Source: Deltaproteobacteria bacterium (lineage in GTDB: Bacteria > Desulfobacterota > Desulfobacteria > Desulfobacterales > G020354645). Taken from it: DNA of 64,000 nt. The position numbers were made by a program, and so were the translations under genes. Below the pieces are notes generated by a model. That model made no database searches and had not been told where the DNA came from. It worked only from the letters and a program-made list of their open reading frames with translations. The stretch is from positions 4,563,145 through 4,627,144 of the forward strand of contig CP070652.1 in assembly GCA_020354645.1 (NCBI GenBank). The letters run 5' to 3'. Of this stretch, positions 1 to 64,000 are shown in pieces; position 1 is the stretch's first letter, and every line of letters begins with the position of its first letter.

Positions 1-513
1 GTTTTCATCAAGGTCATATATTTGGATTAAATTTCGTCGTACCTTACCGGCATCGTTAATATCACCGCTCTTCCAGTGATGATACATATGATAAAAACCT
101 TTTAAGTATATATAGTCATTTTTAATCGTTTCTTTTTGTATCATTTTCAAAGTCTGACCAAACAACACAGACTCCTGTCGAAATCCATCCACAAAACCGT
201 TATAAATTGTGATGATATCTTCCATACTATACTGCACTTGTGCGGTGCTTTTTATTTGAGAATAAATCATTGCAACCGCTTTTGAAAATTCATCCCTGGT
301 TTTTATCATATCGGATTCTTTCATACCGATCACTCCGAAATACTTCTTTAACGAGGTAAGGTAAGGTGTCGGTTCCGGTTCTTTAAGCCACTTGTCAACG
401 GTTCGGGGGTTAAGTCCTGATCGCATGAATTTCTCACCAAATATGGCCTCAAGGGTCCTGACCTTTGGTTTCAAGTTCGATACATGGAATTTCTTACCTT
501 TTTTCTCTTTCAT
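1..513 (-). CDS. Partial HTH-like regulator or DNA-binding protein, runs off the window
   Basis: An open frame of 171 codons begins at an ATG at 513 (minus strand), preceded by an AGAGGT ribosome site, and stays open to base 1, so the C-terminus lies outside the window. After a basic start (MKEKKGKKFH), residues about 25-60 read like an XRE/phage-repressor helix-turn-helix, with RSGLNPRTVDKWL followed by a short acidic linker and YLTSLKKYFGV. The remainder is helical with no recognised domain. It is transcribed away from the 771-2183 gene, so the AT-rich 514-770 interval is a divergent promoter region. DNA binding is inferred from this pattern only; no target is known. Confidence 0.7.
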   Translation of the reverse strand, partial: MKEKKGKKFHVSNLKPKVRTLEAIFGEKFMRSGLNPRTVDKWLKEPEPTPYLTSLKKYFGVIGMKESDMIKTRDEFSKAVAMIYSQIKSTAQVQYSMEDIITIYNGFVDGFRQESVLFGQTLKMIQKETIKNDYIYLKGFYHMYHHWKSGDINDAGKVRRNLIQIYDLDEN

Positions 514-671
514 TATATACCTCTAAAATCCCAGACTTTTACTTCCGATATTTTTTTAATTAATTTTACATTCTTTTACAAACTTTTACAATAATGGACG
601 AAGAAAAAAAAGTAACGGTGGGGAAAAGAATGTAACTAATTGATATTATTATTAATATTAACATTTTTTTC

Positions 672-700
672 TTGATTTAACCCCACATCTACGCTATTAT
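672..700 (+). promoter_or_regulatory. Sigma-70-type promoter for the 771 gene
   Basis: TTGATT at 672-677 and TATTAT at 695-700 are separated by exactly 17 bases. The pair lies about 70 bases upstream of the ATG at 771, which has an AAAAGGAGG ribosome site. The rest of 514-671 is very AT-rich and shows no gene. Confidence 0.6.
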
Positions 701-770
701 TTTACCTAAACCGAAGATTCCCTGATCTCTCCATGAAAAAGCAAGAAAGGTCCTAAAAGGAGGATTTAAA

Positions 771-2183
771 ATGAACCAAAACACTCAACCAAATAAAATT
801 CTTCGAAATTATAACCACATGAATGCACTATTTCATAAATGGTTTGTCAAATATAATCCGCTGTATTTTTTAAGCGCGGCCTGTTTTGTATTCGGCGTGT
901 TTCTTGTATCCAAGGGTATGCGCAACATTAACTGGATTGACGGACAAATCATCCTCACAGTTATAATAGAATCTTATCAGCTATTACTGCTGGCTGGCGC
1001 TTTTATACTCCACCGAATGGTTTCTCAAACTCGCCCGGCCGTTATTTTAGCGGTAATGAATATTTTTTTTCTCTTCGACTGCACTTTTCAAACAGAACAT
1101 TTATCGAGTGTTCAATATTTTGGGGGTATTTCAACGATATTCTGGATATTGCTGTTTTCCCTGAAATTAAAAGCGCTGACCTGGATATTTCGGCTGAAAC
1201 TTCCTGTGGTGGGCTTTCTCGTTCCCGTTTTTGCCGCTGCGGGAATCGCCGGGACCCCGTACTTTCTCTACTACACTCAAGTTGATAAATCATTAATCCA
1301 TTTGATAATGACCTGGTATGGCGTCCTGCTGGCTGTGTTTCTCTTATGGTTTCGTCCTACCACCAGTTGCAGAAATGAACTCGACGAAGACAGTAAAACG
1401 ATTCTTCGGCGTGTCTCAACTGCTGCCTGGATGATATGGGGCGGTTTTTATCTCTACCATTTAGTATCGTGGATAAGATTTTTCGATATAGAAATCAACC
1501 TGGCAAATGTTGCACCGATTTTTATAATCTTACCGTTTATTACAGAGGATGAAGGGTTTACCTGGGCCGGTTGTACATTAGCAATCATATCTTCATTATC
1601 AAATCCTCTTCTTTTTTGGTTTACCGCTTTACTAGCCGGATCGGCTTTCTGCCTGAAGGGTTGGAAGAACCGTCAACCCAGATTATACATTGGCGCAATA
1701 CTAGCTATTCATATTTCAATGTTAACAGTTGGTTGGAAAAACTACCCGCTGCCTGAACCATCTTTGTGGCTAAGTGTATCAACAGGAATCGGTCTGTTGG
1801 TTATCGGATGGACTTTCCGCTTAATTTCCGCCTTTGCGATCGTTTTAATCGGCACAATTATCTTCTGGAATCCACGCGGACCCAAAGATATCATCGAATG
1901 GGGCTCTTTGTTTATCGCTATTGGATTCGCAACGCTGGTTGCAGGTATAATCATGAATTGGAAACTCCGGCTCACTTTTACCAACACCGCAAGGGAGCAA
2001 ATCACTTTGCCGCTGGAAATGTCTGATAAGGGGCCTTTTGCTGATAAACGGCTCCAAGCTCATGAGCGCAGAGAGTTGCGCAGAAAAATGCTAACAGATC
2101 TTAAAAACGAATGCCCCTACTGCAAATTTAATTTAAAAACCGGAAAAGAAAAATGCGCTGAATGCGGAAAGAAATTTTATTAA
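771..2183 (+). CDS. Polytopic membrane protein with C-terminal zinc-ribbon-like tail
   Basis: A 470-residue protein with a strong AAAAGGAGG ribosome site. From about residue 30 to 415 it is a succession of ten or more hydrophobic segments, so it is an integral inner-membrane protein. The final 25 residues leave the membrane and carry CPYC and CAEC pairs (a CxxC-x11-CxxC arrangement), typical of a small zinc ribbon. I do not recognise the family. It is the first gene of a co-directional set (771-7843), 27 bp ahead of the B12 radical SAM gene, so co-transcription is likely. A ribbon after a membrane domain could bind nucleic acid or a partner protein, but that is inference. Confidence 0.85.
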   Translation: MNQNTQPNKILRNYNHMNALFHKWFVKYNPLYFLSAACFVFGVFLVSKGMRNINWIDGQIILTVIIESYQLLLLAGAFILHRMVSQTRPAVILAVMNIFFLFDCTFQTEHLSSVQYFGGISTIFWILLFSLKLKALTWIFRLKLPVVGFLVPVFAAAGIAGTPYFLYYTQVDKSLIHLIMTWYGVLLAVFLLWFRPTTSCRNELDEDSKTILRRVSTAAWMIWGGFYLYHLVSWIRFFDIEINLANVAPIFIILPFITEDEGFTWAGCTLAIISSLSNPLLFWFTALLAGSAFCLKGWKNRQPRLYIGAILAIHISMLTVGWKNYPLPEPSLWLSVSTGIGLLVIGWTFRLISAFAIVLIGTIIFWNPRGPKDIIEWGSLFIAIGFATLVAGIIMNWKLRLTFTNTAREQITLPLEMSDKGPFADKRLQAHERRELRRKMLTDLKNECPYCKFNLKTGKEKCAECGKKFY

Positions 2184-2210
2184 ACCGATACCAATGGGTA
2201 AAGGAAAGCA

Positions 2211-3707
2211 ATGTGGTTTCCAAAAAAAATGAAAATCGCTCCAAAGCTGGATGAACGATACCAAATCAACGCACCTAAACCGAATTACGCGCTTCTGATC
2301 AATCCGTTTTACCGAAAAGACCCACGCGCAAGTTTTGGAAAGCACGTATTGACCCCTACTCTCGCACTGACTTCTATTGCGGCTGCAACACCGCTGAACT
2401 GGGAGATTCACTATTGGGATGAGAACCTTCTTCAAGGACACCCGCCGTGTGAACCTTTTCCCTCGGTAGTAGGCATTACGGTTCATCTGACTTTCGCCGA
2501 ACGTGCCTATGAACTTGCACGCTGGTATCGAAACCGGGGAGCCAAGGTTGTGATGGGAGGCTTGCACGTGATGAGTTGCCCGGATGAGGTCGCGCAACAT
2601 GCGGACGCCATTGCCATGGGAGAAGGCGTACAGTTGTGGCCCAGGATCCTGCGTGATGCAGAAGCCGGCTGTTTGAAGCAACGCTACGTTGGAGATTTCA
2701 GTCAGCCGTACAACCTGGAATCGGCACCGCGACGGGAATTGCTGCCGCGTGAATCTTTTCTGACAACGCTGAGCCTCATTGCGACTCGCGGCTGCCACAA
2801 TCGCTGCGGGTTCTGCTACATGTCGACCAAAGGCTTAAAAATGCCATACCAGATGCGTGAGCCGGAACAAATTGCAACGGAGTTTAGACAAAGTGATGAA
2901 CCCTACGGCGTGTTTACAGACAACAACCTGGGTTCCAACAGAGACTATCTCCGAGGACTTTGTCAGGAACTTCGCAAAGTAGACAAAATCTGGAGCGCGG
3001 CTGTAACCATCGACGTAACGGACGATGTCTCTCTGGTCCGCGAGATGGCGCTCTCAGGCTGTACCGGTGTTTTCGTTGGTCTGGAATCTCTCATCGGGGA
3101 GAATCTTATCGATGCAAGAAAGAAGACGCCTCGTCCGGACGATTACGCCAGACGGGTAGACGTATTTCACTCACAAGGAATCCAGGTCAACACCAGTTTT
3201 GTCTTTGGATTCGACCATGACACTCCGGATGTGTTTGAAAAGACCGTAAATTGGATAGAAGACAGCCGGCTGGCCTGCGCAACATTTCATATTCTGACGC
3301 CCTATCCCGGCACGCCGCTTTTCCGGAAACTCGAAAAAGAGAAAAGGATCTTACACCGCGATTGGAACCGCTATGATACGGCGAATGTTGTTTTTCAGCC
3401 ACGCAAAATGACACCTGACGAGTTGCAGTCCGGCTATGAGTGGTGCTACCGCAAGCTATTTTCCATGCGGTCGAGTTTACGACGCTGTCCGCGAAGGATC
3501 GAAGATATTTTGCCGTACCTTGCCATGAGCATTCTCTACAAGCGATCAAATTATCTCTGGTCGCTGCTCATTCAACACCGCCTCACCCACCGCTTATGGC
3601 ACCCTTTTGTTGAACGCACACGTCAACGTCATCTGCGCTTCCGAAAACGCCTTGAGCAGAAAGAACTCGTTCTCAGGCCTATCACCCCGGTAAACCCGGG
3701 CGTATAG
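2211..3707 (+). CDS. B12-binding-domain radical SAM protein
   Basis: 498 residues. The N-terminal part (about 25-175) fits a cobalamin-binding Rossmann-like domain, including a VGITVHLTFAERAYELA helix and a VVMGGLHV strand-turn. The radical SAM core follows, with C195, C199 and C202 forming the CxxxCxxC motif (ATRGCHNRCGFC) that holds the 4Fe-4S cluster binding S-adenosylmethionine. The C-terminus (about 430-498) is basic. Members of this class methylate or rearrange unactivated carbons in lipids, peptides or cofactors; the substrate here is unknown. The start ATG has an AAAGGA site. Lying between two membrane-protein genes and near a C39-like peptidase gene, it could act on a lipid or peptide, but no precursor peptide was found. 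Confidence 0.88.
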   Translation: MWFPKKMKIAPKLDERYQINAPKPNYALLINPFYRKDPRASFGKHVLTPTLALTSIAAATPLNWEIHYWDENLLQGHPPCEPFPSVVGITVHLTFAERAYELARWYRNRGAKVVMGGLHVMSCPDEVAQHADAIAMGEGVQLWPRILRDAEAGCLKQRYVGDFSQPYNLESAPRRELLPRESFLTTLSLIATRGCHNRCGFCYMSTKGLKMPYQMREPEQIATEFRQSDEPYGVFTDNNLGSNRDYLRGLCQELRKVDKIWSAAVTIDVTDDVSLVREMALSGCTGVFVGLESLIGENLIDARKKTPRPDDYARRVDVFHSQGIQVNTSFVFGFDHDTPDVFEKTVNWIEDSRLACATFHILTPYPGTPLFRKLEKEKRILHRDWNRYDTANVVFQPRKMTPDELQSGYEWCYRKLFSMRSSLRRCPRRIEDILPYLAMSILYKRSNYLWSLLIQHRLTHRLWHPFVERTRQRHLRFRKRLEQKELVLRPITPVNPGV

Positions 3708-3913
3708 ATGACCGAATTTTTCTTATCAGCAGGCAGCGCCATCGTTGCGGTCTGTGAAGAGATATAACAAATATACAATCGACCGGAATCTTTGAGAGCA
3801 CATTTATCCCTGTTTAGTTTTAATTGTAAAAAACAAAAGCCAAAATCGCTAAATCGCAATAGTACTTTTTCTAATACTGAAAGCAAAAAACATCAGGAGG
3901 GAGTGAAATTTTC

Positions 3914-6397
3914 ATGAATGCTGATTCAGATACTGTAAAGAGAAAATGGGTTTGCCTCAGCGGATACACCGTTCGATTAAAAGGGCGGTGCTTTGATAAA
4001 CTCCGGGAACCTTTTTTATTGACCGCTGGGATTTTTCTAGCGCTTCCAGGGGGGGCTGCGGCAAATATGGTCATGGGCTGGTCGGAATTCAGCCCTGGTA
4101 TTGGTATCTTCCTGTTTTTTATTGAGGCTGTATTTTTTTGGCTATACGCAGCAAAGATCATCAATAACCGGGTCAACTTTGGTTGGATTTTACTTGTTAC
4201 TTTTCTTGCCAATGTCGTGACATTTATTGTGGGTGTGCTTATCGTCGAGTTTGTTATCTTCAGGATACATACGGAGAATTTTCTGACAATTGGCTCGGCA
4301 TTTGTTTTTACAGTATTGATTGAATGGGGGATATACGTCCTTTTTTTTCACCAAAAAATTCCCAGGTTCACCCGCCTGCTGAAAATCTCTTTTTGGGGAA
4401 ATTCCATCACCTATATTCTAATAGCCGTGGCCTATATGGTTTATCTGACAAATCCCCACCCGCCGAGTTACAACAGAATAGCTCAAACAGACCTTCAGAA
4501 TGCAACCGCAGCCCAGGCATCCTATTTCAGCGAACATGGCGAATTTTGCGGCTCAATTGACGAGCTTACCGTTGAGGAGGACCTAATACTAAATAAAGAT
4601 GTTATTATCCAGGTGGTATTTGCCGATTGCGACGATTTTAAAATAGTCGCTTTTCACAAGAGAGGAAATAACGGGTATAAGATAATCGCTCCGGCTGGTC
4701 ATATTGACACAATATCAACCGAGGACGCGGCCGCGTTAATTGAAAAGGCTGAGGAAAGAAGGGAAGCCATTGCCGCAGGTCTAGACCATGATGAACTGAT
4801 AGATGAAAACTGGGATATTCGAATTCAGAAAGCAATTCGTCTCGGAAATGTAAATGATAATTCCCCGCAAGTTGACTTCCTCATTGAGGCCTTGAATGAC
4901 GAGCGCGTATGGGTAAGAAAAGATGCTGCAAGGTTTCTCGGTGTAATAAATGCTTCCCGGTCCCTCGAACCGCTGATCGATGCCATGAAAAACGATTTAG
5001 ACTGGAATGTTCGATTTGAAGCACAGCAAACGCTGGTGAAAATGAAGGATATCGGAGCTATTGAACTTTTGATTGAAACATTAGAAAATGAGGAACTTGA
5101 TATAGAAATTCGAGTGGCCGCAGCCGGGGCTCTGGCTGCGACAAAAGATGCCGGAGCTGTTGACCCTCTGATAGATGCGCTGGAGTATCCGGAAAGATGG
5201 CTTGGAGATATTGCCGTCAATGCCTTGGGAGAGATCGGAGATCTTAGAGCTGTTGAACCTCTGATTGCCGTATTAAAGGAAGAAAATAGTGCCCTTCAGA
5301 GAGATGCCGCTCGGGCATTGGGCAAGTTAAAAGATCCACGAGCCGTTGAGCCCTTGATCGCCGCATTACAGGATAGAAAATGGTGGGTTAGAAAAAGTGC
5401 TGCATCAGCATTGTCTGAGATACCGGATCCACGAGCCATTGGACCTCTCATAGCTGCATTTTCCGACTGGTATGCAGCGGTGAGACACAGCGCGGCTGCC
5501 ACTCTGGGAAGATTAAGTGATTCTCACGGCATAGAATTGTTAGTTGTCGCAACCACAGACGAAAGGTGGTGGGTACGCGAGGCTGCAACATTGGCACTCG
5601 GTATGACAAAGGACTCCAGAGCCGCTGACCCTCTGGTAGATGCATTAAGAGACGTGCGACCCGAAGTTCGCAGAACTGCGGCAACTGCATTAGGCAAAAT
5701 AGAGGATTCCAGGGCCGTTGAATCGCTGATCGAAGCATTGACAGATGAAGATAGCAGCGTGAAAGGCAATTCTGCAAGGGCTCTTGGGAAGATAGGAGAT
5801 TCTATTGCTGTCAGGGCCTTGATTGCTATGATTGATGATAAGGTGCCATATGTGCAACATGGAGTATTAACTGCCCTGCAGGAAATAACGGGTGTGCCAC
5901 GTTACCACCGCTGGGATCGTTCTGGGTGGTTGGAGTGGTGGGAACAGAATCAAGCGGATTACCTCCAGGAAAATGAAGATATAATCGAAAAAAGAGGAGC
6001 AAAAACGCCGGATAAGAAAAAAGAACCCCCAAAAAGCAGAAAAAAGAAAGAAACCGTATCGATCGTCGGTACCTGGAAGTTATTGGTGCCGGGTACGAAT
6101 TGTGTAGAAAGTGTTACTTTTAATTCGGATAATACGTTTACGATCATTAGTAACCAGGAGATTCAAAAAGGATTCTACACGTATCAGAAAACAGTAAAAA
6201 CAGGTAAGAGACACAAAATTACGACATCTCTTAATTATGATAACGGGTTGCCCGATTGTAAAGGACGCGAAAATAATCTTAAAAACCACCGCGCAACTGA
6301 CTATCTTGAGTTTGAGAGTGACGGGAGGGCCTTTACCCTATTCAGAAAGCCATCTCGCTCCGAAGTTCTGATTGGACTGTACAAGAAAGACGAATAA
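3914..6397 (+). CDS. Membrane / pilin-like / HEAT-repeat / lipocalin-like fusion protein
   Basis: 827 residues with an AGGAGGGAG ribosome site. Four parts are visible. Residues about 30-185 contain five or so membrane segments. Residues about 190-290 resemble the globular part of a type IV pilin-like protein (TDLQNATAAQASYFSEHGEF, then short strands with two cysteines). Residues about 295-660 are tandem HEAT repeats of the PBS-lyase/EZ type, each about 31 residues with phrases such as DPRAVEPLIAAL. After a lysine-rich linker, residues about 715-825 look like a small beta-barrel (SIVGTWKLLVPG, then alternating strands) of the lipocalin-like kind. HEAT repeats normally make a protein-binding scaffold. 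I know no protein with this order of domains; function is unknown. Confidence 0.85.
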   Translation: MNADSDTVKRKWVCLSGYTVRLKGRCFDKLREPFLLTAGIFLALPGGAAANMVMGWSEFSPGIGIFLFFIEAVFFWLYAAKIINNRVNFGWILLVTFLANVVTFIVGVLIVEFVIFRIHTENFLTIGSAFVFTVLIEWGIYVLFFHQKIPRFTRLLKISFWGNSITYILIAVAYMVYLTNPHPPSYNRIAQTDLQNATAAQASYFSEHGEFCGSIDELTVEEDLILNKDVIIQVVFADCDDFKIVAFHKRGNNGYKIIAPAGHIDTISTEDAAALIEKAEERREAIAAGLDHDELIDENWDIRIQKAIRLGNVNDNSPQVDFLIEALNDERVWVRKDAARFLGVINASRSLEPLIDAMKNDLDWNVRFEAQQTLVKMKDIGAIELLIETLENEELDIEIRVAAAGALAATKDAGAVDPLIDALEYPERWLGDIAVNALGEIGDLRAVEPLIAVLKEENSALQRDAARALGKLKDPRAVEPLIAALQDRKWWVRKSAASALSEIPDPRAIGPLIAAFSDWYAAVRHSAAATLGRLSDSHGIELLVVATTDERWWVREAATLALGMTKDSRAADPLVDALRDVRPEVRRTAATALGKIEDSRAVESLIEALTDEDSSVKGNSARALGKIGDSIAVRALIAMIDDKVPYVQHGVLTALQEITGVPRYHRWDRSGWLEWWEQNQADYLQENEDIIEKRGAKTPDKKKEPPKSRKKKETVSIVGTWKLLVPGTNCVESVTFNSDNTFTIISNQEIQKGFYTYQKTVKTGKRHKITTSLNYDNGLPDCKGRENNLKNHRATDYLEFESDGRAFTLFRKPSRSEVLIGLYKKDE

Positions 6398-6441
6398 AAG
6401 TTGTTTACGCATAAAACAATTTAAGCTCACTTATTTTTCAT

Positions 6442-7296
6442 ATGGCATGGATTGAAACACTGGGTGTTTTGTTGCTGGCTTTCGCCGGCGTTGTTTTGGG
6501 CAAGTGGTTTTCAACGAAATCCTATTTGATCTTCGGATTCGTAATCCCTTTCTTTTTTCTGGCAGTTATCGGAACTGCCCGATATTCTTCAGGACTTGAA
6601 TTTTTTCCGCCAGTTTCCTGGTTAATGTCCGGCCGCAGAGAATTTGCTGCCATGGCGATTATCACTGCGATGCTATTAGTCACCCCGGTATCACGTACCG
6701 GTCTCAAACGTCTCAATATTCTGGTCCATGTTTTGTTAGCATGTGTCATAATTTATTATTCAGTTTTACCGTTTCTTATTCCAGGCATTATCAAGAAATA
6801 TCTGCTTAATTTAAAAACCACCCTGGATAAGAACAACGTTTGCCTGCAAAGCAATGGATATAATTGTGGACCCGCAGCAGCTGTAACTGCATTGAGACAG
6901 CTCGGAGTGAAAGCCGAGGAAGGCGAGCTGGCAGTGCTTTCCCATACCAATCCAATCGCGGGAACCCCGCCGGATTCGCTCTGCCTAGCAATTCGGAAAG
7001 TTGATTCCGATGAAAAACTTTTATGTGATTACCGAAAGTTCAAATCGGTATTCGAACTGCAAGGCCTCGAACCCGTTATCGCCGTGGTTAAATATTCCTT
7101 TTTGGTGGATCACTATGTCACGGTTCTTGACATCAACGATAAAACCGTAACGCTGGGTGATCCTTTGGCGGGCCTCAGACAACTTTCACGTACAGATTTT
7201 CAACAGATGTGGAGATATCGCGGGATCGTATTGCGAAACGCAAAAAGGACTTCTTCCGCATCTCGTGCACCGGCTGCATCCCAGCAGCAGAATTGA
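6442..7296 (+). CDS. Membrane-anchored C39-like cysteine peptidase
   Basis: 284 residues. Four or so hydrophobic helices occupy residues 1-120. A papain-like domain of the C39 (bacteriocin-processing) type follows: C142 in NGYNCGPAA, H224 in VDHYVTVL and D240 in GDPLAG give the expected Cys-His-Asp set in the right order. Most C39 domains sit on ABC exporters that cleave double-glycine leaders; this one is alone, with only a membrane anchor. It is 45 bp downstream of the HEAT fusion gene. No good ribosome site precedes the ATG, so it may be translated by coupling. Its substrate could be a peptide made elsewhere; none is seen here. Confidence 0.8.
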   Translation: MAWIETLGVLLLAFAGVVLGKWFSTKSYLIFGFVIPFFFLAVIGTARYSSGLEFFPPVSWLMSGRREFAAMAIITAMLLVTPVSRTGLKRLNILVHVLLACVIIYYSVLPFLIPGIIKKYLLNLKTTLDKNNVCLQSNGYNCGPAAAVTALRQLGVKAEEGELAVLSHTNPIAGTPPDSLCLAIRKVDSDEKLLCDYRKFKSVFELQGLEPVIAVVKYSFLVDHYVTVLDINDKTVTLGDPLAGLRQLSRTDFQQMWRYRGIVLRNAKRTSSASRAPAASQQQN

Positions 7297-7408
7297 TTCT
7301 TCGACACTTTAGCGGTATAATATTCGATAAACAGGACACAACGCATACACCAGTGAATGTCTTTCCACTTTAATCTTCTTATTTTACAATCATCGTCTTG
7401 AAGTCGAA

Positions 7409-7843
7409 ATGGATGAATTATTCGAAAATTATTTTATGGTATTATTCCCCATCCTGTGGATCGCGATTAGTTTTGTGTTGTCCCGGGCGAGTGGATGGCA
7501 TAAATTGGGTGAAAAGTATAGCCGTATTGATTTTGTGTCCGGAGAAAGGTGGCGATTTCGCAGCGCAAGACTGCGTCATTCAGTTTCTTATAATAACTGT
7601 GTTATTTTTATTTCAAATCGGGAGGGTTTGGGTATTTCTGTCTTTTTTCTTTTCAGATTCGGCCATCCGCCATTATTTATCCCCTGGACGGATATTTCAA
7701 TTTCAAATGAGACCAGGTTCTTCAGAAAAGCGATTCGTTTTACGGTTGACAGAGAATTTCCCATACCTATCATGGTTCATAAAAACCTTGGCGATAAAAT
7801 ACTAACCGCGGCCGGTCGAAATCCGCCTAAGGAGGCCTCTTAA
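7409..7843 (+). CDS. Small membrane-anchored protein, possible PH-like domain
   Basis: 144 residues. One hydrophobic helix (residues about 8-25) is followed by a soluble part rich in beta-strand with a WTDISIS strand and a FRKAIRFTV strand. That pattern is sometimes seen in bacterial PH-like domains, but the match is weak. The frame starting at 7409 is preferred over the overlapping frame at 7398 because its composition is more protein-like and it has a normal anchor. It closes the plus-strand set and converges on the threonine dehydrogenase gene. Function unknown. Confidence 0.6.
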   Translation: MDELFENYFMVLFPILWIAISFVLSRASGWHKLGEKYSRIDFVSGERWRFRSARLRHSVSYNNCVIFISNREGLGISVFFLFRFGHPPLFIPWTDISISNETRFFRKAIRFTVDREFPIPIMVHKNLGDKILTAAGRNPPKEAS

Positions 7844-7852
7844 TAAATCAAT

Positions 7853-7913
7853 GTTCGTGATACCGGCACTTTAGTTAAACCAAAACGAGATGCAGTTTAA
7901 CTATAGCACGAAC
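7853..7913. terminator. Two-level palindrome between convergent genes
   Basis: GTTCGTG (7853-7859) pairs with CACGAAC (7907-7913), and inside it TAGTTAAAC (7872-7880) pairs perfectly with GTTTAACTA (7895-7903) around a 14-base loop. It sits in the 82 bp between two convergent stop codons. It may end transcription from both sides, although neither side has a long T run. Confidence 0.5.
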
Positions 7914-7925
7914 TAATTATAGCGT

Positions 7926-8960
7926 TCAGCGCCAATCCAGCAGCACCTTGCCGGACTGACCGGACCGCATCACGTTGAATGCTTCCTCGTATTGATCGAC
8001 GTGGAACCGATGCGTGATGATGCCGGAAATATCCAAGTTGCTCTGCAGCATGGTAGCCATCTTATACCAGGTCTCGAACATCTCGCGGCCGTAGATCCCC
8101 TTGAGTAGCAACCCCTTGATGACGATCTGAACCATGTCCACCTTGATGTCTTTGGGCGGAATGCCCAGAAGAGCAATTTTCCCGCCGTAGTTCATGTGAT
8201 CCAACATGTCCCGGAAAGCCTCGGGGCTGCCGGACATTTCCAGACCCACATCGAATCCTTCTCTCATGCCCAGCTCCTTCATGGCCGGAACGATGGCATC
8301 CCGCGTAGCATTGAGGGTTCGTGTGGCGCCCATTTTGGCGGCCAGGTTCAAACGATAGTCGTTCACGTCGGTGATGACCACAAATCGGGCACCCACGTGG
8401 TTGGCAATGGCCACGGCCATGATGCCGATGGGACCGGCACCGGTGATCAACACATCCTCGCCGACCAGATCGAATGAAAGGGTCGTATGGGTTGCATTGC
8501 CGAGCGGATCAAGAATAGCAGCGATGTCATCGCTGATATTCGCGGAAACCTTGAATGCGTTGCCGGCCGGGATGGTGACATACTCCGCGAAACAACCTTG
8601 CCGATTGACACCCACGCCGATCGTGTTACGGCAAAGATGGCGTTTGCCTGCCCTGCAGTTGCGGCAATAACCGCAGGTAATATGCCCTTCACCAGAAACC
8701 CGGTCACCCGCCTCGAGACCCTCTACCTCGCTGCCCACCGCCTCTACCATGCCCACGAATTCGTGACCGATAATCATGGGTACGGGAATTGTTTTCTGGG
8801 ACCACTCGTCCCAGTTATATATATGGACATCGGTGCCGCAGATAGCTGTTTTCATCACCTTAATCCGGATATCGTTGGGCCCGAAATCCGGCACAGGGGC
8901 TTCATCCATCCAGATTCCAGCCTCGGGCTTCAGTTTTGCAAGGGATTTCATGGTCTTCAT
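7926..8960 (-). CDS. tdh: L-threonine 3-dehydrogenase
   Basis: 344 residues, the normal length for Tdh. It oxidises L-threonine with NAD to 2-amino-3-ketobutyrate, which is cleaved to glycine and acetyl-CoA or loses CO2 to aminoacetone. The catalytic zinc site is visible as [15 protein letters not shown] and GHEFVG near residues 38-70. The structural zinc site [15 protein letters not shown] lies near residues 95-110. The Rossmann motif [13 protein letters not shown] follows near residue 173. A GGAGG ribosome site lies 5 bases before the ATG. No kbl ligase gene is adjacent. Related zinc dehydrogenases (sorbitol type) are an alternative, but the [13 protein letters not shown] signature favours Tdh. 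Confidence 0.9.
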
Positions 8961-9054
8961 AATGGCCTCCGTCTGTCCCTGTCAGGAAACCGTATACGTA
9001 AAACTAAGGGAAGCTTTTGTACTCACTGTCAGGTTTAAAGCCCGCGGGCGCATG

Positions 9055-10611
9055 TCAATGCATTGTTGTATTTTTGGATGCTTGCTCCCGGATCACGCCC
9101 ACCTCCCGGGAATCCTGCATGTCGACCGCAGATGTCTTTTCTGAATATTCCGGCACGATGATGGGGTGGGAAGAGTCGTCTCCCGAAGGGTTTGTGTACA
9201 TATCATTGAGTTTCTGGATATAAAGATTGGAATCTTCCAAAATTTTTTCCAGGCCAAGGGAACTCCTCTGCCCCCAGCCTGCCGGTTGCCGTCGAAACAG
9301 AGTGCTATACCAGCGGCTGTTTTTCTCAAAAGTCCGAATATAGTTAGTGTGCAAATCCGGGTCATTAATATCTGCAATGATTCGCTTTATGACCCGCTTT
9401 GCTGCCCACCGGCGAATTCTAAAGTGAATATAACCGGCAATCCCGACAGCCAGCCCGGTCAAAACGATTCCGCCATAGGCCCCACCCGGCAATTTCTCCA
9501 GGAAGGGTAGCCTGAAGGACAAACCATTCCAAAATCCCCCGTAAATCGTAATCATAAGAAATACGGACAGTACGGCGCCCAAGACGATTGCATCCGCCCA
9601 GAGAACAAGTCGCCGCCAGCTGAAGATGAATTGTTGAACCCGAGGGACCACTTCCTGTTTCAGCATTCGGGTTGTGCTTTCCAGGATACCTGCAATCCGA
9701 TAAGCCCGCTCTACCCCGACCTGTTCGATCCGGTCGTAAATAAACCGCAGATACATATCTCGCTTGCTCTCTAAACGCGATCGGACCTCTGGATTTTCAA
9801 TATGCGTCGCAACTTCCGGAACGTAAATGGCATAGCAACATCCGGCGGTCATTCCATATTGGGCCAGGGCCCGCTGCCAGGCCGCAAAAACTTCTTCTGT
9901 GTTGTTCTCTGCTGCAGTCATGTCGATTTGATTGAGAATATACAAAAACTTGTTGGAATCACTGCGGTTTATCGTCTGGCTAACCATGTGCTGCAGCGTA
10001 TCCTGCATCGAACCGGTTTCGGGATGACGCGCATCAAAGAATACCAGCACCAAGTCTGAAAGATCGATGATATGGTCTGTGATCTGAAGGGTGGAAGTCC
10101 GCTGGGCGTCTGCATCAAATCCAGGCGAATCGACAAGAATCTTGCCGCGCAATTTTTCACTGGGACAGGTTTTCAGCTGCAGATAGGCATCCACGCGATG
10201 GCCTTCGCCTTTCGCCACCGCTTCGATTGCCTGGCTGATTTTATACAATGGAAATCGTGGGTCCGCATCCAGCGCGACACCCGGCAGAACACGTTCCTTT
10301 TTCTCATTGGTAAAACAAATAACCGTAAACTTATCATCAACTGCTTGATTGCCGGTGGCTTGTAACTTAAACTGCAGATAATGATTTATAAAGGAAGATT
10401 TTCCGGATGAGTACAGCCCTAATACCGATATCAGCGGCCACCAGGAAGTACTGGCGGCAAAAGATTCTTCCTTGCTCAGAAACCCAAGCCGACGACCGAT
10501 CTGGTCCACCGCCTGAAAGCTGTCGACAACTTCGGTCAGGATTGGATTTTCTCTTTGTAAGCGCCGCTTGAGGTCCCGCAATCGTATGCCGCTTTTAAGT
10601 GCCTTAAACAT
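9055..10611 (-). CDS. Dynamin-like membrane GTPase
   Basis: The start is placed at the ATG at 10611, where GTAGGAGTT gives a good ribosome site; a longer frame from 10629 lacks one. The protein has about 518 residues. GLYSSGKSS (about 65-73) is the P-loop, DSPGFD the G3 motif and NQID the G4 motif, in the order of the dynamin/EHD GTPase superfamily. Two hydrophobic helices around residues 335-400, split by a short glycine-rich loop, would insert in the membrane. The tail is charged. Relatives remodel membranes or take part in cell-envelope or phage stress responses. No partner dynamin gene is adjacent. Confidence 0.82.
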   Translation of the reverse strand: MFKALKSGIRLRDLKRRLQRENPILTEVVDSFQAVDQIGRRLGFLSKEESFAASTSWWPLISVLGLYSSGKSSFINHYLQFKLQATGNQAVDDKFTVICFTNEKKERVLPGVALDADPRFPLYKISQAIEAVAKGEGHRVDAYLQLKTCPSEKLRGKILVDSPGFDADAQRTSTLQITDHIIDLSDLVLVFFDARHPETGSMQDTLQHMVSQTINRSDSNKFLYILNQIDMTAAENNTEEVFAAWQRALAQYGMTAGCCYAIYVPEVATHIENPEVRSRLESKRDMYLRFIYDRIEQVGVERAYRIAGILESTTRMLKQEVVPRVQQFIFSWRRLVLWADAIVLGAVLSVFLMITIYGGFWNGLSFRLPFLEKLPGGAYGGIVLTGLAVGIAGYIHFRIRRWAAKRVIKRIIADINDPDLHTNYIRTFEKNSRWYSTLFRRQPAGWGQRSSLGLEKILEDSNLYIQKLNDMYTNPSGDDSSHPIIVPEYSEKTSAVDMQDSREVGVIREQASKNTTMH

Positions 10612-10629
10612 AACTCCTACTCCGCCCAT

Positions 10630-11218
10630 TGAGAGTGATCAATTGATGCATACCAGGAAGCTTTCCCGCAACCGTCTGAAGCCCGATGGCAGTACCGTCC
10701 GGTAGTTTGTGGTTGATGCACTGTCACACATATATACCTATTAGCACAATATTTCTCAATAAGTCAATTGGTTATAGTTTTATTAAAAATATCGATAGAT
10801 TGACTCCGAGTTATTTGTTAATGTTATGGTCTCAACGGTTGGAACTAACTGTTAACAGTAAATATGTCGCGAAACCCTCTAATGACCCGTTTATTTTCAA
10901 ATAAAAAACCGGTTTTGCTGGTCACCACTTGCGCACACGGTCAAGGTATGTCAAAAAGAATGTCCATAGCGTGTTAAACGCAGATCCGGGCTTACTAACT
11001 ATAACCTTTTAAGTAACCGTGCAGACCCCGGCACCGGCCTGATAGTTTGCATCACGGCCCCTCGGGAACCATATTTCCGGGTAGCTTCCGCCGGATGCCA
11101 AAGAAGCGGAGCAAGGGGGAAGCCCTGGTGGAGTTGAAGCCTTAAAATGGAAGATCTTATCACAAATCTATGTACCCGATAGGGATTGGTTTTAATAACA
11201 AACTGTTATTTGAATTGT
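10630..11218. other. Non-coding interval
   Basis: About 590 bases upstream of the GTPase gene and before the first MITE. No credible coding frame was found. An inverted pair GCTTCC / GGAAGC lies around 11084-11133. The segment 10740-10920 is AT-rich. I see no tRNA or riboswitch. Confidence 0.4.
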
Positions 11219-11226
11219 AACTAATT

Positions 11227-11500
11227 AAGGGGCCGGGGAGTTTTTTCCCAAAAACTTTGATAATAGCGGAATGAATTATCAGCAGCGAAATCGTGCACTG
11301 TCTGAATGCATTAGGGAGCGTTGCGAAAGAACAGGCTGTAACCAAAATTTGTCATCGGGGTGCGATGCTGATTTAACCCTTAACCTATTGTTTTCATGTT
11401 TAATCGCTGTTCTTTCGCTTCGATCCCTTATGCATGAGTTTGCACGATGCAGTCGCTGATGATTCATGCAGCGACCTCCTCAAAAAACTGCCGACCCCTC
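11227..11500 (+). repeat. MITE family P1, copy A
   Basis: 274 bp. Ends are AGGGGCCGGGGAGTTTTTT and CAAAAAACTGCCGACCCCTC, an inverted terminal repeat. An 8 bp direct repeat AACTAATT flanks it (11219-11226 and 11501-11508), the mark of a transposition target duplication. The interior is a long imperfect palindrome: ATCGTGCA...GCGAAAGAACAG on the left matches CTGTTCTTTCGC...TGCACGATG on the right. It lies 73 bp upstream of the aminotransferase gene. Short frames beginning MNYQQRNRAL inside it are not conserved between copies, so it is not coding. Confidence 0.88.
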
Positions 11501-11573
11501 AACTAATTGAAATAAGCTATTATATAAATTCTACTCTCTTTTATTTATGTACACATTTATGTGAGGGACCAAA

Positions 11574-12914
11574 ATGGAAAACAGCAGCAATCGCATGGAT
11601 AACAGCTCACACCTCATTTTGCACCTGACACCCAAAAGCGATCTCGAACAAGGCGTCACAATTATCACCAGAGGCGAGGGGGTCAGCGTATTCGACAAGG
11701 AAGGCAACCGCTATCTGGACATGGTTGCCGGCATAACCCGGCCGGTGCACGTGGGCTACGGACGCCCGGAGCTGGCGCAGGCCGTGTATGACCAGATTTG
11801 CGAGCTGAGTTATTTTACGCCCATGGCTTTCGCCAATGTTCCGGCTATGGAATTGGCGAAGGTTTTGGCACAAATTACACCGGGCGCTATCAACCGGTTT
11901 ACGTTCGAATGCAGTGGATCCGAGGCGGTTGAAACTGCCATGAAGCTGGCCAAACATTACCACTTCTTCAATGACAACAAGAGTCGCTTCAAAATCATCT
12001 CCCGCCGCGGCGCCTATCACGGCGTCAACGGTATCGGTCTGCGGGCGTTGGGGTCCGTTCCGGCGATGCGGCAGATAATGGAACCGTTGGCTCCGGGCGG
12101 TATTTTCGTTGACTCCCCCTATTGTTATCGGTGTCCGCTGGGATTGATATACCCGGATTGCGACATTGCCTGTGCCCGCAACATCGAACAGATTATCGAA
12201 TTCGAGGGCCCCGAGTATATTTCAGCCTTCATCGGCGAACCAATTCAGCAGGCCTACGGCGCCCTTTCTCCCCCACCGGAATATTGGACGATCGTGCGCC
12301 GGATTTGCGACACATACGGTATCCTGCTTATCATCGACGAAGTGATTTGCGGATTCGGACGCACCGGTAAAATGTTCGGTATCCAACACTTCCCAATCCA
12401 GGCGGATCTGTTGACCATGGCCAAAGGAATCACCAGCGGATATGTTCCCCTCGGCGCGGTCGGGTGTACCGATGAGGTTTGGGAGCCCATTGCGGTATTC
12501 AATCATCTGCACACTTACGGCAACCATCCGGTTCCTTGTGCGGCGGCGCTAAAAAACATCGAGATATTAGAACGCGAGAAACTGATCGAAAAATCTGCGG
12601 CAGTCGGAGAACATTTGTTGAAGGGGTTGCATCAGCTGCAGCATCATCCGATTGTGGGCGAAGTCCGGGGCACGGGGCTCTTCGCGGCAATAGATTTTAC
12701 GTCAGACAAAAAAACGCGGGCGGTTCTGCCCACCAGTCAAATTCTGGGCATGATCACCCGCGCCAGGCACAAAGGGCTCATCGTGAAGCTGGCACCGGGA
12801 CGGATGGCGATTGAGTTTGCACCGCCGTTGGTCATCCGGAAAGAAGAGGTCGATTATGCATTGCAGATTATAGATGCAGTCATCGCAGAAGAAGAAAAGC
12901 AGATGGGTATCTAG
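11574..12914 (+). CDS. Class III PLP-dependent aminotransferase
   Basis: 446 residues with a GAGGG ribosome site. Fold-type I, class III aminotransferase, the family of acetylornithine, GABA, beta-alanine and taurine transaminases. Visible features are the PLP-phosphate region ECSGSEAVETAMKLAKHY, the DEV motif in LIIDEVICGFGRTG, and the Schiff-base lysine K284 in MAKGITSG. An extra cysteine-bearing stretch (SPYCYRCPLGLIYPDCDIAC) lies near residues 181-200, as in some omega-amino-acid transaminases. The substrate cannot be fixed from sequence. The nearby transporter and CoA-ligase genes suggest an imported amine or amino acid. A P1 element lies immediately upstream and may carry or block its promoter. 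Confidence 0.88.
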   Translation: MENSSNRMDNSSHLILHLTPKSDLEQGVTIITRGEGVSVFDKEGNRYLDMVAGITRPVHVGYGRPELAQAVYDQICELSYFTPMAFANVPAMELAKVLAQITPGAINRFTFECSGSEAVETAMKLAKHYHFFNDNKSRFKIISRRGAYHGVNGIGLRALGSVPAMRQIMEPLAPGGIFVDSPYCYRCPLGLIYPDCDIACARNIEQIIEFEGPEYISAFIGEPIQQAYGALSPPPEYWTIVRRICDTYGILLIIDEVICGFGRTGKMFGIQHFPIQADLLTMAKGITSGYVPLGAVGCTDEVWEPIAVFNHLHTYGNHPVPCAAALKNIEILEREKLIEKSAAVGEHLLKGLHQLQHHPIVGEVRGTGLFAAIDFTSDKKTRAVLPTSQILGMITRARHKGLIVKLAPGRMAIEFAPPLVIRKEEVDYALQIIDAVIAEEEKQMGI

Positions 12915-12916
12915 GC

Positions 12917-13000
12917 GGGGAAGCTTTCCGATCTCAAGGGCGGGGATTTTTTAAAGAAAAGGCGGGGTTAAGGGAAGCGAACCGGTCAAACATGACACGT
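12917..13000 (+). repeat. O-type hairpin repeat, unfilled copy
   Basis: Begins GGGGAAGCTTTCCG, continues with GGGCGGGG and ends GGGAAGCGAACCGGTCAAAC. The same left hairpin and right tail recur at about 22145, 34865, 36350, 41618, 47720, 52923 and 63580. It starts just after the aminotransferase stop codon. No coding frame. Confidence 0.7.
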
Positions 13001-13058
13001 ATCATTTTTTTGTGAACCTAATCTCTACCTGAATCATCATAAGATTGGAGTGCGCTTT

Positions 13059-13640
13059 ATGACTTCTACATCAAAGTCCAACAGGGTACTCGTGTTGCTG
13101 GGCAGCCCTCGGAAAAAAGGCAACAGCACCGCACTAGCCGAGCAAATAATCAAGGGGGCCGAGTCCAGGGGCGCAAAATTAGAAAAAATCTTTCTCCATG
13201 GTAAAAACATTTCTCCCTGCCAGGCGTGCTATGCCTGCCAGAAGCCGGACAGCAAGGGATGCGCAATCGATGATGAAATGCAGCCGATATACGGGAAACT
13301 CGTACAGGCCGATGCATGGGTAATCGCCAGTCCGGTTTACTGGTTTTCGATGTCAGCGCAAACCAAGCTGTTATTGGACCGGTGTTTCGCACTGCTCGCC
13401 TACAAAAAGGGTGCTTTCGAGGGAAAACGAGTTGCAATCGCAATGAGCTACGGAGACACGGATGCATTCACCTCTGGGTGTGTCAATGCCTTGCGTACCT
13501 TTCAGGATGCATTCAGATATGTCGGTGCAAAAATTGTCGGAATGGTTTATGGCAGTGCCGAAAAGCCCGGTGAGATAAAGTTAAACAAGGCGCTTATGAA
13601 TCAAGCTATGCAGCTGGGCAAAAAACTGGCTACCCGGTGA
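13059..13640 (+). CDS. Flavodoxin-family NAD(P)H reductase (iron-sulfur flavoprotein-like)
   Basis: About 193 residues when started at the ATG at 13059, which has GGAG 8 bases upstream; a GTG nine bases earlier overlaps that site. LLGSPRKKGNSTALAEQII is the FMN-phosphate loop of the NADPH-dependent FMN reductase/flavodoxin family. SPCQACYACQ and GCAIDDEM give the cysteine set found in archaeal-type iron-sulfur flavoproteins. ASPVYWFSMSAQTKLLLDR is the second flavin-binding region. It probably carries electrons between ferredoxin or NAD(P)H and an unknown acceptor. It stands alone between the aminotransferase gene and a convergent PP-loop gene. Confidence 0.85.
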   Translation: MTSTSKSNRVLVLLGSPRKKGNSTALAEQIIKGAESRGAKLEKIFLHGKNISPCQACYACQKPDSKGCAIDDEMQPIYGKLVQADAWVIASPVYWFSMSAQTKLLLDRCFALLAYKKGAFEGKRVAIAMSYGDTDAFTSGCVNALRTFQDAFRYVGAKIVGMVYGSAEKPGEIKLNKALMNQAMQLGKKLATR

Positions 13641-13656
13641 AATCCCAGGACAGTGT

Positions 13657-15075
13657 TTATCTTTTTCCACCTACAATTGAGCAAGGAAGTCTATTTCTGG
13701 GGGGTCTCTTTTGTAATTCCTTTTGCTCCCGGCACAAAAGCCTGCGATAAAGTAAAGCTGCCTCTATTTCGATCCGGCTTTTTCCCGGCTTTGACTGAAC
13801 CCGGAACACCCTTTTCATCAGCCTGGTTGCACGTTTTTCGGCTTCGGAAAGGAATTCCCGTCTGAATCGATCCATGAGCGGTCCCTCTACTCCCCTTTGG
13901 CAGGCCATGTGATATGCCAAAACTTCTTCCTGCCGTATAAAGCGCCGGTAAGTGTCCTTCCGGTGTAGTGATTCGGAGAAAAGGTTATAATGCGGACTCT
14001 TTTCTTCTTCCAGCATGGAGGCCTCAAAACCCAGTTCAAAAGGGTCCAGACCCAGGGCCAGGGAGTAGATAAATGGCTGTGCACAGTGATCGCATCCGTG
14101 GCACCATCGGGAGTATTTGCTCACCTCCATATGGCAGGAAACGCGATAGGTGCCAAATTCAGGAAATTCCGCGTGAAGAATACGGTGTAAGGCGAAATTG
14201 CCCAATCCCCCGATCAGGTTAACGGCGGTTACCTGCCCACCCGTAAACCTCTCCGTCAGGCGGGCCATGCCTCGGGTGACGGCACGGCTTTGCATGACCC
14301 TGTGGGGGAGAAGGTATCCCTCACGATGGAGCCTTTTCAATGAGTTGCAGTATTCGTTATTCAGTACGATGGTCGGCGCCCGATAATGGATGCAGAATGG
14401 AATCATTGCCATGAGATACACAAAAAAGATGTGCACCTGGTGAAGCCGCGTTTCCGGCTGCTTCAGTATTTGAAAATCGGAAAGCAGCTGGACTTCATTT
14501 CTAACAGCGTAACAGGAAATCCCCAGTGCTGAAGCCATTTTCTTTTCCAGCTCTCTACGAATAGCCATTGCCCGCGGCAGAACGCGATCATCCAGCTGCA
14601 CCGGAATAACCTCATAACCGAGACGTGTCAGCGTGGCCAGGCTCGTTAAGCTGTCTTTCCCGAAGGAGAAGGGCAGGATCACCCGACGGGGCTCCCATGA
14701 ATCTATTTCAGGAAAGTCGCAGGCACAGGGCTCTGCCGTGAAGTGACGGCCTGTTGATCGGAAACGCTCTAAAATTTCTTCGGAAGCTTCGGCGTTAATG
14801 GGGTCCGTCATATTGGGAATGGCGGATTCGAAACAATTATTGTAGAACTGAAAGAAACGGGGTTCCGGGGTAGCGTACCAAACGGTTGGATGTTTGAGGA
14901 TCAGAGGCGGGGCAAGGGTAAGGAGGTAGGCCATCTCAATCAGAAATACTTCTTTGGCCGGAAAAGACTCCCAGACCGCTTCGGGAAACCGCATTTCACA
15001 GGGATCTGATTTCCATGCCTCCCCATCGATCATCAATGTAAAACCGCGGGAAGTAAGTTCCACTTTTATTTGCAC
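13657..15075 (-). CDS. PP-loop ATP-binding protein of unknown function
   Basis: 472 residues, starting at a GTG preceded by GGTGA. Around residue 140, LPFSFGKDSLTSLA matches the PP-loop motif (SGGKDS-like) of ATP pyrophosphatases, which adenylate a carbonyl or tRNA base. Around residue 325, CHGCDHC resembles a metal-binding knuckle. The protein is much longer than tRNA thiolases, and the N-terminal 130 residues are unlike any domain I recognise. A relationship to MurL-type glutamate epimerases, which also use a PP-loop, is possible but unproven. The C-terminal 60 residues are very basic. It shares an orientation with the two genes to its right (15094-16298). Confidence 0.7.
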   Translation of the reverse strand: MQIKVELTSRGFTLMIDGEAWKSDPCEMRFPEAVWESFPAKEVFLIEMAYLLTLAPPLILKHPTVWYATPEPRFFQFYNNCFESAIPNMTDPINAEASEEILERFRSTGRHFTAEPCACDFPEIDSWEPRRVILPFSFGKDSLTSLATLTRLGYEVIPVQLDDRVLPRAMAIRRELEKKMASALGISCYAVRNEVQLLSDFQILKQPETRLHQVHIFFVYLMAMIPFCIHYRAPTIVLNNEYCNSLKRLHREGYLLPHRVMQSRAVTRGMARLTERFTGGQVTAVNLIGGLGNFALHRILHAEFPEFGTYRVSCHMEVSKYSRWCHGCDHCAQPFIYSLALGLDPFELGFEASMLEEEKSPHYNLFSESLHRKDTYRRFIRQEEVLAYHMACQRGVEGPLMDRFRREFLSEAEKRATRLMKRVFRVQSKPGKSRIEIEAALLYRRLLCREQKELQKRPPRNRLPCSIVGGKR

Positions 15076-15093
15076 TGGTCACCGAGAATATTT

Positions 15094-15420
15094 TTAGGCC
15101 AGGGGACCGGGGCCAATTCGCAGCTTGATTTTTCGCTGTTTGCCCACCTTGATGATATTGCCAGCCTGATTCACCTGGATTTTCTGACCGTTCTGATCCA
15201 CCATAAAGTGCTTGCCGTCGCTGTCGAGCAGATACATGATTCCGTCCGGTGCAACCAGGATCTTCTTGCCGTCCTTGGTGGTGATACGCTGGGACTTTAT
15301 CGTCCCTTTCTTTACCTTGGTATTCCATTTCATTACTTTTTGCTGGGAGCCGGCTGTGGCGACCATCGGAATGAGCATGAACACAAACGAAACAATAGTA
15401 GAAATAATTCCTTTTAGCAT
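15094..15420 (-). CDS. Small secreted basic protein
   Basis: 108 residues from the ATG at 15420, which has AGGAGG five bases upstream; an in-frame GTG six bases earlier overlaps that site. A signal peptide is clear (LKGIISTIVSFVFMLIPMVATA). The mature part has three short repeats of a strand-turn type (KDGKKILVAPDGIMYLLDSD, GKHFMVDQNGQKIQV, AGNIIKVG), suggesting a small beta sheet. It lies 14 bp downstream of the channel gene on the same strand, so the two are probably co-expressed. Function unknown. Confidence 0.75.
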   Translation of the reverse strand: MLKGIISTIVSFVFMLIPMVATAGSQQKVMKWNTKVKKGTIKSQRITTKDGKKILVAPDGIMYLLDSDGKHFMVDQNGQKIQVNQAGNIIKVGKQRKIKLRIGPGPLA

Positions 15421-15434
15421 TCGCACCTCCTTTT

Positions 15435-16298
15435 TCAGTTTAATTGATTATGATTAATTTCCATGCTTTTTTCTAACTTTTCTAATCGTAATGAAATATC
15501 TTCTAAACCATTTTTAATATCTTCCGAAAGTTTCGGTTTTCCGCGTTTTTTGCCCAATTCTTCCTTGAATCCTGAAGCCAGGATTCCTGTCGGCAAGGCA
15601 ATTATGGCAACGCCGATGAGTTGAATGACACCACCCGCAATTTTTCCAAGCGTTGTTATTGGCTGTGCGAATTGATAAGCAGGGGGGCCGGGTGTCAAGG
15701 TTGCCACAGCCCACCATATCGATGAAGCGATACTGCTGAATTTTTCGGGTTGGGCGGTGTTCTCGGTTAAATAAACAACAAAACTGGATATAAACATTAA
15801 AATTGCAGTTATTAAAACCGTAATAGACAACTCTTCTTTTCGATTAGCAAAAACCTGCCCCAGGATCTTCATAGATTCGGAATACTTCCCGAGCTTCAAA
15901 ATCCTGAGGGCACGAAATATACGCAGTATTCTTACGGCCCTGAGATCTAAACCGATTGAAGCGATATAAAAGGGAAGAATCGCCAAGAGATCTATTATCA
16001 TCATCGGCTGCATCATATATCTAACTCGTCCCCAGGCTTTATAGCCCTTGGCGGCAGAAATCGACCAAAGACGAAGTAAGTACTCAATGGAAAAAATTAA
16101 GACAGAAATAACCTCTATAATGTTAAATAACTGTGGATTCCTTTGATAGAAATCCCCGGCAGTTTCAAATATCATCGCAGCGCAATTGATAATGATGACT
16201 GTGATAATAAAAAGGTTAAACGCTTTTGACAGACCCGATGAATCCTTATTCGGTTCTACGATTTTATAAACCTTTTTTCTGAGATCATTTAGTTTCAT
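15435..16298 (-). CDS. Voltage-sensor ion channel with abnormal selectivity filter
   Basis: 287 residues. Six membrane segments fit the ion_trans (Kv-like) plan. S4 is unmistakable, with arginines every third residue in RAVRILRIFRALRILKLG. The pore helix (SSIWWAVATLT) and the inner helix with LPTGILASGF are as in bacterial Kv channels. Between them, where TVGYGD should be, the sequence is PGPPAYQFAQPI, about two residues longer and with no GYG. The C-terminus is a short charged tail with a coiled-coil look. Family knowledge says GYG makes the potassium filter; without it, selectivity cannot be assumed. It could be a non-selective or silent channel. Confidence 0.85.
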   Translation of the reverse strand: MKLNDLRKKVYKIVEPNKDSSGLSKAFNLFIITVIIINCAAMIFETAGDFYQRNPQLFNIIEVISVLIFSIEYLLRLWSISAAKGYKAWGRVRYMMQPMMIIDLLAILPFYIASIGLDLRAVRILRIFRALRILKLGKYSESMKILGQVFANRKEELSITVLITAILMFISSFVVYLTENTAQPEKFSSIASSIWWAVATLTPGPPAYQFAQPITTLGKIAGGVIQLIGVAIIALPTGILASGFKEELGKKRGKPKLSEDIKNGLEDISLRLEKLEKSMEINHNQLN

Positions 16299-16562
16299 AT
16301 CTTAAACTACCAGATGGTTTTGCATTTTAGTGTCGAAAATAAAACGCTCTGATCTGAAAAAATTGGTTAATTGCGTTTATAGAGACTCTAAATTTCCCAC
16401 AGTGATTGCGGTAAATAGAAAGGTTTAAAAAATTGGTACCCAAAGTTCGCGGTAAAAACTGGTAGGACACTTTTGTAGGTAATGGAAATTATAACAAAAA
16501 GAGGCCTAAAAATCAATAAATCCGCCATGTGGTTCTCATTATTAAGGAACGTAATAGATCTC
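16299..16562. other. Non-coding divergent interval
   Basis: AT-rich region upstream of both the channel gene (minus) and the TRAP receptor gene (plus). No gene was found. The promoter to the right is listed separately. Confidence 0.4.
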
Positions 16563-16592
16563 TTGACAAGTTCCTTTTTGATCAACTATTAA
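16563..16592 (+). promoter_or_regulatory. Sigma-70 promoter of the TRAP operon
   Basis: A perfect TTGACA at 16563-16568 and TATTAA at 16587-16592 are spaced by 18 bases. The region lies about 125 bases upstream of the receptor start codon, which has an AAAGGAGG ribosome site. Confidence 0.65.
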
Positions 16593-16717
16593 TGGACTGT
16601 TTCAATCATCGATAAAAGGCAATGCTTTATTGGCTCTTGCTTTCACCATAGCGCCATTCTGCCCTGATCTCATAAGGGTAGGTCTTTAATAACCTAGTAC
16701 TTTCGAAAGGAGGAAAA

Positions 16718-17686
16718 ATGAAACGAAAAGGGTTTATCGTATTTGCCTCGGTGGTTACGTCGATTTTTTTGATCGCCTCAGCGGCCCAGGCGGACAAGAA
16801 GTTTCTAAGGATGTTCTCAGGCCCCGAAGGAGGATCCTGGTACCCCCTCGGCTCGGCCATGATGAGCATTGTGGAAAAAAACCTGAATATCTCCACATCC
16901 AACGGCCCCGGCGGCGGGGTTGGCAACTGCAAAGCCGTCAACGGCGGACGGGCAGACCTGGGTTGGACCTACACCCACACGGCCTATAACGCCTACAACG
17001 GCCGTGGCAAGTTTGATAAAAAGAACACCGACATTCGGCATCTGATGTCCCTGTACCCCGGCGTCTTTCAGATGGCGGTCCCGAAATCCAGCAAGATCTA
17101 TAGCGTTGCTGATTTGAAGGACAAGCGCATCGTTCCCGGCAAGGTGGGCTTCTCGGGGACCGTCATCGCCGAGTTGGTACTGAAGTCTTACGACATCACC
17201 TTCGACAGCATCAAGAAAAACGGCGGGCAGGTAAGCTATGTGGGTTACTCAGACTCGGCGGCTCTCATGAAAGACGGCCACAGCGACGCTTACATGGCCG
17301 TGACGTCTTGCCCCCAGTCCACCATCATCGATCTGAACTTTCGACCGGGTGTGCGCTTTCTGCCCGTCGACCCACAGCACATGAAAAAAGTCCTGGGGAT
17401 GGAACCCGGACTGCTGGAAACCGTCATACCCAAAGGTGCCTACAAGGGATTGAATGCCGACGTCCCGGCGGTGGGAACCGTAACCGCCATCATTATACAC
17501 AAGGATGTACCGGATGATCTGGCCTACAACATCGTCAAGACCCTGTATGCCAACTTCCCTGAGCTGGCCAAGGTTAAAAAGAAAGCCATTGAAGATTCCA
17601 AACCCGAAAAGGCGCTACTGGGAGCCGGCATTCCCGTTCATCCGGGTGCACTGCGCTACTACAAAGAAAAAGGCTATGTAAAGTAA
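16718..17686 (+). CDS. TAXI-family TRAP transporter solute-binding receptor
   Basis: 322 residues. An N-terminal signal peptide (residues about 1-25, cleaving after AAQA) sends it to the periplasm. The mature protein has TAXI-family features: GPEGGSWYPLGSAMMSIV near the ligand site, NGPGGGVGNCKAVNGGRADLGW, and the late HPGALRYYKEKGY. It captures a small organic acid or amino acid and hands it to the permease encoded next. The ligand is not readable from sequence; TAXI receptors bind, for example, glutamate-like compounds. The gene has its own promoter and a strong hairpin after its stop codon. Confidence 0.93.
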   Translation: MKRKGFIVFASVVTSIFLIASAAQADKKFLRMFSGPEGGSWYPLGSAMMSIVEKNLNISTSNGPGGGVGNCKAVNGGRADLGWTYTHTAYNAYNGRGKFDKKNTDIRHLMSLYPGVFQMAVPKSSKIYSVADLKDKRIVPGKVGFSGTVIAELVLKSYDITFDSIKKNGGQVSYVGYSDSAALMKDGHSDAYMAVTSCPQSTIIDLNFRPGVRFLPVDPQHMKKVLGMEPGLLETVIPKGAYKGLNADVPAVGTVTAIIIHKDVPDDLAYNIVKTLYANFPELAKVKKKAIEDSKPEKALLGAGIPVHPGALRYYKEKGYVK

Positions 17687-17690
17687 CGGC

Positions 17691-17727
17691 TTCCGGTGCC
17701 GGATTGAGTTTATCGCCGGCGCCGGAA
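17691..17727 (+). promoter_or_regulatory. Intercistronic hairpin between receptor and permease genes
   Basis: TTCCGGTGCCGG (17691-17702) pairs over 12 positions with CCGGCGCCGGAA (17716-17727) around a 13-base loop, with no T run. It most likely protects the receptor mRNA or partly stops transcription, giving more receptor than permease, as in other binding-protein-dependent operons. Confidence 0.6.
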
Positions 17728-17762
17728 ACTATCCATGTCAGCCACACTGCAGCGATGTTGTT

Positions 17763-19781
17763 ATGGGTCGAGGAACTCTAACTGTGTCTGCCGATACGCA
17801 AAAACTTGAATACCAGGAGGAAAAGAAACAAAGTGTTCTGGAATGGCTGCTGAGCCAGGAGAAAGGATTACTTCGCTACCCCCTGGAGCTGGCCGTCTGC
17901 TTTTTATCGCTCTCCCTGAGCATCTATCATCTCTTTGTGGCTTATGCCGGATCTCTGGAAGCCCACGCTTTTCGCTCAACCCATCTTGCCTTTGTGATGA
18001 TCCTGTGCTTTTTACTGCGTCCCTTGGGCCGTAAAAAGTGGACGGACCCCAAAAACGCCTGGTTTGGGGTCGATCTATTGTGTGCCCTGCTGACACTGGC
18101 CGTGCAGGTCTACACCCTCTGGGACCTGGAAGCCTTTATCTTTCGCCGCGGTGATCTGAATCAGTTGGATATCTGGGCCGGAACCGTTATGCTCATCCTA
18201 CTTCTCGAGGCTACCCGGCGCGCAGTGGGGTGGGCCATGGTAATCATCGCCGGCTTCTTTATACTGCAAACCGCCTTTTCGGATCACTTCGTCGGCATTT
18301 TCTATGGACCTCCCAGTTCCTGGTTCACCATGATCGATTATCTTTTTATGCGAGAAAACGGCATCTACAGCATTCCCCTGATGGTCATGGCCACTTACAT
18401 TTTCTTGTTTATTCTCTTTGGGGCCATCCTCGTCCGTTCGGGGGCCGGCCGTTTTTTCATCAACGTCGCGCTGGCCCTGACCGGTAGTAAAGTGGGGGGG
18501 CCGGCCAAGGCTTCGGTGGTCAGCTCATGCCTGATGGCCTCGGTGTCGGGCTCTGCAGTGGCCAACGTGGTCACCACCGGTAGCTTTACCATTCCCTTGA
18601 TGAAGCGTATCGGCTACCGCGACTACTTTGCCGGTGCGGTGGAAGCCTGCGCTTCTTCCGGGGGTCAGATCATGCCGCCGGTGATGGGGGCGGCGGCCTT
18701 CGTGATCGCCGAGTTTCTCAATGTGCCCTATCTGAAAGTGGCCATCGCCGGTATATTCCCGGCCCTTATTTACTTTTTCTCAATTTTTGTCATGGTTCAT
18801 TTCGAGGCACGCAGGCGCAATCTGCCGACAATCTCAGCGACCGAACTCCCCAACTTCAAGGAGGAGGTCAAGCGGGGCGGACACCTGTTTATTTCCATCG
18901 CCATCATTATCGTGCTGCTGATTATCGGGTACACACCCATGTTTGCCGCTTTCTGGGCCATCGTCTCCATCCTGGTGTTGAGCTTTTTACGCCCGGAAAC
19001 CCGTATGAGCCCTGTAGGGCTTCTCAGCGCTCTCGAGGAAGGGGCCCGCATGGCGGTGTCGGTATCGGTTGCCTGCGCCGCCGCGGGGATTATCATCGGT
19101 TGTGTTTTTGTATCCGGCCTGGGCCTGAAATTCACCAATCTGATTGTCAGTCTTGCCGGCGGCATCCTGCCCATAGCTCTGATTTTAACCATGATTGCAT
19201 CATTGATACTGGGCATGGGCCTCACCACCACGGCCGTTTATATCACCCTGGCGGCCCTGGTGATACCGGCTCTGACCAAGATGGGGGTTGTGCCCATCGC
19301 CGCCCATCTCTTTGCCTTTTACTTCGGACTGGTCTCGGCAATCACACCACCGGTGGCCCTGGCATCCTTTGCCGCAGCGGGCATCTCCGGTTCAAACCCC
19401 ATGCAGACCGGATTCCATTCTTTGCGGCTGGGCATCGCCAAATATATCTTGCCTTTTGTTTTTGTATATGCTCCCGGAATGGTCTTTGTTGGCAGCTGGG
19501 ACAAGATTGTTCTCAGTATCGTCGGTGGCTTTGCCGGAATTTACGCCCTGACGGTTACCACCGAAGGGTGGTGTATTTCCAAAGTCGGCTGGCCCGTTCG
19601 AATCCTCATGGCCTTATGCGCCCTACTGTTTTTCGCCCCCGGCCTGAAATTGGCAGCTTCGGGTCTCAACCTCAATATGCCCTACTGGCTTACCCATCTT
19701 CTGGCCTGGATACTGCTGATCGGTTTTACGCTCACCCATCGCGCGAGGTATCGCAAATCTATAAAGGAGGCACCGGCATGA
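17763..19781 (+). CDS. TRAP transporter fused permease (4TM/12TM)
   Basis: 672 residues from the ATG at 17763; a GTG at 17784 has a better ribosome site (CGAGGA) and would give 665. A short cytoplasmic start is followed by about sixteen membrane segments. The first four correspond to the small DctQ-like subunit and the rest to the DctM channel. Family phrases include SSCLMASVSGSAVANVVTTG and ACASSGGQIMPPVMGAAAF. It imports the ligand of the receptor encoded upstream, driven by the sodium or proton gradient. It overlaps the next small gene by ATGA. Confidence 0.93.
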   Translation: MGRGTLTVSADTQKLEYQEEKKQSVLEWLLSQEKGLLRYPLELAVCFLSLSLSIYHLFVAYAGSLEAHAFRSTHLAFVMILCFLLRPLGRKKWTDPKNAWFGVDLLCALLTLAVQVYTLWDLEAFIFRRGDLNQLDIWAGTVMLILLLEATRRAVGWAMVIIAGFFILQTAFSDHFVGIFYGPPSSWFTMIDYLFMRENGIYSIPLMVMATYIFLFILFGAILVRSGAGRFFINVALALTGSKVGGPAKASVVSSCLMASVSGSAVANVVTTGSFTIPLMKRIGYRDYFAGAVEACASSGGQIMPPVMGAAAFVIAEFLNVPYLKVAIAGIFPALIYFFSIFVMVHFEARRRNLPTISATELPNFKEEVKRGGHLFISIAIIIVLLIIGYTPMFAAFWAIVSILVLSFLRPETRMSPVGLLSALEEGARMAVSVSVACAAAGIIIGCVFVSGLGLKFTNLIVSLAGGILPIALILTMIASLILGMGLTTTAVYITLAALVIPALTKMGVVPIAAHLFAFYFGLVSAITPPVALASFAAAGISGSNPMQTGFHSLRLGIAKYILPFVFVYAPGMVFVGSWDKIVLSIVGGFAGIYALTVTTEGWCISKVGWPVRILMALCALLFFAPGLKLAASGLNLNMPYWLTHLLAWILLIGFTLTHRARYRKSIKEAPA

Positions 19782-19963
19782 GTCTGCAACAAATACTGCA
19801 GTGGCTGCTTTTGGCCGCAACGACCGCCCTGCTGGTGCTCTTGAAACGGCTTCATCTGGGTGTCACCAACTATAACGTTTTCTTGCTGATTCTGGTTGGA
19901 TGGAACCTGGGGCTGGTGCTTGCCTTTCGGGTACTGACTGCTGACCGCCGTGCTGATAACTAA
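19778..19963 (+). CDS. 61-residue membrane protein coupled to the TRAP permease
   Basis: The start ATG overlaps the permease stop codon (ATGA at 19778-19781) and has a full AAGGAGG ribosome site 7 bases upstream, so translation is coupled. The 61 residues form two hydrophobic helices (LQQILQWLLLAATTALLVLL and NVFLLILVGWNLGLVLAF) joined by a short basic loop, ending in a charged tail. It looks like an accessory subunit of the TRAP transporter. Fused TRAP permeases do not need a separate small subunit, so its role is unclear. Confidence 0.72.
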   Translation: MSLQQILQWLLLAATTALLVLLKRLHLGVTNYNVFLLILVGWNLGLVLAFRVLTADRRADN

Positions 19964-20213
19964 GACTTTCTGGAAGCCATCTCACAAACCCGTCTAAGGC
20001 CCCATGGCTGGGTTGCAGGCCAACTCAAAATGCTCACATGGAAAGCGGTTAAGCCCGTTATTCCCGCTTCTAGCGGAATTGAAACTTAAAATCAGATAGT
20101 ATTCCTATTTAAACGGGCTAATCGGCTTAACTGGTAAACCGGTAAACTTATTATTGCCGGGTAAGTACCGGGATTCTCTTCCAAAATGCCCAAATGCTGA
20201 TATTTTCATGGTT

Positions 20214-20488
20214 GAGGGTTTGGGGAGTTTTTCCACCCAACCTGTGATGATAGCGGAATGAATTATCAGCAGCGAAATCGTGCACTGTTTGAAGGCATTA
20301 GGGAACGTTGCCAAAGAACAGGCAGCAACCGAAATATGGCTTACGCCCGTGATGCTGATTTAACCCCGACCCCATTTTTTAACGTTAATTCGCTGTTCTT
20401 TTGCTACGATCCCTTATGGGTGAGTTTGCACGATGCAGTCGCTGATGATTCATGCAGCGAGCTAATCTAAAAAACTACCCAACCCCTC
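20214..20488 (+). repeat. MITE family P1, copy B
   Basis: 275 bp, same orientation and interior palindrome as copy A. The ends have decayed (GAGGGTTTGGGGAGTTTTT versus CTACCCAACCCCTC). The flanking 8 bp repeats have diverged but are still visible: TCATGGTT at 20206-20213 and ACATAGTT at 20489-20496. It ends 44 bp before the ligase start codon. The 20041-20205 segment to its left holds an inverted pair around AAGCCCGTT / AACGGGCT and no gene. Confidence 0.82.
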
Positions 20489-20532
20489 ACATAGTTATCA
20501 CCATTTTGTCGATGATCTATGGAGGTTATCGT

Positions 20533-22125
20533 ATGTACGTGAATATGGGCAGAGTCTTTCAGCAGACTGCGTTACAGTTTGCCTCCGGCCCCGCTGTGAT
20601 TAACGTCGAACGGGACCGTCACTTTACCTACGCCCAGATGCACGAGCTCAGCAACCGCCTGAGCAACGCCCTGAAGCATCGTTTCGGTCTCAGGCAAGGT
20701 GATTTCTACGCCACCATACTGGATAATGACAACGTGGCCCTGTTTCACCCCTGGATGCTGAAAAGCCCGGTAGGGGCCGTATGGATCGATGCAAATGAAT
20801 CGGTTGGCGAGCAGATAAACCAGATCGACTACATTCAGCCGAAGCTGGTATTTCTCGAGACAAGACTGCTGCCCCTGCTTTACGAACATCTGCAAACCTG
20901 CAAGATAAGCATGGCGGTCATGGACCGCCCACAAAAACCTTGGCCGGGGGTTTATTATTTCTGGGACCTGGTGGAGCAGGCCGCACCTACCGAGGTTGAG
21001 GAGGAGATTACGGCCGATGACGCATCCGAGCATATCAGTGTATTGCGCTTCACCGGTGGAACCACCGGCCGGGCTAAATGCGCCATGTACACGCTTTTCA
21101 ACCTTTGGATCTGGGGCTGCAATCCGGCGCACTTTTACGAAACCTTACCTTTTGAACATCCCCGGGCCCTGTTCTTTTCGCCGTTGCATCACGCCGCTTC
21201 CGGATCGGTTGTAATCCCGGCGCACATCAAGGGCGGCACAATCATTACTCTCAACCGGGCCGACCCGGAATCCGTCGGCAGGAACATTGCACGGCAACAG
21301 GCGGATATGATCTATGCGGTACCGACGGTACTCTACCGCATGCTTGAAATGAACCTGCCTCGCAAGTACGACCTGAGCAGCCTGAAGACGATCCGTTACG
21401 GCGGGGCACCGATCTCCCCCTCAAAACTGGAAATACTGCTGGATCTTTTCGGACAAATATTCGTTCAAGGATACGGATCCACCGAATGCTGGCCATCGGT
21501 CACTATTTTGGCCCGAAAAGACCACGGTACAGATACGCAAGAGCAACTACAGAAACTTTTATCGGTGGGACGTCCCCTGCCCGGAGAGGAGGTTATCATC
21601 TGCGATGAAGATGGGAACATCTTGGCGGCGGGCCAGCGTGGAGAGATCTGGATCCGGGGGCCCAACACCATCGAGGGATATTACAAAGCGCCCGATCTGA
21701 CCAAAGACAATTTTTCCGCCGCCGGTTTCTGGAAATCCGGAGACATCGGTTATATGGACGACGAGGGCTATGTTTATCTGGTGGACCGCAAGCAAGATAT
21801 GATTATCACCGGTGGATACAACGTCTATGCCATCGAGGTGGAAAATTGTCTCAACAGCCATCCTGGAGTACAGAACTCGGCCGTGGTGGGCATCCCGCAC
21901 GACATCTGGGGTGAAGCGGTCTGCGCCATGGTGACGCTTGCTCAGGGATGTGAGGTATCCCCCCCGGAGTTAATCGACCACTGCAAGCAGCATCTGGCCC
22001 GCTACAAAGCACCCAAGAAAATCGAGATTACCGCCCAGCTTCCCACAAGCCCGGCAGGGAAGGTTCTGCGCCGCGAGGTTCGCAGGCAGCTCCGGTTTAA
22101 AGGTGGGGACAAACCCCAGGATTAG
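20533..22125 (+). CDS. AMP-forming acyl-CoA ligase (class I adenylate-forming enzyme)
   Basis: About 530 residues when started at the ATG at 20533, which has GGAGG 7 bases upstream; the longer open frame starts inside the P1 element and has no ribosome site. The family motifs are LRFTGGTTGRAKCAMYT (phosphate loop, with cysteine where glycine usually follows the lysine), YGSTECWPSV, and SGDIGYMDDEGYVYLVDRKQDMIITGGYNV. It activates a carboxylic acid with ATP to the acyl-AMP and transfers it to CoA. The acid is unknown; benzoate/crotonobetaine-type ligases are the nearest broad group. Probably fed by the TRAP transporter upstream. Confidence 0.88.
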   Translation: MYVNMGRVFQQTALQFASGPAVINVERDRHFTYAQMHELSNRLSNALKHRFGLRQGDFYATILDNDNVALFHPWMLKSPVGAVWIDANESVGEQINQIDYIQPKLVFLETRLLPLLYEHLQTCKISMAVMDRPQKPWPGVYYFWDLVEQAAPTEVEEEITADDASEHISVLRFTGGTTGRAKCAMYTLFNLWIWGCNPAHFYETLPFEHPRALFFSPLHHAASGSVVIPAHIKGGTIITLNRADPESVGRNIARQQADMIYAVPTVLYRMLEMNLPRKYDLSSLKTIRYGGAPISPSKLEILLDLFGQIFVQGYGSTECWPSVTILARKDHGTDTQEQLQKLLSVGRPLPGEEVIICDEDGNILAAGQRGEIWIRGPNTIEGYYKAPDLTKDNFSAAGFWKSGDIGYMDDEGYVYLVDRKQDMIITGGYNVYAIEVENCLNSHPGVQNSAVVGIPHDIWGEAVCAMVTLAQGCEVSPPELIDHCKQHLARYKAPKKIEITAQLPTSPAGKVLRREVRRQLRFKGGDKPQD

Positions 22126-22143
22126 GTAGGTCATTGCCATCTC

Positions 22144-22206
22144 TGACCGTTTCGCTTGCCTGCAATCCTCGCCCTTTAAGGTGGCGGCAAGGAAAGCTAT
22201 CTCAGG
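22144..22206 (-). repeat. O-type hairpin repeat, minus orientation
   Basis: On the minus strand it reads GATAGCTTTCCTTGCCGCC, then GGGCGAGGATTGCAGGCAAG, then CGAAACGGTCAG. The left hairpin and right CGAACCGGTCA-like tail match the other O copies. Confidence 0.55.
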
Positions 22207-22263
22207 GCAAGGATGATAAAGGCCCATCCTTGACACAGGGTGTAATGTAACTATCAGTTATTT

Positions 22264-22539
22264 CAGAGGTCGAGGCGTTTTTCCACTCAACCCTCGCTAA
22301 TCGCGGAATGAATTATCAGCAGCGGAATCGTGCACTGTTTGAAGGCATTAGGGAACGTTGCCAAAGAACAGGCAGCAACCGAAATATGGCTTAGGCCCGC
22401 GATACAAATTCAACCCCGAACCCCTTATTTTGATGTCAAAGCGCTGTTCTTTTGCTCCGATCCCTTATGCGTGAGTTTGCACGATGCAGTCGCTGATGAT
22501 TCATGCAGCGACCTGATCTAAATAACTTTCCGATCCCTG
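22264..22539 (+). repeat. MITE family P1, copy C
   Basis: 276 bp, same orientation as the other P1 copies. Ends CAGAGGTCGAGGCGTTTTT and CTTTCCGATCCCTG are imperfect inverted repeats. It is flanked by a perfect 8 bp direct repeat AGTTATTT (22256-22263 and 22540-22547). It lies between convergent genes. Confidence 0.86.
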
Positions 22540-22644
22540 AGTTATTTAAACAATTTTTCTCGAACCGCAGAATATCGAATCTCGAATAGGGATAATCGAT
22601 CCTCATGAAGTCAGCGATTATGCCTTAGGGCGGAGAGCTTCACT

Positions 22645-23592
22645 TCAACGGCAAGAGCGATCTAGCTTAAGTATTTCTACCAGCATCTTATCACGCCAGT
22701 TTTTGATTTTTTCCAGGGAGTGCTTGCGCACGATTGACATCTCATTGACGTTTTTGACAAAGATTTCTCTCATAGAGGGAGAGACGGTGTGCCAGGTAGC
22801 CATCGATTCCCATCTCAAGCGATAAGAGTCTGCATAATTTTCCAAAAAGTCTTCAATACCGTTGCCGGCCAGATGGGCCCGCAAAATCGGTCCGATGAAA
22901 GGATCCCGCAATCCCATTCCCGAGCAGAAAGCCCTGTCAACTTCCTCCGCACTGGCAACGCCGCTGGCCACCAGGTCCACGGCCTCTCGCAGGATGGCGG
23001 CCTGGAGCCTGTTGACAATATAGCCCGAAACCTCCTTTTTGAGTCGCACCGGGGTTTTACCGAGTTTCGCCATCAGATTGTAGGTTAGGTCAACGGTCTC
23101 CGATGCGGTTTGTTCGCCGCCGACGATCTCCACCAGAGGCAATAGATGCACGGGAAGAAAAGGATGGGCCATTACGCAACGCTCCGGTCTTGTGGCAACC
23201 TTTTGAATCTCACTCATCAGAAGCCCGGAACTGCTGCTGGCAAGAATCGTGTCGCAGGGTACCAAGGCATCCATCTCCTTGAATACTTTCCTTTTAGACG
23301 GATAATCATCAGGAACGGATTCCTGAATGTAATCAGCGCCCTTTACAGCTTCAGCCAAATCGGTGGTGGCCCTGATGCGCTTGTACGCCGTGGCAGCCTC
23401 GCCCAGTTGAAGTCGGCCGTTGTCTTCCATAAAATTCAGGTTTAAAGCCACTTGTTCAACTGCGCTTTTCAGTATATCTTCACTCAGATCCTGCATAATA
23501 ATTTCATAGCCTTTGGCAGCAAACAGCGTCGCCCATCCCTGCCCAATCAGACCTGAACCGATGCATGCCACTTTTTTGATGTTGTTCTTCAT
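22645..23592 (-). CDS. 3-hydroxyacyl-CoA dehydrogenase-like / L-carnitine dehydrogenase-like enzyme
   Basis: 315 residues with AAGGAG nine bases before the ATG. The NAD fold is at the N-terminus (CIGSGLIGQGWATLFAAKGYE). The catalytic region has VMAHPFLPVHLLPLVEIVGG with the conserved His-Pro, and the C-terminal helical domain follows (VNRLQAAILREAVDLV). Length and the single C-terminal domain match the group that holds L-carnitine dehydrogenase, L-gulonate dehydrogenase and lambda-crystallin, rather than the larger fatty-acid enzymes. It oxidises a 3-hydroxy acid or acyl-CoA with NAD. It is the last gene of a minus-strand run starting at 27337. Confidence 0.85.
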   Translation of the reverse strand: MKNNIKKVACIGSGLIGQGWATLFAAKGYEIIMQDLSEDILKSAVEQVALNLNFMEDNGRLQLGEAATAYKRIRATTDLAEAVKGADYIQESVPDDYPSKRKVFKEMDALVPCDTILASSSSGLLMSEIQKVATRPERCVMAHPFLPVHLLPLVEIVGGEQTASETVDLTYNLMAKLGKTPVRLKKEVSGYIVNRLQAAILREAVDLVASGVASAEEVDRAFCSGMGLRDPFIGPILRAHLAGNGIEDFLENYADSYRLRWESMATWHTVSPSMREIFVKNVNEMSIVRKHSLEKIKNWRDKMLVEILKLDRSCR

Positions 23593-23615
23593 TGATACGT
23601 GCTCCTTTCCCTTTA

Positions 23616-23858
23616 AGTGGTTTCAAAACCTCTTTTTGAGCCATTTTGCGATCTTTTGTTCCAAGACGCTTGGCGAAGTGGAACGCGTGTCCCGCCGGAG
23701 TTTGATCAGACGAAGGCGGATTAAATCTCGAACTGTTTGAGGGCCTTAGCCCGAGTTTTCAAGATTTAGTGAAGCCAGCTTAGTGCTTTTCAATCCGCCA
23801 TAGACCATGGCGGATAAAAAGGCGCAAACCGGTGAAAAAATGAGTTTTGAAACCGCAT
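23616..23858 (+). repeat. F-type structured repeat, copy 1
   Basis: Left end GTGGTTTCAAAACCTC and right end GAGTTTTGAAACCGC are inverted repeats. The interior holds hairpins, including CTCGAACTG...GGCCTTAGCCC and AATCCGCCATAGACCATGG. The same body occurs at 58267-58473, and in part at 34948, 49367 and 62568. It separates the dehydrogenase and MFS genes. No coding frame. Confidence 0.75.
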
Positions 23859-23927
23859 CAAGTGATTCTCAAAATAATGCTCCGAAAAACAACAGGATAA
23901 AGCAGTTGTGGAATGTCTTCGCTTTTT

Positions 23928-25166
23928 TCAATCAGCGGAATACTTTTTTTCCCGTGTAAAAATGTAGAGAAAAGAGATGGCAGCCAGGCATCCCGCACAC
24001 AAGTAAAAGGCCGCTTGAAAGGCCTGCGGGCCGCGGGAGGCCTCCGGGTAAAGTGCCTGCATCAGATGTCCGAGCCCCTGCAAAAAAACCGCAGGACCAA
24101 CCATGGTAAAAAAATTCACGCCTGCCATAGCGGCACCTGCGGTATTCAAATGGACCAGTTCCTTTATATGCGGATACATCAGCAAACCTGCGGAACGAAA
24201 CGTCCCGAAGCATAAAAATAACAAAGCCAGCGTGATCACGGCAGGTGAAGCCGATTTTTCTGCAAGGATCAGCATGACCGCGGCCGTGCCCAGGGTGCCT
24301 GAGAAAATGACCCACTTGCGAGTCTTGAACACGCGGTCCGACAGAGCCCCCCACGAAGGGGATCCAATAATCATCCCCAGATTCATTAGAAGGATCAAAT
24401 TGCCGGCCTGCAGCGCAGATAACCCTATTACCTCAATCAGATAGGGACCGGCCCACAACGTCTGAAAAGCAGCAAACGTACCATACCCCACTAAGGTTGC
24501 CATGGAGATGATCCAATAGTCCTTTTTTCTCAGCAGCAGAACAAGGTTTCCCAGGGTCTCTGAAAGCTTAAGTTCAAGCGATTCTGAAAGCGTTGGGGTG
24601 GAGTTGTACAGCGGTTTGTCATGCACCACGAGAAAGAGGACAATAACTATCAGAAAATTTAAAGCGGCAATAGCCACGTAGGCCTGACGCCAGCCCGTCC
24701 ACTCGACAAGGGCGACAAAAGGGACCGTGGCCGCCATGTTCCCTACCGTTCCGATGGAAAAGATAAATCCGGAAATGGTCGCAAAATGAGAGGGTGCAAA
24801 CCAGACAGTCATCAGCTTAAGGGTTCCCATCAGATTGCATGACATGCCGAGCCCCAGTATCAACCGTGCGATAATACCGGATGTGACGGAATCGGCACGG
24901 GAAAATAGAATGGCACCGATGATACCCACAATGGACAGGGCCGTCATCATGCGCCGTGCTCCGATTTTATCTAAAAATATGCTGATGGGAATCTGGGCCA
25001 GGGCAAAAGTATAAAAAAACGCCGCCGAAACCATACCGAGCTGACGCGTGCTCAAGGAAAGCTCCTGCAGCAGTTCGGGTGAAATGACAGCCATAGATGC
25101 CCGGTAAAACTGCGAGAGAAAAAAATTGGCTGATGTAATCAAAAAGATGGCCCAGCGGCGGGGCAT
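23928..25166 (-). CDS. MFS transporter
   Basis: 412 residues, twelve membrane segments, with a GGAG ribosome site. Between segments 2 and 3 is the major-facilitator loop DKIGARRMMTAL. The central loop (LYNSTPTLSESLELKLSE) is short, and motif-like DRVFKTRKWVIFSG repeats the first in the second half. The N-terminal pattern SQFYRASMAVISPELLQEL resembles sugar-acid and nitrate/nitrite-type porters. The substrate is unknown. It sits between the TPP decarboxylase and hydroxyacyl dehydrogenase genes on the same strand, so it may import or export their substrate. Confidence 0.9.
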   Translation of the reverse strand: MPRRWAIFLITSANFFLSQFYRASMAVISPELLQELSLSTRQLGMVSAAFFYTFALAQIPISIFLDKIGARRMMTALSIVGIIGAILFSRADSVTSGIIARLILGLGMSCNLMGTLKLMTVWFAPSHFATISGFIFSIGTVGNMAATVPFVALVEWTGWRQAYVAIAALNFLIVIVLFLVVHDKPLYNSTPTLSESLELKLSETLGNLVLLLRKKDYWIISMATLVGYGTFAAFQTLWAGPYLIEVIGLSALQAGNLILLMNLGMIIGSPSWGALSDRVFKTRKWVIFSGTLGTAAVMLILAEKSASPAVITLALLFLCFGTFRSAGLLMYPHIKELVHLNTAGAAMAGVNFFTMVGPAVFLQGLGHLMQALYPEASRGPQAFQAAFYLCAGCLAAISFLYIFTREKKYSAD

Positions 25167-25278
25167 TTTTAGCTCGTCTCCAATTGAAAGGGTAGAATGG
25201 GACGGAATAGGTCACATCGCCGAAATTAAATATGCAAAACCAATATGTAATCATTAAGACAGGCGTAAAATCGAGCTG

Positions 25279-25884
25279 TCAGTCAACAGCGTCCGCACCA
25301 AGCAATGCTAACCGAAAACGGTCCTTCAAATAGGCACCATTCTTTGGCGGCAGCACGAGTGGAAGCCTCTCCGCCCGAACCTTGATATCGAAAAAAACCG
25401 GACCGGCCCCTTTCCGGATCTGCAACAGTATAGCGTTAAGGCCCTTCTTGTCCCTTACTGTGCTGCAAATAGGGATGCCACTGGCTGCTGCAACCGCCGC
25501 AAGGTCCACACTACCAGCCGTGTGCGTCAGCTGCATACCGGTCTCGCCGTAACGTTCGTTGTCCAGCACAACAATCACAAGGTTTGGTGGACGCTGAATG
25601 GCAACAGTCGCTAGCGAGCCGAGCCCCATAAGCATTTCGCCATCACCGGTGATAACGATAACGCGCCGGGTCGGCTGTGCCAAAGCCAGGCCCAGCCCCA
25701 GTGGCACAGCGCCTCCCATTGCACCCCACAATGGAAAGTTCAATGGTTGATCACCCGCGGCTGCCAAATCCCAGGCCGGCGCTCCCAGGCCGGCGACCAC
25801 CAGCGAATTGCTGCGCTGTGCCAGAATTTCTTTGACAACAGCGCGGCGGCGAAGCGGATAACTCTTGCTACGATCCGTATTCAT
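25279..25884 (-). CDS. TPP-dependent decarboxylase, beta (TPP-binding) subunit
   Basis: 201 residues. GDGEMLMGLGSLATVAIQ through LDNERYG is the GDG...N motif that binds thiamine pyrophosphate and magnesium in the PP domain. The small size and the partner PYR-domain gene 3 bp upstream match two-subunit sulfopyruvate or phosphonopyruvate decarboxylases (ComD/ComE type). These decarboxylate a 2-oxo acid carrying a sulfonate or phosphonate group to an aldehyde. Other short 2-oxoacid decarboxylases are possible; no sulfonate-specific gene is adjacent to settle it. Confidence 0.85.
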   Translation of the reverse strand: MNTDRSKSYPLRRRAVVKEILAQRSNSLVVAGLGAPAWDLAAAGDQPLNFPLWGAMGGAVPLGLGLALAQPTRRVIVITGDGEMLMGLGSLATVAIQRPPNLVIVVLDNERYGETGMQLTHTAGSVDLAAVAAASGIPICSTVRDKKGLNAILLQIRKGAGPVFFDIKVRAERLPLVLPPKNGAYLKDRFRLALLGADAVD

Positions 25885-25887
25885 AGT

Positions 25888-26415
25888 CTACTTACCAAAG
25901 GTTTTTGCGCCAAGAATTCGCTGTGATATCAAAACGGCTGTTGCTGCGGATCCTTCAAACGCTATTTTCGTCGCGGCCTCGACAGTCTCTTTGACGCGGT
26001 TCTGGTCGTCTACCGCAAAAGTCATTACGCCGGCCGATATCAATACCTGATTTGTATTTTGACCCATCGGGATCTGCCAGGGATTGAATTCTCCCCATTG
26101 GCCCCGCATGGCGACCAGAATCAGCAAAGGCATCCGACATATGCGTGTCAAAGACAGCATATTGATACAGTTTCCGACACCGCTACTTTGCATCAGAAGA
26201 ACGCCGCGTTCTCCGCCGAGCCAGGCACCCGCAAGCAGCGCCACACCTTCCTCCTCAGTCGTTAACACCACCGCTTTAATGTCGCTGCTTTTGTGACACA
26301 TCTCTATGAGACGTGCGTGTCCCATATCCGGCACGTAGGCTACCTGGCGCACACGATTGTTTACCAATATCCGGTAAATATCTTGCGGCCATGTTTCGGA
26401 TTCCGACCCGGTCAT
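25888..26415 (-). CDS. TPP-dependent decarboxylase, alpha (PYR-domain) subunit
   Basis: 175 residues. The PYR domain carries the catalytic glutamate in VLTTEEEGVALLAGAWLGG, which activates the thiamine ring, and the helix QSSGVGNCINMLSL. It is the ComD-like half of the enzyme whose other half is encoded 3 bp downstream; the two halves form a composite active site. GGGGA precedes the ATG. It follows the MaoC-like gene by 40 bp, so the three are probably one transcript. Which 2-oxo acid is used cannot be told from sequence. Confidence 0.85.
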   Translation of the reverse strand: MTGSESETWPQDIYRILVNNRVRQVAYVPDMGHARLIEMCHKSSDIKAVVLTTEEEGVALLAGAWLGGERGVLLMQSSGVGNCINMLSLTRICRMPLLILVAMRGQWGEFNPWQIPMGQNTNQVLISAGVMTFAVDDQNRVKETVEAATKIAFEGSAATAVLISQRILGAKTFGK

Positions 26416-26455
26416 ACAATTCCCCTTTTTTTGAGAATCACGCTGCGATCCTTCT

Positions 26456-27337
26456 TTAGTCGTTTTTTAATGACGCAAAGCCTTCACTGATTGCTTTTTG
26501 CCCTTCTTGGTTTGTGACGGTAAAAAACAAATCCGTGTTCTTTTCCTTCACATCTTTCCCCACAAGTTCTACCCGAATGTCCGTTCCGGGCAATACCATC
26601 CCCGTGAAACGGCAGGAAAGTGCCCTGAGCCTCTCGGGATTCATCACGGCTTCTTTGTTTATGAGTTCTCGTACTGCAAAGGCCAGAGTTGCCGTCCCCT
26701 GCAGGATAATGTCCGGCAGACCCACCTGATGGGCAAACTGTTTTGAGGTATGAATGGGAAAGACAATATTGGTACAGCCATCATAAATAAAGGATTGGAG
26801 CTTATTAATGTGGATTTCTGATCGCCAGAGAAAGCCGTCGTCATCTTGCCAAGTTGGAATGTGGGGCAGCGCTTCTTGTCCTCGTCCTTCATCGATACAT
26901 TGTACGCCACGGAAGAGCCCGCCATTGTGTTCGGTAAAAACCGGCTTTCTCTTTTTGTCAAAAGCATCTATACGCGTGACCATGAGAGTGCCGCCTCTGC
27001 GCGGAAGAACAGCTGCGATTTCTCCCCTAAGCGTCAGAGAGTCACCGGGAATGAGCGCCCGGTAAAACGCAAGATGTTCCGTGTAATGAACCACGCTGGA
27101 CATGATTTCCGCCGGAAAGTCATCGGTGTCAATGTATTCCCAGATTCTTTCAAAAATGGGCCAGGTCACGGCGGTGCAGAACATGGGGGGCGCAAGGACG
27201 CCGCCATCACGTTCATCGTCTAAGTAGCATAAATTGTCGTCTCCAACTGCTGCAGCGTAGTTCATCGTATGCCGCCAGGAGATGTCAGCCTGATACTCCT
27301 TTAAGCTCGTTCCCACAAATTTAGAACTAATTTTCAT
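26456..27337 (-). CDS. MaoC-like double hot-dog protein
   Basis: 293 residues with GGAG five bases before the ATG. Two hot-dog folds in tandem: the first (about 1-145) has YAAAVGDDNLCYLDDE and VVHYTEHLAFYRALIPGDSL; the second (about 160-293) has QFAHQVGLPDIILQGTATLAF and RFTGMVLPGTDIRVEL. The second has a degenerate form of the usual D-x4-H hydratase motif, with LPDIILQGT where MPDTIVHGM-like sequence is expected, so its catalytic residues are uncertain. Relatives hydrate enoyl-CoAs such as crotonyl- or mesaconyl-CoA. First gene of the minus-strand run. Confidence 0.82.
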   Translation of the reverse strand: MKISSKFVGTSLKEYQADISWRHTMNYAAAVGDDNLCYLDDERDGGVLAPPMFCTAVTWPIFERIWEYIDTDDFPAEIMSSVVHYTEHLAFYRALIPGDSLTLRGEIAAVLPRRGGTLMVTRIDAFDKKRKPVFTEHNGGLFRGVQCIDEGRGQEALPHIPTWQDDDGFLWRSEIHINKLQSFIYDGCTNIVFPIHTSKQFAHQVGLPDIILQGTATLAFAVRELINKEAVMNPERLRALSCRFTGMVLPGTDIRVELVGKDVKEKNTDLFFTVTNQEGQKAISEGFASLKND

Positions 27338-28167
27338 AAAAACTCCGATAAAGCACCTGCCCTCCGTTCCTCATAGCCCATCTGGTTTACTGAAAAAATA
27401 ATAAGCGAATGTCACACCTCCGCAAAAGGCAACCCATTTGCAAATACCATAGATAAACGACTATAATAAACAAAAATCCATCGCTCGGTATGAGCAATTG
27501 GATTTCTGGATTATAACTGCCTCTAAGGTGGGATTCGCACAGAAATTTTGTGATTTAATTTCTACTAAAAAGTTTATTTCACCGTCAAGAATTTAAATGA
27601 CAATCCAAAGCGGTCTGAATGTATTTGCAGTTGCTGCCATCGGGCCAATTTCACCTTGTAGGACCTCCATAGTCGGTATCCGGAAAACCGCCCACAGTAT
27701 ATCAACTTTTTCCGGATCAATGATGGATGGCCTAAATTTGCGAATAGACAAGTTATGGTTTCACCGTTGGGATGCTGGAGACAAATGCTTCAGGCCTTCA
27801 TTCTTGACAGATATGCACCATTCAAAGTAAAAGATCCAGAAAAGCTTTCCAAACGTTACAAACTGTGTAGCCTATTTTATATGTATCTTCATACAGAACG
27901 ACAAAAATCATGGCGCATACATACACAGCGTTCTGCGTATTTTATCCTCTACGATCGTTTACAATCAACGATTCAAAGGGTGAATACGCAATTTATTATG
28001 ACGCTGAGTATAGCCATAAAGTTTTGGATGTGACCTTCCTCAATCTCAACCGTCGTTTTGCCATATTTTACCATCTTAAGGTAAAATTCATGATTTCCGC
28101 AGTTTGCTGTAAGGAATTCCAAGAATCGATATCTTTCTCAGAAAGTTAAGGATGAAGGAGCAATATA
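27338..28167. other. Long non-coding interval upstream of the AOR operon
   Basis: 830 bases with no convincing gene; short frames in 27597-28149 lack ribosome sites and resemble nothing. A good promoter (listed separately) sits near its left end, leaving a possible 700-base leader before the MoaD-like gene. I looked for the conserved core of the Moco/Tuco riboswitch and did not see it. Confidence 0.4.
27438..27467 (+). promoter_or_regulatory. Possible promoter of the AOR operon or of a leader RNA
   Basis: TTGCAA at 27438-27443 and a consensus TATAAT at 27462-27467 with an 18-base spacer, facing the operon at 28168. Confidence 0.4.
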
Positions 28168-28458
28168 GTGAAAATCAGAGTAAAAGGGTATCTCACCCTA
28201 AAAAAGTTGATGGGAGATAAAGCAGAGATAAGCCTGGAAATAGAAAATACAACAATTAAGGGGGTGTTGGAACTTTTATCCCAGAGATTTGGCCAAGACT
28301 TCAAGAATTCAATCTTTAACCCAAAGACGAAAGAGGTACACAGCCATATCAAAGTTTTGGTGAACGGCCGTCACTACCATAATCTGCCGGATCGATTGGA
28401 TACTCGATTGAAGGAGGGAGATGAGGTTGCTCTCTTTCCTCCCGTGGCAGGAGGATAG
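28168..28458 (+). CDS. MoaD/ThiS-family sulfur carrier protein
   Basis: 96 residues from a GTG start with an AAGGAG site 7 bases upstream. The ubiquitin-like fold ends in FPPVAGG, the double-glycine tail that is adenylated and thiocarboxylated. Such proteins supply sulfur for the dithiolene of molybdopterin or tungstopterin. Placed 808 bp before the AOR gene, it most likely serves the tungsten cofactor of that enzyme. It is slightly longer than MoaD (about 81 residues), as in the AOR-linked subgroup. Confidence 0.88.
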   Translation: MKIRVKGYLTLKKLMGDKAEISLEIENTTIKGVLELLSQRFGQDFKNSIFNPKTKEVHSHIKVLVNGRHYHNLPDRLDTRLKEGDEVALFPPVAGG

Positions 28459-28588
28459 AATGAAATCTTTTATTATGAATTCAATGAAATAAGTAAGCAC
28501 GGGCCAGATGGTTAGAATAATATTTTTCTTTTATGAATCTATAAGAGTTCAACTTTTGAACTTTACGAAAACATGAGGAGGCATAATT

Positions 28589-29161
28589 ATGTATAAAGCC
28601 GGCACAAAAGAGTGGGAGGATTACTATGATAAATTAGTGGCGCAAAGAAAAAAATCAGAATCAATACCATACATTGTGCTAACGCCGGAATGGGTTTCTG
28701 AATTTGAAAAAAAAATTCAAGGAGATGATCGATACAAGCAAGTTGCTAAAACTTGGGAAGGCTCGGTTACTCTGGTTTTTAAGGCTGACCCGGAAGCCGG
28801 ATTAGATAAAGATCTTTTTGTTTTAATGGATTTATGGCATGGTGAATGCCGCTCAGTTAAAATCGTTCCCAGTGAAATAGGAAGAAACGGAGATTATGTT
28901 CTCGAAGCAGAGTATGGAAGATGGAAAAGAGTACTAAAAAAAGAGCTAAACGTAGTTAAAGAACTGGCCACCAACAAATTAAAATTAGTACCCTTTAATT
29001 TCAAAAACGCTGCTAAATTAGCAGCCGCCGCCCAAGCGGCTCTCAGGTTAGTGGATCTGTCGGGGCAGGTCAGCAATAAATTTCCAGATGATTTGGAATC
29101 AAAGGAGTTTGATTCATTTAAAGCTCTCCTCAAAAAATTGAATACTGATTTTGGCATTTGA
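28589..29161 (+). CDS. SCP2-like sterol-carrier-type protein
   Basis: 190 residues with GAGGAGG upstream. After a helical start, residues about 55-145 (WEGSVTLVFKADPEAGLDKDLFVLMDLWHGECRSV) suggest an SCP2-like lipid-binding fold. A basic helix follows (FNFKNAAKLAAAAQAALRLVDL), similar to a hydrophobic-ligand cavity lid. The assignment is moderate. It lies between the MoaD-like and AOR genes, on the same strand and with the same AT-rich composition. It could hold or deliver a hydrophobic aldehyde or acyl-CoA for the enzymes encoded after it. Confidence 0.65.
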   Translation: MYKAGTKEWEDYYDKLVAQRKKSESIPYIVLTPEWVSEFEKKIQGDDRYKQVAKTWEGSVTLVFKADPEAGLDKDLFVLMDLWHGECRSVKIVPSEIGRNGDYVLEAEYGRWKRVLKKELNVVKELATNKLKLVPFNFKNAAKLAAAAQAALRLVDLSGQVSNKFPDDLESKEFDSFKALLKKLNTDFGI

Positions 29162-29265
29162 TTTTTATGGGGAGCAATGAGTTTAATAAAACAAAATCCC
29201 ACAATTAATTACTCTCCCTAAAGGGTTAAAAGAATTAATTGATAAATGTATCGGGAGGTAAAAGT

Positions 29266-31140
29266 ATGTTTGGACTAATGGGAAAGATTTTGAGGGTTAA
29301 CTTAACAGATAAAAATATTTCAGAAGAAAGAATTCCCGAAGAAGTGGCAAAGAAATTTTTAGGTGGGAGGGGAATAGCCAGCAAATATCTGTTTGATGAA
29401 GTTAAATCAGGAATAGATCCTTTAGGGCCGGAAAATAAGCTTATCTTTATGTCCGGTCTTCTGGCCGGAACTCCTTCTCCGAGTGCTGGCCGCTACAGTG
29501 TTGTGGCTAAGTCACCCTTAACCAATATTTGGGCTCAATCGAATTCGGGAGGTCGGTGGGGAGTTGACCTTAAACATTCAGGGTTTGACGGAATAATTTT
29601 TGAAGGCATTTCAGAAAAACCGGTTTATCTCGTCATTGATGACGGTCAAGCCGAAATTCGAGACGCCGATGATCTTTGGGGGAAGAATGTTACCGAGACG
29701 ACCGGGGTGCTTAAAGAAAAATTAGGCAACAAATTCAATGTTGCCGCTATCGGAACGGCGGGAGAAAATCTGGTCAAATACGCTGCGATTATGAATGACA
29801 TTCATCGCGCAGCCGGTCGATGCGGGCTGGGTGCTGTAATGGGCTCTAAAAGATTGAAGGCTATTGCCGTAAACGGAACGATGGAAATCAAGATTGCGGA
29901 TAAAAAGACTTTCCAGGAAATTTCCAAAAAGCAGTACGAACTCCTTGGTGAAAATATCCTGGGTGCCGGTTTACAGGGATATGGAACAACTTTAGTTCTA
30001 GATATAGTCAACGTTTGTGGGGGGCTGCCCACCAGAAACTGGCAAACCGGCGTCTGCTCATTTGCCGAGGATATAAATGGTGAGTCCTTGAGTGAGAAAG
30101 TCCTTGTGGATGCTGTTGGTTGTTTTGCCTGCCCAATTAAATGTGGCCGGCGTACAGAAATCAAGAAGGGTCCGTATACTGGTGAAAAAGGCGAAGGCCC
30201 GGAATATGAAACAGTAGCGATTTTTGGGGCAATGTGCGACAACTCGAATTTGGAAGCCATCACCATGGCTAACTATCTTTGCAATGATTATGGTCTGGAT
30301 ACTATTTCATGTGGCAGCACGATTGCCTTCACCATGGAATGTTTTGAAAAAGGAATTTTGAAAACAGAAGATACAGGCGGCATGGAAATAAGCTTTGGTA
30401 ATAGTGATGCAATTATAGAGCTTGTTCACAGAATAGCTAAACGGGAAGGCGTGGGCGATCTCCTGGCTGAGGGAACCAGGATTATGGCTCAAAGATTGGG
30501 ACAGGGCTCAGAAAGATTTGCGATGCATGTGAAGGGTCTAGAACTGCCGGCTTATGATTCAAGAGCAGCAAAAATTACAGGTCTTGCCTTTGCCACTGCA
30601 AATCGAGGCGGTGACCATGTCACCGGCTATGTCCAAGGCCCAACTTTTCTTGCCAGCCCTTTTTTGGTAATTGAAGAAAGTGAAATCGAAGATCCTCTCA
30701 AGGAAAATCCTGCAGAGACCAAAGTCGTTAAAGATTTGGAAGATGCTTTGACGGTTTTTGATGCTGTTGGATCCTGTAAGTTTATGGGAATGGCTTCAGA
30801 TGCTCAAGAAATTTCAGAAATAATTGCGGCCGTTACCGGCTGGAAATTTGAAGTCGAGGACTTCAGGAAAATCGGCGAACGAATTTACAATCTGGAAAGG
30901 GCTTTCAATGTAAGAGAAGGACTCACGAGAGCTGAAGACACATTGCCAAAAAGATTATTGGAAGAGCCGCTCCCGGAAGGCCCTGCTGAAGGCAATGTCA
31001 ATAATTTGGGAATACTTTTGGATCCTTACTACGAATTCCGCGGCTGGGACAAAACCACCGGCAAACCAACTCCGGAAAAATTGAGAGAATTAGGGCTGGA
31101 AAATGTAATCAAACAAATTTATGGGAGTAAAGAACAATGA
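29266..31140 (+). CDS. Aldehyde:ferredoxin oxidoreductase (tungsten)
   Basis: About 624 residues from the ATG at 29266, which has GGGAGG eight bases upstream; a TTG 27 bases earlier does not. The enzyme oxidises aldehydes to carboxylic acids and passes electrons to ferredoxin. The 4Fe-4S ligands are C286, C289 and C293 (CFACPIKC) and C504 (GSCKFMG). The cofactor-binding N-terminal domain has GGRGIASKYLFDEV and RYSVVAKSPLTNIWAQSNSGG. It overlaps the acyl-CoA ligase gene by 4 bp. Likely route: aldehyde to acid to acyl-CoA. Confidence 0.95.
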   Translation: MFGLMGKILRVNLTDKNISEERIPEEVAKKFLGGRGIASKYLFDEVKSGIDPLGPENKLIFMSGLLAGTPSPSAGRYSVVAKSPLTNIWAQSNSGGRWGVDLKHSGFDGIIFEGISEKPVYLVIDDGQAEIRDADDLWGKNVTETTGVLKEKLGNKFNVAAIGTAGENLVKYAAIMNDIHRAAGRCGLGAVMGSKRLKAIAVNGTMEIKIADKKTFQEISKKQYELLGENILGAGLQGYGTTLVLDIVNVCGGLPTRNWQTGVCSFAEDINGESLSEKVLVDAVGCFACPIKCGRRTEIKKGPYTGEKGEGPEYETVAIFGAMCDNSNLEAITMANYLCNDYGLDTISCGSTIAFTMECFEKGILKTEDTGGMEISFGNSDAIIELVHRIAKREGVGDLLAEGTRIMAQRLGQGSERFAMHVKGLELPAYDSRAAKITGLAFATANRGGDHVTGYVQGPTFLASPFLVIEESEIEDPLKENPAETKVVKDLEDALTVFDAVGSCKFMGMASDAQEISEIIAAVTGWKFEVEDFRKIGERIYNLERAFNVREGLTRAEDTLPKRLLEEPLPEGPAEGNVNNLGILLDPYYEFRGWDKTTGKPTPEKLRELGLENVIKQIYGSKEQ

Positions 31141-32822
31141 CCTCTTATGCGGATAAGCCCTGGTTAAAGAGCTATAAGATAGGAGCATTTAAACTCAAAA
31201 CCACTATTGATTATCCTGTAAAGCCTCTATTCTCAATATTAGACGAAATAGCAGAAAAATTCCCCGGCAAAGATGCTTATTATTATTTGGGGAATCGAAT
31301 GCGGTATCGAGAGCTGAAACGGCAGGTCGATACATTGGCAAATGCTCTGGTGAATCTTGGCGTCAGAAAGGGAGACAACGTGATCGTCTTTCTCCCCACC
31401 TGCCCGCAATTCATTATCAGCGATTTTGCCATTCTTAAAACTGGAGCCACGCTTGTTCCTGCGAGTCCGCTCTTAAAGGCGCCCGAATTGATACACCAGG
31501 CGGGAGAATCAGGAGCTGAGACAATAATTTGTCTTGACAAAGATCTAGACCTGGTTAACGCCGTAAAAGAGAAAACCGGGCTTAAAAATATAATTATCAC
31601 CTTGGCTAAAGATTACTCTCCAGCTGAATCTGAAGAAATAAAAGAAATACCCGGCACTTATAATTTTAGAAAATTAATTAAAGATCACGAACCCAAACCC
31701 CCGGCGGTGGTAATCGATCCCACCGAAGATCTGGCTATTTTGGCCTTTACGGGCGGATCGACCGGGGTGCCGAAGGGAGTGATGATAACCCATTTTCAGA
31801 GGTTAGCCGGTATCCTTCAGGGATTCCCATGGATGATGGCCCCGCTTCCTACCTATAGAGGGAAGGCCTCTACCTTATTGCCTATTCCTATTTTTCATTC
31901 CTATGGGCATTACTTGATGCAGTCGAGTATCAATTGGGGGCTAAAAGTCTTTTTGGTTCCTGATCCCCGGGATACCGAAATGATTGCCCAATTGATGAAT
32001 GAATATCGCCCATTTGTGATATGTATGGTCCCCACCCAGTTATTAAAACTGGCTGAGTCAGGAATTGAAATCAAGCGAATGCCGGTAATGGTTTTCTCGG
32101 CAGCTGCTCCTCTGCCCGCGGAAGTGGCTCAAAAAATTGAGCAAAAAATAAAAATGCCCGTCTCGGAAGGCTATGGCCTTACTGAATGTATCAGCCATAT
32201 TAATATCAGCATCTTTTCGAAAGTCACCCGCTTTGCAGCTTCAACTACGCCGGGAGTTGGTATACCCTTACCCGATACCGAGGCAAAGCTGATGGACCCC
32301 GAGACCGGGAAAGAAGTAGCTTTTGGTGAGGTCGGTGAGCTTTGGTTAAGGGGTCCCCAGATGATGAAAGGCTACTGGCCGGAAGCCGGTTCGGGATTGG
32401 AAGAGGGTGGCTGGCTGAGAACCGGTGATCTTTGTAAGATGGATGAAAATGGTTATTTCTACGTGGTAGATCGAATCAAGGATATGATCAATATTTCCGG
32501 AATGAAAGTATATTCCATAGAAATCGACGATATTTTGTTTAAACATCCGGCAGTGGAGGGAGCGGTAACGGTTGGTATTCCCGATCCCAAAAGACCCGGC
32601 AGCGAAAGAATAAAGGCGTTTATTAAATTGAAAAACGATTATATAGGAAAGGTAGAATCCCAGGAAATCATTGATTACTGTAAGGAAAGGCTGGCCGCCT
32701 ATGCTGTTCCCAAATATATTGAATTTAGAGACGATTTGCCTTTAACAGTGACCGAGAAATTATTTAAGCGCGTCTTAAGAGAGGAAGAGATTAAAAAGAT
32801 GAAAGAAAGCGGTGAAATATGA
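31137..32822 (+). CDS. AMP-forming acyl/aryl-CoA ligase
   Basis: 561 residues; the ATG overlaps the AOR stop codon (ATGA), so the two are translationally coupled. Motifs are FTGGSTGVPKGVMITH (phosphate loop), EGYGLTECI and RTGDLCKMDENGYFYVVDRIKDMINISGMKV; the C-terminal catalytic lysine region EKLFKRVLREEE is present. It converts a carboxylic acid to its CoA thioester. In this operon the acid is most simply the product of the AOR, so the operon would take an aldehyde (possibly aromatic or medium-chain) into beta-oxidation or benzoyl-CoA-type degradation. Confidence 0.92.
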   Translation: MTSYADKPWLKSYKIGAFKLKTTIDYPVKPLFSILDEIAEKFPGKDAYYYLGNRMRYRELKRQVDTLANALVNLGVRKGDNVIVFLPTCPQFIISDFAILKTGATLVPASPLLKAPELIHQAGESGAETIICLDKDLDLVNAVKEKTGLKNIIITLAKDYSPAESEEIKEIPGTYNFRKLIKDHEPKPPAVVIDPTEDLAILAFTGGSTGVPKGVMITHFQRLAGILQGFPWMMAPLPTYRGKASTLLPIPIFHSYGHYLMQSSINWGLKVFLVPDPRDTEMIAQLMNEYRPFVICMVPTQLLKLAESGIEIKRMPVMVFSAAAPLPAEVAQKIEQKIKMPVSEGYGLTECISHINISIFSKVTRFAASTTPGVGIPLPDTEAKLMDPETGKEVAFGEVGELWLRGPQMMKGYWPEAGSGLEEGGWLRTGDLCKMDENGYFYVVDRIKDMINISGMKVYSIEIDDILFKHPAVEGAVTVGIPDPKRPGSERIKAFIKLKNDYIGKVESQEIIDYCKERLAAYAVPKYIEFRDDLPLTVTEKLFKRVLREEEIKKMKESGEI

Positions 32823-32870
32823 TCGGCGGGGTAAGGTAACCTTTATTATTTTATTACGCTCTATCGTTTT

Positions 32871-33755
32871 TCAGAGAGAAGCATATTTTTCCATATCTTT
32901 TTTTGAGGGAATCTTGGATTCACAGGGAACACCCGTCTGACAGAGACCACAACCATAGCCATCAAAGCCATATTGAGATTTTACATAGTCTGCGGTGGTT
33001 GGTTTAAGGTGCTGGCGACATTTTAACTTATCGTGGCCGGCTTCGGTAATCGCCCCAACCGGACACCGCAAGATACACCTGCCGCAGATTCCCTGCGTGA
33101 AAAAGAGACAATATTCACGATGATCCGTATAGGGTCTCCGGCTGGGGGGAGTTTTGATGCGAGCCACTACAGAACCTGTCCGCATGGCCTTGCCCTTGGG
33201 TGTAATTAAACCATCGCAAAGACCAAAAGTTCCCAAACCGGAGGCATAAGCTGCATGCCGCTCTGACCAGGTAGAAGCAAACACAAACTGCTCCGACTTT
33301 TTCCATTCCCAGTGCGGAGAAAGCATGGGAGCCATGGCTTGGTAACCCTCCTCTTGTAAAACAGCTACGACATGCTTTCGGAGTTTTACGTTGACCGCTT
33401 CCCCGTAGATGCGGACTCTGGCCCACCGTTCCGAGGGATACGTGGACTGTTTTCGATTGTCCGCCCTGGTGGCTTTGGTTTGGGGAAGAACCCAGCTGAT
33501 GACGGTAAGTTCTTCCGGCCGAAGCTCAAGGTCAGGAAAACTCAGGGTGAATATTTCGTGCGGCGTCCAGTGAAATGAGCCGACGTGCAACTTGTAAGCC
33601 TGGTACAACGAATCGTCGCCTCTGGAAAAACCGACAAGCGGCTCTTCGAATGCGCTTTCATTTGTCTGATTCTGCATATTGTTTTCCGGAGAACTATTGA
33701 TAAAATCCAAAACTATGGACTCCAGCCAAGCCGCATGGTCTGTCGAATTTGTCAT
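32871..33755 (-). CDS. QueG/reductive-dehalogenase-like 4Fe-4S protein
   Basis: 294 residues. The C-terminal part has CGRCILRCPVGAI and, later, CGLCQTGVPC, which together can ligate two 4Fe-4S clusters. The middle (YASGLGTFGLCDGLITPKGKAMR) is the phrase seen in epoxyqueuosine reductase QueG and related B12-type reductases. The N-terminal cobalamin-site residues of QueG are not evident, so it belongs to the uncharacterised ferredoxin group near QueG. Its start overlaps the leucine dehydrogenase stop codon by ATGA, so it is translated after it. Function unknown. Confidence 0.8.
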   Translation of the reverse strand: MTNSTDHAAWLESIVLDFINSSPENNMQNQTNESAFEEPLVGFSRGDDSLYQAYKLHVGSFHWTPHEIFTLSFPDLELRPEELTVISWVLPQTKATRADNRKQSTYPSERWARVRIYGEAVNVKLRKHVVAVLQEEGYQAMAPMLSPHWEWKKSEQFVFASTWSERHAAYASGLGTFGLCDGLITPKGKAMRTGSVVARIKTPPSRRPYTDHREYCLFFTQGICGRCILRCPVGAITEAGHDKLKCRQHLKPTTADYVKSQYGFDGYGCGLCQTGVPCESKIPSKKDMEKYASL

Positions 33756-34822
33756 AATTTTTTGACCTCTGCAATCTGTTTTATTCTCTCTTCCGCCATT
33801 CGATCAGCGGCCTGGCAAGTCGGGATCTTATCGCGGTCGGAAATTTCGAAAACCCGGACCATTTTTTCATAAATCCGGGAGACCTTTTCCCTGCCTCTTT
33901 CATGGCTAACATCACCGACTTCCAACCGATCCGTGTCATAAATCGTGCCGCCGGCATTGGCAATATAATCAGGCGCATATACTATGCCCTTTTTCTCTAA
34001 CAACTCTCCATGACCTTCTTCTGCAAGCTGATTATTGGCACTGCCGCAGATAATCTTACACTTCAAACGATTTAAGGTTTCATCATTGATCACTTTGCCC
34101 AAGGCACACGGGCAGAAGATATCGCAATCCCAATCATAAATGGCCTCAGGTCTCAATATTTCGAGACGATATTTGGTCGCCATCGCTTCCACTTTTGAGA
34201 AATCAATATCGGTAACGGCCAATTTCGCCCCGAGCTCATGGAGCTGTTCAACAATATTGTGTCCAACTGCTCCCAACCCCTGCACGGCCACGCGCTTGCC
34301 TTCCAGGCTCTCGGATCCATAAACCCGCATACAGCAGGCCTGTATGGCGCGAATTGTTCCAAAAGCAGTCATGGGCGAAATATCTCCCGCACCGCCCAGA
34401 TAGGTCGGCAACGTCACCACGAATTCGGTTTCCATGCGGATATATTCCATGTCCTTTAAGGTCGTGCCGACATCTTCGCCGGTAATGTATTTTCCGCCCA
34501 GCCGATTGATAAATCTGCCCAGGGCCCGAAAAACAGGTTCACGGTCCTTACGCTTCGGATCACCGATAATTACGGCTTTGCCGCCACCCAGGTTGACGCC
34601 TGCAGCTGCATATTTATACGTCATACCCCTGGCAAGCCGCAACGCATCTTCAATAGCGTCCATTTCACTGGTGTACCGGTCCCACATGCGGCAGCCGCCG
34701 GTGGCGGGACCGAGGGTGGTGTCATGAATAGCAATGATGGCCTTGAAATCAAGGGCTTTGTCCTGGCAAATAAACAGATTTTGGTAATCGTATTTTTCCA
34801 TGTAATCGAAAAGGGTATCCAT
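33752..34822 (-). CDS. Leucine/valine-type amino-acid dehydrogenase
   Basis: About 356 residues from the ATG at 34822, preceded by GAGGAG at six bases; an ATG 18 bases earlier overlaps that ribosome site. Glu/Leu/Phe/Val dehydrogenase family: GPATGGCRMW and MTYKYAAAGVNLGGGKAVI hold the substrate glycine-rich loop and catalytic lysine; VQGLGAVGHNIVEQL is the NAD fold. Length and motifs fit leucine dehydrogenase, which deaminates branched-chain amino acids to 2-oxo acids with NAD. First gene of a two-gene unit with the QueG-like gene. Confidence 0.9.
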   Translation of the reverse strand: MDTLFDYMEKYDYQNLFICQDKALDFKAIIAIHDTTLGPATGGCRMWDRYTSEMDAIEDALRLARGMTYKYAAAGVNLGGGKAVIIGDPKRKDREPVFRALGRFINRLGGKYITGEDVGTTLKDMEYIRMETEFVVTLPTYLGGAGDISPMTAFGTIRAIQACCMRVYGSESLEGKRVAVQGLGAVGHNIVEQLHELGAKLAVTDIDFSKVEAMATKYRLEILRPEAIYDWDCDIFCPCALGKVINDETLNRLKCKIICGSANNQLAEEGHGELLEKKGIVYAPDYIANAGGTIYDTDRLEVGDVSHERGREKVSRIYEKMVRVFEISDRDKIPTCQAADRMAEERIKQIAEVKKL

Positions 34823-34862
34823 ATTATTCTCCTCACCCATACCAGCACATCAATTGAGTGAA

Positions 34863-34920
34863 AGTGAAGCTCTCTGCCCTGAGGGCGGGGCTGGCAGGGA
34901 AGCAAACCGGCCAACGACCA
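34863..34920 (+). repeat. O-type hairpin repeat, short copy
   Basis: GTGAAGCTCTCTGCCCTGAG, GGCGGGGCTGGCAGGGAAGC and AAACCGGCCAACGACC follow each other without the central spacer seen in the 52923 and 63577 copies. Confidence 0.65.
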
Positions 34921-34947
34921 TTCCATGCATGGCCCGGGATGGCTTGA

Positions 34948-35105
34948 AGCAGTTTCAAAACCTCGTTTTCACCGGCCAGCGACGAGACCCCCGACCTGCC
35001 TTCGACATGAGCTCAGGCCGAATGTAGCTCGGGTCGAAGGCTCAGCCGGGGCGGTTGCGCCTTTTTATCCGCCATAGATCTTTGGCGGATTGAAGAGCGC
35101 TAAAG
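34948..35105 (-). repeat. F-type repeat, reverse copy with a nested 79 bp insertion
   Basis: Reads GCAGTTTCAAAACCTCGTTTTCACCGG from the left, the reverse of the right end of the 58267 copy. Where other copies go straight from CACCGG to TTTGCGCC, this one contains 79 extra bases (34976-35054) built round a perfect hairpin, GCCTTCGAC (34998-35006) with GTCGAAGGC (35033-35041). The distal end is truncated next to the DUF362 gene. Confidence 0.75.
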
Positions 35106-35109
35106 CGGG

Positions 35110-36309
35110 CTAATCGGTTTTATCCAAACTTTCATCGGCATACATGCGCTTGACCTCGGCTCTGTCACCGATGATGGCTTTGACCACCAGCGCGTTGTTC
35201 GGCGGACATCCCTTGACATGTCGATCAGCCTTCTCTTTCATACATAAGCCCACGGATACGAGATCTTTCTGGGCCACATCGGCCGGAAGCGGCGCATCGC
35301 CGGTTACCACAGTCACCCCAGGGAGATACCTGAGTTGATCGGCATTGCGCATATCAATAAGAGCACTCATAACCGTATTTCGGCACCCGGTGCAGGTTGC
35401 CTCCCCATGGATGAGATTAAAACCCTCCATCTCTACCGGATCGTCTTCAATAGCCCGGAGAAAGCGTCGTTTGACATTGTTCAGGGATTCTCCCACCACT
35501 TCAATCTGATCCGAATCCATCACCCCCAATCCTCGAGCGTTTGCGTTCACCGTCAGCAGGGTTTCAGCGGGGTCGTATCCAATTAGCCGTGCACAGGTTG
35601 CATCCACGGCCACAAGGTCCTTTCCGGCCAAAATAAGGTTCATTTCCACCGGCTTGCCGAAAATCGGTCCCACGCCTTCCTGGCAAATAATCGCATCTAC
35701 GACTGCAAGCTGGGGTTTTATCGCGGATAAAAGGTCAACAACGCCTTCAAAAAGTCCCTCTTGGTGCATCGCCTTTTTGGCTTTGTCTGTCAGCAGGCCT
35801 TTGAGTTTTTTTATGGCACATGTCATTTCAGTTTGATCGTGTGTCTTCAACTTGGGAACGCTGATAATAACATCAGCCTGCTGCACCATTGCCCAGCATT
35901 CAAGGGTTTCAAACACCTTACCGTTAGCAACGTGAATTTCCAGGCTCGCCTTTTGGGCCTTCAAGTTGACGATCTCGTAGCCCATTTCCTGCAATACCCG
36001 GTAGCCCGACTGCTGGATAACTTTTTCCGAATCCACTCCTACAGCAGAGGACTCTGCAATTACCGGGCGGGCGTCAAGGCAACGCACCATGTCTGCCAGT
36101 GCGCGAGGCACTTCCGGAATTGTGATGCATCCTGCCTCCCTTTCCACCGGCGGTGCGACCCAGCTTGGGTTGATAAGAACCAAATCTCCGGGTTTGATCA
36201 GCGTCTCAATCCCGCCTATTAGATCGAGAGCATGCCGCACGGCGCTGTGAATTTCCGGATAATCCGGTTTCGCATCAGTCTTGACAATCGATACCCTGGC
36301 CTTGCTCAT
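35110..36309 (-). CDS. DUF362-family protein
   Basis: 399 residues. The DUF362 core is plain: VSIVKTDAKPDYPEIHSAVRHALDLIGG, LVLINPSWVAPP, VIISVPKLKTHDQTEMTCAIKKLKGLL and AVVDAIICQEGVGP. The family is common in anaerobes, and members may be iron-sulfur or metal-related; a late cysteine pair (GEATCTGCRNTVMSAL) is present here. GGGGG precedes the ATG. The role is unknown. Neighbouring repeats on both sides isolate it from other genes, so it is probably a single-gene unit. Confidence 0.88.
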   Translation of the reverse strand: MSKARVSIVKTDAKPDYPEIHSAVRHALDLIGGIETLIKPGDLVLINPSWVAPPVEREAGCITIPEVPRALADMVRCLDARPVIAESSAVGVDSEKVIQQSGYRVLQEMGYEIVNLKAQKASLEIHVANGKVFETLECWAMVQQADVIISVPKLKTHDQTEMTCAIKKLKGLLTDKAKKAMHQEGLFEGVVDLLSAIKPQLAVVDAIICQEGVGPIFGKPVEMNLILAGKDLVAVDATCARLIGYDPAETLLTVNANARGLGVMDSDQIEVVGESLNNVKRRFLRAIEDDPVEMEGFNLIHGEATCTGCRNTVMSALIDMRNADQLRYLPGVTVVTGDAPLPADVAQKDLVSVGLCMKEKADRHVKGCPPNNALVVKAIIGDRAEVKRMYADESLDKTD

Positions 36310-36349
36310 GTTATTTCCCCCTGTCGCTAAACAAAAAACTGGTGTGTTG

Positions 36350-36400
36350 CCGGTTTGCTTGCCTGCAAGCCCCGTCCTTCAGGGCGGGGAGCTTCACATG
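36350..36400 (-). repeat. O-type hairpin repeat, minus orientation
   Basis: On the minus strand it reads GTGAAGCTCCCCGCCCTGAA, GGACGGGGCTTGCAGG and CAAGCAAACCGGC. It lies between the DUF362 start codon and P1 copy D. Confidence 0.65.
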
Positions 36401-36439
36401 TTACTTCGCTTGATAGGCGGGCACCCCACTTAATTACTT

Positions 36440-36714
36440 CAGGGGTCGGGGAGTTTTTTCCCAAAAACTTTGATAATAGCGGAATGAATTATCAGCAGCG
36501 AAATCGTGCACTGTCTGAATGCGTTAGGGAGCGTTGCGAAAGAACAGGCTGTAACCAAAATTTGTCATCGGGGTGCGATGCTGATTTAACCCTTAACCTA
36601 ATGTTTTAATGTTTAATCGCTGTTCTTTCGCTACGACCCCTTATGCATGAGTTTGCACGATGCAGTCGCTGATGATTCATGCAGCGACCTTCTCAAAAAA
36701 CTCCCCGACCCCTG
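36440..36714 (+). repeat. MITE family P1, copy D (best preserved ends)
   Basis: 275 bp. The ends CAGGGGTCGGGGAGTTTTTT and AAAAAACTCCCCGACCCCTG are a perfect 20 bp inverted repeat, flanked by the 8 bp direct repeat AATTACTT (36432-36439 and 36715-36722). The interior is nearly identical to copy A, so the two are the most recent relatives. Confidence 0.9.
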
Positions 36715-36761
36715 AATTACTTAAAATGGACTCAAATAGAAGCGTTCATCAAACATCTTTA

Positions 36762-38387
36762 TTAATACCCGATGGCACAACCATCTTTCCTTCGATCAGA
36801 TGCGCCCAGCAGCAATCTTCGCCGCGCATCAAAGTATATAGCTTGACCGCCTCCAACCTGGTTGACCGGTTCAGGGGCTTGAATGATGCGGTGGCCCCTT
36901 TTCTGTAAATCTAAAGCTGTCTCGTCTGGAATACCGTCTTCTAAATAAACATCCAGGCCTTGCGTATGTCTTATTCTCGGCACATCAACAGCTTCTTGTA
37001 GATTCATCTTAAAATCAATAAGATTTATTAAGAATTGAACGTGCCCTTGGGGTTGCATGTCCCCACCCATGACGCCGAAGCTCATGACAAAACGACCTTG
37101 TTTAAAGACCATTCCCGGAATAATAGTGTGCCGTGGCCGTTTGTGGGGTTCTAATCGATTGGGGTGAGCGGGGTCCAGTGAAAAAGAGTGACCCCTGTTT
37201 TGGAGCACAACACCTGTTCCATCCACGACCATACCCGATCCGAAAGCCATATAGATACTGCTTATAAACGAAGCTGCATTACCGCTTTGATCCACAGCGG
37301 TAACATAAACCGTATCAGAACCTTTTGAGGACACAGAAGGCAACGGAGGGACCATGGCTTTTGCCGGGTTGATCTCAGGCCGCCATTGCGCTGCGTAATC
37401 TTTTGAAATTAATCTACTTACCGGGACGTCCTCGAATTCGGGATCGGTTACCCAGCAGTCACGATCGTTAAATGCAACTTTTTTGGCCTCTATAAGAAGA
37501 TGAAGATATTCAGGGTCGTTGTGACCCAAGCTGCCGATATCGTATCCCTCCAGGACATTCAACATCTCCAGGGCCGTTATTCCTTGCCCGTTGGGGGGCA
37601 ATTCGTAAACAGTGTATCCGCGGTAGTCGGTTGATAATGGTTCTACCCAGGTCGTTTGATGATCATGGAAATCCTTACGAGAAAGCAGACCGCCGTTTCG
37701 CCTGGTAAACTCTAGAATAGCCCCACAAACATCACCTTCGTAAAAACTTGAAATACCTGTGGCTGTAATTTTTCTATAAGTGTGCGCCAAGTCTTTGTTG
37801 CGGAAAATATGTCCCGGATGAGGCGCTTTGCCATTTATAAGATAGGTTTTTGAGGAATTTTCATGGGACAGGAGAGTGTCTTCCGCGTTTTTCCATTCAC
37901 CGGCAATCACCTCGGTGATCGGAAATCCATTTTCAGCATAGTCTATGGCATCCTCTAAAAGCTCACTCAGTGTTAGATTACCATAGCGCTCCACTGCTTG
38001 CGCCCATCCCTGCAAAGCACCTGGAACCGTTACTGATAGCATCCCCCTTTCGGGCATAACCTCAATCTGCCGGTCTCGGAACCAATCGAGGCTGGCGCGG
38101 TAGGGTGCCCTCCCGCTACCGTTCATACCAAGAAGCTTGTCATCCTCTGCAAGGTAAATCAACGCGAAAGCGTCGCCACCGATACCAACGGAATGGGGTT
38201 CCACCACGCTTAACGTGCTCACCATGGCTACGGCTGCATCGATGGCGTTTCCGCCTTTGTTGAGCACCTTATAACCGCTAAGGGTTGCTAACTGCTGGCT
38301 GGATGCCACCATGCCCCGCGACCCCATCGTTACCGATCTTTGGGCATAGCTATGAGATTCCCTTTTTTGAGTATAATAAAATTGCAA
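36762..38387 (-). CDS. ggt: Gamma-glutamyltransferase family protein
   Basis: 541 residues. The start is a TTG, supported by a strong GGAGG six bases upstream. Family signs: GGNAIDAAVAMVSTLSVVEPHSVGIGGDAF near the N-terminus, the autocleavage threonine T359 in GSDTVYVTAVDQSG (the new N-terminus of the small subunit), and GSGMVVDGTG after it. It hydrolyses or transfers gamma-glutamyl groups, classically from glutathione. No N-terminal signal peptide is visible with this start, so it may be cytoplasmic or may use another export route. Some members act on cephalosporin side chains instead. Confidence 0.9.
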   Translation of the reverse strand: MQFYYTQKRESHSYAQRSVTMGSRGMVASSQQLATLSGYKVLNKGGNAIDAAVAMVSTLSVVEPHSVGIGGDAFALIYLAEDDKLLGMNGSGRAPYRASLDWFRDRQIEVMPERGMLSVTVPGALQGWAQAVERYGNLTLSELLEDAIDYAENGFPITEVIAGEWKNAEDTLLSHENSSKTYLINGKAPHPGHIFRNKDLAHTYRKITATGISSFYEGDVCGAILEFTRRNGGLLSRKDFHDHQTTWVEPLSTDYRGYTVYELPPNGQGITALEMLNVLEGYDIGSLGHNDPEYLHLLIEAKKVAFNDRDCWVTDPEFEDVPVSRLISKDYAAQWRPEINPAKAMVPPLPSVSSKGSDTVYVTAVDQSGNAASFISSIYMAFGSGMVVDGTGVVLQNRGHSFSLDPAHPNRLEPHKRPRHTIIPGMVFKQGRFVMSFGVMGGDMQPQGHVQFLINLIDFKMNLQEAVDVPRIRHTQGLDVYLEDGIPDETALDLQKRGHRIIQAPEPVNQVGGGQAIYFDARRRLLLGASDRRKDGCAIGY

Positions 38388-38547
38388 TATCCACCTCCAA
38401 TCCAGAACTCATCATCCAATGAAAATACCTGACATCATGCCTGAAATTCCAAATACCGAAGGCAGGATTTGTTGTCAACGTCGATCTTTTAATCGTGGGC
38501 GGCAATTTACAGTGGATTTAACCTTATCTCACCTTCACCGTACAGGA

Positions 38548-39330
38548 TCACAAATTGTGGGTTGAAAGGAATTCAATCAGCAGGTTGTCGAATTCCTCCG
38601 GTTTTTCCAGCATCGGAAAATGGCCGCATTTTTCGATCATGATGAGTCGAGATCCCGGAATCAATTCGGCAAGCATCTGCGATTCTACGGGCACAGCGGA
38701 AACGTCGGCTCGAGCCCCGATCACAAGGCACGGCATCCGGAAGTTGGGAAGGTAAGCTCTGAGGTCAAAACGGCTATAGGCTCGCACCAAGTCTAGGCCG
38801 ACTTTCTCAGGGGTCTTCAACATCTCTTTGCGAACCCACTCCACAATGCCTCGTTCAGTTGCAGGGGCAAACCAACCATAGAAATACTTCAGAAATGCTT
38901 TTTGAAATCCGAGAGCTGCGCTATTCTTCTCGATGCGTTTTGAGATAAGGCGGTCTTCAAGGTCCGCTGCAATGGTGGTCACGAGAACGAGGCCCGACAC
39001 TTTCTGCGCGTAGTTCTTACCGAACTCCTGAGCAACCATACCCCCCATGGAATGGCCGATTACAACTGTTCGGTCGATAGCGAGCTTTTTCATGACTGTG
39101 AAAACATCTTCGGCCAGTTGCTCGACCGTGTAGCCGCCGCCGGGCACATCAGATCCTCCCTGCCCGCGGAAGTCTATGGTCAGGATCTGGTGATTCTGCG
39201 AGAAGAATTCAACCTGCTTGTTCCAAAACTGCCGGTTACACATCCAGCCGTGCAAGAATAGAAGCGGCTTTCCACGACCGGCCAGCGTATATGCAATCCT
39301 GACACCATTCACAGAAACATGACTATCCAT
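38548..39330 (-). CDS. Alpha/beta hydrolase
   Basis: About 260 residues from the ATG at 39330; the open frame extends seven codons upstream to a TTG without a better ribosome site. LLFLHGWMCNRQFW forms the oxyanion region, GHSMGGMVAQEF the nucleophile elbow (serine), and KCGHFPMLEKPEEF carries the catalytic histidine, as in 3-oxoadipate enol-lactonase and related esterases. The substrate is unknown. It lies downstream of the gamma-glutamyltransferase start with a 160 bp gap, transcribed in the same direction. Confidence 0.88.
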   Translation of the reverse strand: MDSHVSVNGVRIAYTLAGRGKPLLFLHGWMCNRQFWNKQVEFFSQNHQILTIDFRGQGGSDVPGGGYTVEQLAEDVFTVMKKLAIDRTVVIGHSMGGMVAQEFGKNYAQKVSGLVLVTTIAADLEDRLISKRIEKNSAALGFQKAFLKYFYGWFAPATERGIVEWVRKEMLKTPEKVGLDLVRAYSRFDLRAYLPNFRMPCLVIGARADVSAVPVESQMLAELIPGSRLIMIEKCGHFPMLEKPEEFDNLLIEFLSTHNL

Positions 39331-39403
39331 AAGGTCACTCGCCGGGGTCAAGCAACAGTCCTGCCGATACCGTTGTGATAATTTCTAAAGATATGGTTAG
39401 GTC

Positions 39404-40891
39404 TTACCTTTTAAGCAGTTCTTCTCGTATTTTCACCATGGCAAGGGTATCTTGACCACAGTAAATCACCAAATCGTTTTTAATTTTCTCTTTCTCCTCT
39501 GCGCCTGTTGCCGGATCAATCATTTTCAGATATTCAAGGGCGGCTTGGCCGCCTTCCTGGATGGCCAGGCCCTCATAACTCATTTCGGGCACCAGGGCTG
39601 GAAGCACGGCTTTGAGTGAAAAGGAACCATAAAATTTCGGATGGTAAAAATGACGTTTTATGATCGCATACAAATCTTTGAACCTTTTGGGGATCGCGTT
39701 TAACTGTTGGCGGAATTTGGGCAGGTAATCGGCCAGCTCTATTATTATGCCCCGTTCATAGGTTGTGTAAATAAATATTGATCCTTTGTTTCCCAGAGTT
39801 TCCAGGAGTGCGCGCGCAAATTCTTCCCTGGGGTCCTTGTCTTCATTACAAAGATATTCCCGGTGATCAATGTTGCCGTCGGCTGTCAGGATGTGATTGG
39901 ACCACTGAAATGGAATGGCCTGATAGGGCCGGGTGCCTTCGTAAAGCGGAACTGCGGAACCAAAAGTTTCAAAATCCAGAAAGTGAATCGGGTATTGCGC
40001 ATCATTCAGCTCGGATTCAAGATCCGGTTAAACGTATTCCTCCTGATTGATGGCACATGATCTGATACGCTTTTGAAATTGAGTGAGCGGAAAAGACGCG
40101 GGAATATCGCGGATATCCTGAACATCCATATCAGCCAGTTCGCACAACCTGTTCTGCCCGATGCCGCTTAGGCCAATCACCCAGAATTCGGGCATCTTTC
40201 GGGTGCAATGATCCCAGAACTCACACGGATATGGATTCATGCAATGTCTGTCGGGAGGTATTGAAGGCGCCTTGTTGTCAGCCAGCATCTCTTTGAAATC
40301 ATTCAATTGTGACGGCACCAATCCAATTTGAACAAAGAGTTTATCGGTCAGATCGGTAAAGGAAAATAAGCGTTCAAGATCCAGATGGCTGCCCTCATAC
40401 ACATACTGTTTATCAAGATGCAGGATACCGGCCTGTTCAATCGACAGCCCGCATCCGTGCAAAACGTAATCTTGAACCGCAACATCGGGCAAATGGACAT
40501 CTTTGACATTGGTGGATGACTTGACTTCTATCAAATTCCATTTTCCGTTATCCAATTTCTGAAGGATATCTACCCGAATGCGGACACCATCGTAAACAAA
40601 AGCTGCTTCGTATATGGCTCTCACATCCGGGGTGCCCATGGCTGCCACAGTGGACCTGACCGCCTGGTCATGGCGAAAGTATTCTTCTTCGATATGAACG
40701 CCTTTGGGGTAAAGTTTTGTGGCCAGTCTCCCCACTTCATGACCGGTATCAAAGATGGCCTGCTGGGCAGGGGAGATCTCGGTAGCCAGCTGCGGCTCGT
40801 AGCACTGATACCACAACCGCAGCGGACACTGCAATCCGGCCAGAAAGCGGGATTTGGAAAGCATGGGGGGAGTTCGTGCTTTCATTTGCAA
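39404..40891 (-). pseudogene. DUF2779-type nuclease gene interrupted by an in-frame TAA
   Basis: Two open segments in one frame (40891-40028 and 40027-39404) are separated by a single TAA at 40030-40028. The first part has the Cas4/RecB-like nuclease features (RVDILQKLDNGKWNLIEVKSS) and a cysteine set (SRFLAGLQCPLRLWYQC; CMNPYPCEFWDHC) suited to an iron-sulfur cluster. The second has a DEDD-type exonuclease pattern (HFLDFETFGS ... YCGQDTLAM). Together they make the about 495-residue DUF2779 protein. The rest of the frame is intact and there is no in-frame start with a ribosome site after the stop. It is a recent nonsense mutation, a sequencing error or a read-through site. Confidence 0.8.
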
Positions 40892-40912
40892 TTATTTTAC
40901 GTGCCACAGAAA

Positions 40913-41371
40913 TCAGTCCGAATGAAGGACCTTGAGTTTGGCATCAATCAGTTGGTTGTGTGAAAGACGCAGTAGATTTTTAAGCTTGTTCATCAGGTAG
41001 TGTTCGTGCTCGTCCATTTTCCCGTCTATATAGACCATTCGCCACAGCGTTTCGATGACCTCGATTTTTTCGTCTGTTGAATAATTATCATTAATCCGTT
41101 TGGCAAATTGCCAGAGATCTACACTTTCCGCCAATTCTTTGTCAGCCTCTGCAATCAGGGCGTCGGCGTGCTCCTGTGGTAAACCGTATTTTTCTTTCAT
41201 AATAGATAAAATTGTGTCCATCTCCGTTTCGGTAAATGTTTCGTCTATGCGGGCCATTTCCAGAAAAAGGGCACAGGCAGCTATGCGCACGTCGTGCTCC
41301 GTATTCCGGTTTGCATCTTGCGTAGCATCCGCTGTTGTTTTGCTGAAAAAACGTTTTACGATGTCAAGCAT
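40913..41371 (-). CDS. TerB-family protein
   Basis: About 152 residues from the ATG at 41371, with GGGAG eight bases upstream, preferred over an ATG 15 bases earlier. All-helical protein with the TerB (tellurite-resistance) look: LEMARIDETFTETEMDTILSIMKEKYG, then DEKIEVIETLWRMVYIDGKMDEHEHYLMNKL, where acidic residues could bind metal. TerB-like proteins are common stand-alone genes with poorly known roles at the membrane. It is 21 bp upstream of the DUF2779 gene, so the pair was probably one transcript. Confidence 0.87.
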   Translation of the reverse strand: MLDIVKRFFSKTTADATQDANRNTEHDVRIAACALFLEMARIDETFTETEMDTILSIMKEKYGLPQEHADALIAEADKELAESVDLWQFAKRINDNYSTDEKIEVIETLWRMVYIDGKMDEHEHYLMNKLKNLLRLSHNQLIDAKLKVLHSD

Positions 41372-41407
41372 CCTTAATTCTCCCATGTTTTGTCTTTTTA
41401 GATAATT

Positions 41408-41588
41408 GAGGGGTCGGGGTGTTTTTTTAATCCATTGTCGTAAGTCTTTTGTTTTTCTTCAATTTGGCAGTGGGGGAGATCTCAGCCACCGAAGGTGGAA
41501 TGCGCAGGAAACAAGTATCCCCTGCTGCCAAATTGCTTAGAAAAACAAAGACTGGAGGTACAGGGTCAAAAAAACACCCCGATCCCTC
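41408..41588 (+). repeat. MITE family P2, copy a
   Basis: 181 bp with the same termini as P1 (GAGGGGTCGGGGTGTTTTT, CACCCCGATCCCTC) but a different interior: TAAGTCTTTTGTTTTTCTTC and AATTTGGCAG pair with CTGCCAAATT and AAAAACAAAGACT. The flanking direct repeats AGATAATT (41400-41407) and AAATAATT (41589-41596) differ by one base. It lies between TerB and OYE genes. Confidence 0.87.
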
Positions 41589-41609
41589 AAATAATTTTGT
41601 TGGGCTTGA

Positions 41610-41652
41610 CTTAAACGGCAGCGCTTGCGGGAAAGCCGGCCGGTCAAACATG
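41610..41652 (+). repeat. O-type repeat, right half only
   Basis: GCGCTTGCGGGAAAGC then CGGCCGGTCAAACATGG, matching the right tail of the 12917 copy. The left hairpin is missing. Confidence 0.5.
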
Positions 41653-41683
41653 GAGATCTCAACCACTTGTTTTTAAATAACGA

Positions 41684-42805
41684 TCACCGAAATAGAGCCC
41701 GATACGTTTCGCGCCTTCCCCTGGACCACCGTGGACAAAATGCCGGTTGTCCTTTCATCACTAACTGCATGCAGGCATCACACTTGGGGCTGCATTTCAA
41801 AATGGCTTTATCCCGGCCCTTTCGGGCTTTTTGGGGCCACTCCGGATCGACCCCTAACATACGGGCCAGACCTATAATATCCGCCTTTTTCTCTTTCAAT
41901 ATTGCTTCCGCTCTCGCTGTAGTTGAAATGCGTCCGGCCGTGATCACTGGAACGCGCACGTGCTTCTTGATAGCAGCGGCCTGTGGAACCATGTAACCGG
42001 GCTTTTGGGATTTTTTGACGACTTCCGGGAGATAAAATGATTCGTATGTCCCGGCCATGACCGAAAGATAAGTGACGCCGTTGTCTTCCAGCGCTTTGGC
42101 CAGGGTCACCGCTTCCGCCGGATGCAAGCCGTCCGGCAACCACTCATCCGCCAAAAAACGGTATCCGACTGTAAAATCCCCGACCCTGTCTTTGGTTCGT
42201 TTCAGCACCTCCAGCGGAAAGCGAATACGATCGGCAAGCGAGCCACCATAAATGTCGGACCGCTTATTTGTTCGGGGGGATACAAACTGGGCAAGAAGAT
42301 AACCTGTTCCGCCGTGAAGTTCTACCAAATCGAAGCCGGCGGCTTTGACTCTGGCGGCAGCATTTGCAAATTGCTTCTGGATACTGACGATTTCCTTTTT
42401 CGTGAGCTCCCGGGGCATCCGATTGAAAACGGAAACGGCCGATGGTGCTACCGGTTCGGACACATGAGCATAACGTCCGGCGTGATTAATCTGGAGACCG
42501 GCACGTGCCTTGTGCACCGTTATCGATTGCGCGAGCTTCTCAAGGCCTGGCAAGTAGCGCTGGTGATCACAACGGATAGTTCGGGGAGACCCTGCGCCCC
42601 CCGGTGTGATGCTGGCATTTTCCACCACGATCAGGGCGGCGCCGCTTTTTGCCATTTGTCCATAGTGGTGAAGCAGTAATGGCGATACCTTCCCGGTGGC
42701 TGCGGCATAGCCCAGATACAGCGGTGCCATGGTGATACGGTTCTTCAATTTCAGCCCATTCAAATTAATTCGTTTAAAGAGGTTCGGATAGGCAACCTTT
42801 TCCAT
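41684..42805 (-). CDS. Old-yellow-enzyme family NADH:flavin oxidoreductase
   Basis: 373 residues. The FMN-binding TIM barrel starts with LFKRINLNGLKLKNRITMAPL. Other family phrases are LQINHAGRYA, GFDLVELHGGTGYLLAQFVSPRTNKRSDIYGGS and PVITAGRI. Near the C-terminus CSPKCDACMQ...FCPRW gives the cysteine set that binds a 4Fe-4S cluster in the 2,4-dienoyl-CoA reductase / trimethylamine dehydrogenase branch. The protein stops right after it and lacks the second FAD/NAD domain of that branch. It must take electrons from a separate protein. It reduces an enone, enoyl-CoA or similar compound. Confidence 0.88.
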   Translation of the reverse strand: MEKVAYPNLFKRINLNGLKLKNRITMAPLYLGYAAATGKVSPLLLHHYGQMAKSGAALIVVENASITPGGAGSPRTIRCDHQRYLPGLEKLAQSITVHKARAGLQINHAGRYAHVSEPVAPSAVSVFNRMPRELTKKEIVSIQKQFANAAARVKAAGFDLVELHGGTGYLLAQFVSPRTNKRSDIYGGSLADRIRFPLEVLKRTKDRVGDFTVGYRFLADEWLPDGLHPAEAVTLAKALEDNGVTYLSVMAGTYESFYLPEVVKKSQKPGYMVPQAAAIKKHVRVPVITAGRISTTARAEAILKEKKADIIGLARMLGVDPEWPQKARKGRDKAILKCSPKCDACMQLVMKGQPAFCPRWSRGRRETYRALFR

Positions 42806-42934
42806 AGTGACTCCCTGTTATTTTCTTTGTCATACAAGACGATTTGCAGCCCTAAAAATAGCTGCTATACGATGACTCTGACGATTTCAATTCATATAAA
42901 TTAACACACGTTTCTATAACCGGAATGTCGCCGG

Positions 42935-45103
42935 TTATTTTAGCACTTTATAATTTCCGTCCAGCCAGTTTTTCAAATCATTTTTGTACCACTTGGAAAA
43001 TCGCCTGTCTGTCGGTCCCCCGGCCAAATTGGTGTGCATTTCTTCGGTACCCATATCAGCAATAAACCGGTATGACGGGCTGAAGGTGGTCGTCCGGCCG
43101 ACACTATTGAATATTTGACCCTGGGGTATCGTGGCCCGCGAGCCGGGTAACTCCATGGGGCCGCGATCATAACCGACAAAGCTGGGAATCTTACCGCCGA
43201 ACAGGATGTGGCTAAGCATAATTTTTCTGGTTTTCCCGTATGGCACGGCCTGCACGCTTAATCCCTCCGCGATTGCCCGTTTAAAAAGGCTTTCCTTTTG
43301 TTCTCCCTTGAACCAGGCAGATTCGGGCTGAAATAAAATATTGTCGAAATTTGCGTAGTAGTCATTAAATAAACTCGTCTGTTTCAGAATATAAGAAACG
43401 ACATCGCGGCCAATTCCACCATCACCGAACACCACTTTTATGAGGGCCAAATAAACCGATTCAAATAGCATGGCACCTTTTGAACCTCCGTCATACCTCA
43501 GGTCCCAGCGCTTGAGGATTATGCCATTTTCGGTATCCGGCAACAGCGGCCGGATCATTTCCATCAATCGTTCAGCCTGCAGGGAATACAAATCAAACTG
43601 GATGTGTTTCATGTCGTCAACACTTAACTCTGCTTTCCCGGTGAGCAGCTGTCTGATTCTATCTGCCCGGTATGTTCCCATGGGGAGATTGATGGGGTTT
43701 GCCTGGCCGAGGTGGTTTAAATCCTGATTGGCGGTCACAATGATTCCCTCAGCAGGGTTATCGCTTGCAGGCAGTTTATCTTTCGCAATATAGCCGGTAT
43801 AATCGTAACGTTCCTCCCACCCGGGAAGCGGCAAAAGGCCGCTGACGCCGTCGGGCCGGTCAAAACACCGTCCGCTCATCTGATAGCCGATGTTGCCCTG
43901 CGAATCTGCAATCACCCAGTTAAATGAAGGCGCATCCAATCGTTTGAAGTGATCCATGGCCTCTTTTACGGTTTTGACGTCCGCCATAGCCAAAAGGGCA
44001 TGGACGTCATCGGCCCCGCAGTTTTCTTTGGCCGACCAGTTTAACACCAAGTAGTATCCTTCTTTATCGGGGGTGCCTTCAAGCACCCCGTGCTCGTTTT
44101 CAAATATATCCAGTTCAACAGGGTTGCTGTTTTTAACGTTGATGATTTCTCTGCGGACCACGAACGGTTTCCAGCCGTCATTTCTGCGATACTTACCGTC
44201 ACGGCAGTGTTCAATCCGGTAATCGAGCATATCCATAAACGAATAGGTAGCACTCCAGGCAAGATCGTTTGTCCGGCCGAGAATGAGGCCGGGCAAACCG
44301 GGAATACTGGCCCCCATCAGTTTATTATCCGGCAGGGTCATCACAATTTCCTGCCAGATGGCAGGTAGCCGGTTGACTTCCAGGTGGGGGTCGCCGCAAA
44401 GGATTGGTTTGCCGGATTCGGTAAGAGTTCCCGAAACTGCCCAGCTGTTGCTGGCAATCAATTTCGGCAGTGCACCTAGCCATTTTCGAGCCTCGGGAAC
44501 CATGGGGGGATCGAGCAATATCTTTTTTATGAGATTGCTGTCGATGTCTTCGGTCAGATAGGGAAAGAGCTCTTTTATTCTGGGCGCATTCACATCATTT
44601 TGTATCATTTGAACTAAAAATTTTTCCATGCTTCCCTGGGCATCTGCCAGACCGATAAATCCGAAAACCTTGCCGACGAGCAGACAATCTAAGATCTCCC
44701 AGGGCTCCGGTGTGTAGCCGATGAGCCTGAGCTCATAAACGGTTTTGTTGTTCAATAAGTAATCGTTAAATCCTTTAGCATATGCGGTCAGCTGATCATT
44801 TGTTTCCGGTGTCAGTTTTTTAATTTGTTGATCAGGATCCGGCAGAAAATTCATTCGACGCATATACTTGTCTATTTCGATCAGTGCATCCTCTCCCTTT
44901 AATTTCTCGGCAGCCTGACCTTTGAACAGGGTTTTCATCAACAGCGATTGAATTTGCCGGTCATGAGCGTGGATCCAGCCGAGTCCGTATGCAAGGTCAG
45001 CATGACATTTTGCGGCGATGACGGGGATGCCGTGGGAGTTTCTCTCGAGGTGGATTTTTTCTTCTGGCCCGTTGAGGGTAATGGTGTTTCCCTTCAATTT
45101 CAT
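42935..45103 (-). CDS. Penicillin acylase family N-terminal-nucleophile hydrolase
   Basis: About 722 residues from the ATG at 45103, with GAGG seven bases before it; an open frame 93 bases longer lacks a ribosome site. Precursor plan: alpha chain, then the autocleavage serine S220 in ASNSWAVSG followed by KPILCGDPHL, which becomes the N-terminus of the beta chain. GLGWIHAHDRQIQ near residue 40 is the alpha-chain signature. Relatives cleave penicillin G, acyl-homoserine lactones or other N-acyl amides in the periplasm. No typical signal peptide is seen with this start, so it may stay inside the cell or the true start may differ. Confidence 0.88.
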   Translation of the reverse strand: MKLKGNTITLNGPEEKIHLERNSHGIPVIAAKCHADLAYGLGWIHAHDRQIQSLLMKTLFKGQAAEKLKGEDALIEIDKYMRRMNFLPDPDQQIKKLTPETNDQLTAYAKGFNDYLLNNKTVYELRLIGYTPEPWEILDCLLVGKVFGFIGLADAQGSMEKFLVQMIQNDVNAPRIKELFPYLTEDIDSNLIKKILLDPPMVPEARKWLGALPKLIASNSWAVSGTLTESGKPILCGDPHLEVNRLPAIWQEIVMTLPDNKLMGASIPGLPGLILGRTNDLAWSATYSFMDMLDYRIEHCRDGKYRRNDGWKPFVVRREIINVKNSNPVELDIFENEHGVLEGTPDKEGYYLVLNWSAKENCGADDVHALLAMADVKTVKEAMDHFKRLDAPSFNWVIADSQGNIGYQMSGRCFDRPDGVSGLLPLPGWEERYDYTGYIAKDKLPASDNPAEGIIVTANQDLNHLGQANPINLPMGTYRADRIRQLLTGKAELSVDDMKHIQFDLYSLQAERLMEMIRPLLPDTENGIILKRWDLRYDGGSKGAMLFESVYLALIKVVFGDGGIGRDVVSYILKQTSLFNDYYANFDNILFQPESAWFKGEQKESLFKRAIAEGLSVQAVPYGKTRKIMLSHILFGGKIPSFVGYDRGPMELPGSRATIPQGQIFNSVGRTTTFSPSYRFIADMGTEEMHTNLAGGPTDRRFSKWYKNDLKNWLDGNYKVLK

Positions 45104-45289
45104 AAAAACCTCACAATTAACGCAGTGCGGGATGGTAACCGATATTGGACTATAGATAATATAACGGGAGGTCATAAGTAAAGAAAAGAATCTCAAAATA
45201 TAGGGGGGCGGATGAAAAGAGCTGATTCAGTATTTCACGTATACAACGCGCGTCCGGAGATATGCTTCCAGTCTTATGCTTTCCATGGT

Positions 45290-46423
45290 CTAGTCTCCAA
45301 CATAGTGGTGATCGACTTGGTATTGTGATAGCGCTGTTTCATCGAGTTCGAAGCCAAACCCCGGTTTTTCCGGAACCTGGAGATACCCCTCATCATCGAT
45401 CATCAGACGATCTTCGGATTGCAACATGTAGTCCCGTCGCTCTGTTGTCCACGCCGGTGGATCGAAGGGAAGTTCTAAATAGGGGCATTGACTCACGGCG
45501 CAGGCCAGATGCAAATTGGCAAACAGCCCGATGCCGTTGCTCCAGGTGTGCGGGCTGAACCAAGCCCCACCGGTCTGAACCCACTCGGCAATCTTCTTGA
45601 CCATGGTAATACCACCGGCCAATACCGCATCCGGCTGATACACATCAAGTGATCGCAGCCTGTTCATCTCGCGGAAATCATGCCAGCGCCGGTTCATCTC
45701 CCCGCCGGCAATGCGTATTTCTGACAACTTTCGAAGTTTAGCCAAGCCCCTGAAGTCATGATGGGGCAGCGGCTCTTCGAGCCAAAAACCGTCCAGATCC
45801 ACTAGCTCTTTTGAAACCCGGTGAGCGCGCTCTATATCCCACGAAGATCCTGTATCCCAGGGCATTCTCCACCCCTGGTTGGCATCCACCATGATATCCA
45901 ACCTATCGCCAACCGCCTTGCGGACAGCCGCCACTATTTTAAGATCATCCCGGGGATCTCTGTGGTGAAACCTGATTTTGACGGCCTTGAAACCCTGCGC
46001 CACCAGCATCTGAGCCCGCTCCGCCCGTTCACCCGATGATATCATCTCTCCGGTGGAGGCATAGGCCAAAATTTTCAAATTGCGGGCGCCCAATAATTTT
46101 GCAACGGGTTGACCTTTTGCTTTCCCCATGAGATCCCAAAGTGCCATATCCAAAGGCCAGCAGCGACCATAATGAAAGTCGATATTATCCAGAATCTGCC
46201 AATGCCGTTCGATATCAAATGGATCATGGCCGATAAAAAGGTGTTCGTGCCCGCGAAACCCCACCATCGCATCGCCGGAACCGATCCCGGTTATGCCTTC
46301 ATCCGTTTTCACTTGTACGATGGTGGTTCCGAACTTGTCCCGGGGTAAAGGATCCCAGGCTGCTTTGAACGGCGGGTCCAGCGGCATGATATAATGTTTT
46401 ATTTCAATGGATGTGATTTTCAT
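45290..46423 (-). CDS. Mandelate racemase / muconate-lactonizing family (enolase superfamily)
   Basis: 377 residues from the ATG at 46423, preceded by GGAG; the longer frame to 46675 has no ribosome site and overlaps the next gene. The N-terminal capping domain begins MKITSIEIKHYIMPLDPPF. The barrel carries VKIRFHHRDPRDD (KxR/K catalytic strand), IMVDANQGW (first metal ligand), WLEEPLPHHD (second) and RIAGGEM (third). The acid/base residues are compatible with a sugar-acid or dipeptide-like substrate; a dehydratase or racemase role cannot be decided. It sits 22 bp after the Fe-alcohol dehydrogenase gene, on the same strand, so the two may act in one pathway. Confidence 0.88.
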   Translation of the reverse strand: MKITSIEIKHYIMPLDPPFKAAWDPLPRDKFGTTIVQVKTDEGITGIGSGDAMVGFRGHEHLFIGHDPFDIERHWQILDNIDFHYGRCWPLDMALWDLMGKAKGQPVAKLLGARNLKILAYASTGEMISSGERAERAQMLVAQGFKAVKIRFHHRDPRDDLKIVAAVRKAVGDRLDIMVDANQGWRMPWDTGSSWDIERAHRVSKELVDLDGFWLEEPLPHHDFRGLAKLRKLSEIRIAGGEMNRRWHDFREMNRLRSLDVYQPDAVLAGGITMVKKIAEWVQTGGAWFSPHTWSNGIGLFANLHLACAVSQCPYLELPFDPPAWTTERRDYMLQSEDRLMIDDEGYLQVPEKPGFGFELDETALSQYQVDHHYVGD

Positions 46424-46445
46424 ATTACGCTCCTGTAAATCGCTC

Positions 46446-47618
46446 TCACCTGGACAACAGCCGCTGAAAAAACCTATGGATATCAGCCTCGCTGGCCTGG
46501 TAACAGTTGTTGTGGCACATCGGTTTATTCTCTTCCGAAAGAGCAACCTCAACCAGCCGGTCCAGAACATCCTCCGAGAGTCCGTTCGGCTTGAGCGATG
46601 CTTCGATACCTGAGCGTTTGATAAAATCACGGTATGCCTGTGCACCCTTCTCGGCCAGAACCACCTGGGGCTCACCGCCGTGCCGAACTCCTAATGCCAG
46701 CGCAATATCGGCATGGATTTCTACGGCGGCGTTTAGGTTTTCCGAAAAAACCGCATCGAGTGCCAACGCCACTGCTCTGCCGTGATGAATACTGGCAACA
46801 CTTCCCAAGGCATGGCCGATGCTGTGCGCGATGCCCGCACCGGCGCCGTCTAATGCCATCCCTGCTAAAGTAGCGGCAACGAGAAGCTTTCCTCGGACAT
46901 CCACATCCCGTGGCTTATCAAGGGCTTGCCCGAGATTTTGAGCTACCAGCCTGATGGCATGCAGACCAAATGAACGGACAATCGGATTGCTGTTTTTATG
47001 GGTACAGGCCTCGATGGCATGCACCATGGCATCCAGGGCAGTGGCGGCAGTAAGCGGACCCGGCAGAGACAGGGTTAGTTGTGGATCGATGATCACGAGA
47101 TCGGAAGCTAATTCTTCTCCCCAGGCCCAGACCTTGCGATGCTCAGCATTGGTAAACACTGCGGTGCGTGTCACCTCAGCACCGGTACCTGCAGTGGTGG
47201 GAACCAAGATCAGTTTTGCATTCCGCCGGGGTAGCTGGTTGGCCGCAAGCGCATAATGTTCCGCCCGCTGTTTTACAGGCGCCAATGCGGCAGCGAATTT
47301 GGCGACGTCAAGAGCAGTACCGCCGCCCAGGCCAATGACAGCTGCTGGTCTGGCGGTTCGTATCAAATCGGCCGCAGCATCGATAGATTTTGCAGAAGCT
47401 TCGCCGCTGAGGTCACTGAAAAGAGAAATGGTGAAACCGTGCCTTTTGAGTGAAGCCGTTACGGTGTCCGTGATACCGATATTTATCACGCCTGGGTCGC
47501 CGATCATGACAATCTTTTTTTCATCGCAGATTAACCGGAGCGCTTCACCGATCTTTGATGCATGGCCGCTGCCATATTTAATCGACGTTGCCAGCTGATA
47601 GGTAAAAGGTGAAATCAT
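46446..47618 (-). CDS. Iron-containing alcohol dehydrogenase family (maleylacetate-reductase-like)
   Basis: About 390 residues from the ATG at 47618, where AGAGGA is close upstream; an ATG 24 bases earlier lacks one. Motifs: GLGGGTALDVAK (NAD site), VPTTAGTGAEVTRTAVF, and the metal ligands in DAMVHAIEAC and GAGIAHSIGHALG...HHGRAVAL. It reduces or oxidises an alcohol, aldehyde or maleylacetate-like oxo acid with NAD(P)H, using iron. It precedes the enolase-superfamily gene in the same unit, which together suggests breakdown of a sugar acid or cyclic acid. Confidence 0.88.
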   Translation of the reverse strand: MISPFTYQLATSIKYGSGHASKIGEALRLICDEKKIVMIGDPGVINIGITDTVTASLKRHGFTISLFSDLSGEASAKSIDAAADLIRTARPAAVIGLGGGTALDVAKFAAALAPVKQRAEHYALAANQLPRRNAKLILVPTTAGTGAEVTRTAVFTNAEHRKVWAWGEELASDLVIIDPQLTLSLPGPLTAATALDAMVHAIEACTHKNSNPIVRSFGLHAIRLVAQNLGQALDKPRDVDVRGKLLVAATLAGMALDGAGAGIAHSIGHALGSVASIHHGRAVALALDAVFSENLNAAVEIHADIALALGVRHGGEPQVVLAEKGAQAYRDFIKRSGIEASLKPNGLSEDVLDRLVEVALSEENKPMCHNNCYQASEADIHRFFQRLLSR

Positions 47619-47718
47619 CAATCCTCTCACAGCCTGCTGCATACTTCTCGGTCACCGCTCGTGCAGCGTGTTCATCCCTTGTGAACCGGAACTTCTCCGT
47701 TTACCTCTTTCCCGCATG

Positions 47719-47832
47719 CGAAGCTTTCCGCCCTGAAGGGCGGGGTTTCCCGGAAAGAAAAATATCTATTTCAGATAGCTTCCCTTAAAAAAAAGGCAGT
47801 GATTGCGGGGAAGCGAACCGGTCACAGTCCGC
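47719..47832 (+). repeat. O-type repeat, unfilled at the P3 site
   Basis: CGAAGCTTTCCGCCCTGAAG, GGCGGGGTTTCCCGGAAAG and AATATCTATTTCAGATAGC, ending GGGGAAGCGAACCGGTCAC. Compared with the 52923 and 63577 copies, it goes straight from TATTTC (ending 47772) to AGATAGC (from 47773) with no P3 element between. It therefore looks like an empty or cleanly emptied site. Confidence 0.7.
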
Positions 47833-47926
47833 AGCACCTGCTGGTCAGTTATGCCAAGCGTGCGGGTCATATCAATACCCGATAAGCCTGCTCACTGATT
47901 GCAACCTGGGATATCGTAGTTATATT

Positions 47927-48106
47927 GAGGGGTCGGGGAGTTTTTCGGATCCATTGTCGTAAGTCTTTTGTTTTTCTGCAATTTGGCAGCGGGGGAGACC
48001 GCAGCCACCGAAGGTGGAATGCGCAGGGGGCAAGTATCCCCTGCTGCCAAATTGCTTAGAAAAACAAAGACTGGAGGCACAGGGTCAAAAAACTCCCCGA
48101 CCCCTC
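47927..48106 (+). repeat. MITE family P2, copy b
   Basis: 180 bp with termini GAGGGGTCGGGGAGTTTTT and AAAAACTCCCCGACCCCTC, a perfect 19 bp inverted repeat. Flanking direct repeats AGTTATATT (47918-47926 and 48107-48115) are perfect over 9 bp. Interior as in copy a. It lies upstream of the 2-hydroxyacid oxidase gene. Confidence 0.88.
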
Positions 48107-48273
48107 AGTTATATTAGAAACGTATTTTTGTATAGGAATAGAAGTCCTTATATCAATACACGTTATAATGCTGTAAAACAATATGTTATCTGAATCAATG
48201 CTTGACGGACGGTTGCCCTGATCTGCCATAAAAGAGAATCTCTTTAATTCTAAGAAGGGAGCGTATAGAAATA

Positions 48274-49353
48274 ATGGATAAGAGAGATCTTGTGAGTGTT
48301 TTTGACTATGAGGCTGCCGCACGTAAAAAACTGCCGAAAGTCGCATATGATTATTACGCCAGTGGCGCCAATGATGAAATAACGCTGCACGAAAATCACG
48401 CCGCCTACGAGAGGATTAAATTAAAACCCCGCGTGCTAACTGATATCAGTAAATGGGATATTACCACCACGGTGCTGGGGCAAACGATCACCATGCCGCT
48501 GCTGGTTGCTCCCACAGCCTTCCATCGCATGGCGCATCCTGAAGGTGAAATTGCAACCGCCAGGGCAGCCGGTAAGGCCGGCACCATTATGATACTCAGT
48601 ACCCTGTCCACCAGCTCGATCGAAGAAGTCATGCCGGAGGCCACCGGCACGGTATGGTTTCAACTTTATGTCTACAAAGATCGTGAAGCAACGCTGTCGT
48701 TGGTACAGCGTGCCGAATCATCCGGTTGCAGGGCCATCGCTTTGACGGTTGATGCTCAAATCTGGGGGCGCCGCGAACGTGACATTAAGAATCGCTTTCG
48801 CTTGCCAAAAGGCCTTTCCATTAAAAACCTCATGCCGGCAGGAAGAGAACAATTCCCAAAAGAGAAAGCCGATTCCGGCTTGGCAGCTTATGTAGCCTGG
48901 CAATTTGATCCAACCCTTTCTTGGAAGGATGTGGACTGGCTTTGCTCAAAGGCAAAAATCCCCGTGCTTCTCAAGGGGGTGCTGCATCCGGAAGATGCCC
49001 GCCTCGCCATCGACCATGGCGCTGCCGGCGTAATTGTATCCAACCACGGGGCTCGCCAGCTCGATACAGTCCCCGCTACCATCGAGGCCTTACCCGAAAT
49101 CGCTGAGGCCGTAGATGGCAAAATCGAAGTGCTGATTGATGGCGGTATTCGCAGAGGTACCGATGTGGTTAAAGCGATTGCATTGGGCGCCAAAGCAGTA
49201 GGGGTAGGAAGACCCATAATTTGGGGGTTGGCTCTCGATGGGGAACAGGGTGCCAAACATGTCCTGGATATCCTGCGCAGAGATTTCGAATTGGCCATGA
49301 GGCTTTGCGGCTGCACCTCCGTTCAAGAGATAACCAAGGATCTGATCTGCTAA
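48274..49353 (+). CDS. FMN-dependent 2-hydroxy-acid oxidase/dehydrogenase
   Basis: 359 residues. Family marks in order: PKVAYDYYASGANDEITL, FMN contacts MPLLVAPTAFHRMAHP, VWFQLYVYKDRE, LKGVLHPEDARLA (lysine near the flavin N5), VSNHGARQLD (catalytic histidine and arginine), and DGGIRRGTDVVKAIALGAKAVGVGRP. It oxidises L-lactate, glycolate or a longer 2-hydroxy acid to the 2-oxo acid. In an anaerobe the acceptor is probably not oxygen. The AGGGAG site is 12 bases from the ATG, a little far. Single-gene unit. Confidence 0.92.
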   Translation: MDKRDLVSVFDYEAAARKKLPKVAYDYYASGANDEITLHENHAAYERIKLKPRVLTDISKWDITTTVLGQTITMPLLVAPTAFHRMAHPEGEIATARAAGKAGTIMILSTLSTSSIEEVMPEATGTVWFQLYVYKDREATLSLVQRAESSGCRAIALTVDAQIWGRRERDIKNRFRLPKGLSIKNLMPAGREQFPKEKADSGLAAYVAWQFDPTLSWKDVDWLCSKAKIPVLLKGVLHPEDARLAIDHGAAGVIVSNHGARQLDTVPATIEALPEIAEAVDGKIEVLIDGGIRRGTDVVKAIALGAKAVGVGRPIIWGLALDGEQGAKHVLDILRRDFELAMRLCGCTSVQEITKDLIC

Positions 49354-49366
49354 ATGCCAAAAAAAA

Positions 49367-49475
49367 CGGTTTCAAAACCCTTTTCGAAGCCATTTTGCGA
49401 TCTTTGGCTCCAACGCGCTTCGTCCCGCCCGAGCGGGATAAAGTTTGAAGCTGTTCGGGCAACAACCCGTTAAGA
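49367..49475 (+). repeat. F-type repeat, left half only
   Basis: Begins ACGGTTTCAAAACCC and continues GAAGCCATTTTGCGATCTTT, matching the left part of the 23616 copy, then breaks off. It lies directly after the 2-hydroxyacid oxidase stop codon. Confidence 0.6.
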
Positions 49476-49569
49476 CGTCACCCCTTCTTTCTCCTTTCTT
49501 TCTTGCAAAATATATCGAATCAATCTAACATTAGGGGCAGGCTTGATAAATAAGTGAAGGGGTGTCATT

Positions 49570-50076
49570 ATGAAAAGGCTTTTTATTAAACGGTTTTTGT
49601 TTCACTTATTTATAGTTATATTATTTTTAATGCCGATTTCCGCCAATTTTTGTTTTGCTGAAAAAATGAGGTTCGGTGAATGGGTATGTGCGGAAGAAAC
49701 TGACCCGGCGACAGAAAAGAAAACTAAAAAGATTGGAACTTTTGCAAAAGATGGTGTGAGTTCGCTATGGGTGACCGAATCTGACCTCGGCAGCGGAATG
49801 ATACAACTGACTTTAAAATCAAAAAATATTATCGATTCCGAGCACTTTTCTTATAGCATCGACAAAAATAAAGCGTTGACGCTTAGTACGGCTTCCCGAA
49901 CGTGTGAATCATATTGTTTAACAGAATATGTAATGAAAAATAGTAAGTTAATTGAGATCATGAAAAGAAGTTATCGTATAATGTTTGAATACTATACTTA
50001 CCCCGAAATAGCCAATCAGCCGACCTTCTCGCTGATAGGCTTTACCAAAGCATATGGTTGGCTGCTAAATGAGTAG
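49570..50076 (+). CDS. Secreted protein of unknown function
   Basis: 168 residues with AAGGGGTG seven bases before the ATG. A clear signal peptide ends at about residue 30 (FLFHLFIVILFLMPISANFCFA). The mature part is rich in beta strands and has three cysteines (FGEWVCAEE; RTCESYCLTE). The phrase MRFGEWVCAEETDPATEKKT is sometimes seen in small periplasmic proteins of Proteobacteria, but no function is known. The gene is AT-rich compared with its left neighbour, the first of an AT-rich patch that includes the tRNA cassette. Confidence 0.75.
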   Translation: MKRLFIKRFLFHLFIVILFLMPISANFCFAEKMRFGEWVCAEETDPATEKKTKKIGTFAKDGVSSLWVTESDLGSGMIQLTLKSKNIIDSEHFSYSIDKNKALTLSTASRTCESYCLTEYVMKNSKLIEIMKRSYRIMFEYYTYPEIANQPTFSLIGFTKAYGWLLNE

Positions 50077-50300
50077 ACCATTGGATGCTGAAGTTCAGCA
50101 GTCTCTATCAATTCAATTTTTAATATTTTACTTGCCTATTTCCATCCTATATTGTATACTCCCCAAAAATTTTGAGGGATAAAAATTTGATCGCAAATCG
50201 TCTAAAAAAAATTCAAACAAAATTCTTCAGCCAGCATTTGTGGCGACTTTATAAAGAGGATAAAACCTCGATCAGATAATCAATTTTCAGCGTGAAATCA

Positions 50301-50337
50301 AAACCCTTTCAGTTTTCATGCTGAAAGGGTTTTTTTA
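50301..50337 (+). terminator. Strong intrinsic terminator
   Basis: AAACCCTTTCAG (50301-50312) and CTGAAAGGGTTT (50321-50332) form a perfect 12 bp stem with an 8-base loop, followed by T7 with the stem end included. It is 225 bases past the secreted-protein stop codon, so it may end a separate small transcript as well. The 50077-50300 segment holds no gene. Confidence 0.8.
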
Positions 50338-50493
50338 TTAAAAGAAGGTGAGTAAACCGAAAAATGCGTTGGTTTCTGAAACATCGACAAATATTTAGCG
50401 AAAGTAATAATTACGCGGAAACATTGATTCCAGTTAATTGGATGCTCTTTTGTACCCAAAATTTGAACGGTATACATTGTTTTGATTTACCGA

Positions 50494-50513
50494 AAGGAGA
50501 AGAGCCTATGTAG
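50494..50513 (+). promoter_or_regulatory. Ribosome site followed by ATG-TAG (start-stop)
   Basis: AAGGAG at 50494-50499 is 8 bases before ATG (50508-50510), which is immediately followed by TAG (50511-50513). The transcript would end at the terminator at 50542-50585. A possible TATACA box lies at 50471-50476. It may be a minimal start-stop element or the remains of a gene. Confidence 0.4.
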
Positions 50514-50541
50514 AACGCAATTTTCTTTCAGTGTGTATATT

Positions 50542-50585
50542 AAAGCCCCTTTCGGTATTTAATCATACTGCGAGGGGTTTTTTTT
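50542..50585 (+). terminator. Intrinsic terminator upstream of the tRNA genes
   Basis: AAAGCCCCTTTCG pairs with CGAGGGGTTT across a loop, followed by a run of T (T8 including the stem end). It separates any transcript from the left from the tRNA cassette. Confidence 0.65.
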
Positions 50586-50742
50586 GGGCAAATTTTGGGT
50601 CATCCGCTCAGACGGCAGCACACCCGACTGATACCATTCGTTCGATTCCGATAAGGATTCACTACAAATAAAGCGGGAAGCTTGGTGTCGATATCCAATC
50701 ACAGGGTGATAGCTGTATTAATTGGAGAATCAAGCAATTATG

Positions 50743-50818
50743 GTGGGGGTAGCTTAACCGGCAGAGCACCAGGTTGCGGCCCTGATTGGTAGCGGTTCGA
50801 TTCCTCTCCCTCACCCCA
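50743..50818 (+). tRNA. tRNA with His-type acceptor and GCG anticodon
   Basis: 76 bases with CCA encoded. Acceptor GTGGGGG pairs with CCCTCAC (one G-T pair). D arm is GCTT with GAGC. The anticodon stem is CCAGG with CCTGA (outermost pair C-A mismatched) around loop TTGCGGC, so the anticodon is GCG (codons CGC/CGU, Arg). T arm is AGCGG and CCTCT around TTCGATT, with one mismatch. The discriminator is C73 and the base before G1 is G, giving the G-1:C73 pair that marks tRNA-His. Normal His anticodon is GTG. The mismatches and 8-9 bases TA are typical of a divergent, perhaps phage-derived, tRNA. Confidence 0.78.
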
Positions 50819-50837
50819 TAAAGAATCATTTTGGAGG

Positions 50838-50911
50838 GGTTCTGTAGCTCAGTGGCAGAGCGCATGCCTTATAAGCGTGTGACCCAGGTTCGATTCCCGG
50901 CAGAACCACCA
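50838..50911 (+). tRNA. tRNA-Ile with TAT anticodon
   Basis: 74 bases with CCA encoded. Acceptor GGTTCTG and CAGAACC pair perfectly. D arm is GCTC/GAGC. Anticodon stem CATGC/GCGTG holds loop CTTATAA, anticodon TAT for AUA codons. T arm is CCAGG/CCCGG with one mismatch, and the discriminator is A. Most bacteria read AUA with a CAT-anticodon tRNA modified to lysidine; TAT versions are rare. It lies 19 bases upstream of the HNH start codon. Confidence 0.85.
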
Positions 50912-50930
50912 AAGAAAAGGACATGGAAAA

Positions 50931-51440
50931 ATGAACACTGCATGCATTCTGCTAAACGGTGACTACACCTTTCTTCGGCTTGTTGACTGGAAAAAGGCCA
51001 TATGCCTGGTTATCGCCGATAAGGTAGTCGTCCTGAAGTACTCGGATAGAACTATCCGGGGCGTCGGAAAGGTGTTTCCGGTCCCCGCGGTTCTTGCGCT
51101 GATAAAAATTGTGCGAAGTGTTTATCGCAGCAAAGTACCCTTCAGCAAAAAGAATGTCCTGATCCGTGACCGATTTACTTGCGCCTACTGTGGGGCAAAA
51201 GAAAAACCGTTCACGATTGACCACGTGATTCCACAGTCAAAAGGTGGCAAAACCGATTGGGAGAATTGTGTAACGTGCTGCCAGGAGTGCAATAACAAGA
51301 AAGGATCTCGACTGCCGGGAGAAACGGGAATGCATCTGATAAGACGGCCTTTCCAGCCGACCATTGCCGAGTTCATCAGGATTCGGCTTGAGCAGTCGGG
51401 GGTATACGACTTCTTAGTCGAACTGGGTATTTACAGTTAA
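50931..51440 (+). CDS. HNH endonuclease
   Basis: 169 residues. The HNH core is C84-x2-C87 (FTCAYC), D97-H98 (FTIDHVIPQSKGG) and C117-x2-C120-N121 (CQECNN); the cysteine pairs bind structural zinc and the His and Asn the catalytic metal. The N-terminal 75 residues (LNGDYTFLRLVDWKKAICLVIADKVVVL) are those of the common stand-alone HNH group found in phages and bacterial genomes. It is placed between tRNA genes, with an ATGGAAAAATGA overlap just before its start, so translation may be coupled to a three-codon peptide. It may be a homing-type or phage-derived nuclease. Confidence 0.9.
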   Translation: MNTACILLNGDYTFLRLVDWKKAICLVIADKVVVLKYSDRTIRGVGKVFPVPAVLALIKIVRSVYRSKVPFSKKNVLIRDRFTCAYCGAKEKPFTIDHVIPQSKGGKTDWENCVTCCQECNNKKGSRLPGETGMHLIRRPFQPTIAEFIRIRLEQSGVYDFLVELGIYS

Positions 51441-51448
51441 TTCAGATA

Positions 51449-51477
51449 GGGGAGGGCCTCAAACGGCTCTCCCTTTT
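51449..51477 (+). terminator. Intrinsic terminator after the HNH gene
   Basis: GGGGAGGGCC pairs with GGCTCTCCC (one G-T) around a short loop and is followed by TTTT. It comes before the tRNA-Phe gene, which therefore needs its own promoter or read-through. Confidence 0.6.
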
Positions 51478-51509
51478 CCATCAACCTCACTGCCCCGCCA
51501 GAATCGTTT

Positions 51510-51587
51510 GGAGAGGTAGCTCAGCGAGGTAGAGCATCAGGGTGAAATCCTGAGTTTGCGCTGGTTCAATTCCGGCCCTCTCCGCCA
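51510..51587 (+). tRNA. tRNA with GAA (Phe) anticodon and G73
   Basis: 78 bases with CCA encoded. Acceptor GGAGAGG and CCTCTCC pair perfectly; D arm GCTC/GAGC; anticodon stem TCAGG/CCTGA perfect with loop GTGAAAT, anticodon GAA; T arm GCTGG/CCGGC around TTCAATT. The discriminator is G, whereas A73 is the usual element for phenylalanyl-tRNA synthetase, and base 32 is G. These differences suggest a divergent or foreign tRNA. Confidence 0.83.
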
Positions 51588-51750
51588 TCTCGCCTACAGG
51601 TCAACAGAAAACTGGCTTTCTATTTCAATCCCTCTTTGACGACTATTCGCTTGGGCGACGTATTCATCATTGACACATGGTTCCTCATTTGCCATAGTTC
51701 AGCATCCCAAACGTAGTTACACTCATTTTATGGAAAGGTAAGAAGAAGTT

Positions 51751-52713
51751 ATGAGCATACTTATTACAGGAGGCACCGGTTTTATCGGAGCCCAGGTGAT
51801 ACGGATTCTGTTGGAAAGGGGCGAGAAGAATCTCGTAGCTTTTGATATCAATCCGTCAACCCGGTTGCTACGTAATCTTGGAGACCAAGTTGAAGTGATT
51901 CGGGGAGATCTTGGAAATTTCAGCCACGTGTTGAATGCGGTCAAAACTTTCAGGCCCAAAGTCATTTATCACCTTGGAGGAATGCTGTCCGTCCCGTCAG
52001 ACGCTGATCCTGCAGCCGCGTTGCGGTCCAACGCCCTGGGAACCTTTCACGTTCTGGAATCGGCAAAATTATTTGACATCCCTCAGGTTTTGTTTTCCAG
52101 CACCATTGCAACTTACGGCTATGACCTCAAACAAGACACTTTAGATGATTATACGTTGCAGCGCCCCCAGCTTTTCTATGGCGCTACCAAAGTATTTTGC
52201 GAACATATGGGTCTTTTCTACAGACGCAAATATGGCCTGGATTTCAGGAGCGTTCGTTACCCTGCTATCGTGGGACCCGGTGTTAAAACCCCCGGTGTCG
52301 TCCAATATACCTCATGGGTCATCGAAGAAAGCGCTAAGGGAAATCCTTTTACCATTCAGGTAGCCCCCGAAACTAAATGCCCGGTAATGTACTTCAAAGA
52401 CGCAGCCCTCGCTATGGTCAAATTGGCTGATGCCCCCTTTGCAAACATCAAGATGGTAAATTATATAATTGCCGGTGTCACCCCCATAGCCAGCGCTCAG
52501 GAACTTGTCGACATGGTTAAGAAAAGAATCCCCGCTGCTCAAATTCGGTTTGAACCGGATATGGAACTTCTCAACGTTATTGAAAAATTACTGCTGCCCA
52601 TAGATGATCGGTTTGCCAGAGAGGAATGGAACTGGAAACCCGAATACGACCAAGAGCGCCTCATTGATGACTTTCTCGAAGAGTTGAAACGTCAGCCAGA
52701 TCGTTATGCCTAA
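51751..52713 (+). CDS. NAD-dependent epimerase/dehydratase (extended SDR)
   Basis: 320 residues. GGTGFIGAQVIRILLERGEK is the NAD-binding glycine-rich loop; DLGNFSHVLNAVKTFRPKVIYHLGG follows the family; FSSTIATYGYD has the catalytic Ser/Thr and YGATKVFCEH the Tyr-x3-Lys pair. The shape resembles UDP-glucose 4-epimerase relatives, including the L-threonine dehydrogenase of the SDR type; that type is possible because a zinc Tdh is also encoded in the window. No sugar-nucleotide genes are next to it. Single-gene unit, upstream of an F- and O-type repeat region. Confidence 0.88.
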   Translation: MSILITGGTGFIGAQVIRILLERGEKNLVAFDINPSTRLLRNLGDQVEVIRGDLGNFSHVLNAVKTFRPKVIYHLGGMLSVPSDADPAAALRSNALGTFHVLESAKLFDIPQVLFSSTIATYGYDLKQDTLDDYTLQRPQLFYGATKVFCEHMGLFYRRKYGLDFRSVRYPAIVGPGVKTPGVVQYTSWVIEESAKGNPFTIQVAPETKCPVMYFKDAALAMVKLADAPFANIKMVNYIIAGVTPIASAQELVDMVKKRIPAAQIRFEPDMELLNVIEKLLLPIDDRFAREEWNWKPEYDQERLIDDFLEELKRQPDRYA

Positions 52714-52734
52714 AATTGCCTGGTTTTGGTTTGG

Positions 52735-52800
52735 TAAAATGGGGCGCACATCTCGACGGGCTGTTTTCCAAATTTATTTGGGCAACAGCCCGTTGAATTC
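52735..52800 (+). repeat. Hairpin similar to the F-type repeat
   Basis: CGGGCTGTTTTCCAAATTTA then TTTGGGCAACAGCCCG forms a hairpin. The tail GGCAACAGCCCGTTG is close to the tail of the 49367 F copy (GGCAACAACCCGTT). Confidence 0.4.
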
Positions 52801-52922
52801 TGACCCATCTCTGCGCTCAAAATTTACCGTAAAACATAAATCCCCCTCTCTGAGCCTGAGAAACAGGGTTTTTATCATTTATTGCATAGCGGCTGCATGG
52901 TTGGAGTTAATGCATAAAAGAA

Positions 52923-53266
52923 GTGAAGCTCCCCGCCATGAAGGGTGGGGCTTCCCGGTAAAGAAAATATTTGTTTCGAATTAATCAGGGAGCGGGGTAT
53001 TTTTTGCACGACAAGATGATCGCCCCGCTGCGTTTAAATGGCAGGGGGCTGCTGCCGCCTGGAAAGGCAAACTGCGGTGTCGGTTGTCGGGATAGTGACG
53101 ATTGTCATCAGCAGGCAACAAATTGTAAGGCAGTTGCCGCTGCTCGACAGAGCAGGTGATCATCCGGCATCTTGTCGTCGCAAAAATTGCCCCGCTCCCT
53201 GAGATAGCTCCTATTGCTACCGTCGAATAAGGCGGGGCTTGGAGGGAAGCGAACCAATCAACGACC
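52923..53266 (+). repeat. O-type repeat carrying P3 copy a
   Basis: Left part: GTGAAGCTCCCCGCCATGAA, GGGTGGGGCTTCCCGG, spacer to TTTCGAATTAAT. Then the P3 element 52986-53201. Right part: AGATAGCTCC ... GGCGGGGCTTGGAGGGAAGC and GAACCAATCAACGACC. Both outer parts match the 63577 copy, and the right tail matches the 12917 copy. Confidence 0.75.
52986..53201 (+). repeat. P3 palindromic element, copy a
   Basis: 216 bp. Terminal inverted repeats of about 33 bp: CAGGGAGCGGGGTATTTTTT at the left and the reverse of AATTGCCCCGCTCCCTG at the right, followed inward by CACGACAAGATG and CATCTTGTCGTCG. The inner part has further GC-rich hairpins. Reverse-complemented, it matches the copy at 63640-63855. 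No gene. Confidence 0.85.
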
Positions 53267-53284
53267 ATCTTACCCGGAGGAAAC

Positions 53285-54508
53285 GTGAAAGCAAGGTATT
53301 TCTATGGCTACAATATCGTGGCGGCCGGTTTCGTCATCCAGGCGATCTGCATTGGTGCGATGTTCACTTACGGCGTTTTCTTCAAGGAGCTCCAGGTCGA
53401 GTTCGGCTGGTCGCGAGCAACGATATCGGGTGCATCGTCACTGGCTTTCCTGATCATGGGGGCGGTCGGAATCCTTGCCGGCAGACTCAACGACAGGATT
53501 GGCCCAAGGGTCATTATCTGGGTGGCCGGAATTTCTTTAGGGCTTGGCTATCTGCTCATGTCCCGGCTGCAGGCGATATGGCAGCTCTACCTGCTGTACG
53601 GGGTGCTGGTGGGTATCGGTTTCAGTACCCATGACGTTATCACGCTGTCAACGGTAGCGCGCTGGTTTGTGAGACGCCGAGGCATGATGTCCGGCATCGT
53701 TAAGGTCGGCACGGGATTCGGCCAGCTGCTGGTGCCGCTGATTACGACGGCACTCATTGCGGCCTACGGTTGGCGCAGCTCCTACCTTATTATCGGCACG
53801 GTGGCCCTGGTGATACTCGTGGCTGTGGCCCAAGTGCTGCGTCGGGACCCACAGGGAGTAGGTCTGCTGCCCGATGGCGGCAGCAATAAACACAGCCACG
53901 CAGGGATTGGATCCGAGGACCAGGGCGTACCTCTGAAAGCGGCCGTCCGTAGCAAGCAATTCTGGACAATATGCGTTGCGGAGTTCGCCATATTCTTCTG
54001 CTTGCTGACAATGATTGTGCACATCGTGCCGCACGCAACGGACCTCGGCCTGCCCCCTGCAACTGCAGCAGGGGTCCTCTCGACGATCGGGGGCATAAGC
54101 ATGCTGGGCCGAATTGTGATGGGCACTTGGAACGACAAAATAGGCGGAAAGCGCTCCCTGATTACTTGCTTTATCTTGCTGCTCTGCGGCCTTCTCTGGC
54201 TGCAGGTGGCCAAAGAGGCTTGGATGCTGTTTCTCTTTGCCGTGATCTACGGTTTTGCCCACGGCGGCTTCTTCACGGTGGTGTCTCCCCTGGTGGCCGA
54301 GCTGTTCGGTACCGGTTCGCACGGGCTGCTCTTCGGCATAGTTTTGGCCAGTGGCACGGTAGGCGGTGCGGTCGGCCCTTTACTGGCCGGACGCACCTTT
54401 GACGTGACCGGAAGTTACCAGTTTGTTTTTCTCGTGCTTACCGGACTGGCCGTGGCCGGCTTTGTACTCATAAGCTTGCTGCGGCCCCTTCAAAGTTTCG
54501 ACAGATAA
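53285..54508 (+). CDS. MFS transporter (OFA/MCT-like)
   Basis: 407 residues from a GTG start with GGAGG three bases upstream. Twelve membrane segments. The N-terminal phrase FYGYNIVAAGFVIQAICIGAMFTYGVFF and FGWSRATISGASSL are the opening of the oxalate/formate antiporter-like (OFA) group, and the loop GRLNDRIGPRVIIW is the MFS motif A. The second MFS gene (54650) is similar in type and may be its paralogue. It probably carries a monocarboxylate or dicarboxylate; the substrate is not readable from sequence. Confidence 0.9.
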   Translation: MKARYFYGYNIVAAGFVIQAICIGAMFTYGVFFKELQVEFGWSRATISGASSLAFLIMGAVGILAGRLNDRIGPRVIIWVAGISLGLGYLLMSRLQAIWQLYLLYGVLVGIGFSTHDVITLSTVARWFVRRRGMMSGIVKVGTGFGQLLVPLITTALIAAYGWRSSYLIIGTVALVILVAVAQVLRRDPQGVGLLPDGGSNKHSHAGIGSEDQGVPLKAAVRSKQFWTICVAEFAIFFCLLTMIVHIVPHATDLGLPPATAAGVLSTIGGISMLGRIVMGTWNDKIGGKRSLITCFILLLCGLLWLQVAKEAWMLFLFAVIYGFAHGGFFTVVSPLVAELFGTGSHGLLFGIVLASGTVGGAVGPLLAGRTFDVTGSYQFVFLVLTGLAVAGFVLISLLRPLQSFDR

Positions 54509-54649
54509 GCGCTTATCTTATTTCAGACCCGATATGGGATTAGAAACAAATAATACCCTGATCCTTTATTGAGAAACGGAGTTTTTATAATCCATTTCGA
54601 CTTGTCTTCTGAAAAGACCCTCTCAATATATAAAAATGCCAGAATTTAT

Positions 54650-55927
54650 ATGATGAGCGCCAATGATAACATCGGTAACAAAAAAGGCCCTTTCTTTCGA
54701 AACAGCTTCTTTTATGGGTGGGTAATCGTTGCTGCCGGTGCACTTCTTCTCGCCACTTCCTTCGGGATATGTTTCTCCTTCGGCGTTTTCTTCACATCCT
54801 TGCAGCAGGAATTTTCCTGGAGCCGGGCCACAACCTCCAGCCTCTTTTCTCTGTATCTGCTCTTTGTCGGAGTTTTTTCTATCTGGGGAGGCCGTGTTTC
54901 TGACAAATATGGGCCCAAACTCGTCGTAATTATAATGGGAGCTATCAGTGGACTGAGTCTCATTATGACCTCGCGAATTGAATCCCCGTGGCAACTCTAT
55001 CTTACATACAGCGTCCTGCTTTCGCTGGGAACGGGAGCAATGTATATCATCGTTATGTCCACTGGCTCCCGCTGGTTTTTCAAAAAAAGGGCTGCCGCTC
55101 TTGGCATAATAGGTGCCGGATCTAGTATCGGTACTGTTATTATGGCTCCGGTCAGTGCCTGGATGATCGCGGTGTATCACTGGCGCAGTGCCTACCTGAT
55201 TATCGGCATCATTGCATGGTGTGTCATCAAACCTGCTGCGCTATTGCTCAAGACTGATCCGTCAGAGATTGGGGCAAAAATTTACGGTGAATTTACTTCG
55301 GAGACAGCCGAGTTGCCGCAGGCACCAGCAGTTGGAGGATTTTCTCTTCGAGAGGCTGCAGGGACCGGAAACTTTCGATTGTTTTTTTTGATCTGGTTTT
55401 GCTATGCTTTCTGCCTGCATATGGTCATGAGCCATATCGTTCCCGGAATCGAAGACATCGGCGTAGAACCGACTCGGGCTGCAACAATTTTGAGCATATT
55501 GACCGCTGCTTCGATTCCATCCCGACTGGTGACCGGCTTCGTTGCAGACGTTGTAGACAGAAAAACAATCGCCGTTGCTTTTGCGTTGATCCATGCACTA
55601 ATGATGTTGTGGCTTGTAAAAGCTGATTCGCTGTGGATGTTTTATGTTTTCGCTGTGATTTATGGCCTGGCTTATGGCGGCATCGATCCGCCGGTGATCG
55701 CTATGGTGAGCGATGTTTTCGGATTAAACAACGTCGGCACCATAATGGGATTCCTGATGATCGGCTGGGGCATTGGTTCTGCAGCCGGACCATACATCAG
55801 CGGTCTCATTTTCGATCACACGGGCGGGTATCAGTTAGCTTTCCTGACGGGAGGTCTTATCATGGCGCTGGCAGCGATATGCATTTTAGGCGTGAAAACA
55901 AGCTACAACTATCAATCTGTTAAGTAG
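54650..55927 (+). CDS. MFS transporter (OFA/MCT-like), second copy
   Basis: About 425 residues. The start is uncertain: the open frame goes up to a TTG at 54569, but the ATGATG at 54650 (MMSANDNIGNKKGPFF) fits the length of its neighbour better; neither has a clear ribosome site. FYGWVIVAAGALLLATSFGICFSFGVFFTSL and FSWSRATTSSLF mark the same OFA-like group as the gene before it, and GGRVSDKYGPKLVVI is MFS motif A. Twelve membrane segments. The two genes look like an old tandem duplication that has diverged. Confidence 0.85.
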   Translation: MMSANDNIGNKKGPFFRNSFFYGWVIVAAGALLLATSFGICFSFGVFFTSLQQEFSWSRATTSSLFSLYLLFVGVFSIWGGRVSDKYGPKLVVIIMGAISGLSLIMTSRIESPWQLYLTYSVLLSLGTGAMYIIVMSTGSRWFFKKRAAALGIIGAGSSIGTVIMAPVSAWMIAVYHWRSAYLIIGIIAWCVIKPAALLLKTDPSEIGAKIYGEFTSETAELPQAPAVGGFSLREAAGTGNFRLFFLIWFCYAFCLHMVMSHIVPGIEDIGVEPTRAATILSILTAASIPSRLVTGFVADVVDRKTIAVAFALIHALMMLWLVKADSLWMFYVFAVIYGLAYGGIDPPVIAMVSDVFGLNNVGTIMGFLMIGWGIGSAAGPYISGLIFDHTGGYQLAFLTGGLIMALAAICILGVKTSYNYQSVK

Positions 55928-55950
55928 AAATAAAATCATTAGGGTACTAT

Positions 55951-56550
55951 TTATAAATCCCATACCACGCCTCTCGGGCCCGCATTGATAATTGTTGTTT
56001 GACCGATACGATCGATTTGACCGGCACCTCCGTGGATATGGCCACAGACCACCAGAATGGGTTTCTTATTTTTGATCACGTCTCTGACCGCTTCACTGCC
56101 CAAACGCCTGCCATCCGAAGATAGATCCAGAGCCCCTTTGGGCGGAGAATGGCTTACCAGAACAGCACCTGCCGGGCAATCTCGCAGCAATTCTGAAGCT
56201 TCATCTTCGCTGAAATCATAGCTCCACGAACCGAATGGAGTTACTGGTATACCCCCACCGATTCCGTAGAATAGCGTACCATCAATTTCTACCTGTCTGC
56301 CATGAAGGACAGTTGCGTTTTCCCATGAAAGACAAACATCATCGAGCTCTTTTTCAGATTCACTGTTCCCCGGGACAAGCACCGTCGGTTTTTTTATCTT
56401 TCGCAAAGCCCGTATGATTTGATCCAATCCTCTGCGGGCAATGCAGTAATCGCCGGCCCCGACGACCACATCAACATCCTCGGACCGTTCGACTAAGTTC
56501 GATGCCACACGCGTGTCAGAGTGAATATCGCTAAACAATAACAGCTTCAT
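55951..56550 (-). CDS. Calcineurin-like metallophosphoesterase
   Basis: 199 residues with GGGGG upstream of the ATG. Dinuclear-metal motifs in order: DIHSD (D-x-H), GAGDYC (GD), VPGNSES (GN), VSHSPPKG (H) and CGHIHG (GHxH). This is the short YfcE/MJ0936-like group, which removes phosphate from small diesters or nucleotides; in PGNSE the usual PGNHE histidine is replaced by serine, which may lower or alter activity. Convergent with the MFS gene, with 23 bp between the stop codons. Confidence 0.88.
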   Translation of the reverse strand: MKLLLFSDIHSDTRVASNLVERSEDVDVVVGAGDYCIARRGLDQIIRALRKIKKPTVLVPGNSESEKELDDVCLSWENATVLHGRQVEIDGTLFYGIGGGIPVTPFGSWSYDFSEDEASELLRDCPAGAVLVSHSPPKGALDLSSDGRRLGSEAVRDVIKNKKPILVVCGHIHGGAGQIDRIGQTTIINAGPRGVVWDL

Positions 56551-56680
56551 TTAAACCCCCAAGAAACATCGATGATGCAAGATCAGGTTTTGCAATCTGT
56601 GAGAAAGCGAACGTTGTCACTCGTAAGCGGCAAATCGAAAGGGAGTTTCCGTCTCGAAGCCTACTCGGCAATGTTTTGCC

Positions 56681-57949
56681 CTACAACCGTTGAATCAAAT
56701 AGATATAGGTGGGCAGCCGACTCAGAATTTTGATTTCAACAAAACGGCGCAACAGCTCGCGATTGTCACAGCTTGTATTCAAAGGCGATAAATAAATGGC
56801 GCCCTTGCTGTATGATCGATCGAGCCGGTTGCGAACCAATTCGATAATCGACCCATAATGGTCATTCGGAAACCAGTCTCCGAGGAGGAAGTTGGCCGTG
56901 ATTTCGATATTAAGATAGCTTCGATTAACCGCGAGCATCATCTGGAATGCATCTTCAATTTTATGGACATCCAGCGGTTTATTAATGCGTGAAAGGGTAG
57001 CGGCGTCCGCAGATTCAAACCCGATGTTGACATAGGTATACATCGGCGTTTGGTTGAGTGCATCCAACAGATTATTTCCGGCGTTAAGCAAGGAATCCAC
57101 ACTCCCAAACAAAAAGAGGGTCGGGTTTTTGAGGCGTGACTTCTCGAAACCAAAGGCCTCATAGGCTTCGCTGGCTGCCATGCAGATGTCTTCCGGTTTG
57201 GCCCCAAGTGCATCATGATTCCCCAGAAAGACGGCGTTATAGTTGCCCAGATTGGCACCATAAAAGGTCCGTAACTGTCGAATCTGCTGCAGAACATTGT
57301 CTTTGGACCGGGATTGAAAACTTTGCCGGGACTTTATGCAGCAGAAGTCGCAATGATATAGGCATCCATCGGTTATCATTAAAGGAATCACCTCATAATC
57401 AACATGGCGGGTATCCGGAGGAAGGACGGAAACTTCTCCGCCAATGATCCGATGCAGTTTTTCTGCTTTCATGCGCAGGGCGTTCGCATCGTGCCGGGAA
57501 ATAAGAGACAAAAAATCCTTTATTTTCGCAGGAATACCATTGGTAATCACCGTGGAAAGATTTACCCGCAACTGCGACCACGCCGTCAGTGCCTTTTGAA
57601 TATTGGGGTCGGTAAAAGGATTATATTTCCAGACCGAATTGCTCGGGTAGCAAAGACACGGTAGATAGTATTCGCCGAGTAAGTCAAAAACCCCCTTGTA
57701 CCCCCCGGCCGAATAAAACACCCAATCATTGGCATCGGTCCGCTTCAGCCATTCGGCAGGATGGGGCCAATTGCGGGTGAGACCGCGAATGGTCTTGATT
57801 TCACCGTTTAAATTAAACTCAAAGAGGTATTCCGGTGTTTTAATCTCGGAGAATCTCCCGTACCGGACCGGATAACTCGCCTTTGTGAATCGATTGGCCC
57901 CTTCCTTTTCAACGGTGACGTCGAGTTGACTCAGTCGATAGGCTTTCAC
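56681..57949 (-). CDS. Radical SAM protein
   Basis: About 422 residues. The start is placed at the GTG at 57949, preceded by AGGGG at six bases; a TTG at 57955 would lie on top of that site. C196, C200 and C203 (TDGCLYHCDFC) make the CxxxCxxC motif that binds the 4Fe-4S cluster. The region after it includes YNAVFLGNHDALGAKPEDI and NIGFESADAATLSRINKPLDVHKIEDAF, as in elongator-protein-3-like and related radical SAM proteins. The N-terminal 180 residues look like an additional domain. No B12 domain. The substrate is unknown. Confidence 0.85.
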   Translation of the reverse strand: MKAYRLSQLDVTVEKEGANRFTKASYPVRYGRFSEIKTPEYLFEFNLNGEIKTIRGLTRNWPHPAEWLKRTDANDWVFYSAGGYKGVFDLLGEYYLPCLCYPSNSVWKYNPFTDPNIQKALTAWSQLRVNLSTVITNGIPAKIKDFLSLISRHDANALRMKAEKLHRIIGGEVSVLPPDTRHVDYEVIPLMITDGCLYHCDFCCIKSRQSFQSRSKDNVLQQIRQLRTFYGANLGNYNAVFLGNHDALGAKPEDICMAASEAYEAFGFEKSRLKNPTLFLFGSVDSLLNAGNNLLDALNQTPMYTYVNIGFESADAATLSRINKPLDVHKIEDAFQMMLAVNRSYLNIEITANFLLGDWFPNDHYGSIIELVRNRLDRSYSKGAIYLSPLNTSCDNRELLRRFVEIKILSRLPTYIYLIQRL

Positions 57950-57955
57950 TAGCAA

Positions 57956-58266
57956 CCCCTGGCGTTAACGTTTACAATCAGGCACTTTAATGGATAACCT
58001 CAGATTCTTGTAACTTGAAGGCATGAAACCTCAAATGTTTTCGAATGGGATATTTCGCCAATGAAGACAAATATCAACATATATATTTATGCGTTTAGGT
58101 TACGTTAGGCAACCCCTAAATTTTATGGGTTTTGCCAGAATCACAGAGTATTATCATCTATCAAGAAAATTTGAATCCCCTCTCAAAAAATCTCCGTTGA
58201 CAGCCAAACCCGCTTTGGGTATTTGATGCTGGACCCGTATATATTTCTGAGATTCATGTTAGACTT
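57956..58266. other. Non-coding interval upstream of the radical SAM gene
   Basis: About 310 bases, AT-rich. A small inverted pair (GGCAACCC and GGGTTTTGCC) lies around 58109-58136. No gene was found. Confidence 0.4.
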
Positions 58267-58473
58267 GGTTTCAAAACCTCTTTTGAACCAATTTTGAGAA
58301 CTTTTGTCCAAAAGCGCTTAGCGAAGCGGAGCGCAAAATCTTGAACTGTCTGAGGGCGTTAGCCCGAGTTTTCAAGATTTAGTGCAGCGAGCTTAGCGCT
58401 TTACAATCCGCCAAAGATCTATGGCGGATAAAAAGGCGCAAACCGGTGAAAAGGAGGTTTTGAAACTGCTTCT
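58267..58473 (+). repeat. F-type structured repeat, copy 2 (complete)
   Basis: Ends GGTTTCAAAACCTCTTTT and AAAAGGAGGTTTTGAAACTG are inverted repeats. Inside, AAATCTTGAACTGTCTGAGG pairs with TTTTCAAGATTT around GGGCGTTAGCCC, and AATCCGCCAAAGATC pairs with ATGGCGGAT. It ends 59 bases before the sirtuin gene. Confidence 0.78.
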
Positions 58474-58532
58474 AAACAGTTTTCGATAAAACAAGCTTTT
58501 CTCTATTCAGTTACCGGCAGCCTGTTGCATAT

Positions 58533-59282
58533 ATGAAAGAATCCATCGAGCTGATTTCTCGCAAAATAAGAGCAGGTGGTAAAAATGTTGTTTTCACAGG
58601 GGCCGGCATATCCACGGAGTCCGGAATACCTGATTTCCGCAGTCAGGGCGGTATCTGGGAAAAATTCCGGCCGGTTTATTTTGACGAGTTCATGTCATCC
58701 AGAAAAGCTCGTGAAGAGTACTGGCGCCGATGGGTAGTGCTTTACAAGGATTTAATGCGCGCCAAACCCAATCCGGCCCATCAGGCACTGGTGAAACTTC
58801 ATGAGTGGGGTCTGCTGAAATCGGTAATCACCCAAAATGTAGATGGGTTGCACCAGGCATCCGGCCTGCCGGATGAGATGATCATCGAGCTTCACGGCAA
58901 TACGCGTCGCATACGCTGCATGGGCTGTCACCAGCTTACCCCGATTGAAGAGGTACGCCAACGCCTGAATCAGGGAGAGGCCGCCCCCGAATGTTCGTGC
59001 GGCGGCTATTTGAAGCCGGATACCATTTCATTCGGTCAGGCGATGCCCATGGTTGAAGTGGAAAAAGCGACAGCCCTTTCTAAGGACTGCAATTTTTTCC
59101 TGGTGGTTGGATCTACTCTGATTGTCCAGCCTGCCGCCCAAATGCCTTACTATGCCAAGAAAAACGGCGCGTTCTTGGGCATTATCAATCTATCTGAAAC
59201 CCCGTGTGACAGTATCAGTGATGTGCTCATTCAGGGAAAGGCAGGAGAGGTGCTGCCTAAAATAATCCGGGAGTTGGCCTAA
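58533..59282 (+). CDS. cobB: SIR2-family NAD-dependent protein deacylase
   Basis: 249 residues, normal for bacterial CobB. The NAD site is GAGISTESGIPDFRSQGG, the catalytic histidine lies in ELHGN after TQNVDGLHQASG, and the zinc site has CMGC then ECSCGG. The second zinc pair is Cys-x-Cys rather than the usual Cys-x2-Cys, so the zinc knuckle may differ a little. It removes acetyl or other acyl groups from lysines, with NAD as co-substrate, and could control acyl-CoA ligases, of which this window encodes two. No clear ribosome site precedes the ATG. Confidence 0.92.
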   Translation: MKESIELISRKIRAGGKNVVFTGAGISTESGIPDFRSQGGIWEKFRPVYFDEFMSSRKAREEYWRRWVVLYKDLMRAKPNPAHQALVKLHEWGLLKSVITQNVDGLHQASGLPDEMIIELHGNTRRIRCMGCHQLTPIEEVRQRLNQGEAAPECSCGGYLKPDTISFGQAMPMVEVEKATALSKDCNFFLVVGSTLIVQPAAQMPYYAKKNGAFLGIINLSETPCDSISDVLIQGKAGEVLPKIIRELA

Positions 59283-59332
59283 GAATTGGCAGTGTCGTGT
59301 CCCATGAATAATTTACTAAATTAGACGGAGGA

Positions 59333-59538
59333 GTTTGAAAGATTTTTGAGAGCGCCATTCGAGTCCCGCCGGCGGATCGGCTGTCTCGACCCTGAGATCA
59401 GACCGAAGGGCTTTCGACAAACTCAAGCACCGAGCTTATCGAAGGGTGCTCGTCGCAGGCGTGATGAGGTCGAGTTCTTTTGATGGGCAAGCAGGCGTCA
59501 CCAAAATGATCGTCGGCGTGATCAAAAGGCTTTCAAAC
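59333..59538. repeat. Imperfect inverted-repeat interval
   Basis: GTTTGAAAGATTTTTGA at 59333-59349 is nearly the reverse of TCAAAAGGCTTTCAAAC at 59522-59538. Inside is a smaller pair around CTTTCGACAAACTCAAGC and GAGCTTATCGAAGG, similar to the hairpin inserted at 34976. Possibly another mobile element. Confidence 0.5.
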
Positions 59539-59560
59539 CACGACTGACTTATGGTATAAT
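59532..59560 (+). promoter_or_regulatory. Promoter of the 37-residue gene
   Basis: TTCAAA at 59532-59537 and a perfect TATAAT at 59555-59560 with a 17-base spacer. It lies 47 bases before the small gene. The -35 box falls in the right end of the inverted-repeat interval. Confidence 0.5.
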
Positions 59561-59607
59561 AAATCATAAAGATGAAATCTGTGGATTGCATTTAACGGAG
59601 AAGGACC

Positions 59608-59721
59608 ATGACGTCTAAAATGACAGCAAAAGAAAAATGGCGAAACATTGTCAGATTGCTAAAATCCAATCCGAACAACCGCAAGCGTTTTTGTGCCTAT
59701 CTGCGCTTATTCTGTGAATAG
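59608..59721 (+). CDS. Possible 37-residue basic peptide
   Basis: ATG with GGAG nine bases upstream and a consensus promoter further upstream. The peptide begins MTSKMTAKEKWRNIVRLLKS, continues with an NNRKR patch and ends with two cysteines in the last nine residues (CAYLRLFCE). It is very basic and probably one amphipathic helix. Nothing like it is known to me. It may be a toxin-like or regulatory peptide, or a chance frame; the ordered signals make it worth listing. A weak hairpin (GGGGT / ACCCC) follows the stop codon. Confidence 0.45.
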   Translation: MTSKMTAKEKWRNIVRLLKSNPNNRKRFCAYLRLFCE

Positions 59722-60179
59722 CAAATAAAATGGGGTTAAATTTCTACCCCGTTGAATCTTAAACTCATCCCGCCTGCGCCTAAACTGAAATGCAGTGCAT
59801 ACTTCATAGGGCGCCTTGCGTGTTGAACCGATTGTCTGATTTTCACATTCCTTTGTCTTTCACCCGTAAATTAGACATAAACCGGGTGATGACCAACGAT
59901 ATCTTCGTCTCCTCATCTTCTCGTCCACAAGATATTCTGATGTGTCAAAAAAATCCATGTGTAAAGCTTCCATCATTTCTGCAGGTTTATCCCAGATGTT
60001 TTTTGTTTCAAGGGCTCGCCGCAAGTTAAAAATGTTAAGCTTTATATATTTTAACACTAGCTATAATTACCCTTGCACCCTTTTTATTTCAATGTAAATG
60101 TTGTATAAATATGCCCCTTTTTTACACATTCTTGCATTCATAGACCAGATAAATCATATCCGAAAAAAGGAAAACACAG
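59722..60179. other. Non-coding AT-rich interval
   Basis: About 460 bases between the small gene and the carbamoyltransferase gene. The last 150 bases are very AT-rich and probably hold the promoter of the next gene (TATAAAT around 60104). No gene was found on either strand. Confidence 0.35.
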
Positions 60180-62570
60180 ATGCAAGAAAGCATTCAATAT
60201 TCATCAATCCATAAAACAGAACCCCCCAAAACCCTGATAAGATCGCTGACGCTTTCGGTAATGGAAAGCCTTGAGAAAACGGAAAAAGACAGGGATATGC
60301 TTGCAGAATTGTGTAATATATTACAGAAGTTGGATTCTTTGAAAAAAGAAGCACAAGCGGAAAGTGTTTCTGCAAAATCGAAAGCAATTATCGAAGAGAA
60401 AATTAAGCAATGTTACCTAAAAAGGAAACAATTAATCGATATATTCGATCAGGCCTTTCGAACCCGGGCGCATAATCAAAACGCACGCACTTACTCCGAA
60501 ACCCCCGGTGAACTTTGCAGTCGCTTAGTAGATCTGACCTTAGTCCTGGATAGTGAAATTCTTGTTCAAAACGACGTAAGCGTCCCAGAAAACAAAAGAA
60601 TCAGTTCTCTGAATAAAGTTGCCAATCTTCACAACCTGCGCAGCCATCTGCAGCAATGTCTCAAAGATTTATTAAAAGACATCGATAAAGGAGAGGCCAT
60701 CTTGCCGCCGCATTCAGAATTCCGACGGTACGGTCATCCATATGTCAATCCTGTGACACCGCAGGAAGTTTCCATCGACATATACTCTTTTGCCAAAAAA
60801 GCTTCGCCGTTTAACAAAGAGAGCAACCACATTCTGGCTTTGGCCAGTAACGGACACGGGGCAAGTCTTGCCTATGTGGGCCGGGACGGCAGGATACGCA
60901 GTTCGGTGCTGGATCGGTGGGCGGGTACGAAATACACGTTTCTGTTATCAAAAAGCGAATTGGCGGAAATGTCTGAGCGTAAGTCTCCCATTGCAGAAAA
61001 AATGCATGACCTCCTCGTTTACTCCTACGGTGCCTTTCCAAAATACAACGTGTTTGAGTCTGCTTTTCCTGAATGGCTGGATTGGTTACTATCCGACTTA
61101 GAGCTAAAGGCAGCGGACATAGACCTGTTCATCAGCAGTGAAAGCAACTTTGCAACCTCTAGCTTTCGTCTTGGTTCTCAGTTAAACCGGTGGCTTCCGA
61201 ATGCTCATATTGTCACGGATGTTGAGCATCACACAGTTCACCAGCGTCAGGCTTTCTGGCAGAGCGGACTTGAAGAGGCAGCGGTTTTAACCCTTGATAC
61301 CTGTGGAGAGAATCTGACGAGACTGGACGATTACAAGATATGCGGAACGATTTCCAAAATGGATCAGGCGGGCCGGTGCCAAGTTCTCCGTGAATTCATT
61401 TTCCCACACGCAAGTGCAGGTTTAATTTATTCCATCGTCAATGATCATCTCGGGTTCAGTCAGGGGCAGGAGGGCAAGACAATGGGTCTTGCCCCCTATG
61501 GTCATCCTGACTTGTATCGTACAGCCGTAAGGTACCTGCGTCTGTATCCGGACGGATCTTTTGATTTTCTCCCCTTTACTGAATGGAAGATCGCTCTACA
61601 GAATTACACGTCAGAGCGGCCCAAGAATAAAGATGCCGATTTTACGCAAAAACACTGTGATGTCGCCTACGCAGGCCAGGCAATCATCGAAGATATTGTT
61701 GTCAATGCCTTTAAAGCCGCCCTGGAACTGACAGGGCTCAAAAACCTGACATATGCAGGTGGCTTGGCGCTCAATAGCGTGGCCAACGAAAAAGCCAATA
61801 TAGTCGCGGAACCTGACAGGCTCTATATTGCACCGAACCCGAGTGATACCGGTCAGGCACTGGGCTGCGCTTTCTATGCCGCTTACGAGCTGGCCGGATG
61901 GTCGCCTCGGCAGACTGAAATCCCTGAGTATCTCGGTCCTCAATATAATCACGATGGCATATTGCATGCGGTCCATTCGTCAGATTATTACACAACTCAA
62001 ATCGAAAATCCGGAATTGACAGTCGCCCAGTGTATTGCAAACGGCCATATCGTCGCGCGCTTTGCAGGAAGGGCGGAATTTGGACCAAGGGCCTTGGGCA
62101 ATCGAAGCATCCTGGCAGATCCTCGCCGAAAAGACATGAAAGACTACCTCAATACACGCGTGAAACATCGTGAAAGCTTTCGACCCTTTGCACCGTCCGT
62201 GTTGATTGAACATGCATCAAAATGGTTCGATCTGGAAGACCGCAGTCCTTATATGCTCCGGGTGGTAAACGTGCCCGGGGGCATGCGTGAATTTATTCCG
62301 GCAGTTGTCCATGTGGATGGATCCGCACGCGTCCAGACCGTGGATAAGCGGGAAAATCCGGAATATTGGAAATTGATTGATGCCTTTTACAACGTCACCG
62401 ATGTACCCCTGGTGTTGAACACCTCCTTTAACGTCGCCGGTAAACCCATCGTAGAAACGCCCCGGAATGCGGTTGACTGCTTTGAATCAACCGACATTGA
62501 TGTGCTGTTGCTTGAAGACTGGATAATCTCCAAACGTCCAATTGAAGATTATAAGAGAGTATCTCGCTGA
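60180..62570 (+). CDS. NodU/CmcH-type carbamoyltransferase with N-terminal extension
   Basis: 796 residues with AAAGGAAA upstream. Residues about 215-796 are the carbamoyltransferase: N-terminal Kae1-like domain (ILALASNGHGASLAYVGRDG, DVEHHTVHQRQAFW metal histidines, LTLDTCGENL), SQGQEGKTMGLAPYG, AGGLALNSVANEK, and the C-terminal domain with RAEFGPRALGNRSILADPR, RESFRPFAPSVL and LNTSFNVAGKPIVETP. It carries carbamoyl from carbamoyl phosphate to a hydroxyl via carbamoyl-adenylate. Residues 1-210 are an added helical, charged region not found in NodU or CmcH. No other antibiotic, nodulation or glycosyltransferase genes are close, so its acceptor is unknown. Confidence 0.92.
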   Translation: MQESIQYSSIHKTEPPKTLIRSLTLSVMESLEKTEKDRDMLAELCNILQKLDSLKKEAQAESVSAKSKAIIEEKIKQCYLKRKQLIDIFDQAFRTRAHNQNARTYSETPGELCSRLVDLTLVLDSEILVQNDVSVPENKRISSLNKVANLHNLRSHLQQCLKDLLKDIDKGEAILPPHSEFRRYGHPYVNPVTPQEVSIDIYSFAKKASPFNKESNHILALASNGHGASLAYVGRDGRIRSSVLDRWAGTKYTFLLSKSELAEMSERKSPIAEKMHDLLVYSYGAFPKYNVFESAFPEWLDWLLSDLELKAADIDLFISSESNFATSSFRLGSQLNRWLPNAHIVTDVEHHTVHQRQAFWQSGLEEAAVLTLDTCGENLTRLDDYKICGTISKMDQAGRCQVLREFIFPHASAGLIYSIVNDHLGFSQGQEGKTMGLAPYGHPDLYRTAVRYLRLYPDGSFDFLPFTEWKIALQNYTSERPKNKDADFTQKHCDVAYAGQAIIEDIVVNAFKAALELTGLKNLTYAGGLALNSVANEKANIVAEPDRLYIAPNPSDTGQALGCAFYAAYELAGWSPRQTEIPEYLGPQYNHDGILHAVHSSDYYTTQIENPELTVAQCIANGHIVARFAGRAEFGPRALGNRSILADPRRKDMKDYLNTRVKHRESFRPFAPSVLIEHASKWFDLEDRSPYMLRVVNVPGGMREFIPAVVHVDGSARVQTVDKRENPEYWKLIDAFYNVTDVPLVLNTSFNVAGKPIVETPRNAVDCFESTDIDVLLLEDWIISKRPIEDYKRVSR

Positions 62571-62590
62571 AAATGAGGTTTTGAAACTGC
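62568..62590 (-). repeat. F-type repeat, terminal fragment
   Basis: Only the right end remains: GAAAATGAGGTTTTGAAACT and GCTTCT, overlapping the stop codon of the carbamoyltransferase. Compare the end of the 58267 copy. Confidence 0.5.
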
Positions 62591-63016
62591 TTCTGCCACG
62601 TCCCGCCAGTGTTTACCGAACCATACCGCAATAGCTTTTGGCGTTTCGAACCACCGGGCGAGATCATCCGGGCGGCAACGAGTTTCTCTGTTCCCGGGCC
62701 GGGGAAAATCGGTATGTCATTTCGAAATTGCCTTCAAGGAATTGTTGCCCAAATACCTTCGGGCAGTATCCCGCGGGATGCGACCGCCATTGCACAGGAT
62801 TTGGAAATGATTGCCGGCCTTCCGCTGACATTTCCTTTTTTTATATCATATCGATGTAAGGATTTTAATCTCCCAACGACTTGCAGGTTAAGAGCGATTG
62901 GAAATGTATTTCCGATCCGGTTATGAAACAGCTCTGAATGAGCTGGAGACATATCGGGGAGAACAGCGCTTGTAAGTTCTCTCTTCCAATATTTAAATGA
63001 ACACTGGAGGTTAAAC
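62591..63016. other. Interval of unclear content
   Basis: About 425 bases. It looks more GC-rich and codon-like than other gaps (a frame from 62609 reads GIVAQIPSGSIPRDATAIAQDLEM), but there is no ribosome site and I could not match it to a family. It may be the remains of a gene. Confidence 0.35.
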
Positions 63017-63439
63017 ATGATGAATCCCAAAAAAAACATATTATTGTTGGCAGTCAGTCTGGTTTTAGTGGCTTTCATTGTCTTTTCATGGGCTGCGGGA
63101 ACCGGAGAAAAGATATCTTTGATGCCAACTAAAAAGCATCCGAATGCAAGCGGAACAGCCGTTATTAACGATGGCAGTGTGAGTCTTCAGGCAAAAGGTC
63201 TCAAACCGAATTCAGTCTATACGGTGTGGTTTGTAAATATGAAACCAAAGAAGCACGAGACTGGAGCAGGAATGCCGCCTTATATGTTCAAGACAGACTC
63301 ATTTGGAAACGGCGCCTATTCTGCGCCGCTTGAAGGATCACCTTTCGGCAAATGGCAAATCATAATGATCGTGCTTCATCCCAACGCAAATCCCAAAGAT
63401 ATGAAGAACATGGTGGGAGCCCTGTCGGCAAAACTTTAG
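63017..63439 (+). CDS. Small exported protein
   Basis: 140 residues with GGAGG six bases before the ATG. One N-terminal hydrophobic segment (ILLLAVSLVLVAFIVFSWAA) works as a signal or anchor. The mature part is a compact beta domain: GTAVINDGSVSLQAKGLKPN, SVYTVWFVNMKPKK, and FGNGAYSAPLEGSPFGKWQ. Similar small proteins are found in Geobacter-like bacteria without a known function. A terminator follows 17 bases after the stop codon, so it is a single-gene unit. Confidence 0.8.
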   Translation: MMNPKKNILLLAVSLVLVAFIVFSWAAGTGEKISLMPTKKHPNASGTAVINDGSVSLQAKGLKPNSVYTVWFVNMKPKKHETGAGMPPYMFKTDSFGNGAYSAPLEGSPFGKWQIIMIVLHPNANPKDMKNMVGALSAKL

Positions 63440-63455
63440 CCGAGCGCCATCTCTG

Positions 63456-63493
63456 AAAAAATCCCCGATCTCGTATTGAGAAACGGGATTTTT
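63456..63493 (+). terminator. Intrinsic terminator
   Basis: AAAAATCCCCG pairs with CGGGATTTTT around a 16-base loop. It comes just after the small exported-protein gene. Confidence 0.7.
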
Positions 63494-63576
63494 CATTTCA
63501 CCTCATGGTTGCCTCAAGGTTTGGGTGAGCACAGTGATATTATTTTTTGTCTTTAGCATGGTGTCTTTTTCGAGGT

Positions 63577-63915
63577 TAAACCCCCCGCCCCCTGAAGGGC
63601 GGGGCTCCCCGGAAAGGAAACTATTTATTTCGAATTAATCAGGGAGCGGGGCAATTTTTGCGACGACAAGATGCCGGGTTATCACCTCATCGATCGAGCA
63701 ACGGCAACTGGCTTGCAATTTGCTGCCGGCTGATGACAACCGCCACTGTCCCAAAAACCGATACCGAAATTTGCCTTTCCAGGCGGCAATAGCCCTCTGC
63801 CAGTTAAAAACACCGGGGCGATCATCTTGTCGTACAAAAAATGCCGCGCTTCCTGAGATAGCACCCATTGATCTCCCTTGATAGGACGGGGCTTTCAGGG
63901 AAGCCAACCGTTCAA
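63577..63915 (+). repeat. O-type repeat carrying P3 copy b
   Basis: Left part CCCGCCCCCTGAAGGGCGGG, GCTCCCCGGAAAGGAAAC and TTTCGAATTAAT, then P3 (63640-63855), then AGATAGCACCC ... GGACGGGGCTTTCAGGGAAG and CCAACCGTTCAATAAC. The outer parts have the same orientation as the 52923 copy. The 63916-64000 remainder is AT-rich with no gene seen. Confidence 0.75.
63640..63855 (-). repeat. P3 palindromic element, copy b (opposite orientation)
   Basis: 216 bp, the same length as copy a. Left end CAGGGAGCGGGGCAATTTTT and CGACGACAAGATG; right end CATCTTGTCGTACAAAAAAT and CGCTTCCTG. Its plus strand matches the minus strand of copy a, for example TTTGCCTTTCCAGGCGGCA, present reverse-complemented in copy a. 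Confidence 0.85.
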
Positions 63916-64000
63916 TAACATTGAAATATATGTCGTGCCACTTCATTTCCAATTATAATAATAATTTGTCCCTTTGTATGATGTCCGGTTTCAAATTAAT

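Follow-up and report, generated by a model that had tools for sequence, protein, structure and literature searches.

A histidine-derived tRNA gene with an arginine-codon anticodon in a small tRNA/HNH cluster of a deltaproteobacterium

Introduction

The G-1:C73 pair is the main histidine signal of tRNA and is sufficient for a minihelix to accept histidine, with the anticodon also important; arginine identity depends on A20, on the anticodon, chiefly its C35, and on a purine, A or G, at position 73 (PMC9976931). The 64,000-nucleotide window analysed here contains a tRNA gene at 50743–50818 on the plus strand that, according to an earlier note on this DNA, joins a histidine-type acceptor to an anticodon for arginine codons. 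From which tRNA does this gene descend, which synthetase would charge its product, and is the product likely to misread arginine codons?

Results

ARAGORN calls the gene at 50743–50818 as tRNA-Arg(gcg). Rfam family RF00005 matches 50743–50815 at 49.5 bits, where the gathering score is 29, and 19/21 canonical stem pairs are kept, which places the gene within the family. The acceptor stem is GTGGGGG/CCCTCAC, base 73 is C, and the CCA end is encoded. Base 50742 on the plus strand is G, an encoded extra 5' base (G-1) that would pair with C73. The D-arm is GCTTAACCGGCAGAGC with C at position 20, and the anticodon loop TTGCGGC gives the anticodon GCG at 50776–50778 (plus strand), where the native tRNA-His of the host has GTG, the difference being a U35-to-C change at 50777. 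Direct reading of the sequence thus bears out the earlier note on G-1, C73, the CCA end, the loop, the anticodon and C20. Measured against bacterial tRNA-His of the G-1 type, the gene has G-1, C73 and a body nearest to tRNA-His, but not the GUG anticodon. Measured against bacterial tRNA-Arg, it has an anticodon with C35 that reads arginine codons, but C20 and C73 in place of A20 and A or G at 73. The whole histidine acceptor signal is therefore combined with C35 alone of the arginine set.

The ancestry of the gene was examined by nearest relatives, profiles and a tree. Among 446 collected tRNAs, the 14 nearest to the GCG tRNA are all tRNA-His. Profiles with the anticodon masked gave 35.2 bits for His and 22.3 bits for Arg, favouring His by 13 bits; held-out tRNA-His score 61–71 bits on the His profile, so that the value for the GCG tRNA is about half of theirs. 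In the tree it falls among the tRNA-His of the order, with most forks weak. These results support the description of the gene as histidine-type apart from its anticodon. C73 is almost confined to tRNA-His in the collected set, where it occurs in 26/28 of them; the other cases are the GCG tRNA and a copy from Neptuniibacter described below (both called Arg), two tRNA-Pro and one tRNA-Asn. The native tRNA-His of the host and of its relatives likewise have G at -1. At position 20, 98 viral tRNA-His have T in 80 cases and C in 11, and the C20 of the GCG tRNA is accordingly explained by its histidine ancestry. The earlier note had contrasted C20 with the A20 of arginine tRNAs; the base is as it said, but it is not a separate peculiarity, since tRNA-His normally has a pyrimidine there. 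Given the weak forks, the sequence may derive either from the host's own tRNA-His or from a gene that arrived with a tRNA array.

The host genome consists of one contig of 5.57 Mb. Its tRNA list is a partial inventory, in which 150 of 285 candidates were scored and some expected tRNAs are absent. A separate normal tRNA-His(GTG) with G-1 and C73 is located beside tRNA-Arg(TCG) at C1:4369295, and the same His-Arg pair is found in 13/14 loci examined in members of the same order. Five ordinary tRNA-Arg genes were found (ACG, TCG, CCG, CCT and TCT). One HisRS and one ArgRS score above the family cut-offs. Since normal tRNA-His(GTG) and tRNA-Arg genes are present, the GCG gene is an extra. The codons that it could address occur in the main ORFs of the window at about 12.7 (CGC) and 7.7 (CGT) per 1000 codons, together about 20. 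These codons should normally be read by tRNA-Arg(ACG). Elsewhere the host carries a candidate tRNA-Pyl(CTA) at G000:C1:3085985-3086058 and a candidate tRNA-SeC(TCA) at 1103995-1104092 of the same contig. A second small tRNA cluster (Pro, Asn, Thr and Trp; L020, L055) occupies G000:C1:448168-448491; its tRNA-Pro seems to have C73, and a tRNA match adjoining its Trp end scores only 34 bits.

The GCG tRNA is the first member of a cluster on the plus strand. About 20 bases after it lies tRNA-Ile(TAT) at 50838–50911 (ARAGORN, Rfam), which in a phage collection comes nearest to a cyanophage S-T4 tRNA (83.6%). It is followed by a gene for an HNH endonuclease of 169 aa at 50931–51440 (Pfam HNH_5/HNH, phrog_16726) and by a second tRNA-Phe(GAA) with G73 at 51510–51587 (ARAGORN, Rfam), an ordinary tRNA-Phe being present elsewhere in the host. 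Redundant tRNAs are thus clustered with an HNH gene, as in HNH-associated tRNA arrays, although the cluster is small, with three tRNAs. Relatives of the HNH protein are found among tRNAs in two viral contigs (L070, L071) and in two members of the order (L112, L113), and for many further relatives there is no tRNA in the neighbourhood. The flanking ORFs that were scanned contain no integrase or structural phage gene and encode mostly metabolic and transport functions. The HNH gene, the redundancy of the tRNAs and the analogy with known arrays suggest that the cluster is probably the remnant of a mobile tRNA array.

Several other features of the cluster and of the related loci were recorded. With its G73 the cluster tRNA-Phe stands apart from the other collected tRNA-Phe, which have A73 (eight A, one G); its acceptor, GGAGAGG/CCTCTCC with G73, is that of the host tRNA-Ser(CGA). 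Between a dehydrogenase gene and the cluster, positions 49500–50500 are A+T-rich (GC 34–36% against about 50% around), with a terminator-like hairpin at 50300–50333. A phage array contains, at L071:4901-4989, a class II-shaped tRNA-His with GTG anticodon, G-1 and C73, in which the variable arm is long and the D-arm resembles that of tRNA-Leu. Another has, at L070:5261-5333 beside the HNH relative, a tRNA called as Pyl whose anticodon is CUA; masked profiles score it best as His in a small comparison. A 'Pro(agg)' call in L112 was considered as a further identity-shifted array tRNA and rejected as, in our own reading, an ARAGORN misparse of a probable tRNA-Leu(TAG).

The search of related genomes that the earlier note had recommended covered 390 genomes of the host's class. 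A pattern of the His D-arm followed by TTGYGR, which admits C or T at position 35, matches in 282/390 genomes, and the C35 form is found in the host genome and in no other. Because only 1/390 class genomes has it, the idea that His-type GCG tRNAs form a conserved class was dropped. Across about 85,000 species, six matches were obtained with a similar but somewhat stricter pattern, some of the searched collections leaving out the host genome's own record. One of the six is tRNA-His-bodied and comes from a Neptuniibacter MAG (G390:C53:12844-12886; L080). This copy differs from a neighbouring tRNA-His by a single T-to-C change and extends to the end of its contig, inside a sequence that occurs three times. 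It was discounted as a second independent case, because a contig end within a repeat points to a probable assembly or read error.

In viral contigs, the GCG pattern with the His D-arm gave three matches, none of them His, and a pattern of GCG with C73 gave two, neither a tRNA; a comparable pattern picked out at least 120 stretches of viral His(GTG). Viral tRNA-Arg(GCG) with the same loop start have A20 and A or G at 73 in 80/80 cases. An ordinary phage tRNA-Arg(GCG) is ruled out by this comparison, as the gene studied here has C20 and C73. A literature search found no tRNA-His with a GCG anticodon.

The state of the fold was compared with that of the native tRNA-His. Pairing is lost at two stem positions, 27-43 (C.A) and 51-63 (C.U). 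The cloverleaf has a ViennaRNA energy of -21.9 kcal/mol, 9 kcal/mol weaker than the -30.9 kcal/mol of the native tRNA-His, and the minimum free energy structure of the gene (-26.3 kcal/mol) is not a cloverleaf. The fold z-score is 0.18. The earlier statement that the gene folds as a tRNA therefore needs one qualification, on account of the broken pairs and the predicted minimum energy fold. The gene differs from the host's native tRNA-His at 20/76 bases, with two pairs broken and 0/15 invariant positions changed. In a neutral simulation against the native gene, such conservation arose jointly in about 5 of 100,000 draws (P ~5e-5). Pairs 6:67, 29:41 and 50:64 carry changes on both sides that keep the pairing, and 15-48 has gone from G-C to A-U. 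Since the invariants are kept and compensatory changes have accumulated, the gene was maintained as a working tRNA for much of its history. This constraint is a record of past function and does not date C35, which may have been the last to arise. Relaxation at present is suggested by the weak cloverleaf and its two mismatches.

Discussion

We hold, with moderate confidence, that the gene is a redundant His-derived tRNA in a small HNH cluster that underwent an alloacceptor shift from GUG to GCG, and that its product would be charged chiefly, though less efficiently, by HisRS and would cause slight misreading at most. A single change, U35 to C, would have turned the anticodon of a spare array tRNA-His from GUG into GCG. 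If transcribed and folded, the product would be a substrate mainly of HisRS, through G-1:C73 and with lowered efficiency, and a poor one of ArgRS. A guide is offered by the E. coli tRNA-His carrying the anticodon CUA, whose charging by HisRS falls about 20-fold and which still inserts histidine (PMC3875453); by analogy, reduced HisRS charging is expected for the GCG tRNA. At most a little histidine would be placed at CGC and CGU, in competition with tRNA-Arg(ACG). Given the frequency of these codons, and with tRNA-Arg(ACG) expected to read them, efficient misreading is unlikely, as it would be costly. Little selection would now act on the gene, which would be drifting towards loss.

A rival view is that the gene is already a dead relic, untranscribed or not stably folded, the anticodon change being just one among the many drift mutations of a pseudo-tRNA. 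We regard this as rather unlikely. It would account for the two broken pairs, for a cloverleaf that lies 9 kcal/mol below native strength and 4.4 kcal/mol above the gene's own minimum, and for the z-score near zero, and no strong promoter-like site was seen close upstream of the gene. Against it, 15/15 checked invariants and the encoded CCA are retained, the compensatory pairs and the exchange at 15-48 are those of a maintained tRNA, and the Rfam score is well over gathering. At the opposite extreme, the gene could be a missense tRNA kept for its function, either by usefully inserting histidine at CGC/CGU or as a decoy in phage-host conflict. The complete G-1:C73 acceptor with an arginine-codon anticodon and the past structural constraint are in keeping with such a role, and tRNAs of phages are able to counteract defences that target tRNA (PMC10264068, PMC11555353). 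The GCG state was nonetheless found in none of the other class genomes, nor in viral contigs together with a His D-arm or with C73, misreading of some 20 codons per 1000 in the window genes should be costly if efficient, and the host has no dedicated second HisRS; we consider a selected role very improbable. Only slightly less improbable is a natural missense tRNA in a broader sense, that is, an expressed tRNA-His of a mobile array to which HisRS attaches histidine for insertion at CGC/CGU, with an outcome that the cell, or the element that brought the tRNA, tolerates or exploits. The suggestions in the earlier note of regular miscoding, of a decoy or of a substrate for a tRNA-cleaving system find no direct support in a redundant single-copy gene whose GCG state recurs in no relative and whose fold is partly eroded.

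The product might instead be a remodelled, working arginine tRNA that ArgRS charges through C35 and G36. Both bases are present, and the anticodon is the prominent arginine determinant in yeast (PMC9976931), but A20 and A/G73 are missing, C38 is kept, the 80 viral tRNA-Arg(GCG) all have the bases missing here, and G-1:C73 still favours HisRS. We give this proposal very little credence. The same holds for the proposal that the gene is an ordinary spare tRNA-His, with the C at 50777 being a sequencing error or C35 being edited to U in the RNA. The GCG tRNA is single copy, and the only other case found, in Neptuniibacter, sits at a contig end in a repeat and is itself probably an error; the gene studied here, however, lies in the middle of a 5.57-Mb contig. 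As 20/76 positions already differ from the native gene, a further true substitution is likelier than an error at 50777. We know of no C35-to-U editing in bacteria.

The preferred reading, a shifted and now relaxing tRNA-His, has parallels among known systems, of which the alloacceptor shift is the closest published one. In alloacceptor shifts, a redundant tRNA gene takes the anticodon of another amino acid by one substitution, mostly at position 35, and 30/31 such shifts in the survey of Rogers and Griffiths-Jones (2014) are eukaryotic (PMC3923123). The GCG tRNA shares the redundant gene and the single position-35 change to an arginine anticodon, and resembles tRNAs for a different amino acid more than tRNAs with its own anticodon. 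It differs in that the original acceptor identity is fully kept, so that mischarging rather than a clean switch is predicted. It is a variant of the alloacceptor shift, set apart by an acceptor identity that was retained and by its place in an array. As for that setting, the sections of a mycobacterial study on which we draw describe redundant tRNAs interspersed with HNH endonuclease genes in chromosomes, phages and plasmids, with HNH genes common in the array units (PMC5966550). Redundant tRNAs with an HNH gene are found here too, but with only three tRNAs and in a non-mycobacterial host, and those sections mention no identity-shifted tRNA. The E. coli amber suppressor likewise combines a tRNA-His body with a changed anticodon and an intact G-1, but it is an engineered nonsense suppressor, whereas the GCG anticodon is natural and addresses the sense codons CGC/CGU (PMC3875453). 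Phage tRNAs proposed to evade anticodon nucleases of the host are also mobile tRNAs with changes in the anticodon loop; their changes give insensitivity to the nuclease, whereas the GCG tRNA carries an anticodon at odds with its acceptor identity and has been linked to no cleaving system (PMC10264068).

Anticodon shifts that change identity are rarely caught in bacteria. In this gene the acceptor identity stayed as it was when the anticodon changed, which makes the gene a clean natural test of G-1:C73 recognition by HisRS against anticodon recognition by ArgRS. If charged with histidine, the tRNA would be a natural source of ambiguous decoding. The locus suggests that redundant tRNAs of mobile arrays are places where errors of the genetic code can arise without immediate harm.

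Follow-up and report, generated by a model that had tools for sequence, protein, structure and literature searches.

Results

A three-tRNA cassette around an HNH gene

The stretch of DNA analysed here (the window, 64 kb) spans positions 4563145-4627144 of a genome assembled as a single 5.57-Mb contig, and towards its end three tRNA genes and an intact HNH endonuclease gene are packed together on the same strand (Table 1). ARAGORN finds exactly three tRNA genes in the entire window, and their Rfam RF00005 scores (49.5, 66.8 and 56.5 bits for tRNA1, tRNA2 and tRNA3, with E-values from 1e-7 to 2e-12) are so far above the gathering threshold of 29 that the three are not chance matches. When parsed by hand, each tRNA has an encoded CCA; tRNA1 and tRNA2 have one T-stem mismatch each, and tRNA1 has a mismatch in the anticodon stem as well. 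The HNH gene starts 19 bp past tRNA2 and its stop codon lies 69 bp ahead of tRNA3. The hairpin in this second gap (GGGGAGGGCCTCAAACGGCTCTCCC, then TTTT) is a possible but weak candidate for a terminator between HNH and tRNA3, and was not counted by the terminator scan. The accompanying promoter scan gave no convincing promoter.

Table 1. Features of the cassette, in window coordinates
Feature	Position	Strand	Description	Basis
Cassette	50743-51587	+	three tRNAs (GCG, TAT, GAA) and HNH gene within 845 bp	
tRNA1	50742..50818 (including G-1)	+	tRNA-His body with anticodon GCG (Arg CGC/CGU)	ARAGORN (tRNA-Arg(gcg), 50743-50818); RF00005
tRNA2	50838..50911	+	tRNA-Ile, anticodon UAU (reads AUA)	ARAGORN; RF00005
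HNH gene	50931..51440	+	HNH endonuclease, 169 aa, intact	PF14279 HNH_5, 7e-18; phrog_16726, 3e-33
Hairpin	51450..51475	+	hairpin then TTTT, 3' of HNH stop	read from sequence
tRNA3	51510..51587	+	type-I tRNA, anticodon GAA (Phe)	ARAGORN; RF00005

Pfam and PHROGs identify the flanking genes as encoding an Fe-ADH, an FMN dehydrogenase, an IalB-like secreted protein, an epimerase and MFS transporters, and among the flanking ORFs these searches returned metabolic families only, with no integrase or phage structural gene. Nor are there att-like or other flanking repeats, the only recurrences being the self-similarity of the tRNAs and short repeats at chance level, so that none of the features by which a prophage or integrative element would be recognised (integrase or structural genes, att repeats) accompanies the cassette. 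A search of phages and plasmids returned no DNA match to the whole cassette, only to single tRNAs. The DNA directly upstream (49.57-50.74 kb) has a GC content of 36%, against 48% for the window, which hints at foreign DNA. No fourth, decayed tRNA was detected in 50077-50742, 51441-51509 or 51588-51750, where alignments to the tRNA pool were no better than those of shuffled sequences and a permissive Rfam scan was also without a match.

Several further observations concern the upstream DNA. A perfect 12-bp inverted repeat (ACCCAAAATTTG / CAAATTTTGGGT) surrounds 123 bp at 50454-50600, just ahead of the cassette. A terminator hairpin accounts for the weak Rfam matches at 50207-50344 (PyrR, L10 leader), which were not considered further. 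The segment 49360-50735 was also considered as a possible repeat and dismissed, since only its first ~85 bp recur in the genome; at 49368-49455, stretches of 53-88 bp have about 20 copies in the host genome, which are 77-91% identical and look like an intergenic repeat family.

Three non-standard tRNAs

The first tRNA combines features of two identities. By hand it reads GTGGGGG...CCCTCAC-C-CCA, and the genomic G that precedes it (50742) provides a G-1:C73 pair, the mark of bacterial tRNA-His; position 37 is G. Arginine identity depends on A20 and on A or G at position 73, and tRNA1 has C at both positions (20 as numbered by hand, and 73). Its anticodon loop, TTGCGGC, differs from that of the host tRNA-His, TTGTGGC, in a single base (position 35, T to C). 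The two mismatches are C27.A43 in the anticodon stem and C51.U63 in the T stem. Over the whole gene, tRNA1 shares 74% identity with the tRNA-His of its host, at most 82% with tRNA-His from other genomes of the order and at most 78% with viral tRNA-His. A pattern search for a His-like body with TTGCGG found it in one of 389 genomes of the order, the host itself. Two viral matches to the pattern proved to be Arg-type tRNAs with A73 rather than His-type, and the three GCG tRNAs in the viral comparison set all have A73.

The other two tRNAs are closest to viral ones. In tRNA2 (loop CTTATAA, A73, mismatch A51.C63) the anticodon arm, CATGCCTTATAAGCGTGTGA, has exact matches in 29 viral contigs, mostly inside tRNA clusters, and the whole gene is up to 82% identical to viral tRNA-Ile(TAT), including 81% to that of Synechococcus phage S-T4, compared with at most 70% to host tRNAs found (150 of 285 candidates were scored, so that the host list is incomplete and all such identities refer to the tRNAs found). 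In the record of that phage (MH412654.1; 1502-1649 of our extract L202) the tRNA-Ile(TAT) and tRNA-Met genes are unannotated. For tRNA3, which has the acceptor stem GGAGAGG/CCTCTCC, G73 and the loop GTGAAAT with an odd G32...U38, the nearest relative is the tRNA-Phe of a viral contig (L237), at 82% identity and with the same GGAGAGG 5' acceptor strand, versus at most 69% for host tRNAs found. Among 25 distinct viral tRNA-Phe compared, 21 have A73, three U73 and one G73. For such short genes, identity gaps of this size are modest evidence. In viral contig L240, tRNAs for His, Ile(TAT) and Phe share a strand and follow the order of the cassette, with further tRNAs interspersed. On a bacterial contig from the same taxonomic order (L183; G165:C203, 491-2413) there are seven divergent tRNAs, His then Ile, along with what by eye is an Fe-S oxidoreductase-like gene.

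The initial annotation, which had described three non-standard tRNAs within 850 bp around an HNH gene, agrees with ARAGORN, RF00005 and HNH_5, and its terms 'His/Arg hybrid', 'rare TAT' and 'G73 instead of A73' are accurate on hand parsing. Its remark that no other phage gene was visible is borne out by flanks free of integrase and prophage genes, whereas the attachment-site-like repeats that it had suggested looking for were not found, so that the cassette may be either of the two forms that it had proposed, a small stand-alone element or a prophage remnant.

The host's own tRNAs

The host has its own tRNA-His(GTG), tRNA-Phe(GAA, with A73) and Arg isoacceptors (acg, tcg, ccg, cct, tct), as well as three CAT tRNAs: an initiator, an elongator and one Ile2-like, the last a probable tRNA-Ile2(CAT). 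TilS is also present, and AUA, at 13.5 per thousand codons in the window, is not rare. With its own His, Phe and CAT tRNAs, TilS and no scarcity of AUA, the host does not obviously need the cassette for decoding, and the cassette looks dispensable. It was not found in the 389 genomes of the order. Elsewhere in the host genome (G000:C1:448168-448568; L192:8169-8492), Pro(TGG), Asn(GTT), Thr(TGT) and Trp(CCA) tRNAs form a cluster with 5-8 bp spacers, flanked by host genes, in which Trp scores just 34 bits, Thr has TTCA at its 3' end where NCCA would be normal, and Pro seemingly lacks a normal discriminator before its CCA.

The HNH gene and its relatives

The HNH protein keeps the motif CxxC...DH.IP.S.GG...CxxCN (CAYC...DHVIPQSKGGKTD...CCQECNNKKG in the translation), so that the HNH and zinc-binding residues to be looked for in a homing endonuclease are intact. 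Full-length relatives occur in roughly 40 of the 96 genomes of the order compared for HNH kin, all from families other than the host's own, and usually lie between unrelated host genes; the host itself has a second copy at 2885 kb (54%). The nearest relative (75%) is in a Desulfosarcina MAG beside ordinary genes, the next (71%) is again chromosomal, both are without tRNAs, and the other named kin come from further Desulfobacterales MAGs. Of the 33 chromosomal HNH loci examined, a single one (L034) lies near a tRNA, a tRNA-Glu ~270 bp off; the arrangement is that of G006, a further genome of the order (L187, G006:C328, 2361-3207), in which the HNH belongs to the same subclade (66%) and the tRNA-Glu(TTC) is divergent.

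In viruses the setting is different, as HNH relatives sit inside tRNA arrays in five of ten annotated phage records and two of seven viral contigs. The gene follows a tRNA by 13-47 bp in four phages, close to the spacing seen here: in Mx1 the order is tRNA, 13 bp, HNH, then tRNA; in Rctr197k and Mimi the gap is 21 and 34 bp; and in Big4 it is 47 bp before HNH and 72 bp after. Phage S-CBWM1 has its HNH relative within a tRNA cluster, and in viral contigs L135 and L136 a tRNA begins 2-4 bp past the HNH relative. The HNH tree places the window gene with Desulfobacterales chromosomal genes, nearest to Desulfosarcina, and a clade with 100/99 support joins Desulfobacterales HNHs and six viral sequences, L135 and L136 among them, which indicates that phages and Desulfobacterales share a gene pool. 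As its closest kin are chromosomal and without tRNAs, and chromosomal loci near a tRNA are so few, the window HNH may have been drawn from the bacterial pool instead of arriving with the tRNAs.

Discussion

We consider it likely that the cassette is a short fragment or a miniature of a phage-type tRNA array (variant tRNA-His, tRNA-Ile(UAU), HNH, variant tRNA-Phe) captured in a Desulfobacterales-like chromosome. That tRNA clusters with HNH genes belong to phages and mobile elements, as the initial annotation had proposed, is upheld by the kin of tRNA2, of tRNA3 and of the HNH/tRNA layout in phage contigs. In the source array, the tRNAs would have supplemented or replaced host tRNAs during infection, serving codon supply and standing in for tRNAs destroyed by host anticodon nucleases; the initial suggestion that such tRNAs counter anticodon nucleases or make up for codon bias is a plausible one in light of the literature. 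The HNH protein would have acted as a homing nuclease: it would cut loci that lack the array or carry a variant of it, and repair of the break would copy the array in. Spare in the present host, the tRNAs are probably drifting there.

The closest described counterparts are the tRNA array units of mycobacteria, where an HNH gene is embedded in redundant, divergent tRNA arrays (PMC12803027; PMC5966550) and is the most widespread gene in them, although not a strictly defining one (PMC12803027; PMC5966550). Like those of mycobacterial plasmids, phages and chromosomes (PMC5966550, PMC12803027), the cassette has divergent, host-redundant tRNAs (no more than 74% identical to host tRNAs found, which agrees with the redundancy and divergence described in PMC12803027), an embedded HNH (HNH_5, 7e-18) and dense packing, and the mycobacterial chromosomal copies also lie among host genes. 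It differs in its Desulfobacterales-like host and in one tRNA of mixed His/Arg character, as well as in size. The definition as quoted in PMC5966550 sets at least 20 tRNAs at a density of at least 2 per kb; the cassette has the density (3 in 845 bp, ~3.6/kb), but with three tRNAs in the 64-kb window it is far too small, and so is better regarded as derived from, or working like, an array unit than as a full member. A second comparison is with large phages (Myxococcus phage Mx1, Rctr197k, Microbacterium phage Big4, Arthrobacter phage Mimi and S-CBWM1), in which an HNH of the same broad family directly follows a tRNA, with further tRNAs 3' of it in Mx1, Big4 and S-CBWM1. In contrast to the situation there, the cassette has no phage gene around it, and its HNH is only about 34-43% identical to theirs. 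A link between homing endonucleases, phage tRNAs and anti-defence has been made for SegB (PMC13096335), and tRNA-linked homing nucleases of this kind spread or amplify tRNA loci (SegB, PMC13096335).

A phage origin must be set against the metabolic flanks, which hold neither phage genes nor att-like repeats, and against the body of tRNA1, which by identity appears nearer to Desulfobacterales tRNA-His than to any viral one. Could the tRNAs then be ordinary, vertically inherited host genes that flank a mobile HNH by chance? The likeness of tRNA1 to the tRNA-His of host and order (74-82%) would fit, as would the frequency of this HNH family as a chromosomal gene in the order. The initial annotation had reasoned that the genes would be ordinary if they were the only copies of their isotypes and conserved in synteny across the order, and had pointed to the host's tRNA-His, tRNA-Phe, tRNA-Ile(CAT) and TilS as the genes to check. 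The host proved to have standard tRNA-His and tRNA-Phe of its own, TilS and a probable tRNA-Ile2(CAT), the closer matches of tRNA2 and tRNA3 are viral, and the cassette is absent from the order genomes searched; redundancy and lack of conservation thus largely refute this explanation, which we regard as very improbable. More room must be left for the possibility, tentative but serious, that the HNH alone is mobile and entered a pre-existing array by itself, between two of its tRNAs, in which case the tRNA habitat of the HNH would reflect a target-site preference and not co-inheritance. Its relatives occupy many unrelated chromosomal sites in the order, mostly without tRNAs, the two closest included, but an HNH tens of bp past a tRNA recurs in unrelated phages, and a divergent tRNA-Glu lies ~270 bp from the HNH of G006. 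For the tRNAs themselves, independent insertion of the HNH is compatible with capture from a phage-type array.

The nature of tRNA1 poses a separate question. It may be a decayed tRNA-His, the product of a sequencing error, or a phage tRNA resistant to nucleases. That its GCG arose by a one-base error in sequencing, or by neutral decay of an otherwise plain additional tRNA-His(GTG), is about as likely as not: one base separates the two anticodons in a loop that is otherwise His-like, two stem mismatches are already present, and the pattern search found this type in no other genome of the order, but the assembly is a single contig, the three tRNAs carry no other sign of error and the HNH frame is intact. 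As for nuclease resistance, phage tRNAs have been proposed to replace those cut by host nucleases (PMC10264068), and the anticodon-loop changes in tRNA1 (U35C) and tRNA3 (G32/U38) resemble those of nuclease-evading phage tRNAs (PMC10264068), except that there the anticodon is generally kept and in tRNA1 it is the anticodon itself that has changed; nor did any such nuclease come to light in this host. Ranked below these, and less likely, is a dual-identity tRNA that mistranslates: HisRS would charge tRNA1 through G-1:C73 and histidine would be placed at some Arg CGC/CGU codons. Both His determinants are genomically encoded, C replaces the A20 of arginine tRNAs, and C73 stands where the viral GCG tRNAs compared have A73. 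G-1:C73 is the major HisRS determinant and by itself is enough to make a tRNA-Ala minihelix accept His (PMC9976931), and as the anticodon is a minor one (PMC9976931), which does count against this reading, His charging of tRNA1 is conceivable. There is also a precedent in tRNA-ProX of Streptomyces and Kitasatospora (PMC11415595), a dual-identity mistranslating tRNA that, like tRNA1, joins the identity elements of one amino acid to an anticodon for a different one, in a host that also has the normal tRNA. Here, however, the amino acids are His and Arg rather than Pro and Ala, Asn or Thr; the host has one HisRS above the family cut-off and thus no dedicated paralogue comparable to ProRSx; C27.A43 and C51.U63 point to relaxed selection; and, in place of conservation across species, the type is confined to one genome, with no His-type counterpart among the viral tRNAs. 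We therefore think natural dual identity unlikely and favour a decay mutation or base-call error over mistranslation. Slimmer still is the chance that tRNA1 is a functional His-accepting tRNA reading Arg CGC/CGU codons from a phage-type cassette which, with the G73 tRNA3, would hold more than one identity-switched tRNA.

A phage-type tRNA cluster with an HNH gene is of a known kind; a His body with an Arg anticodon is the unusual part of it, and the literature searched, which lay mostly outside subscription journals, yielded no natural His/Arg chimera tRNA. The cassette is a small, probable relic of a phage-type tRNA/HNH array in a Desulfobacterales-like chromosome, and its tRNAs still allow the kind of donor to be recognised. 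A functional tRNA1 would represent a type of natural mistranslating tRNA for which we found no description in that literature.
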